Shown: positions 1-29,106 of the stretch, in pieces
Position numbering within the stretch: position 1 is the first letter of the stretch
How the letters are laid out: each line of letters begins with the position of its first letter
Origin: a virus
IMG/VR virus record: IMGVR_UViG_3300012936_000112
Location: 1-29,106 of that record
Length of the DNA stretch: 29,106 nucleotides
Direction: 5' to 3' (one strand)
Notes under the pieces: model-generated
The model's input: only the letters and a program-made list of their open reading frames with translations
The model's database searches: none
Told to the model about the DNA's origin: nothing
Position numbers and translations under genes: made by a program

Positions 1-2042
1 GAATTTGATCCATCGTGATAAATGTGTAAATCGTCTCCAGTTCCAACTTTTATTTTATCGTTGTCAGCTATGACGATATCGTTACCATTACTTGCTAAGT
101 CACCGCCTAGCTGTGGTGATGTGTCATTTACCAGATCAGTAACTCCACTAGATAATTTAGCTGCTGTAACTGCTCCGTTTTGTAGGATTGCTGTTGATAC
201 TGTGTTGTTACTTGGTGTACCAATATTTACTGTCGAGCCGAGTACAACAACGAAAGAGTCACTCCCAGAAGGTATGGCAGAACTAAAAGTAACAGTAGAT
301 CCACTAAGAGTGAACCCCTCACTTGGCTGACCTGTTCCAGCGTTAGGTTTTTGAACGACTCCATTTATTGAAATTATTAATTGTTGTGCGTTTGTAGGTG
401 CATTGGAAACTGTAAATGCAGTCCTACTTCCATCGAAACTTTCAGAGAAAGAAGAAATAAAGAAGTTACCTACTGACTGTGCTTCTTCCCACGCACTATT
501 AGTTGCGTTATAGACTAATAATTTTGAAGTAGAAGTATTAAAGAATAAATCTCCAGCATCTAAAGCAGAAGTAGGGTTACTAGAACCTACACGATAACGA
601 GCATTAAAATCATTAATATCATCGCTAAGTTGTTTAATATCATCTTCTTTACCAAGGATCTTATGGTAGTTATATGTCTGACTAGAACCTGTAGAACTAA
701 CCATTAAGCCAACACCAGCAGCTAAAGTTTCACCATTTAAACTAGATGGAGCATTATTAATAGTTACAGTTGAACCACCTACAGTTCTACCTGTGGTACT
801 TACTCCAGAACCATTAAATACAACTCCTCCAGCATCAGATATAGATATAACTACACCCGCTGCTGGCTGTGTATTTGGGAAACTTACTTCATTAGATATA
901 ACTTCAAGACCACCTAAAGGTGCTATCTGTGCAGCTACATAATCAACAACAGCTCCAGAAGTAGGAAAACTTGCATCACTATCAGATATAGTTGTTTGCT
1001 TTGTTAAGCCATCAATCTGGTTAAGGTCTGCTATGTCAGCAGTTAAAACTGTACTGTCAGCTAATTTAGAAGCTGTACCTGATTGCATGCCAGCTAGAGT
1101 TGTTAGCTCGGCATCGGCTATTTTAGATGTTGTAACTGAGTTAGCTGCAAGATGACTAGAATCTAGAGGGCTACTAGCTATAAGTGACTTTATTTCTCCT
1201 ACTGTTTGGTCTTGAGTCGCATTTTGCTCAATGTTATTAAGCTTATTATGGTCGGCATCGGTGAAAACATTGCTATCACTAGCACTTTCAACGAGTGACC
1301 TGATCTCACTTGCAGTCTGATCGTCCTTAGCATTAACCTCTATTCCATCTAATTTAGCTCCATCAGCAGATACATCTCTTCCATCTACAGTTCCAGAGGT
1401 AACTATATTTTGTGAACCAAAATTAGGGGATATTTTTGTACCATCAATCGCCGCTGAACCATTTATATCTGCATTTACGATACTTCCATCAATTATTTTT
1501 GAACTATCTACACTATTTCCAGCCAACATCCCGTTAGTTACCGTTCCTGTGTCTCCAGTTGTGACAACATTTCCAGATACATTGGGTAAAGTTATAGTTC
1601 TGTCTGCTGTAGGGTTTTCAACTGTTAATGTTGTTTCGTTTGCATCATCAGATGTACCCTCAAAATGAATTTTATTGCCTATTCCAAAATTTAAATCTCC
1701 AGAAAATGTAGCTCCTAGCGTACTAGCAGCTTGTTCTACTGTTTCTTGGTTAATAAATAAGTTTTGTTGAAAATTAGCATTTAAATCTTCAGCTTTTAAT
1801 GCAGATCCACTAGCTAAAGTATGCTTACTACTTGCATCATCTGTCTGTCTAAAGATTTGTATGTTTGATTGGTTGGCTGGAGCTGTGTTGAACTCAATAG
1901 TTGTGGCGTTTGCGAAAGTAAAGGCAGTTGTGTTTACTCCATCAACTCTTACCTTTACGTCTGATTGTTCTATATAAGGAAATGGTATTGAATATAATTT
2001 GGTACTACCATTCCCCGTATATTGTTGTACGGTCTGTGCCAT
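1..2042 (-). CDS. Tail fibre protein (T7 gp17-like N-terminus), cut by the window edge
   Basis: An open frame of 680 codons starts at ATG 2042 and runs without a stop off the left edge. The first ~100 residues match the T7 gp17 tail-attachment domain in pattern: a short beta-rich start (MAQTVQQYTGNGS), then IPFPYI, an IFRQTDD strand, and a GSALKAEDLN segment like the T7 'GSxLRAxDLN'. This domain anchors the fibre to the tail. The rest is low-complexity, Ser/Thr/Asn/Gly-rich beta shaft with repeated segments (for example KLDGIEVNAKDDQTASEI and KLNNIEQNATQDQTVGEI, 37 residues apart). It ends at the edge in a DDLHIYHDGSN motif common in marine phage fibres. The receptor-binding tip lies outside the window. 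It follows the gp16 homologue after 25 bases, as in T7. The fibre role is firm; the receptor is unknown. Confidence 0.9.
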   Translation of the reverse strand, partial: MAQTVQQYTGNGSTKLYSIPFPYIEQSDVKVRVDGVNTTAFTFANATTIEFNTAPANQSNIQIFRQTDDASSKHTLASGSALKAEDLNANFQQNLFINQETVEQAASTLGATFSGDLNFGIGNKIHFEGTSDDANETTLTVENPTADRTITLPNVSGNVVTTGDTGTVTNGMLAGNSVDSSKIIDGSIVNADINGSAAIDGTKISPNFGSQNIVTSGTVDGRDVSADGAKLDGIEVNAKDDQTASEIRSLVESASDSNVFTDADHNKLNNIEQNATQDQTVGEIKSLIASSPLDSSHLAANSVTTSKIADAELTTLAGMQSGTASKLADSTVLTADIADLNQIDGLTKQTTISDSDASFPTSGAVVDYVAAQIAPLGGLEVISNEVSFPNTQPAAGVVISISDAGGVVFNGSGVSTTGRTVGGSTVTINNAPSSLNGETLAAGVGLMVSSTGSSQTYNYHKILGKEDDIKQLSDDINDFNARYRVGSSNPTSALDAGDLFFNTSTSKLLVYNATNSAWEEAQSVGNFFISSFSESFDGSRTAFTVSNAPTNAQQLIISINGVVQKPNAGTGQPSEGFTLSGSTVTFSSAIPSGSDSFVVVLGSTVNIGTPSNNTVSTAILQNGAVTAAKLSSGVTDLVNDTSPQLGGDLASNGNDIVIADNDKIKVGTGDDLHIYHDGSN

Positions 2043-2067
2043 TTATTTAAATTATTAGTTGATAGAT

Positions 2068-5000
2068 TTAACGTCTTATTTGTAAGTTCTTCCAATTTTG
2101 ATACTTAATATCTAGCTCTGGATGATCCCGTATTACAAAGGGTAATGATAGATCCTTAGCTTCTTTATGTACCGCTTCAATCATTGCATGTATCTGTTTT
2201 TCTACAGTATCAAGCTGAGTATTAGGCATATTTATAGGAGTCGTTGCTTTTAACTTGTTATACTGATTTACTAATTTTTTATATTTTTTGTTTTGAGTAA
2301 ATAAGAATCTTAATTTTCCCTCTAATTTACCCTCACTAAACATATATTTGTTAAAAGAAGATTGCTCTTCATTAGTTAAATCTAGTCCTTTATATTGTGC
2401 TATTTCAGGTTTGTTAAAATTAAATCCTACGTCATACATTTGTTTTTTTACAAAATTATTAGGATCAGCTTCTGTAATTTTTCCAGCATATCCAAAGGTA
2501 GTAAATAAATTATTAACTACACCAGTAAAATAATTTGTACCTTGGCTTCCAGCTTTTTTTAAAGGTTGTCCAGTGTATCTATCGTACTTAAGAGGATTAC
2601 CTACACCCATTAATACTCTACCCCTAACTCTTGCTAGAAAATCTCTACCAGTATTATTAGGATCAGAGTTCATAGTTTGGTATGGCTGTACAAGATCAAA
2701 TAATTGACGTGTAAAACCAGCCCAAAATAATGGGTTGTATGGATGAGGTACGTTTGTAGCTAAATCAGATCCAACTCTAGATAGTTTTAAACCTGTACCT
2801 TCTTTATTTACATATCCATTAAGATCTAAATACTCAACTTGGTTTTGTAGACCCCTTAAAAATGTTTGGTCTAAGACTGCAACGCCAAGAGTCGCTACGA
2901 ATAGCGAGGCTGCTTGTGTAAATTTCTTTTCACCAAAAGCTTGATCTCTAGTAAGTGTTACTAAATCAGCAGTAATAGTAGCGATAGAACTAAATGGTTG
3001 AATACGGTCATGTGGTATCGCTGTATATCCAGTAGATGTCCAAGGTGTTGGTATAATCCATGAATTTTTTGGCATGCCATCTGGAGGATAATTACCAGTT
3101 AAATTTCCTGTCAAAGCTAATCCAGCCTGACTCATAACAAACATTCGAGTAAAAGCTACCTGAGATTTAAGTTGCATTTCTGCGACTTCTCCCATTTCTC
3201 CACTTATGATTGCTTTATATCTAGGCACACTTTTTTCTATCAATCCTGTTGGATCAAGAGCATAAAAACTTCTACCTAAACTATCTAGGAAATTCCAAGA
3301 CAACCTAGCAAAAGGCATAAAGTATGTTTCTATAAATGCGTTTTTACTTGTTTGTTCAAGACCTTTAAAGAAATTATCAGGAGGTGTTGCATATTTTCCT
3401 GTAGGGATATTTTCTTGCATAGTCAAGTTTTTAGCTCTTTGTATTACACCTTCATCTATTAATCTTCCGTGAGTAACTCCATCCTCAAAAATATTACCCA
3501 TTGATTGCCTTACATATTGCTCTAACTGCTTACCCTGTTGTATAGCTTGTTCACCTTTCTTAAAAAGATTTTTTGGATTAATTTTTAAATCAAATACTCC
3601 ATCTTCAAAAGCTTTTACAAATGCTCTTCCTGTTGCTTCTTGATGACCAACGACAACATTAGCCGCATCATCTTGTGCTATTAAAAATCTTTTAGCAAAG
3701 TTTGTAAATGGATTATATATAGCCATTTGCATCCAATAATTAATATGGATCTTTGCTATTTCAGTTTTATTACCACCCTCTCTAGCTACTTTATCTAATA
3801 ACATAGTTTTTGCTGCCTCTAATTCTAGTGACTTTCTTTTCCACGTTTTAGATAATTCATATACTCTAGAACTTGCGTTGATAGATTGATTATTTTTAGC
3901 AGCTCTTTTAAATGCAAATAAAGCATCATTAACAGCACTTTGTGTACCAACTAACTGACCTAATCCATACATAACATCTTTAATATCACCTCCTCTAAAA
4001 ATAGGAGAAGCAATATTTCCAAGAGGTTCTGATATAAGACGAGCTACGTTTGTTGCTCCAGCCGCAGTTTGTGGGTTTACTGTTGCTAAAAGTTTTGCAT
4101 AGTAAAGAGTTCTTATAGAGTCACCGTTTACATTAAGTGTATTTTTTAAAGCATCAGATAAGTTCTTTGTCATACCAAAAACTTCATCTGGAGGTGCGCC
4201 AGCAACATAATCTATATACTCTTTTAAAGTTTCTAGATCTTTTGTATTTCCAGCTTTAGCACTTTCCCATAACTCTCTAAGTGTTTTACCAGCATCAGTA
4301 TCTGTTTTTTTAATGAGTGTAAGGTCGCGTGGAGTTATTTTGTCTGTAGGTAAATCTTTAGCTCCAAGTGGTTGTTTATATCCTTCTCTTAATTTTTCAA
4401 AAACATTTTTCTGTTGAGTTATACCTTCTACAGCCCATTGCCTTTTACCTCTTCTTAAAGGTATTAATAATAAATCACCTTTCTCAACTAACTGAACCAT
4501 GTTTTCCATAGCTTGAGTAAAGTCAATCTTGGCATTATCTAAATTTCTTACTACTCTTGCTTGCTTGGCAAATCTAACTCCTAATTCTTCAGCCATTAAT
4601 CCAGCGGCTGCAAAAAAGTCTGGAGATATTTTTACATTTTCTCTCAACATTCTTTGCCAATCTATACCATCAAAATCATTAAGACTTTTTCTTGGATCAA
4701 GTGGTACAACACCTTCTTTATAAAATTCTCTAGCAAAAGCTGTTATATCTTCACCTAATAGATTTGCATTTTTTGACCAAAAATGATTAGCTCTTTTTAG
4801 TGCTACGTCTAAATCTGCTGGGAAATTTTTTAGTTTATTTAGATTACTTGTTATTTCTTGTAATGCTCTTTGCACTCCAACTTCATCAGTCAAAGATCCC
4901 CAGTTTGTAAAGAAGTTACGATCAGCTCTTGTCATACCATCAGTGCCAATCTCGTTTGCACCTCTAGTAGCGGCTGTATCTGGCTGTAAACCTCTAGCCA

Positions 5001-6252
5001 TTTCTGTATGAAATGCTTCCTTAGATGTATATACGTTACCTTCACTTGGCTTAGATACATTGACAGAATTATCAATATCCATCACATCGTGAGGTTCTTT
5101 TTTAAAGTTGTAAGGAATTTCGTTTACATCTTCTACTTTTTTATAAACTTCTACAGCATCTGTCCCTAAAATTTTTGATGCTTTTTTTACACCCTCTGGC
5201 AAATCTTTTACTTCTATAACATCTACATCAATAACTTGCTGTGTTGTAATTGCAGACGTTGGTAGTTGTTTTTGTATTGGTGGAGGTGTCCCATCAGTTC
5301 CCCCTTCTAATAATTTTTTATTTTCTTCAGCACCTTCTAGTAAAGCTTTTTGCTGTACTTTAGATGACTTTTTAAAAATATCTATAAATTTATTTACCGA
5401 AAGGTTTATACCTAAGTTTTGTATAAATCCAACAGTTGCTACAAATGCTTGACCTCTAAAATTTTTACCTTCGATCATATCTATAGCAAGTTGATCTCCG
5501 TCAAAACCAAGACTATCAGCTATTTTTCCAAATCTAGTTGCTAAATATCTACCAGCTATTAAATCGTCAGCAGCATCTTGAGTAACAGTTTCAATCCCAC
5601 TTTCAACTAATAAACCTTTAGTACCAGTAGTTAAAGCCGTTTTTCCTCCAACAGCACCAAAAAGTAATGTAGGAGTAACAATTTGAGCTATTTCAAAAAC
5701 AGTTTCACCAAGTGGACTATCTTTTAAGGTAGCTGGAGGATCAGCCCAAGGTGTTTTTTGGTTTGTAAGTCTGCCAGCTAAGGTAAATGGTAAAGCTATA
5801 CCACCTTCCATACCAGAGGCAATACCTTCTAGAACAACACTTGTTTTATCTAATAAATTATCTTCACCCTTTCTACGTTTTTCTGCATCTTTTTCAGCTA
5901 CTTTTGCCTTTAAGTCCTTCGTTTCTTTAGAACCAAGAACAAATTTATCTATACCTTCAGTTATGTTGTTAAGAAAAGGTACATTTTTTGTAGTTTCTTT
6001 TAAACCAGCAGCATACACATTCATAGCATCTGCTGTTAGACCATCGGCATTTATTAAATAATCAAGAGTTTGTCCTGTTTTAGTAATAAAACCTTCTTTT
6101 CTTTCTACTTTTTGCGCTGCTTGAACTGGGTCTACCTGTTCAGCTACTTCGTTTGTTTTTTCTGTATTGCCATCATCTACATTAATAGGTGGCGTAATTT
6201 TTTTTTCGGGATCTGGATAAACTTCAAAATCCCTATTTTCTAATATTGGCAT
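2068..6252 (-). CDS. Internal virion protein D (T7 gp16-like, ejection channel)
   Basis: This 1394-aa protein sits where gp16 sits in T7 (1318 aa), after gp15 and before the tail fibre. In T7, gp14, gp15 and gp16 form the internal core and are ejected to build a trans-envelope channel. The assignment rests mainly on position and size. The N-terminus is charged and Pro-rich (residues 1-60) and is followed by Gly/Ala-rich, hydrophobic stretches around residues 140-240, which could contact membrane. A long helical, charged body follows. I cannot see the lytic transglycosylase domain that opens T7 gp16: there is no ES-x-F/G-type catalytic block in the first 150 residues. The start at ATG 6252 lies 2 nt after the upstream stop, and no earlier start is needed. 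Confidence 0.85.
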   Translation of the reverse strand: MPILENRDFEVYPDPEKKITPPINVDDGNTEKTNEVAEQVDPVQAAQKVERKEGFITKTGQTLDYLINADGLTADAMNVYAAGLKETTKNVPFLNNITEGIDKFVLGSKETKDLKAKVAEKDAEKRRKGEDNLLDKTSVVLEGIASGMEGGIALPFTLAGRLTNQKTPWADPPATLKDSPLGETVFEIAQIVTPTLLFGAVGGKTALTTGTKGLLVESGIETVTQDAADDLIAGRYLATRFGKIADSLGFDGDQLAIDMIEGKNFRGQAFVATVGFIQNLGINLSVNKFIDIFKKSSKVQQKALLEGAEENKKLLEGGTDGTPPPIQKQLPTSAITTQQVIDVDVIEVKDLPEGVKKASKILGTDAVEVYKKVEDVNEIPYNFKKEPHDVMDIDNSVNVSKPSEGNVYTSKEAFHTEMARGLQPDTAATRGANEIGTDGMTRADRNFFTNWGSLTDEVGVQRALQEITSNLNKLKNFPADLDVALKRANHFWSKNANLLGEDITAFAREFYKEGVVPLDPRKSLNDFDGIDWQRMLRENVKISPDFFAAAGLMAEELGVRFAKQARVVRNLDNAKIDFTQAMENMVQLVEKGDLLLIPLRRGKRQWAVEGITQQKNVFEKLREGYKQPLGAKDLPTDKITPRDLTLIKKTDTDAGKTLRELWESAKAGNTKDLETLKEYIDYVAGAPPDEVFGMTKNLSDALKNTLNVNGDSIRTLYYAKLLATVNPQTAAGATNVARLISEPLGNIASPIFRGGDIKDVMYGLGQLVGTQSAVNDALFAFKRAAKNNQSINASSRVYELSKTWKRKSLELEAAKTMLLDKVAREGGNKTEIAKIHINYWMQMAIYNPFTNFAKRFLIAQDDAANVVVGHQEATGRAFVKAFEDGVFDLKINPKNLFKKGEQAIQQGKQLEQYVRQSMGNIFEDGVTHGRLIDEGVIQRAKNLTMQENIPTGKYATPPDNFFKGLEQTSKNAFIETYFMPFARLSWNFLDSLGRSFYALDPTGLIEKSVPRYKAIISGEMGEVAEMQLKSQVAFTRMFVMSQAGLALTGNLTGNYPPDGMPKNSWIIPTPWTSTGYTAIPHDRIQPFSSIATITADLVTLTRDQAFGEKKFTQAASLFVATLGVAVLDQTFLRGLQNQVEYLDLNGYVNKEGTGLKLSRVGSDLATNVPHPYNPLFWAGFTRQLFDLVQPYQTMNSDPNNTGRDFLARVRGRVLMGVGNPLKYDRYTGQPLKKAGSQGTNYFTGVVNNLFTTFGYAGKITEADPNNFVKKQMYDVGFNFNKPEIAQYKGLDLTNEEQSSFNKYMFSEGKLEGKLRFLFTQNKKYKKLVNQYNKLKATTPINMPNTQLDTVEKQIHAMIEAVHKEAKDLSLPFVIRDHPELDIKYQNWKNLQIRR

Positions 6253-6254
6253 TG

Positions 6255-8711
6255 TTATTTAAATATTTCGCTTGCAACTTCTAGTATTTGCCTATTAGTT
6301 GCATAAGGATTAAGACAGACTCGATATTTAGCTGGATCAACTTTAAGATCTTCTAGGATTTTATCTAAATCTCTAACTCCAAAGTTTGTATCTATGTTGA
6401 GAAATGAGTTTGTACTTTTTACGTCTTCCCATGTCCCATCTTCAAAATTACCCGTTAATATTTTTGCTGCTTTATTTGATACACCATTATTTAACAAGTA
6501 TTCAGTAGAAGCTACATAGTTAGGTTTGTCTTTAGATAAGGATGTTTGTGGACGATATACTTGTCCCAAACCATGATTTGTACTTTGTCTATTTAAAAAC
6601 TGAAGTGGTGTCATACCAACAGCAGTAGCAGCTTCAATTAGTGTTTCATTAAAAGATCCATTTTGTATATATTCATCTACAAAAACTTTATGTGTTTCCT
6701 TTTTAAAAATCGTATCACCTCTTGCAGCTTTAAATGTTGCTATTGATTCAAGACTTATTTTGTCAGAAGCATTAAAGTCAAACCTAACAGGTTTAAAAGA
6801 ATTATCTTTATCACCAAAAGCTCTAGTTAAATTCTCTGAACTTTTTAGTAAGGACTTAAGTTTTCTTGTTCCCTCAGACACAAAAACAGAATTATCATTT
6901 GCAAAAGGTTTAACGTAATACTTACCACCCTCTGACGTTACTTGTAGTTTGTAATAATCTTTAAGTGCCTTATCTATCTCTGCAATTTGTGTTCCTGTAC
7001 TTTTGTCTTGATTTAATTTGTAAGTTGTAAGAGCAATTTTTTTAAGATCTAATTCTAAAGCTGCATTAATTCTTGCTCTATCACTTGTATTATCTAAATA
7101 TCCAGCACTTGTAGCAAATAAAACTTCACCAAACTCATTAACTTCAGCTCCAATTCTTATTTTAAATTCGTCTAAATATCCTTTGGTTACGTCATCAGTA
7201 AAGGTTTTTGCACCACCATCAGGAATTACAGGATTCTTATTATCTAATTCTGCTATAGCTTTATCGTATCCTTTTTTACTAATAACACTTAGTTTTAGTT
7301 GTTCATCTAATACTTGTTTAGAAGTTATCTCTCCAGTAACTACTTGTTGGTAAATGTTTGCATCTTCTATTTTTTGTATATCATTTATTTGTAAACTTTC
7401 TATTTCAGATGCTAATTTATCAGCCTCTTGGTAGTATCCAGCATCATTTAAAATTTTAATTGATTCAATAACTATATCTCTTCTTTTTTCTGGTTCATTT
7501 ACACCACTTAGTTTTGCAAACATATCTTTTTCAAAACCAGCAACAGTAGCACTTCTTATATTTTTTTTATCAGCACGAATTTGTTCAGCAAGATTCATTA
7601 TCTTGATGCTATAGACAGGATCATCAGCAAGTTTTGTGCCTACGTTATATGAGCCATCTTTATTTTTTACTTTGAAAATATTTAGTAAAGCAGTCGCACC
7701 TTCAACATCTTGATTTGCACGATAGTAATTTGATAAATGATTAAAGCCAGCTTCAAAAGCATCAGCTTTATTGTCGTAAGCACCTGTTGAAAATAATTTT
7801 GGTAGTAAATTATCAACAACACCCTGTATAGGCTGACCACTATCTAGTGCAATAGTGGCATTATCCGTATGTTCAAGTACTCTTTTTTCTTGTGCAAGAG
7901 CTATTTTTTCTTGATTAAATTTATTTAATAAAGATCCATAGACTCTTTTTGCTGTTGGAATATATGTGTCATAAAGAGTCTTACCACTTAGCTCGTTAGG
8001 AAAATAAGACTTAGTTACAAAATCTAATCCAACATCTATTACTGCTGGAAGCTGGTCTACTGTTGCATCTTTAGCAACAATTATAGTTCCATCAGATAAT
8101 TGTATTTTTGTATCGCTTCTTAAAAAAGCTTCTAAATCAGACTCTAAACTTGCGGCTGCTGTATATGTTGTAATTTGAGTTGACGATCTAGCTGCCTCTG
8201 CATCCGCAGTTTCTGATATTATTTCTTCTTCTATAGCCGCATTATTATTACTTACACTTTTTGCAGCTTCTACATTATTTGAACTTTGATCAGTAAGATC
8301 AGTTTCATACTCAGCTACTTCTTCTAATTTTGTGTTTGGTTCTTCTTCAACAATAGATCCACCAAGCTCAGGTTTTAAAAAATCTAGACCTTGCTGCTTT
8401 CTATCTTCTTCTTCTTGTTGTTTTTGTATTGTGTCTATCGCAGAAAGACCACTTTGAGCAAACGATAAAACTGCTTTTACTTTTGCAAACTGAGCATTTC
8501 CTTTGGCTACTGAAGCATTAAAATCAGCTTGGTTAACAGCAGCTTGCCGCTGTTGATTTCTTTGCAAACTTTTTATTTGTTCAGCTTTTCTTTTTGCTTC
8601 CTCTCTTATTTGCTTTGAAGGATCAAAGGCTTTTTCGGCAACGAATTGCCCAGAGGCTGCAAAAGATTTGAACTGATTATTAAAGTTTGGCTCTTTATAA
8701 ATTCTTGCCAT
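6255..8711 (-). CDS. Internal virion protein C (T7 gp15-like)
   Basis: This 818-aa protein lies between the gp14 and gp16 homologues, exactly as gp15 (747 aa) does in T7. It is predicted to form the middle tier of the ejectosome core and to enter the periplasm during DNA ejection. The N-terminus (about residues 30-110) is rich in Lys, Glu and Gln and looks like a coiled coil. The rest is mostly helical, with many Asn, Lys and Asp residues and no enzyme motif that I recognise. The start ATG directly follows the stop of the preceding gene (TAAATG). Function is called from synteny, length and composition rather than from a catalytic signature. Confidence 0.85.
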   Translation of the reverse strand: MARIYKEPNFNNQFKSFAASGQFVAEKAFDPSKQIREEAKRKAEQIKSLQRNQQRQAAVNQADFNASVAKGNAQFAKVKAVLSFAQSGLSAIDTIQKQQEEEDRKQQGLDFLKPELGGSIVEEEPNTKLEEVAEYETDLTDQSSNNVEAAKSVSNNNAAIEEEIISETADAEAARSSTQITTYTAAASLESDLEAFLRSDTKIQLSDGTIIVAKDATVDQLPAVIDVGLDFVTKSYFPNELSGKTLYDTYIPTAKRVYGSLLNKFNQEKIALAQEKRVLEHTDNATIALDSGQPIQGVVDNLLPKLFSTGAYDNKADAFEAGFNHLSNYYRANQDVEGATALLNIFKVKNKDGSYNVGTKLADDPVYSIKIMNLAEQIRADKKNIRSATVAGFEKDMFAKLSGVNEPEKRRDIVIESIKILNDAGYYQEADKLASEIESLQINDIQKIEDANIYQQVVTGEITSKQVLDEQLKLSVISKKGYDKAIAELDNKNPVIPDGGAKTFTDDVTKGYLDEFKIRIGAEVNEFGEVLFATSAGYLDNTSDRARINAALELDLKKIALTTYKLNQDKSTGTQIAEIDKALKDYYKLQVTSEGGKYYVKPFANDNSVFVSEGTRKLKSLLKSSENLTRAFGDKDNSFKPVRFDFNASDKISLESIATFKAARGDTIFKKETHKVFVDEYIQNGSFNETLIEAATAVGMTPLQFLNRQSTNHGLGQVYRPQTSLSKDKPNYVASTEYLLNNGVSNKAAKILTGNFEDGTWEDVKSTNSFLNIDTNFGVRDLDKILEDLKVDPAKYRVCLNPYATNRQILEVASEIFK

Positions 8712-9335
8712 TTATCCAAAATCATATGTTGGTTTTTTTAAATCCAAAGGATATTCACCTGTTATATCAGGAGGTAAGACGGCGGCTTGTACTGGAGCTG
8801 GTATAGATGCAAGTGCAATATTTACTTTTGATTGCCTTTGTGTTTCAATATTTGACGTTTGTATATCTGATTGTTGATATAGACTATCCTTGGAAGCAAG
8901 TTCTTTAGCAGCGGCAAATCCACCTTTTCTTTCAGCATCTAAAGCTAATAAACCGATTGATTGACCTGTACCTCCCGTAGCAAATACTGAACCTTTAGCT
9001 CCTATTTGTTTTGCGTATATATCTTGCATCTTAAAAGCAGCCGCCGCTCTAGCATCATTTTTCTTTATTTGTTCCGATACATATGCTTTATTAGCTGCTG
9101 TGTTTGCGTTAATAATATCTTTTTGACCAGCTAAATCAGCCGCTTGTTGCGCTCTTATAGCTGCGATATGGTTACTTACTGTTTTTTGATTTTCGTAATT
9201 TTGTTGTAATTGTTGATTTTGATGAGTTATCTCAGCACGACGTTTCGCAACTCGCGCTTGGTAATTTGCTTGTGCGATACTCGCAGCAGTTCCAATACCT
9301 GATACAACTACACCCGCTATTGCTACTGTACACAT
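8712..9335 (-). CDS. Internal virion protein B (T7 gp14-like)
   Basis: The gene encodes 207 aa, compared with 196 aa for T7 gp14. The N-terminus is a hydrophobic Gly/Ala/Val segment (residues 2-22) that could insert in the outer membrane, as gp14 does during ejection. An Ala/Gln-rich helical region follows (residues 25-125), then a Gly-rich turn (ATGGTGQS near 119) typical of gp14-like proteins. The start ATG 9335 overlaps the 3' end of the gp13 homologue by 13 nt, so translation is probably coupled. The order gp13-gp14-gp15-gp16 supports the call strongly. Confidence 0.88.
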   Translation of the reverse strand: MCTVAIAGVVVSGIGTAASIAQANYQARVAKRRAEITHQNQQLQQNYENQKTVSNHIAAIRAQQAADLAGQKDIINANTAANKAYVSEQIKKNDARAAAAFKMQDIYAKQIGAKGSVFATGGTGQSIGLLALDAERKGGFAAAKELASKDSLYQQSDIQTSNIETQRQSKVNIALASIPAPVQAAVLPPDITGEYPLDLKKPTYDFG

Positions 9336-9781
9336 AATTTTACTATTTCTATATAGGGCAGTTGGTGTGGGTCAGTTATAACTTTTCTTATAGATTTAAA
9401 ACCTAAAAGTTTTAAAAGTTTGTGATGAAATGTGTTTCTTGCATCTACTTTGTTTGTCAAAATTTTGTATTGCTTTTGCTCGCTTAACCACTTTTTGCAT
9501 TGTTTAACAAACGTGTAAGGATTTTTTTTTATATGTGGCGTACATATCATCCAAATACTACCCTCTATAGGCGAAACGTATGATATTCCTCCTAAGCCAC
9601 TTATGTCACCATACTTGTTAAAAAATGCTAGACATGGATCACTAGCATAAAAAGAAAAATAAAGACTTAGGATGTTATGTCCTAAGCCTTCCATTTCTTG
9701 TAAATCTTCTGGTAAAAGATTATTGGCAACTTGCAATACATCATCGAAAGTAGCCGCTCGATAATACGGAGTTATTGTAAT
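9323..9781 (-). CDS. gp13-like GNAT-fold virion protein with a probable ATT start
   Basis: This gene lies between gp12 and gp14, the place of T7 gp13 (138 aa, needed for virion morphogenesis). The C-terminal half (ARNTFHHKLLKLLGFKSI) follows the acetyltransferase-fold pattern of gp13, whose equivalent is GNTSHIRFLKTIG. No ATG, GTG or TTG gives a sensible N-terminus: the first conventional start, TTG at 9736, has no ribosome binding site and would remove the first strand of the fold. The frame is open further upstream to ATT at 9781. That ATT lies 8 nt after a GAGAGGA Shine-Dalgarno sequence inside the end of gp12 and yields a typical GNAT opening (TITPYYRAATFDDVLQVANN). I therefore place the start there (152 aa). 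Enzymatic activity is not implied. If the ATT is not used, the protein is 137 aa from TTG 9736. Confidence 0.75.
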   Translation of the reverse strand: MTITPYYRAATFDDVLQVANNLLPEDLQEMEGLGHNILSLYFSFYASDPCLAFFNKYGDISGLGGISYVSPIEGSIWMICTPHIKKNPYTFVKQCKKWLSEQKQYKILTNKVDARNTFHHKLLKLLGFKSIRKVITDPHQLPYIEIVKLCVQ

Positions 9782-12531
9782 GTTTGTATTCCTCTCTTGT
9801 TGTAATGTCCTCTAAAGCTATATCCAGTAATTGCACTTGGTATTGGGTCAACAGCATTTATTGTTGCTGTAGTTTCTGAACCAAGATTATATATAGGAAC
9901 TTGTTTAGTAATTACTTCTTCAATAATAGGAGCATTAGCTTGATAAATACTTGCTAGTGCAGCCTCTACAGTAAAGGTAAAATCTGTATAACCAAATCTT
10001 TTAATAATTACATCGTATCTACCAGAATGGTATAAATCTAAAAATAAACTTTCAACCATTGGTATATCTACTCTGTCAGCTCTAGTATCTTGTTTAATAA
10101 AAAAGCTTGGTAATTCTACAGACATTTGGTATTCAAGACCAATCACATAATTACCAGCTAAGTTTGTTGTATCAGTTTCTATATATTTACCAGTTCCGTC
10201 AGTTTGTATTGTAGGTCTTTCAAATTCACCCGCTGTATTACCACTACCAGTAAACATTATTATTGGTTGCTTACCAGTTATATATGAATGGTTAGCAAAT
10301 CTTACTTTTGTTTTGCCAGCATTAGATGAACTTGCTGTTGTTATATTTGCTTTATGCTGTAAGAAATCTACTCTTGGAGTAAATTTTGTAAAGCCAGTAT
10401 CAATAGCATTGTTAGCTGGATCATCTATCATCTCAATTTTAGATAATCCGTAATTACTACCGTCATAAGTAACAACATAAGACGTATCATTATCAAACAC
10501 ATATCCTCTAGCTTGAGCTGGTAATTGCCATTTACCCCAACCAGCTATTTGTCTTTCATTACCAGCGTTATAAAATTTAAAATAATAAATTAAATCAGTA
10601 TTATCACCAAATAAAACAAAACTATTATTAGGAGAGTTTGCACCCCATGTAAGTGTTTTTGGAATGTATTCAGGAATAATTCTTGATATTTCTGCAACTA
10701 TAGGACGATTATCTACAGAGTCAGTAGCCATCTCAAACACTTTACTGTATGTATCTGTTTCGGTAGAAAACATAATACTTACACCTAAACTTTGAGGTTG
10801 TACTGTTGATTTGTATGTATAGTTTGAAATCTCAGTAAGTTTTACAGTCGCTGGAGCAAAGGCAACATCCTGTGTCGCAAGTAAAAACTGTGCATGTTCA
10901 GCAAACAACACTAATCCTTTTGGTGTACCAACTGCATTTTTTAAAAAGGCTGGTTTACCTGAAGCTGCTGTTAGATCTATAGGGTCTGCGTCACTTATTG
11001 TTAATGAAGAATTAGCAAAGAAGTTAAGAATATCTCCAGCTTGACTCATTATGATTGCATCTTCCGCTAAAAAACCTAAACGGTTTGCAAAGAATGTCAT
11101 GCCAGAAATACCACGTCCTACAAAACTTGGTTCTGGATTTGTTAAATCATCTCCTACTTCGCGATTTGCGTAACCTCCCAGTGTACCACTAGAGTTTAGA
11201 GGATCTAAAGTAAAGTTACCATTTGCCTGTCTTATCAAAGCGTGGGGCATAGTACTTGGGTTGAAGCTTGTATTTATGCCTTTCTTAACTGTCTCAATCC
11301 AAGACCCAGTTCCAGCTATACCAGCAGCGTCAGGAATAAATTTCACATAGTAATCATCAGCGTTTGATTCCTGTGTATTCTGTACTTTTACAAAAAAATC
11401 AGGAAAGCATTGGCTTGGTAATTTACTTATGTCATTACAAGATCCTTTTATAACGTCCATCGCTTTGTTTGTAGTACCACCACGAACTGATACGTTAAAA
11501 CTTCTTGCGTCGTTTCTTTTAATTCTTATTACATGACCGATAGAGTCAGCAACATATCCAGAAAAATTATTTATATCAGAAACTAAGTCATTGATAATAT
11601 CACCAACTCTTAATGTGCCGCTTGAAGCATTACTTGGTGTTGTGAAGGTTGCTGTTCCATCACTAGCAAAAGTAAAATCAAATGCTTCTTGTGAAACTCT
11701 CACATTAAATGTTTTACCAGATTGTGTGACATTAAAATTATCTCCAACTCTCCAACCACTACCACCATTTTTTAAAATAATACTTGTGTTATATCTTGAT
11801 CTAAAAGCATCTGTTTCCTCATCAAAATAAGCCGCACATTGATTGACAAGACGAAACTGTAATCCTGTTTTTGTATTATCGTTTGGGTCGTTATATGAAT
11901 GATCTTGTGCAGAATGATTAGAACATAATCCACCATCTGCAACCTCGTAAGATGCTGGAGTAACTTCTAAACCAGTAGCTCTAAATACTTTTGTTTGTGT
12001 TGTAACTCCATCTCTTGCTAAGTCAATACTGTAAGTAGTGTTATAGGCAACAGTGTTTATAGTTACTAGAGCTTCTTCTGGATCATTAGTCAAAGCAACT
12101 TGGTTCATACTGACTTCTCTTTTATTATTTGCTATTAAAGTAAAGTCAGCTAAGGTCAAGGTACTTAGAGTGTCGAGATTATCTGTATCTAAATAAGCAT
12201 TAACATTAGACCCGATAGTAACAGTTCTTTCATTACCAGTATTTAAATCAAATACTCTTACCTTCATATCGAAAGGTGATGAAGGATTCTTGTAAATTGT
12301 GACTGCGTAACGCTCGTTGCTGTCTCGTAAAATAAAAAACCACTTAGCAGCTGATGGTATATCTGATGCTAAATTTTTTATATATTGCAAAGGAGGTCTT
12401 TTTCTACAGCCAAATGTAGGATCAAGATATGCGTTAATACTTTCTTTTACTTGACCAGCTAATTTTAAAGGGTCTGCCTGTTGGCTTACACCACCTAAAA
12501 GATTAGGTACTTGTTGTGATATTGCTGCCAT
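9772..12531 (-). CDS. Tail tubular protein B (T7 gp12-like, tail nozzle)
   Basis: The gene encodes 919 aa, longer than T7 gp12 (794 aa). The N-terminus is diagnostic: SQQVPNLLGGVSQQADPLKL, followed by a CRKRPPLQYI segment, matches the gp12 family opening. The rest is beta-rich, as expected for the propeller-like nozzle that closes the tail and carries the fibres. The gene sits 2 nt after the tail tubular A gene, and its last codons overlap the start of the gp13 homologue by 10 nt. It ends in RGIQTLQ. The extra ~125 residues compared with T7 are probably insertions in surface loops, which I infer only from length. Confidence 0.95.
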   Translation of the reverse strand: MAAISQQVPNLLGGVSQQADPLKLAGQVKESINAYLDPTFGCRKRPPLQYIKNLASDIPSAAKWFFILRDSNERYAVTIYKNPSSPFDMKVRVFDLNTGNERTVTIGSNVNAYLDTDNLDTLSTLTLADFTLIANNKREVSMNQVALTNDPEEALVTINTVAYNTTYSIDLARDGVTTQTKVFRATGLEVTPASYEVADGGLCSNHSAQDHSYNDPNDNTKTGLQFRLVNQCAAYFDEETDAFRSRYNTSIILKNGGSGWRVGDNFNVTQSGKTFNVRVSQEAFDFTFASDGTATFTTPSNASSGTLRVGDIINDLVSDINNFSGYVADSIGHVIRIKRNDARSFNVSVRGGTTNKAMDVIKGSCNDISKLPSQCFPDFFVKVQNTQESNADDYYVKFIPDAAGIAGTGSWIETVKKGINTSFNPSTMPHALIRQANGNFTLDPLNSSGTLGGYANREVGDDLTNPEPSFVGRGISGMTFFANRLGFLAEDAIIMSQAGDILNFFANSSLTISDADPIDLTAASGKPAFLKNAVGTPKGLVLFAEHAQFLLATQDVAFAPATVKLTEISNYTYKSTVQPQSLGVSIMFSTETDTYSKVFEMATDSVDNRPIVAEISRIIPEYIPKTLTWGANSPNNSFVLFGDNTDLIYYFKFYNAGNERQIAGWGKWQLPAQARGYVFDNDTSYVVTYDGSNYGLSKIEMIDDPANNAIDTGFTKFTPRVDFLQHKANITTASSSNAGKTKVRFANHSYITGKQPIIMFTGSGNTAGEFERPTIQTDGTGKYIETDTTNLAGNYVIGLEYQMSVELPSFFIKQDTRADRVDIPMVESLFLDLYHSGRYDVIIKRFGYTDFTFTVEAALASIYQANAPIIEEVITKQVPIYNLGSETTATINAVDPIPSAITGYSFRGHYNKRGIQTLQ

Positions 12532-12533
12532 TG

Positions 12534-13127
12534 TTACCTCTTAATAGCGTTATAGGGTAGAAATGTATGAAACTCTGTACCGCCAGCTTTATCATTGAGC
12601 ATGTTGTAATCGCCTTGCTGTGTCTCATACTCCATGATTGCAGCTCTAGCAATTTGCTCTTCTTCTTTTGAATATTTAACTATTTCATTACTACCAACTG
12701 ATCTGTTTGCAAAAACATTTGCAGCTCTCATAGCAATATAGTTTTTAAATACTTCTGGTAAATCAACAAAATCAAAAAGCCAAGTAACTTTGCCGTAAAC
12801 AATATCATCAAAATGATATGTATGATTACGTTTATCGTATAACTTGCCGCCTCTTTGTACTGTATTTTTATCACCAAACTCTACGAAGTCTAGAGCTAAA
12901 ACATTTGAGGGTATTTGTATTTCCTTATTATTGTCTGGTGTAAATGGAAAATCTTGCTCAGTATTAAATACCCAACCTTCTGCTTGAGTAGATAATGAAA
13001 CCTCGTCTAAAATTTGTTCTGCTAATTTAGCGGCTGGGTTAAGTGTTGCAAGTGATGTGACGGGTGCTTGACCAATATTAGATAGAACAATATTGACACC
13101 TTCTAGTTTTGTTAATTTTGTAGCCAT
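12534..13127 (-). CDS. Tail tubular protein A (T7 gp11-like)
   Basis: The 197-aa product is the same size as T7 gp11 (196 aa), the adaptor ring that joins the portal to the nozzle. The opening (KLEGVNIVLSNIGQAPVTSL) and the middle YIAMRAANVFANRSVGS segment are family hallmarks. It follows the major capsid gene after a 55-nt gap that holds a strong hairpin, and it is followed by gp12 after 2 nt. This is the T7 order 10-11-12. Confidence 0.95.
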   Translation of the reverse strand: MATKLTKLEGVNIVLSNIGQAPVTSLATLNPAAKLAEQILDEVSLSTQAEGWVFNTEQDFPFTPDNNKEIQIPSNVLALDFVEFGDKNTVQRGGKLYDKRNHTYHFDDIVYGKVTWLFDFVDLPEVFKNYIAMRAANVFANRSVGSNEIVKYSKEEEQIARAAIMEYETQQGDYNMLNDKAGGTEFHTFLPYNAIKR

Positions 13128-13149
13128 TTATTTCTAGGGAATGAGAAGC

Positions 13150-13173
13150 CCCGACGGGCAAAAAGCCCGTGGG
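13150..13173 (-). terminator. Hairpin after the major capsid gene (Tphi-like position)
   Basis: On the minus strand the arms CCCACGGGC and GCCCGTCGGG can pair (9 bp with one bulged base, loop TTTTT). The hairpin begins 9 nt after the capsid stop codon. T7 carries its main phage-polymerase terminator at this place, after gene 10. No strong U-run follows the stem, so it could instead be a processing or mRNA-stability element that keeps capsid messages abundant. The structure is visible; its function is inferred from position. Confidence 0.5.
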
Positions 13174-13182
13174 AACTAAAAA

Positions 13183-14169
13183 TTATTTTGCTTGTAATGA
13201 ACCAGCAACTGATGTGCGTAGTTGACCTACACCCATGCTGAGTTTTCCTACAATTAAATCACCTTGGTATTGAACTCTGAAAGATTCAGATGTTGTTTCC
13301 ACAGTTGGAGAAACAGTCTCTACAACACCAGCCGCATCTCTATGGAAGATAAGACCAGCACATTTATCATTTGTATCTGTGTAGTCGTTATTTTCTCCAG
13401 TTACTGCTGAGTTATAAGCTGCCATGAAAGGTAGGTTATTTGACTTGTATAACTTAACTCCAGCAATAGAGAAAAGTCCTTCGCCACTATTTACAGAACC
13501 TTGTGTTCCACCTAACTCTCTGTTAAGAATGTTTGTATCAACAGAGGAAATAAGTGATAGGTACTGACGTGGAGAAAGTACACAAGAGATTCCATCAGTA
13601 GGAGCATTGCGCTCTTCTAGTACAGCTCTTGCCTCGAAGATACCGTCAACGATAGCTTGTGCATCAAACTGTTTACCAGATCCGATAGAAACTTCAAATC
13701 CACCATCCTCACCTGTTACCGCTGCACTAGCTCTAGATGCCATATCAAGAACTCTGAAGATTCTCTGGTCATAGAATTTTGCTAATGCCTCACCGATCTG
13801 CTTAGATATTTCAGATCTTTGAGAGTAATGAGACAGAATCTCATCGAGGTCATATACAAACTGAGAGCTAATTAATAGGTCGTCTGCATTAATTGTGACG
13901 GCGTTTGCCTTTAATGCTGCATCCCCTAATATAGGCTGCCCAGCGGTATGGAAACCCGCGCCTAGCTTACCTTGTAGTAAGAACTGCTTACTCTTTGCTC
14001 CTCTTAAGGTGTAGCTTCTAACTAGACCTTTTGCGATTGAAGCTGAATTGAATGCGTTAAATACTTCGCCAGAAAAGACGGTTAACGCTGTTGCATATTT
14101 GTTTGCAAATGTATTACTCTGATTACCATTTACTGAATGGGGGCGAGTAATATTAGCCATGTTAGTCAT
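13183..14169 (-). CDS. Major capsid protein (T7 gp10-like)
   Basis: The 328-aa protein matches T7 gp10A (345 aa) in size, place and pattern. It begins with an Asn/Thr-rich arm (residues 1-25), then KYATALTVFSGEVFNAFNSA, the typical start of the HK97-fold capsid in this group. The segment FYDQRIFRVLDMAS and the C-terminal VETTSESFRVQYQGDLIVGK region are also characteristic. The start ATG 14169 is chosen because AGGAG lies 9 nt upstream; the next ATG (14160) has no comparable site. Its long leader and strong ribosome binding site agree with high expression. Confidence 0.96.
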   Translation of the reverse strand: MTNMANITRPHSVNGNQSNTFANKYATALTVFSGEVFNAFNSASIAKGLVRSYTLRGAKSKQFLLQGKLGAGFHTAGQPILGDAALKANAVTINADDLLISSQFVYDLDEILSHYSQRSEISKQIGEALAKFYDQRIFRVLDMASRASAAVTGEDGGFEVSIGSGKQFDAQAIVDGIFEARAVLEERNAPTDGISCVLSPRQYLSLISSVDTNILNRELGGTQGSVNSGEGLFSIAGVKLYKSNNLPFMAAYNSAVTGENNDYTDTNDKCAGLIFHRDAAGVVETVSPTVETTSESFRVQYQGDLIVGKLSMGVGQLRTSVAGSLQAK

Positions 14170-14325
14170 GGTCTTTAACTCCTATAAAAAAAATATTTAC
14201 GATTTCGACATGTCTAAAGTTTGAAAGATTTAACCCTCTTTCCGAGGTGTACACCCCAAAAGTTATCCGACGTATCGGGCTAGTGGGAAATTGAGTAGGG
14301 AGGAATCGAACCTCCCCTAGATCAC
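14170..14325 (-). other. 156-nt non-coding leader upstream of the capsid gene
   Basis: This gap between the YRG peptide gene and the capsid gene holds no convincing ORF. It contains several structures: the T-arm-like hairpin at 14298-14316 (separate entry), a CCGA-CGTA-TCGG short inverted repeat at about 14268-14279, and a perfect 10-bp palindrome GGTGTACACC at 14246-14255. An AT-rich stretch and the capsid Shine-Dalgarno AGGAG follow. A late promoter for the phage polymerase would be expected around here by analogy with T7 phi10, but I see no sequence resembling the T7 promoter. Confidence 0.5.
14291..14316 (-). other. tRNA T-arm-like hairpin; possible tRNA 3'-end (attP-type) fragment or terminator
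   Basis: On the minus strand GGGAGG-TTCGATT-CCTCCC forms a 6-bp stem with a 7-nt loop. The loop fits the tRNA T-loop rule (TTCRANN, with G before and C after), and CTACTCA plus A follows, as an acceptor strand and discriminator would. No matching 5' acceptor half (TGAGTAG) or D and anticodon arms exist upstream; that space is the YRG peptide gene. It is therefore not a whole tRNA. It could be a phage copy of a host tRNA 3' end, as used for integration, although the integrase is about 13 kb away. It could also simply be a terminator hairpin 9 nt after the YRG stop codon. Confidence 0.45.
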
Positions 14326-14430
14326 CTATTTGATTACTCTTTTGTAGGCAACGCCACGATACTTGAGTAAAGATTCTCTCTTAGCTTCTCTTTGCTCCTT
14401 AAGTCGAGCTTGTAGTTCTACTTGAGTCAT
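14326..14430 (-). CDS. 34-aa YRG-motif peptide downstream of a riboswitch-like RNA
   Basis: The short frame starts at ATG 14430 after GAGGTG and ends at TAG. The peptide is highly charged (QARLKEQREAKRES) and then carries LKYRGVAYKR. The YRGxxY pattern recalls the small DUF4278-like peptides of cyanobacteria and cyanophages. It stands directly behind an RNA with the fold of the glutamine-binding 'downstream-peptide' motif, whose defining feature is a short coding region of this kind. Function is unknown; a role in nitrogen or photosynthetic control is only a guess. It is real rather than chance because signal, start site and motif coincide. No hydrophobic segment is present. Confidence 0.7.
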   Translation of the reverse strand: MTQVELQARLKEQREAKRESLLKYRGVAYKRVIK

Positions 14431-14435
14431 AATCA

Positions 14436-14501
14436 CCTCAGTACCTGACCCCCGTTCCATGGTCAGATCTCATGCGTCCCTTTCGGGATGAACGGACGTG
14501 T
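14436..14501 (-). promoter_or_regulatory. Glutamine riboswitch-like RNA (downstream-peptide type)
   Basis: Read on the minus strand, all elements of a three-stem junction with a pseudoknot can be drawn. P1 pairs CCGTTC (14495-14490) with GAACGG (14457-14452). P2 is TCCC-GAAA-GGGA (14488-14477). P3 is CATG...CATG around a loop AGATCTGAC. The loop segment CTGACC (14466-14461) pairs with GGTCAG (14450-14445), just after P1 and just before the GAGGTG ribosome binding site. The P1 start CGTTCATCC and the GGGACG following P2 resemble the conserved core of glnA/downstream-peptide RNAs, known in cyanobacteria and cyanophages and shown for the family to bind glutamine. The pseudoknot next to the ribosome binding site suggests control of YRG peptide translation. 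Structure is seen; family membership is recalled; ligand is inferred. Confidence 0.7.
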
Positions 14502-14503
14502 CG

Positions 14504-14644
14504 TTACTTTTTCTTTTTTTTCTTTGGGAAACCAGCTTTCATATTTGAGTATGCTTTCGCTGTGATAGTACTATTTTTTTTTGATCTGCTAGTACCAGCC
14601 TTCTTGCGAGCATTAATGTTCGCGTATAAACCTCGCTTTGCCAT
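14504..14644 (-). CDS. 46-aa Lys/Arg-rich small phage protein
   Basis: The frame runs from ATG 14644 to TAA 14504. It begins MAKRGLYANINARKKAGTS and ends in a run of six lysines encoded by an A-rich tract. Similar small basic proteins with an RGLYANI opening are common in marine cyanophages and pelagiphages near the capsid genes; I recall no proven function. The strong positive charge suggests nucleic-acid binding, perhaps in packaged DNA or on RNA, which is inference. Its ATG overlaps the hli stop codon (TAATG), so it is translated with its neighbours. The riboswitch-like RNA starts 3 nt after its stop. Confidence 0.75.
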   Translation of the reverse strand: MAKRGLYANINARKKAGTSRSKKNSTITAKAYSNMKAGFPKKKKKK

Positions 14645-14754
14645 TACCAAATATTAGGGATGATTTGTCCTGTGATTGCGTATGCTCCAAGAGCCGCGAT
14701 AACTCCTAGCATGGCTAGTCTTCCATTCCAATGTTCTGCTTTATGCCAATCCAT
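14644..14754 (-). CDS. hli: High-light-inducible protein (Hli), 36 aa
   Basis: The gene encodes 36 aa with the Hli/chlorophyll a/b-binding signature: AEHWNGRLAMLG (ExxNGRxAM, the pigment-binding helix start), a Gly/Ala-rich membrane helix, and the TGQIIP ending seen in cyanophage Hlis. Hli proteins bind chlorophyll in the thylakoid membrane and protect photosystem II during light stress. Phage copies are thought to keep host photosynthesis running during infection. The start overlaps the upstream stop (TAATG at 14756-14752), and the stop overlaps the next ATG in the same way. The place between scaffold and capsid genes is where cyanopodoviruses carry photosynthesis genes. No psbA accompanies it here. 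This gene is the best single indicator of a cyanobacterial host. Confidence 0.85.
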   Translation of the reverse strand: MDWHKAEHWNGRLAMLGVIAALGAYAITGQIIPNIW

Positions 14755-15083
14755 TAATCTAGTTCCGATAATTCAAGAGTTCCGTTTGTTGAGGCGTTTC
14801 TAATTACACCGATGTTTGCTCCACTTGGAACAACCAAAGTTAATCTTTCACCATTACCAATAAAATGGCTAGATGATGATGCTGTCTGAGCTGATGTTCC
14901 TATGGAATATCTAATGTCAGCACCTACAGCCCGTACGCTGATTAGACGTACGGTTGCAGTTAAAACCGTATTTGCACTTGCAGATCCAGCGGCTAACTGC
15001 CGAGCGGTAACAGGTTGTCTCGCAACCTCTACCTGACGGACGGAATATTTACCGTCTTGAAAAGTATGTGTTGTAGCTGTCAC
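14754..15083 (-). CDS. 109-aa putative virion protein, beta-rich
   Basis: The product is a small Ser/Thr/Ala/Val-rich protein with alternating hydrophobic residues, as in a beta-sandwich. The C-terminal half carries IGNGERLTLVVPSGANIGV. No membrane segment, signal peptide or enzyme motif is visible. It lies 9 nt after the scaffold gene and before hli, within the capsid gene cluster, so a capsid decoration or stabilising role is plausible but unproven. Its stop overlaps the hli start codon. Confidence 0.75.
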   Translation of the reverse strand: MTATTHTFQDGKYSVRQVEVARQPVTARQLAAGSASANTVLTATVRLISVRAVGADIRYSIGTSAQTASSSSHFIGNGERLTLVVPSGANIGVIRNASTNGTLELSELD

Positions 15084-15092
15084 TATTCGTTG

Positions 15093-15896
15093 CTATAAAA
15101 GTTCAGGTGAACGAGCTAGTCTTTTCTCTACATCTTGTCTAAACGCTGGGTCAGATTGATATAAAGGATTACCTATATCACGCACAAGTTCTGCATGACT
15201 TCGATATGGTTTTAGCCCGTCGTTGGTTGGTGATTTGCCTGTTAGTAATTGACCCTCGTAACCTTCAGAGTTTTTAAATCTATTATTTAATGCTTCAACA
15301 GCAAACTTAATAGCTATAGAATTATTAGATTCAGCAACTTTATTAAATTCCATCACATCTTGTTCTGGAAGATTAGTCGATGCCCATTGCATGAGATCGT
15401 TATAACCTTGTTCTCCTCCAGCGATATTATGTATTTCAGCTACTGCATTTTGCTCTAAAGACCTTGTTTGATTTTTTGAATAAAAATCCATATAAGCTTT
15501 TACCAAATCTTTACTATCCATCTTTGATAAATCTTCGATGACTTCAGGAGTTAGTTCACCTTTCTCTTTAAAAACATCAGCAGCCTTTTGCATACTCTGT
15601 TCAGATACAGGTATCTCTGGTTCTTGTGTTTCTTCAGTAGGTTGCTCTTCTGTTTCTTCCTCTGGCTTATGTAATTTCTTTTCGAGTTCTTTATAAGCTG
15701 CTAGTAAATCTTCTTGACTTTTAAATTTACCATCAATAAGACTTGGCTGTTGATTCTCTTTTTCTATAGCTTCTAAGGTAGCTTGTTTGTCAGCTTCCAT
15801 AGCTTCCTGATTAGCTTTACCTTGTTCATAAGCTTTAGCTTCTGCTTCTTTATCCAACTGATTTTGTTCAGTAGGATCAATCATTTGACTTGGCAT
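15093..15896 (-). CDS. Capsid scaffolding protein (T7 gp9-like)
   Basis: The 267-aa protein is rich in Glu, Gln, Lys and Asp and has a long central helix, the usual make-up of gp9-type scaffolds that guide procapsid assembly and then leave. The segment LIDGKFKSQEDLLAAYKELE near residue 53 is a common motif of this family. A run of Glu/Pro/Thr (EEETEEQPTEE) follows. The gene stands between portal and capsid, as gp9 does in T7 (307 aa). ATG 15896 is taken as start; the later ATG at codon 5 is also possible. Confidence 0.9.
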   Translation of the reverse strand: MPSQMIDPTEQNQLDKEAEAKAYEQGKANQEAMEADKQATLEAIEKENQQPSLIDGKFKSQEDLLAAYKELEKKLHKPEEETEEQPTEETQEPEIPVSEQSMQKAADVFKEKGELTPEVIEDLSKMDSKDLVKAYMDFYSKNQTRSLEQNAVAEIHNIAGGEQGYNDLMQWASTNLPEQDVMEFNKVAESNNSIAIKFAVEALNNRFKNSEGYEGQLLTGKSPTNDGLKPYRSHAELVRDIGNPLYQSDPAFRQDVEKRLARSPELL

Positions 15897-15899
15897 GGT

Positions 15900-16004
15900 T
15901 TAGTGATATGTTGTTTCTGCTGATCCGAATGATCTTGTTACTTTTTCTTTTATTTCGTAATCTCCCGCTGAAGTTACTCTAGGCTTGTTCTGTACCTTCT
16001 CCAC
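15900..16004 (-). CDS. Possible 34-aa gene in the portal-scaffold junction
   Basis: A short frame starts at GTG 16004, inside the last codons of the portal gene and in another frame, and ends with TAA 3 nt before the scaffold ATG. The peptide includes NKPRVTSAGDYEIKEKVTRS. The frame fills the otherwise empty 82-nt gap between portal and scaffold exactly, and tiny overlapping genes are the rule in this genome. The start codon is uncertain, and a GTG further upstream is possible. Without a homologue in hand I cannot exclude a chance frame. Confidence 0.4.
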   Translation of the reverse strand: MEKVQNKPRVTSAGDYEIKEKVTRSFGSAETTYH

Positions 16005-17619
16005 CTTGGGGGATTTCGCCTCGCTCTTGGAGGGCTGGGGGTTCTTGCTGTTGGTTGCCACTTAATAATTGCTCCGCTATTGGTGTCCTAGCTAACTGAC
16101 CCGCTTGTTTCATAAGAGTGTCAGTAGTTTGTTGTTGTTGCATCTGCGCCATCTCTTGATCCATAGTTGATTGATCTTTAATTAGATTCAATGTCTCAAT
16201 ACCTGATGCAGCGGCTAGTCGTTTCAATACTTCTGTAGGGACTATGTACTGTGCTAATGCTTCTGCTCCGAGCGATTGCGCCACAGTATTCATAAACTCC
16301 ATTAACGCTACTTTGTCTTGCTGACGACCTAAACTATTTAATCCAGCTACAACTACAGGACTTATTAATCCTTTTGGTAGTTGTGGTATAGATTTGTTTC
16401 TCTGTAATATATGTAATTTTCTATTTAGATATGGAGTTAATAAGGTAACGGTTAAATTACCATACACACCCGATAACTGTTCATTTAATTCTTGTTGGAC
16501 GGCTGAGATTTCAGTAGCGGTTGTCCGCTCTGATTGTCTTGGACTAAGTATAAGAAACGCATCAGATATTCTTTGAGTTAATATCTCTATCATTTCTCTT
16601 ACAGTACGAAAATCAGCTTGCTTATTAGTTGCAATAACTGATACATCATCAGCTCTACCAGAAATAATACTACCTGTGCTTGCCCTAGCTAGAGCCTGTG
16701 GTTTAGTAACACTACTGGGTGAAACTGCAAAGACAACTTTCGCCATCGTCGCACTGCCTTCAACCATGCTTTGCATAAGACCATCGAGACTTTGCAAATC
16801 AGCTTGGTATTCTGATACTCTTGATCTTCCGTAACTCTCTTGATCTGTAATATTAAATCTACAGCAGATCCAAGGACTTATATTTTTAGGACTTGAACCT
16901 TGAGAGTTAGGTAAAATTTTTCCGTCACATTCTTGATACCATTTATGTGATCCATCTTTTAATTCACAGTGTGTAAAGACGGTTGCATCTTCAGCATCAC
17001 TACCAGCAACGCCATGTTTTACACCATCTTCTCCAGCACTATTTATATTAGGAACTCCATCAGGTAACTTTTGAAATTCTTTTGGTAATAAAGATCTATG
17101 AATATGCTCCTTGGTGACGATGTGCAATATCTCTCCATTGCCATCTCTATCTACTACGAAACGATTAAGGGGATATAGTTTTAAATGCTTTTTCCCAGCA
17201 AACAATAATACGTTGCCTGTGACAACCAAATGTCTCATTGCTGAGTATAAGATAACTCGATCACTAGATTCTGATATTTGCTGCATGATGGTTCGTTCCA
17301 TCTTGCTTAACGTCAAATCTACTTCTGATCTAATGTCAGGTGTTATCTCTGGTAAGGCTGCAAGCTCTTGTTCATTAATTGATAATTTAAAAAAGCTAGT
17401 ATTTAAAGGGAAAAGACTAAGCATAAGTTTTGAACTTAATACGTTACATCCTTTTGCTCCCAGTGACTGCCAAGGTATAGGTAGTTTTTCACCTTCACCG
17501 AAACCTTCCTCAGTCATAAGGTACGGAATTGTTAACGCCGCCGCTTCTCTTGCCGCATCTAAAAACTGTTGTCTTCCTGATCTCAAACTTTCATAGCGTG
17601 ATAACGCTGTTTGTTTCAT
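15979..17619 (-). CDS. Portal protein / head-tail connector (T7 gp8-like)
   Basis: The 546-aa protein is close to T7 gp8 (536 aa), the dodecameric ring through which DNA enters and leaves the head. Diagnostic segments are the N-terminal SLRSGRQQFLDAAREAAALT, the LGAKGCNVLSSKLMLSLFP block (residues ~53-71), and PRQSERTTATEISAVQQELN (residues ~356-375), which is typical of T7-like portals. The C-terminus is Gln-rich. The start ATG overlaps the preceding gene by 4 nt (ATGA). The identification is firm. Confidence 0.96.
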   Translation of the reverse strand: MKQTALSRYESLRSGRQQFLDAAREAAALTIPYLMTEEGFGEGEKLPIPWQSLGAKGCNVLSSKLMLSLFPLNTSFFKLSINEQELAALPEITPDIRSEVDLTLSKMERTIMQQISESSDRVILYSAMRHLVVTGNVLLFAGKKHLKLYPLNRFVVDRDGNGEILHIVTKEHIHRSLLPKEFQKLPDGVPNINSAGEDGVKHGVAGSDAEDATVFTHCELKDGSHKWYQECDGKILPNSQGSSPKNISPWICCRFNITDQESYGRSRVSEYQADLQSLDGLMQSMVEGSATMAKVVFAVSPSSVTKPQALARASTGSIISGRADDVSVIATNKQADFRTVREMIEILTQRISDAFLILSPRQSERTTATEISAVQQELNEQLSGVYGNLTVTLLTPYLNRKLHILQRNKSIPQLPKGLISPVVVAGLNSLGRQQDKVALMEFMNTVAQSLGAEALAQYIVPTEVLKRLAAASGIETLNLIKDQSTMDQEMAQMQQQQTTDTLMKQAGQLARTPIAEQLLSGNQQQEPPALQERGEIPQGGEGTEQA

Positions 17620-17876
17620 TTAGGAATATTCAAAGTATTTTTAGCTGTGGTTTTATTTGTATTTAAAGGTATTCTAAATCTGTTAAGACCTTTTGATCTC
17701 TGTAATTCCTGTCTAGCTGTTAATCTTTTTTTTAGTTTAACATCATCATCTTTTGCACTCGTTGATATAGGAGGTGGTAACGCAGCTACATCATCTGGCT
17801 GTACAGGAGTAGGAGCTGGAGGAGCAACTTTAGGCTCTTCGTACTCAGGCATATCTGGGATGTCAGGTTGGCACAT
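17616..17876 (-). CDS. 86-aa proline-rich small protein next to the portal gene
   Basis: The N-terminus (MCQPDIPDMPEYEEP) is followed by a Pro/Ala/Val-rich stretch (residues ~15-40) and a basic end (KLKKRLTARQ, then NRFRIPLNTN). Small proteins of this build, with a LRIPLN-like C-terminus, often sit just upstream of portal or capsid genes in podoviruses; no function is known to me. It overlaps the Bbp19-like gene by 14 nt and the portal gene by 4 nt, so it is part of the same translated block. A virion or assembly role is inferred from place only. Confidence 0.75.
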   Translation of the reverse strand: MCQPDIPDMPEYEEPKVAPPAPTPVQPDDVAALPPPISTSAKDDDVKLKKRLTARQELQRSKGLNRFRIPLNTNKTTAKNTLNIPK

Positions 17877-18045
17877 CTTTTTTATTTTGTAAATGTTCTA
17901 CGACACTACGCTGCCCAGCTCTATACATAATCAGAGCTAAGGTGTCATCAGGGTTGGGTGTATATGCAGGGAACGTATCATCTAGATCATCAATAATCTG
18001 ATCTAGAAATCCACGTCCCCCATTCATAAGGGTAAAACTATCCAT
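17863..18045 (-). CDS. 60-aa Bbp19-like phage protein
   Basis: The C-terminal half (LALIMYRAGQRSVVEHLQN) fits the Bbp19-like phage domain, whose signature is a GxRSVVxxI/L helix, usually next to portal genes. Function is unknown in the family. I start it at ATG 18045, which overlaps the NrdB stop region (TATGGATAG) by 8 nt; an earlier ATG would lie deeper inside nrdB. It marks the border between the nucleotide genes and the morphogenesis genes. Confidence 0.7.
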   Translation of the reverse strand: MDSFTLMNGGRGFLDQIIDDLDDTFPAYTPNPDDTLALIMYRAGQRSVVEHLQNKKDVPT

Positions 18046-18760
18046 ACGAAGGTAAGTCACGGTTATCACTCTCAAAAAATGCTGGCATCCTTGAGCGTTT
18101 TGTTTCTTTTAAATTGGCTTTACCACTGCGATATAGTGAGTCGCTAGTGTTAATCCAAAAGTCTTTGTTGAGATATTTATTATCGTCGTTGCCAAGAGTA
18201 TCCATGACCCAAGCAACAGTCTGTCTTCTTAGATTATCTAGGTTTTTAGAATTACCAATACCTAAATCTTTGCAAACCATTTGATGCTGTAAAACATGAA
18301 TCGACTCATCACCAGATATATCCTGAGATATAGACCTAGCAGCCATGTCACCACAGTATCTATAGAAAGGAAGTAGTACAAAAAACACCGATCTTTCCAA
18401 AACAGCCGTCTTAAGAATTGGATGTTCTGGAGCTTCAAGCCATGTCTTACGAATGATATTCGCTTCTCTCTCAGCTTTCTCGTCCACACCATGAGCATTA
18501 ACGAGATACTCGAAAGCAAGATCATGTTTGTCTTCATCTTTTTGATTTGACCTAAGTGCTTCTTCACATCCATCTATCTTTGGTAGTTCTTTTGCTAATC
18601 CTTGTTCAAGCATTTCTTTTACAGGAAGCTCTAGTGTTCTTAACGCTAAAGCTCTATAAAAGGTTGTCTCTGAACCCTCCAATAATTTACCCTTGGTAAC
18701 TTCTATCGGAGTCCATTTTCGTTTTCTATTTTTTAATTTTGTATAGGGGCTAATCATCAT
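18038..18760 (-). CDS. nrdB: Ribonucleotide reductase small subunit (class I beta, NrdB-like)
   Basis: The beta subunit holds the metal cofactor that starts radical chemistry in NrdA. Aligned by hand to E. coli NrdB, all six metal ligands are present: E44, E76-x-x-H79 (DEDKHD), E122 (LERSVFF) and E152-x-x-H155 (DESIHV). The position of the radical Tyr122 of E. coli, four residues after the first His, is Phe83 here. The protein is short (240 aa versus 376) and ends in an aromatic tail (AFFESDNRDLPSYG) that could dock on NrdA. I start it at ATG 18760, overlapping the NrdA stop (ATGA); an upstream ATG at 18778 would overlap more. A ferritin-like protein of another kind is unlikely next to nrdA. 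Confidence 0.85.
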   Translation of the reverse strand: MMISPYTKLKNRKRKWTPIEVTKGKLLEGSETTFYRALALRTLELPVKEMLEQGLAKELPKIDGCEEALRSNQKDEDKHDLAFEYLVNAHGVDEKAEREANIIRKTWLEAPEHPILKTAVLERSVFFVLLPFYRYCGDMAARSISQDISGDESIHVLQHQMVCKDLGIGNSKNLDNLRRQTVAWVMDTLGNDDNKYLNKDFWINTSDSLYRSGKANLKETKRSRMPAFFESDNRDLPSYG

Positions 18761-20133
18761 TCTGCACAGGTTGAACACACATTGTTTTCTTCAAAATTAA
18801 ATAGGTCTTTATAATCTTCGTCATCAATTAGTGCAGCGGCATCATCCTTTCTTTGCGTATCAGGCATTACTCTCAATGAGTAATACATGCTTGTCAATGG
18901 TGAGTCCAACCATTTCTGTATAAACTCCTCATCGTATGTGCATACATCTGTCCATGTGTTAAATGAATAACCATGAAATAATCCTGTGTTTTCTAGTAAC
19001 TGACATATACCAGTAGCTACAGAATAGTATGCTTCCCAACCAACCTCCCAAGCAGTTTCTACATAGCCATAGTCAACAGAGGTGACTCCATAAGTTGAGC
19101 TATCTCTATCTACACTTGTTGCTATTGGTGGAGCAATTTCAGGTGTAGCAGTATAACCATTTCTATCTGAGTATCTATAAGAACAAGTAGCTGTAGGAGC
19201 AATAGCAAATGCTCTGTCCATGTTGTACTTGTCAGCCACATCAGCAGCCGCATTGATAGCTCTCATAAAATACAAAGCAAGATCCCATGCTTCAGTATCT
19301 GTTTGTTCTAAAGATGCACCTTCTCCAGCATTAAGTATTGACAAAGCTTCACCAAATTCTTTGTAAGAAACATTGTAGTAACTAAGAAAATTAGCAAGAC
19401 CTATCATGCCTAAGCCAACTTGCCTGTCATCTTTAGGGTGACGATAGTAGCCATCCTTTTCTACACCTGTCTTTGGATGTAGTTCACATAGCTCTTTCAT
19501 CGCCTGTTCAAATACAGGAATTAGTTCTTGTTTTTCACACGCCGCTAAGTTCACATGTTGAAGCAAGCAACTGCCTTTATTTAAAAGTGCAACCTCCAAG
19601 CATACATTGAACCTTACTCTTCTACCTTCCTTGTCATACTTCTTTTTAGCTAACCATATATCTCCAGCCTGTATGCCATGTAATAACAAACCTCTTGTAA
19701 GACTATCGAGATTATCCCAAGACTCTTGATCTATATTTACACATCTTTTTACCCACGGTAGCTCGCCCCTTTTTGCAGTTATAAAATCAACTAAGTCAGC
19801 ATGGTCAGCGTCAAGATGCAAAGTAATCGCACCTGATCTATAGACTCCACCTCTCCTTAGTACTTCGTTTAGTGTTGAATATATCTTGCCAAAACTTACA
19901 GCCCCACTAGCAATTAAACCTTTACCATTGTCAGATCCTTTTGGTCTAAGGTTGCTTAGGTGTACAGCTACTCCAGCTCCATGTCTTAGTGCGTAACTTG
20001 CAAATGTCCAAGAGTCCTGTATGGACTCCATATCATCTTCGGGTACAACTATTGTGCATGAAACAGGAAGGCGATGAGAGGGTTCATCAAGCCAAGATTG
20101 TACACGTCCTGTTCTTGCTATTTTTTCTTTCAT
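18757..20133 (-). CDS. nrdA: Ribonucleotide reductase large subunit, compact class I alpha (NrdA-like)
   Basis: NrdA reduces ribonucleotides to deoxyribonucleotides for phage DNA synthesis. At 458 aa it is far shorter than E. coli NrdA (761), yet the reaction residues are present: C26 and C189 (redox pair), N176-x-C178-x-E180 (RFNVCLEV, active site), Y417-Y418 (radical transfer pair, SMYYSL) and the C-terminal C453-x-x-C456 shuttle. The ATP cone and the helical N-terminal ~200 residues are missing, so normal dATP feedback is unlikely. Short reductases of this kind in cyanopodoviruses (phage P60 group) were first called class II and later reassigned to class I with an adjacent beta subunit. 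The neighbouring nrdB supports class I here. The start overlaps the MazG-like gene by 4 nt. Confidence 0.92.
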   Translation of the reverse strand: MKEKIARTGRVQSWLDEPSHRLPVSCTIVVPEDDMESIQDSWTFASYALRHGAGVAVHLSNLRPKGSDNGKGLIASGAVSFGKIYSTLNEVLRRGGVYRSGAITLHLDADHADLVDFITAKRGELPWVKRCVNIDQESWDNLDSLTRGLLLHGIQAGDIWLAKKKYDKEGRRVRFNVCLEVALLNKGSCLLQHVNLAACEKQELIPVFEQAMKELCELHPKTGVEKDGYYRHPKDDRQVGLGMIGLANFLSYYNVSYKEFGEALSILNAGEGASLEQTDTEAWDLALYFMRAINAAADVADKYNMDRAFAIAPTATCSYRYSDRNGYTATPEIAPPIATSVDRDSSTYGVTSVDYGYVETAWEVGWEAYYSVATGICQLLENTGLFHGYSFNTWTDVCTYDEEFIQKWLDSPLTSMYYSLRVMPDTQRKDDAAALIDDEDYKDLFNFEENNVCSTCAE

Positions 20134-20498
20134 ACTATGTCATCTAAATAAGGGGGTTTGTAGTTTCGACCTTTGGTTACTTTTCCGTTTTCATCTTTAA
20201 CGGGTTTGCCATCTTCTAATTTGGACATGTTACTTTTAAATACTCTGTCCAATGCTTGATCTAGTTCCCATCCAGCAGCGGTAGCATATTGGAAACAGAC
20301 AAAAACTAAATCTGCTAATTCTTTGAGTGCATATGTATCTGGTTTGTAATCAGCTACAGCTTCGTTAAACTCCCAGTACTCTTCACGAATTAGATCTCGT
20401 TGTAATGTTAGGTCAGCTTTTTCTTTACCTATTGGCTGATCCATTTGTAATCTAAATTGGATTGCTTGACCTTGAAAGTCATAGTGCGTAAGTGCCAT
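20130..20498 (-). CDS. MazG-like nucleotide pyrophosphohydrolase
   Basis: The 122-aa protein has the all-alpha NTP pyrophosphohydrolase pattern: REEYWEFNEA (ExxE metal site near residues 38-45) and a second acidic helix LKELADLVFV (ExxD). This superfamily (MazG, dUTPase-like, HisE) cleaves nucleoside triphosphates to monophosphates. In phages it is thought to adjust nucleotide pools or alarmone signals. The C-terminal KSNMSKLEDGKPVKDENGK region is typical of phage members and is not found in bacterial MazG. It overlaps DUF3310 upstream by 20 nt and nrdA downstream by 4 nt, which suits a role in nucleotide supply. Substrate is unknown. Confidence 0.85.
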   Translation of the reverse strand: MALTHYDFQGQAIQFRLQMDQPIGKEKADLTLQRDLIREEYWEFNEAVADYKPDTYALKELADLVFVCFQYATAAGWELDQALDRVFKSNMSKLEDGKPVKDENGKVTKGRNYKPPYLDDIV

Positions 20499-20703
20499 CT
20501 TGTTTTTCGATAATGGATATTTTTTTTGAGAGATATGTTTTGGCTTTTTTTAAATCCTCAAGTACATCTTCGCTTGGTTTATGACCAGCTCTACATACAT
20601 ACTTAATTACATTGCCAAGAAAATAGTCGAGGTCTTGATCTTCAATGAAGTCCCATACTTCTATGATGCCTCTTTGGTAATGGTTGGGTGAATACTTACT
20701 CAT
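20479..20703 (-). CDS. DUF3310 small protein
   Basis: The 74-aa product shows the DUF3310 pattern: SPNHYQRG near the N-terminus, then FLGNVIKYVCRAGHK and a helical KKAKTYLSK end. DUF3310 proteins are frequent in phages beside nucleotide and replication genes. They have been called nucleotide kinase-like in some annotations, but no activity is established to my knowledge. It overlaps the preceding 53-aa gene by 8 nt and the MazG-like gene by 20 nt, so it is part of the same coupled block. Confidence 0.85.
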   Translation of the reverse strand: MSKYSPNHYQRGIIEVWDFIEDQDLDYFLGNVIKYVCRAGHKPSEDVLEDLKKAKTYLSKKISIIEKQDGTYAL

Positions 20704-20857
20704 CTAAACAGTCATTAATTTTTTTTAAAAAATCGTGCATCCACTCCTCCCAAATAACAGCACCATGTGGAATTTTTGCACCTCTATACATACGAGAACT
20801 CAGTAAATGATTCCTTATATATATGAGTTCTTGTTGCGTAAGATATGGTCTGTTCAT
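20696..20857 (-). CDS. 53-aa hypothetical protein
   Basis: I start this gene at ATG 20857, which overlaps the exonuclease stop (ATGA), rather than further upstream inside the exonuclease. The peptide is mainly helical: LTQQELIYIRNHLLSS, a central RGAKIPHGAVIWEEW, and a C-terminal FLKKINDCLDE. I recognise no family. The tight coupling on both sides argues that it is expressed and real. Confidence 0.6.
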   Translation of the reverse strand: MNRPYLTQQELIYIRNHLLSSRMYRGAKIPHGAVIWEEWMHDFLKKINDCLDE

Positions 20858-21588
20858 GGCGTAAACAGTATTGGTTCTTTTTTGTTGAAGTCCCAATCAG
20901 CCGCTTGCAATATCTTTGCTAGTCGCAAGTTTCTCAAAGCATCAGCTTCGTTGTAGCCATGATCGTAATACGTTTTAACAACAGTACTCCAATAACTACC
21001 TTCTTTATTATTTAAAATCGACTGTGCTTTTTTCTTACCTATACCTTTGACACCGCTGTAACCATCTACGGTATCACCACTCAAACATTGTTCGTATAAT
21101 TTATACTCTGCTTTCTCAGGTGTTTGTGTAAACTCTTCCTTCAGATTGTAGATGCGACATGGTATTTGTTCCATATCTTTGTCTGGGCTGACAATTACAA
21201 AGTTAGTTAGATCACCTCGGCTGGCTAAGATACCCAATACATCGTCAGCTTCTAACTGTGGCATACGAACACAGTTGTATTCTGTCATCGCCCAGTTTAA
21301 AAGCCTTTTAAATCCACAAGGTTTACGTTTAGTTCTATTAGATTTATAAGTGCTATCTATTTTTTTCCTAAAATTTTCAAGATCAGTAAAAGTCATTACC
21401 AACTGATCCGTGTCAAATCTTTCTTTTAATTTCTTTATATCTGATCTAATTATTTTTTGACCATTAGTTAAACTTCCAGCTATTACAGTGAGGTCAGCGT
21501 CCCAAGTCATCTCATACTCAGAAGCACATGCCGCTCTGTAAAAAAAGTAATCAGCGTCAAGCAATATGGTTGTTGGTTTTAGTTTCAT
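20854..21588 (-). CDS. 5'-3' exonuclease (T7 gp6-like)
   Basis: The 244-aa protein has the FEN/5' nuclease motifs in order: LLDADYFFYR (first Asp, residues ~9-18), a basic KSNRTKRKP arch region, LEADDVLG (residues ~112-119), VSPDKDMEQI (residues ~133-142) and the helix-hairpin-helix GVKGIGKKKA (residues ~178-187). In T7, gp6 degrades host DNA and removes RNA primers. Here it follows polymerase and endonuclease VII, as gp6 follows gp5 in T7. Its start overlaps the endonuclease VII gene by 32 nt. T7 gp6 is about 300 aa, so this is a shorter member. Confidence 0.93.
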   Translation of the reverse strand: MKLKPTTILLDADYFFYRAACASEYEMTWDADLTVIAGSLTNGQKIIRSDIKKLKERFDTDQLVMTFTDLENFRKKIDSTYKSNRTKRKPCGFKRLLNWAMTEYNCVRMPQLEADDVLGILASRGDLTNFVIVSPDKDMEQIPCRIYNLKEEFTQTPEKAEYKLYEQCLSGDTVDGYSGVKGIGKKKAQSILNNKEGSYWSTVVKTYYDHGYNEADALRNLRLAKILQAADWDFNKKEPILFTP

Positions 21589-21985
21589 TTGTGAGATAAA
21601 TAAATGCTCGCTTTAACGTGTCGGGATCATCATGTAATAAACCAATACCGCTGTTACAAGATCTACATATATACCCTCGAAAAGATAAGTTCTTATGGCA
21701 ATGATCCAAGACCCACTCCTTCGTGTACTGTCCACATATTTGGCAGTTACCAGCGGCGGGTTCTGGATGTTGTTTTTTAAGAGTATTGCGGATATTGTTT
21801 TGAATGTTTGTACACTCTTTACAGCGGTTTCTCGTAGCTCTGTGTCTTCCATCAGCTCTAGTAAATTGGTTATCTGGTTTTCGTTTATGACATGTTTTAC
21901 AAACCTTAGTGGCAGTCCCACCAAGTAAGTCCTGACTTTGCTTCGGCGGCAAGTTCGCATCGAAAAGCGAGCATTGCCTGTACAT
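21557..21985 (-). CDS. Recombination endonuclease VII-like HNH nuclease
   Basis: The 142-aa protein joins an N-terminal CKTCHKRK...CKEC zinc-binding unit (about residues 29-58) to a C-terminal endonuclease VII core with CQIC, VLDHCHKN and RGYICRSCNSGIG. Endonuclease VII resolves branched DNA such as Holliday junctions before packaging. The phage therefore has two junction-resolving enzymes, this one and endonuclease I. I start at ATG 21985 because GAGGAA lies about 10 nt upstream. The gene overlaps the 3' end of the polymerase gene by 80 nt, an unusually long overlap. It could have entered as a mobile HNH gene, but the zinc pattern is that of true endonuclease VII. Confidence 0.85.
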   Translation of the reverse strand: MYRQCSLFDANLPPKQSQDLLGGTATKVCKTCHKRKPDNQFTRADGRHRATRNRCKECTNIQNNIRNTLKKQHPEPAAGNCQICGQYTKEWVLDHCHKNLSFRGYICRSCNSGIGLLHDDPDTLKRAFIYLTNETKTNNHIA

Positions 21986-23675
21986 CAATAATTGTTTCCT
22001 CTAATATTTTTTTTGCTTCGTTTGTGTCTTTCGGATGAACTGATAGCTGTATCTCGTCATGTATAAAAGCCAATGGAACGAAATCCACATGTTGAGCTTT
22101 TAGTTTTTTGATTGATTCAACTAGCCAAGTCTTACAAATGATTGCTCCAGCACTTTGGATTAGGTAGTTCATTGCGACATGTGATTTGTCACCTATCCTC
22201 AACGGTCTACCATCCAGTGCTTTGAGTACACCAAACCTTGCTTTCTCTTGTATTGCTAGTGATAGTTCTCTATAACCTTTTAAGTTATTTAATACAGCAG
22301 CTCTTATCCTTTTACCCTCTTTTGCTGCCTGTTTTTTTTCAAAACCAGCAGACAAACCTATGCGAAAGTCACCCCCGCCATAGATCATGCAGTAGGTAAC
22401 AGTCTTTGAGACTTGACGGCTTGTACCGTAAATTTTTGCAAGTCTTGTATGAATGTCACCTTCTACAACTTCCTTACTAAAATCACCACCATCAAATAGT
22501 GATAGGTAATGTCCTAAACCTCGTAATTCAAGCTGACTTGCATCAGCTCCAACTTGTACTCGTCCAGCTCCAGCATAAAAGAGTTCTCTATACTCTTCTG
22601 CACTGTTTACTTGACTAAGATTAGGACGATAATGTGCTTGTCTAAATGTGTTGGTAGCTAAAGAACATGAATGATGGATCTTACCTGTCTTATCAACAAG
22701 TTTGAGCCAAGCATTTTGTCCTTCTGATAGCTGACCGAGAGCTTTTTGTAATTCAAGAATACGAGCAAATTTTTTTGACTCATTTGTGCCGAGTTCCATC
22801 AGCACCTTTTCATCAATCTTTGGTCTGCCTGTATCTGTTTTTTCTATAGCCTCCCAGCCTCGGAAGTTCTGGAAAGCAAAAGCTATGTGTTGTCTACTTG
22901 TGGGGTTGAACTCTCGAAGTCTGCAAAACTCAGCACCCGTTACATACCCTTTATTTTGATTAGGGCGAGCGGGTGTGAAGTTACCTCCGTCTACATGCGG
23001 AAATGTAGATCGCATCTCGTCTGAGAGCGTTTCTAATTCAACTCTTAATTTTGTTTCTAACTGATGTGCTTTTGCTTCATTAAACGGAAAGCCTACCTCC
23101 CATTGCCATTGCATAACCTTTGCACACTCTGTTTCGAGTCTGATTGATGTCTCGTGAACATCTATTTTTGGTTTAAACAATTCAGCTAAAGGTGTATTAG
23201 CTTCTACATCTGCTACACAATATTCGAGCATTTCTGGGGTGTATGTTGACCAATCACCATCCAAGCTTTTACCGTATTCAGATTTCATTATTCCGAGTCT
23301 GTAACCCCAAGCTTCTAAGCCGTGTCTCCCATACATTTGGGCTGGCATGTTTGGTGGTTTGTTTCGGAAGTCTCGATCTAAAAGATCAGTAAAAAACATT
23401 CTCGACATTATCAAGGTGTCATATACCTTGGCTGTGTAATCTTGAAAATATGGATAACACTTGATTAAAAATGGTATATCAAATGCAATTAAGTTATGAC
23501 CCCATATTGTTTTCGCATACATCAGAGCTTTGACTCCTTCTGCTATGCGATCATGCTTACCTGTATCGTCGTAACGATTTATGCAACCTGAGTCCAAGTC
23601 TTTTATTACAAGACAATGAACAGTATCACCCTCATCAAGCAAGCCATTAGTTTCTATATCAAATAGTAAGTTCAC
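21906..23675 (-). CDS. DNA polymerase, family A, T7 gp5-like
   Basis: The 589-aa replicative polymerase has a 3'-5' exonuclease domain (FDIETNG with D6 and E8; HNLIAFD; YCVADVEAN with D156) and a polymerase domain with motif A (GADASQLELRG, D378), motif B/O-helix (K424-TVTY, then MIYGGGDFRIG) and motif C (FIHDEIQL, D540). The end WWDCH resembles the T7 ending NWAICH. It is shorter than T7 gp5 (704 aa). Part of the loss is in the thioredoxin-binding loop, which has about 34 residues between MRSTFP and FNPTSR versus about 75 in T7. The residue matching E. coli Pol I Phe762 is Tyr428, as in T7. The start is GTG, overlapping the TGA of the thioredoxin-like gene. Confidence 0.96.
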   Translation of the reverse strand: MNLLFDIETNGLLDEGDTVHCLVIKDLDSGCINRYDDTGKHDRIAEGVKALMYAKTIWGHNLIAFDIPFLIKCYPYFQDYTAKVYDTLIMSRMFFTDLLDRDFRNKPPNMPAQMYGRHGLEAWGYRLGIMKSEYGKSLDGDWSTYTPEMLEYCVADVEANTPLAELFKPKIDVHETSIRLETECAKVMQWQWEVGFPFNEAKAHQLETKLRVELETLSDEMRSTFPHVDGGNFTPARPNQNKGYVTGAEFCRLREFNPTSRQHIAFAFQNFRGWEAIEKTDTGRPKIDEKVLMELGTNESKKFARILELQKALGQLSEGQNAWLKLVDKTGKIHHSCSLATNTFRQAHYRPNLSQVNSAEEYRELFYAGAGRVQVGADASQLELRGLGHYLSLFDGGDFSKEVVEGDIHTRLAKIYGTSRQVSKTVTYCMIYGGGDFRIGLSAGFEKKQAAKEGKRIRAAVLNNLKGYRELSLAIQEKARFGVLKALDGRPLRIGDKSHVAMNYLIQSAGAIICKTWLVESIKKLKAQHVDFVPLAFIHDEIQLSVHPKDTNEAKKILEETIIDVQAMLAFRCELAAEAKSGLTWWDCH

Positions 23676-23977
23676 AACTTACCCTGTTTGATTTCTGTTA
23701 ATGCTGTATCAAAGTATTCTTTCGTTAGATTTCTACCACCAACTGTTCTTTTTATTTCTTGTCCATGTGGATCAAGTAATAATAATGTAGGAAAAGCTTC
23801 CAAACAATACACACCTCGTAAGGCTGTGTGGTGTTCTATATCTAATACTTTAATAAACTCACCTAAGTATTCTTTTTCAAGAAGTAATTCTCTTAGGTTT
23901 TTCTGTGCTAATTTACAAGGTTTGCACCCTGTCTTTTTAAACAACACAGCAATGTTCGCTTTATTAAAACGATTCAT
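23672..23977 (-). CDS. Thioredoxin-like protein (CxxC)
   Basis: From ATG 23977 the product is 101 aa. It has a thioredoxin-fold order: a beta strand IAVLFKKTG, the redox centre C18-K-P-C21, a helix, and the cis-proline loop EAFPTLLLLD with a following GGR turn. Thioredoxin-like proteins pass electrons to ribonucleotide reductase, and in T7 host thioredoxin clamps the polymerase to DNA. Its place directly before the polymerase, with NrdA carrying a C-terminal CxxC in the same operon, makes both roles conceivable. An ATG at 24007 would add 10 residues but lies further inside the helicase gene. The CKPC centre is not the classic CGPC, so glutaredoxin-like chemistry is possible. Confidence 0.82.
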   Translation of the reverse strand: MNRFNKANIAVLFKKTGCKPCKLAQKNLRELLLEKEYLGEFIKVLDIEHHTALRGVYCLEAFPTLLLLDPHGQEIKRTVGGRNLTKEYFDTALTEIKQGKL

Positions 23978-25604
23978 AATCTGTATTAAGTGCGGTTGGG
24001 TGTTCAATTAATCTTCCAGTTTCTTTTTGATATATAAGATTTCCACATTCACCTGTTTGTCCATTAAATCTATTTTTAAGACAAACTACCTTAGATGTAT
24101 TGTCACCACTGCTGACTGAGCGAATAACACCTAAACAAATGTCACTTAACTGACCAATAGATCCACTACCTCTCAACTGGCTAAGAGATATGGCGTTACC
24201 ATCCTCATGTCCTTTATCTGATTGACTTCTACGCAAGTGTGATACAAGTATCATTCCAATGTTTGTCTCTTCAACAAAACATCGGAGCTGCGTCATGGTT
24301 CTATCTATAAGTTGGCGTTCATCGTTTGATTCATTTGCTGACAGCAATATGCTTAAGTGATCTAGTATTATCCATTGCACTCCTTGGTTCACCAAGAAAC
24401 GCATGTCATTTAGTATTGACTTAGGATCAACGCTGCCAAATCCATCACGCAATAACACTTGTCCAGTACCAATAGATTTATCAAAGGCATCCTTTAGTTC
24501 TTCTTTTGGTATGTCGTTATTTAGGTGTAATGGTTTATTAGCAACTACACTCATCAGTCGTAGTGCCGTACGTTGTACACTTTCTTCAAGTGCAATGTAC
24601 CCGATCTTAAAATTTTGATCGACTAACGCCTGAGATATTTCACCACAAATCGTACTCTTACCCACACCACTGCCTGACGTTAGACACACCAGCTCGCCGA
24701 AGCGTAGCCCAGATGTCATTTCGTTTACAGCTTTGTATGGGTAGTCAGCATCTTTGCCGTGTAATGGTTTACTTACTAGATCAAATAGATCACGCCCATC
24801 AATGATGGACTTAGGTGAATATGTTTTTTTGTTCCAGATAGCTTGGCGTATTGCCTCACTATCCTTTGCTATCAATGCTTCGCAAGCATCTTTGTATGTT
24901 CCGAGAGCTGCTATAAAAACTCTTTCGGGTGGGAATAGAGAGATACATTCTGCTGTGGCATTAGTACCAGCTTCATCGTTATCGAACATCAGTACGATTT
25001 CATCGAAGCCAAGTAGATAGTCGAGCTGAGACAACAGAGATTTCTTTGCTGCCTTTGCACCACAGTCAACCGATACTACCGCCCAGTTTGGTCTTGCCTG
25101 AAACGTCGCAAGTGCATCCAGCTCGCCTTCAACAACAACAATAGTTTTACCACTACCGAATAGATGCTGACCAAAAAGCCGATGATTTTCATTTTTACCC
25201 GTCCACGAAAAACCCTTCGTTTTCGTTCTCTCCTTATACGCCACAATTCGCCCCGTATCTGAATAGTACGGGAACTTAATAACATTCCGTACAGTATCGA
25301 CCCTGACATTAAATTTTCTACAAGTGTCCTCGGTTATATTTCTTGAGGTAATTCTTGCGAAGTCCCCTTCATATTGAATTGTTTTATTTCTCTGCGGAGA
25401 ATACATTTGCCTATCTTTTCTTCCGTTGCTTTGTTGAAAAGACATATCTTTACTTCCTTCACCGCGACGATGGTTGCCGCATGAGAAGCAATAGCCTGAT
25501 CCATCTGAATAAACAGCAAAGGCATCGCTGCTAGTACAGAAAGGACAGGCTTCATGTCGAACAAATTCATTTTGTGAGTCCATAATCGTCCGCGATTTCG
25601 ACAT
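23964..25604 (-). CDS. Primase-helicase (T7 gp4-like)
   Basis: This fused enzyme makes RNA primers and unwinds the replication fork. Numbered from ATG 25604, the N-terminus carries a four-Cys zinc finger (C20-PF-C23 ... C39-FS-C42), followed by a TOPRIM primase core (VVEGELDAL with E159; LMFDNDEAG with D208 and D210). The C-terminal RecA/DnaB-type helicase has Walker A SGSGVGKST (310-318), LALEES-like IALEES, a Walker B/H2-type WIILDHLSIL and the SHLRRS loop. Total length (546 aa) is close to T7 gp4 (566 aa). ATG 25583 is an alternative start, nearer to the zinc finger; a GTG at 25610 also exists. The end overlaps the thioredoxin-like gene by 14 nt. Confidence 0.95.
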   Translation of the reverse strand: MSKSRTIMDSQNEFVRHEACPFCTSSDAFAVYSDGSGYCFSCGNHRRGEGSKDMSFQQSNGRKDRQMYSPQRNKTIQYEGDFARITSRNITEDTCRKFNVRVDTVRNVIKFPYYSDTGRIVAYKERTKTKGFSWTGKNENHRLFGQHLFGSGKTIVVVEGELDALATFQARPNWAVVSVDCGAKAAKKSLLSQLDYLLGFDEIVLMFDNDEAGTNATAECISLFPPERVFIAALGTYKDACEALIAKDSEAIRQAIWNKKTYSPKSIIDGRDLFDLVSKPLHGKDADYPYKAVNEMTSGLRFGELVCLTSGSGVGKSTICGEISQALVDQNFKIGYIALEESVQRTALRLMSVVANKPLHLNNDIPKEELKDAFDKSIGTGQVLLRDGFGSVDPKSILNDMRFLVNQGVQWIILDHLSILLSANESNDERQLIDRTMTQLRCFVEETNIGMILVSHLRRSQSDKGHEDGNAISLSQLRGSGSIGQLSDICLGVIRSVSSGDNTSKVVCLKNRFNGQTGECGNLIYQKETGRLIEHPTALNTDYESF

Positions 25605-25737
25605 AATCACGCATAACTTCTACAATCTCTTGAAAGGGAACTTGCCCTTCAAATTGTTCGACCCAAGCATCAAGTGAGAGGAAAAGAAAATCACTCTTTG
25701 CCACTTGTTTTTTGGTTATTAGATCTTGGTAGCTCAT
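25567..25737 (-). CDS. 56-aa hypothetical protein between endonuclease I and primase
   Basis: ATG 25737 is chosen because AAGGAG stands 7 nt before it, inside the end of the endonuclease I gene. The peptide (MSYQDLITKKQVAKSDFLFL, then an acidic helical half ending DYGLTK) is acidic and has no recognised family. It overlaps endonuclease I by 47 nt and primase-helicase by about 38 nt. The strong ribosome binding site and conserved-looking crowding support a real gene. Function is unknown. Confidence 0.65.
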   Translation of the reverse strand: MSYQDLITKKQVAKSDFLFLSLDAWVEQFEGQVPFQEIVEVMRDYVEIADDYGLTK

Positions 25738-26080
25738 TGAACCACTCCTTTGGTATGTGTGGGAAAATGCACCACGGAAATCCATGCTTGTCGCACCAAT
25801 CTCCATAGCAAGTTTTAGATGATTTAGATAAGGTGTTATTTCTCTGAAAAATCATTCGTATATCTAGCTCTGGATGCTGACGTTTAACCGCTAACATCTT
25901 TCTCCTCTGTTCGGGTTTAAAAAACCCCTTCACTTCTAGAACTACATCACCAACAAAAAAGTCAGGGGTGTAATTGCTTTCGATAACGTATTTATATTTC
26001 TTACTCTCGTATTTATACGGGATAGAATTTATATCAAAGATCTTTGCTACACGCTCTTCTAAACCTGAGCGATATGCCAT
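25691..26080 (-). CDS. Endonuclease I, Holliday-junction resolvase (T7 gp3-like)
   Basis: The 129-aa protein follows T7 gp3 (149 aa) closely: YRSGLEERVAKIF at the N-terminus, YTPDFF, then LEVKGFF, KRQHPELDIRMIFQ and YGDWCDKHG. The PD-(D/E)xK active site is complete: E8, D40, E49 and K51. The enzyme resolves branched DNA and helps to break down host DNA. It lacks the N-terminal ~13 residues of T7 gp3. Its ATG shares a base with the SSB stop codon (TAATG). The order SSB, endonuclease I, primase-helicase, polymerase is that of T7 genes 2.5, 3, 4 and 5. Confidence 0.95.
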   Translation of the reverse strand: MAYRSGLEERVAKIFDINSIPYKYESKKYKYVIESNYTPDFFVGDVVLEVKGFFKPEQRRKMLAVKRQHPELDIRMIFQRNNTLSKSSKTCYGDWCDKHGFPWCIFPHIPKEWFNELPRSNNQKTSGKE

Positions 26081-26646
26081 TAGAAATCAACTTCATACGA
26101 CGGTTCATAACTACTTGGTTCAGTAGTGACCACGGGTTGATCCTGTTTGTAGCCTTCTGTCTTGAGGAACATACTGTTGATGTCATCAATAGACAGCTCA
26201 CCTTTATCAGATGCACCTGAGAAAGTGACAAGCTTGTGTACTCGTGCTGCTATTACATGAAAGGATGTACCCTTTACACCGCTTACACAATACGGCTTTT
26301 GCTGCACAATTAGTTGTACTTCTGTACCTTTGCCAAGTGCTTTGAGAACATCTTTTGTTAGTGGTGTCCCCTCTGTATCAACAAAGATTGGTGCTTTACT
26401 TTTCTTGCCGTCATAGTTGTATGAAACAACGTCTTTACCGTCCCATTTTGCGGGTCGGGTGACAGCACTTTTTGCGTTTGGTTTTGTATCCAGCCAAGCT
26501 AGTAATTGTTCCCTGTCCTCGTCCATTTTTTTGCGAGTTTCGGGTGGCAGTGGAAATGAGAAACAACGGTTGTCATACTTGCCGCCGTTTTCATCAACTC
26601 TTATGTAGCCTTCTAATTTGGTTGGGAAGATATACTCGTTTGCCAT
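26080..26646 (-). CDS. Single-stranded DNA-binding protein (T7 gp2.5-like)
   Basis: The 188-aa product is called from place, from the N-terminus MANEYIFPTKLEGYIRV, and from an OB-fold-like alternation of strands. It has a modest acidic tail with a terminal Phe (SYEPSYEVDF), the feature of gp2.5 that contacts polymerase and helicase. T7 gp2.5 is 232 aa. It coats single-stranded DNA and organises the replisome. I use ATG 26646 rather than ATG 26700, because the longer form would overlap a complete 55-aa gene and adds residues unlike the family start. Its ATG comes 1 nt after the stop of that small gene. Confidence 0.85.
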   Translation of the reverse strand: MANEYIFPTKLEGYIRVDENGGKYDNRCFSFPLPPETRKKMDEDREQLLAWLDTKPNAKSAVTRPAKWDGKDVVSYNYDGKKSKAPIFVDTEGTPLTKDVLKALGKGTEVQLIVQQKPYCVSGVKGTSFHVIAARVHKLVTFSGASDKGELSIDDINSMFLKTEGYKQDQPVVTTEPSSYEPSYEVDF

Positions 26647-26647
26647 G

Positions 26648-26815
26648 TTAGATGTCAAAGATAAGGTTTCTTGCCAAGTACCTTTCGTACTCAGCGTCAT
26701 TCATTTTTTTCTTGTTCAAAGCGTCATCGCCATGAGCCAAAAAAAAAGAGTACTCATTGGCACTCATGCGGTCTATTTCCCGCTGTTCGGTTGTTATTGG
26801 TTTTTTACAGCTCAT
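26648..26815 (-). CDS. 55-aa hypothetical protein, first gene after the terminator
   Basis: The frame runs from ATG 26815 to TAA 26648 and encodes a charged helical peptide: KKPITTEQREIDRMSANEYS, a central FFLAHGDDALNKKKMND, and a C-terminal YERYLARNLIFDI. No family is recognised. It is the first gene of the replication block, lying 34 nt beyond the intrinsic terminator and 1 nt before the SSB start. A small early protein acting on host or phage functions would fit the place, but nothing in the sequence shows which. Confidence 0.65.
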   Translation of the reverse strand: MSCKKPITTEQREIDRMSANEYSFFLAHGDDALNKKKMNDAEYERYLARNLIFDI

Positions 26816-26848
26816 TTTAGGTCATACCTGTAATTGAGAATAGACACT

Positions 26849-26893
26849 AAAAAACCCCGTACAGAGGGAAAGTTTACTGTACGAGGTAGTTTT
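26849..26893 (-). terminator. Intrinsic terminator between integrase and the replication genes
   Basis: On the minus strand AAAACTACCTCGTACAG and CTGTACGGGGTTTTTT form a stem (7 bp CGTACAG/CTGTACG plus further GC and A-U pairs) with a 12-nt loop, followed by a run of six T. The A-run before and T-run after the hairpin could also let it act on the plus strand, where no gene needs it. It would stop host-polymerase transcripts that read through RNAP, marR and int, and so separate early from replication genes. Confidence 0.75.
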
Positions 26894-26948
26894 CAGTTGG
26901 TTATGTGGACTTATATATGCCAGAACCTAAAACCAGTGTGTGCATTTC

Positions 26949-27023
26949 AAACAGTAGCGATAGCAGGGGATCTCGGCTAACCCACTAAACACAACTAAAG
27001 CAATTAGCCGAGATCTACTGTTT
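26949..27023 (-). repeat. Interrupted inverted repeat at the 3' end of the integrase gene
   Basis: The right arm (27004-27023) is TTAGCCGAGATCTACTGTTT. The left arm is its exact complement but split in two: AAACAGTA (26949-26956) and GATCTCGGCTAA (26969-26980), with a 12-nt insert GCGATAGCAGGG between them. The loop is 23 nt. It starts 9 nt after the integrase stop. It could be the attP region, an integrase or excision-factor binding site, or a large RNA hairpin. No T-run follows, so it is a poor intrinsic terminator; a good one stands 56 nt further on. Confidence 0.6.
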
Positions 27024-27031
27024 ATTTTAAC

Positions 27032-28024
27032 CTATGCGGTTAAGCTGGTTTTGTCCTTATTGAGAAGCTCCAGCATCAATTCTTGTTTGATTTGGGCTTT
27101 CAGTTGGGCAATCATATCCTCTGGTACTGTAGCAAACTCATTTGGCTGTTTGTCATTCAGTGAGGATAATGCTGTTCTAAGTCTGGTTGGGTTGACCTTT
27201 ACATAACGCTCAGTGGTTGTGCTTGAAGCATGTCCCATCAAAGCTTGAATCGTACTGACCGATTCAGTCTCTGCCAACCAAGTTCCGTAACTATGGCGAA
27301 GTGTATGCCAAACTACACCATCGTCTAGTCCACAATAGTCACGGACTTTGTAGAACTGCCTACGCAATGCTTGACCATTACGCCAACAGTCTCCGAATAT
27401 TCTGTCTCGTGAATCGAGATGTGTACATCTTTCGGTAAGGATGTCCCATATTCGGTTGATTTCACCAATAGGCAAATGTCTAATTTCATTAGCCTTGGTT
27501 ACTAGATATTGCATCCCTCCAACGTGGAGAGACTTGTGATGTTGGTCTAAATCTTTGACTCTTAATTTAAGTAGTTCATCTTGTCTTATACCTGTGTAGG
27601 CACTAACAAGAATTGCTTCCTTTAAATCTTTCATGTCAAAGATCTCTTCAGCAATGTTCGCTAAGTTATCAACTTGGTTGCGTGTTAACCAGATCATACG
27701 ACATTTGTTTTCCTTTAACTTGTCAATCTCAGGTAAAACGTAGTCGTGCAAACCAGCCTTACGCGCTTTGTTGATAGCTGTGCGAGCCGCTGTAATTGTT
27801 CTATTCACAGTTGCATGAGTCCAACGTGGATGATCGTCCAAAAGCATGTTTTGGGTTTTAATCCAATAGTCACCCTTCAACATCTTTTTAATAGGTGTTG
27901 ATGGGCTTCTGCAATCCGTAAATAGTTTTGCGTACATCATAGAAGTTTTATAACTTCTCATGTTTTTCCAGTGAGAGCGGGCTGTGTGTTCTACACAGTC
28001 CTTCACCGTTATTTGTCTGGTCAT
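27032..28024 (-). CDS. int: Tyrosine recombinase / integrase
   Basis: The 330-aa protein has a full tyrosine recombinase catalytic set: R147 (YTGIRQDELL), a candidate Lys at 177 (TKANEIRHLP), H240-x-x-R243 (HTLRHSYGTW), H265 (LMGHASSTT) and the nucleophile Y274 (TERYVKV). The N-terminal ~110 residues form the helical core-binding domain. The C-terminal extension (residues 290-330) is helical and rich in Lys and Gln. It would insert the phage genome at a host site, usually a tRNA gene. The start overlaps the MarR-like gene stop (ATGA), so both are made from one message. Integrases are known in several cyanopodoviruses and pelagiphages, although lysogens of marine picocyanobacteria are rarely seen. 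Confidence 0.93.
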   Translation of the reverse strand: MTRQITVKDCVEHTARSHWKNMRSYKTSMMYAKLFTDCRSPSTPIKKMLKGDYWIKTQNMLLDDHPRWTHATVNRTITAARTAINKARKAGLHDYVLPEIDKLKENKCRMIWLTRNQVDNLANIAEEIFDMKDLKEAILVSAYTGIRQDELLKLRVKDLDQHHKSLHVGGMQYLVTKANEIRHLPIGEINRIWDILTERCTHLDSRDRIFGDCWRNGQALRRQFYKVRDYCGLDDGVVWHTLRHSYGTWLAETESVSTIQALMGHASSTTTERYVKVNPTRLRTALSSLNDKQPNEFATVPEDMIAQLKAQIKQELMLELLNKDKTSLTA

Positions 28025-28377
28025 GCGGGAACAGTGAGTAGATTTTCAATCTGCTTCGCCCATTGCCGTCCCTTTGGTGTAAGGAACAGCAGCCAAGATT
28101 TGTAATTTTTTGGATTACGCTCTCGGCGTACTAATTCTAACCCTTGTCTATTGTCTAAGCGGTGTTTTCCACCTAACCAAGAAACATTTCTACTAACTGA
28201 ACTATGACTTATGTTAACAGCTTCGATCAATTCTGACTGTTCACAACCATCATGTGCAGCAATGTAAAAGAAACAAGAAGCAAGTTGCATAGGAAACTCA
28301 CGCTCTCCTGAAGAACGTAATAGTTCCATAACCATAAATGCTCTATGTGCTGATTGATTAGTAATAGGACTAGGCAT
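28021..28377 (-). CDS. MarR-like winged-helix DNA-binding protein
   Basis: The 118-aa protein has a helix-turn-helix (GCEQSELIEAVNISHSSVSR, about residues 44-63) followed by a wing region rich in Arg (LELVRRERNPKNYKSWLLFL) and a LTPKGRQWAKQ helix. That is the MarR family order. It probably binds as a dimer to a palindrome and could govern int, the RNA polymerase gene or its own promoter. The start is ATG 28377 (a GTG lies one codon before). The gene is directly coupled to int by a 4-nt overlap, which suggests a lysis-lysogeny or early control role. It lacks the long dimerisation helices of full-length MarR, so it may represent a reduced version. Confidence 0.8.
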   Translation of the reverse strand: MPSPITNQSAHRAFMVMELLRSSGEREFPMQLASCFFYIAAHDGCEQSELIEAVNISHSSVSRNVSWLGGKHRLDNRQGLELVRRERNPKNYKSWLLFLTPKGRQWAKQIENLLTVPA

Positions 28378-28503
28378 CACTTGTCTTAGTGTACATCAAA
28401 ATTGTATTTAAAGCAATTTAAATTACATTTAAGTAGCTATGAGTATGCTTTGCAAGTGGAGATACAAACTTTGGTACAAATTACGCCTTATTTGAGAATG
28501 TTC
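28378..28503 (-). promoter_or_regulatory. Control region upstream of the MarR-like gene
   Basis: This 126-nt gap is the only sizeable one in the early block. It holds a perfect inverted repeat TTGAGAA-TG-TTCTCAA (28492-28507), which touches the stop codon of the upstream gene. It also holds three ATTTAA boxes at 28406, 28416 and 28427, spaced 10 and 11 bp, about one helical turn each. On the minus strand TACAAT near 28405-28400 could serve as a -10 box; I find no good -35. The palindrome suits a MarR-type dimer, and the phased boxes suit a bent or multiply bound site. All functions are inferred. Confidence 0.5.
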
Positions 28504-28653
28504 TCAATAAAACTCTGTATCCCAGCTATATGCTTCTTCTAAAGAGTCACCAACTATAGCCAAAGCTTTAGCTTGTTTAATCTGATTAGTGTCTACATAA
28601 AACTGGATACGCTCGACCAGCGTTGAGTTTTCAGGGGGGGTTTCTTTTTTCAT
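28504..28653 (-). CDS. 49-aa hypothetical protein after RNA polymerase
   Basis: ATG 28653 directly follows the RNA polymerase stop (TAGATG), and the frame ends in TGA 28504. The peptide begins MKKETPPENS and continues with a helical FYVDTNQIKQAKALAIVGDS, ending AYSWDTEFY. It is acidic and has no family that I know. It passes through a run of seven C without a frame break. The tight join to the polymerase gene supports expression, by coupling since no separate ribosome binding site is obvious. Confidence 0.6.
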   Translation of the reverse strand: MKKETPPENSTLVERIQFYVDTNQIKQAKALAIVGDSLEEAYSWDTEFY

Positions 28654-29106
28654 CTAACAAAAAAAGTAATCACTTTTTAATACGTCTTTAATATCTAAGG
28701 TATTAACCATAACGGAATCATCGAAATCAACACCAACTTGCTCACACCAATTCCTTAAAATGTCAGTGTTGTACATGTCTACAAACTTTTCTCTAACTAA
28801 TTTAGATATAAAGTTCATATCGCTAGATCTTCCAAGTACACAGTCATGTACACATGCGAACGGAATGTTACCGTTTGTGAACTCAGGCTCACTAAACACC
28901 AAATGTATTAGCGAACTGTCCCAGCTATGTACTATATTTGGACTTATAGCTCCGATGTGATGTTGCATATCGGGCTTCCCAAATCCTGTAGCGAGTTGGC
29001 ATGCGATAACTGATCCCATCAGTCGTGTGTCAACTCTTGTTGTTTGTGAGAATCTAAGATCCTGAATAACTACAAATCCTGATGGGGTTTCCCAGCGGAT
29101 GTGGTC
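28654..29106 (-). CDS. T7-type single-subunit RNA polymerase, C-terminal part
   Basis: The open frame continues to the right edge, so only the last 150 codons are seen. They match the C-terminal palm and fingers of T7 RNA polymerase: WETPSGFVVIQ (T7 WxTPxGFPVWQ), SPNIVHSWDSSLIHLV (T7 APNFVHSQDGSHL), motif C CVHDCVLGR (T7 LIHDSFGT) with the catalytic Asp, and the ending LDIKDVLKSDYFFC, which resembles the T7 'foot' LRDILESDFAFA. The enzyme transcribes the middle and late phage genes from its own promoters. The Ser after the catalytic HD of T7 is Cys here. No earlier start should be used: an internal Met at 29019 is only a shadow of the truncated frame. Confidence 0.95.
   Translation of the reverse strand, partial: DHIRWETPSGFVVIQDLRFSQTTRVDTRLMGSVIACQLATGFGKPDMQHHIGAISPNIVHSWDSSLIHLVFSEPEFTNGNIPFACVHDCVLGRSSDMNFISKLVREKFVDMYNTDILRNWCEQVGVDFDDSVMVNTLDIKDVLKSDYFFC

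Follow-up and report, generated by a model that had tools for sequence, protein, structure and literature searches.

Introduction

Glutamine-II riboswitches (Rfam RF01704, formerly named Downstream-peptide) are well described: publications cover the class itself, the ligand, the ON behaviour and the link to YRG/DUF4278 peptides. In the crystal structure 6QN3 (Huang et al., 2019; PMC6698751), whose helix names and base numbering are followed here, glutamine is contacted by C1, G18, C39, and G40, and the site contains a G18>G2:C39 triple and the pairs C19:G41 and A33:G42. Regulation in the family was called likely translational (PMC6698751), and an ON switch was demonstrated for a Prochlorococcus DP element (PMC6316151). 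Most known RF01704 cases lead host genes, among them those for DUF4278 proteins behind type 2 switches such as PMM1846 of MED4 (PMC6316151). A role of picocyanobacterial DUF4278 proteins at glutamine synthetase is putative, being suspected from IF17 and itself unproven (PMC6316151). IF17 (GifB), a glutamine synthetase inactivating factor, has an N-terminal DUF4278 part and is likewise controlled by a glutamine riboswitch according to the literature. Phage-encoded glutamine riboswitches have been published for T4-like cyanophages and for the methylophage Melnitz (PMC9602691, PMC9964418, PMC9004378).

The locus described here lies in a stretch of viral DNA of 29,106 bases (the window, meaning the whole stretch analysed). 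Its switch has the architecture and all core bases of RF01704 members and a small YRG ORF at the usual distance, but it is phage-borne and intercistronic in a late operon. The Glutamine-II leader, the YRGxxY motif, and the small basic protein are shared with PMM1846 and its like; DUF4278 proteins of Prochlorococcus and Synechococcus, however, usually have two or three units, whereas the phage peptide has one, at its C-terminus, together with a new N-terminal helix. Unlike IF17, which is under a type 1 (glnA) switch and carries an inhibitor part at its C-terminus, the phage peptide has no such part. The T4-like cyanophages and Melnitz are other phage types with other genes, and the Melnitz case concerns a tmRNA and a glnA-like motif. 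In the part of the literature that was covered, neither the variant core reported below nor the conservation of a module among T7-like cyanophages was found to be described, and the widespread unannotated use of the switch in these phages seems not to have been described previously.

Identity and anatomy of the element

Searching the window with cmscan (Rfam 15) gave RF01704 as the sole match at the gathering threshold, with 53.3 bits against a cut-off of 33, an E-value of 1.9e-10, and coverage of model positions 1-60 of 60; judged from its sequence, the element is near certain to be a genuine Glutamine-II riboswitch. This bears out the preliminary description, which had proposed a glutamine-sensing riboswitch of the downstream-peptide family in a cyanophage and had named a covariance search as the way to check it. 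The span given there, 14436-14501, does contain the element, but the model bounds and the minus strand are those of Table 1. A covariance model built from phage aptamers (R1) scored the window aptamer at 72.8 bits, with the window being part of its training set. The Glutamine-I (glnA) model RF01739, a three-way junction with loop E, reached 16.8 bits against a cut-off of 35, which leaves the element outside that family. Plain minimum free energy folding of the aptamer was unremarkable (z -0.81 and 0.31), yet folding energy is uninformative here because the aptamer is a pseudoknot, and the evidence is therefore the covariance model and the covariation.

In 6QN3 numbering, the window has C1, G2, G18, C39, and G40 as well as the pairs C19:G41 and A33:G42. 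L-glutamine binding by the window RNA, and activation by it, are predicted from the literature on other family members. The stems drawn in the preliminary description were read correctly, but their labels were exchanged: its P1 is the pseudoknot (PK), its P2 is P1, and its pseudoknot is P2. A further stem, CATG/CATG, drawn there as P3, was rejected: across 27 phages no compensatory change was seen, and of its two variable pairs one is broken in 6 phages and the other in 9.

Table 1. Positions of the switch, its parts and the surrounding features (window coordinates unless a locus is named).
Feature	Position	Strand	Remarks
Glutamine-II riboswitch aptamer, RF01704	14497-14443	minus	full length
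PK 5' strand CGUUC (C1-C5 of 6QN3)	14494-14490	minus	pairs with GAACG 14457-14453
PK 3' strand GAACG	14457-14453	minus	sits in P2 loop
P1 hairpin UCCC-GAAA-GGGA	14488-14485 / 14480-14477	minus	compensatory changes in 4/4 pairs
Linking strand CGCA (C17 G18 C19 A20)	14476-14473	minus	invariant in alignment A2
P2 hairpin AUCUGACC / GGGUCAGGU (CUGACC/GGUCAG helix)	14468-14443	minus	loop holds PK 3' strand
Shine-Dalgarno GAGGTG	14439-14434	minus	3 nt past P2 end
34-aa YRG peptide MTQVELQARLKEQREAKRESLLKYRGVAYKRVIK	14430-14326	minus	single C-terminal DUF4278 YRGxxY unit
T-loop (tRNA T-arm-like) hairpin GGGAGG-TTCGATT-CCTCCC	14297-14317	minus	between peptide and capsid gene; outside switch
Major capsid protein (Gp10A-like)	13183-14169	minus	PF21703, E 1.7e-51
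46-aa basic ORF directly upstream of switch	14504-14644	minus	PHROG 25774, E 1.7e-21
hli (high-light inducible protein)	14644-14754	minus	PHROG 178, E 3.7e-17
Flipped-core variant switch, locus L314	424-465 of L314	plus	variant loci also include L313, L316, L318, L319, L152, L153

Covariation across 27 diverse phage aptamers was strong. In the structure made of PK, P1, and P2, 96.3% of cells were paired, and 72 cells had changed on both sides compared with 17.4 after shuffling (0 of 500 shuffles as high), while every one of the slid-structure controls collapsed. A larger alignment of 75 model-aligned matches (65 distinct) gave 97.2% paired cells and 154 both-side changes against 30.9 shuffled, with compensation in all four P1 pairs and in six of the seven P2 pairs. 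The PK showed standard pairs in 27/27 phages with 5/5 pairs kept, an invariance that is partly due to the search pattern, which demanded PK pairs; in SS120-1, which was found independently via capsid homology, one compensated change of C5:G36 to U:A was seen. The alignment of related phages that the preliminary description had suggested thus turned up strong covariation in P1 and P2 and one compensated case in PK, and the outcome it had named as refuting (no covariance-model match and uncompensated breaks of the stems) was looked for and did not arise.

Genomic setting and mode of control

The window comes from a T7-like cyanophage, a marine cyanobacterial virus, and the switch sits inside its late structural operon, where the gene order is portal, scaffold, hli, 46-aa basic ORF, switch, YRG peptide, capsid, and tail tubular genes. 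The preliminary description had placed it between hli and the capsid gene; its direct upstream neighbour is the 46-aa ORF and not hli. This ORF stops 6 nt before the aptamer, so that the switch is intercistronic with no space for a promoter of its own. The same ORF is lysine-rich, has ~75% DNA identity to pelagiphage HTVC119P and to cyanophages Syn5 and S-TIP28, and is a small gene common to phages of unrelated hosts. As a separate observation, the window carries a tyrosine integrase (PF00589; 27032-28024, minus strand) in an otherwise T7-like cyanophage.

Both the ribosome binding site and the 34-aa ORF that had been noticed behind the element are real. Where a recognisable Shine-Dalgarno sequence was present in phages, the start codon mostly lay 20-24 nt downstream of the aptamer core (65 of 81 cases), and a search for an intrinsic terminator or a sigma-70 promoter beside the switch gave nothing above chance. 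The end of P2 three nucleotides before the Shine-Dalgarno sequence, together with the terminator not being found, points to translational control as the probable mode in this phage. An alternative pairing that masks the Shine-Dalgarno sequence without glutamine was sought and none was found, with predicted accessibility at 0.48 for the free and 0.49 for the aptamer-enforced state (66 sequences, p = 0.17); a GGGUCA/UGACUC alternative over the start codon of the window was rejected as a general fold for hiding this site.

A single-unit relative of host DUF4278 proteins

The window peptide matched DUF4278 (PF14105) at 15.2 bits (E 0.029), which is under the gathering cut-off of 25.3. Phage homologues scored 14-24 bits, matching the C-terminal part of the domain, while three host examples were above the cut-off at 29-43 bits. 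Comparing phage and host peptide profiles gave an E-value of 7.7e-5, but with only 62% probability over 14 columns. The YRGxxY unit was found to be related to host DUF4278 members, whose loci share the upstream switch. One YRG-type unit was present in 133 of 136 phage peptides, and two or three in 70 host peptides behind an RF01704-type switch. YRG was itself a selection criterion for the peptide set, whereas the tyrosine at +3 (85/85) was not. Values of pN/pS of 0.35 for the N-terminal part and 0.40 for the YRG core indicate purifying selection, and the claim of a small YRG peptide gene directly behind the switch stands. One subset of phages has a shorter peptide of 16-18 aa.

The preliminary description had also raised the idea of a nitrogen-status peptide. 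This holds in a refined form, because host counterparts behind RF01704-type switches exceed the DUF4278 threshold, and what the phage encodes amounts to one such unit; it may imitate or compete with host DUF4278 proteins. PirA was considered as the closest host analogue and set aside, as it is reported to be absent from marine picocyanobacteria (PMC8092223).

A functional aptamer might instead serve a peptide with a role internal to the phage, for example in binding a protein of the virion or one of the host that has nothing to do with nitrogen; glutamine would then merely signal a nutrient-replete cell. The N-terminal half (VELQARVKEQ), which is conserved among phages and new relative to hosts, and the persistence of the gene near structural genes are both consistent with such a role. 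However, the host-like YRGxxY unit is the only part common to all phage peptides, and alleles differ at the N-terminus, which renders this explanation rather improbable.

The explanation I favour, with a probability of about 0.7, is that a glutamine-ON Glutamine-II switch governs translation of a host-mimicking, nitrogen-regulatory YRG peptide, and that both are accessory cargo and not a means of capsid control. It builds on the family membership, covariation, peptide conservation under purifying selection, and module mobility found in this study, and takes glutamine binding and the ON direction from the literature on relatives. High L-glutamine would bind in the PK groove and stabilise PK and P2, upon which the ribosome site three bases past the aptamer would be used and the YRG peptide made. 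The peptide would represent a minimal version of the glutamine-switched DUF4278 proteins of the host, consisting of a new N-terminal helix followed by one YRGxxY unit, and would most likely act on host nitrogen assimilation, either at glutamine synthetase or as a mimic or competitor of DUF4278 proteins. As a whole, the module would then be accessory cargo which phages swap and lose, and not a device for controlling the capsid gene.

Spread and exchange of the module

An exact-pattern scan of viral contigs, which by its design selected for the aptamer core, returned at least 120 stretches. Among the matches listed, the YRG ORF came next after the switch in 100 of 107 refined matches; capsid and tail genes then followed in most and gp222 and then capsid in some, while at L004, L032, L066, L081, L093, L094, and L100 the module preceded endonuclease, primase, or polymerase genes. 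For a second sample, not selected for the core, 40 capsid-homologous contigs were taken that extend 300 nt or more upstream; the phage model matched 29 of these. Twelve of 17 cultured T7-like cyanophages scored above the RF01704 cut-off, namely P-SSP7, SS120-1, S-TIP28, S-CBP4, S-CBP1, NATL1A-7, 9515-10a, S-TIP37, S-RIP2, P-SSP10, P-GSP1, and P-SCSP-R27W. No switch was found in Syn5, P60, S-CBP42, S-CBP2, and S-B28, or in pelagiphage HTVC119P. None of the annotated cultured-phage records lists the riboswitch and most omit the YRG ORF; a few small hypothetical ORFs are present (e.g., STIP28_41 and STIP37_31), and the P-SCSP-R27W record is without any annotation.

Closely related phages differ at this position. 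L122, L124, and L125 (capsid 97-98% identical) and L126 (96%) have a different peptide allele (M-K-V-I/T-F-V-YRGVAY), and L123 (97%) and L127 (94%) are without switch and peptide while the last codons AAAGAGTAAT and the capsid leader are kept. Gain or loss of the module occurs near the short direct repeats AAGTAAC / AAGAGTAAT. Such differences in presence and allele at 94-98% capsid identity imply an exchangeable accessory gene and argue against an essential role in capsid expression. The module of switch and peptide is exchangeable accessory cargo, common and unannotated in T7-like cyanophages. That the element is instead a passenger, copied from the host and now neutral or decayed, is barely credible and already largely refuted: close relatives do exist without the module and some copies score low, but the compensatory changes, the purifying selection, and the wide recurrence contradict it.

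The preliminary description had suggested that capsid expression is tuned to host glutamine, and such tuning of capsid or structural genes could be direct or arise by translational coupling with YRG as a leader peptide. The module is mostly immediately upstream of the capsid gene, and this order is conserved in many phages. Nevertheless, the peptide stop and the capsid start are 156 nt apart, with a conserved separate leader in between, the gp222 gene and more intervene in NATL1A-7, 9515-10a, P-SSP10, and P-SCSP-R27W, the module-less L123 and L127 have the same leader, and several loci carry the module ahead of endonuclease or primase genes. Coupling, moreover, would not need the peptide sequence that is under purifying selection. 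The suggestion is not supported and is very unlikely to be correct.

In one of the best studied groups of marine phages, P-SSP7 included, a nitrogen-sensing riboswitch paired with a tiny host-related protein is widespread as unannotated cargo. Models such as P-SSP7 on Prochlorococcus MED4 offer a direct way of testing how infection is connected to the glutamine status of the host. As peptides of 16-39 aa are under the usual limits of gene calling, nitrogen-related auxiliary genes of cyanophages have probably been under-counted.

A putative flipped-core variant class

A separate scan, which reached contigs via weak-scoring capsid relatives and counted those with a YRG ORF downstream, found 46 viral contigs (20 distinct cores) where CGGGT...GGAACGCG (ACGCG) replaces CGCA...GGAACGGGG. 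A capsid gene was near the variant switch in 42 of them. In 6QN3 numbering, C19:G41 has become G19:C41, which is also the pair of the glnA consensus. The bases of direct contact (C1, G18, C39, and G40) are unchanged. P2 is retained as well and, by inspection, differs between lineages in a compensatory manner (GCTCA/TGAGC, GCCTC/GAGGC, and GCTCC/GGAGC). When 11 variant loci were searched with both Rfam glutamine models, all stayed below the cut-offs, with a match at E < 0.5 for only two of them. To judge by these base patterns, the variant is a putative glutamine-riboswitch class in T7-like cyanophages that both models miss. One 47.6 kb record (L153, G006) has two glutamine-II-type switches at 1696-1754 and 34737-34789, one standard (60.5 bits) and the other of the flipped-core type (31.1 bits).

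A bolder proposal is that in T7-like cyanophages glutamine-gated, single-unit DUF4278 mimics widely override host control of glutamine synthetase as glutamine rises during infection, and that these phages evolved their own flipped-core aptamer subclass; I consider this possible but doubtful.

Other features of the capsid region

The T-loop hairpin between the peptide and capsid genes recurs at 18 of the 36 related loci, compared with 0.25 expected, and lies there 137-192 nt upstream of the capsid start. Its stem varies with compensation while the T-loop motif is kept, and it is also present in the switch-less phages Syn5, L123, and L127. It is perhaps an RNA processing or stability element. 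A tRNA or tmRNA as the source of this T-arm-like hairpin was rejected, as ARAGORN found none and the best Rfam match had an E-value of 0.29, and repeats in the capsid leader were dismissed as phage promoters because they gave just weak matches with three mismatches. Lastly, some related T7-like phages have a Group I intron (82-93 bits) within their major capsid gene, at L145:4465-4692, L146:4900-5127, L161:4208-4416, and L162:1831-2057.
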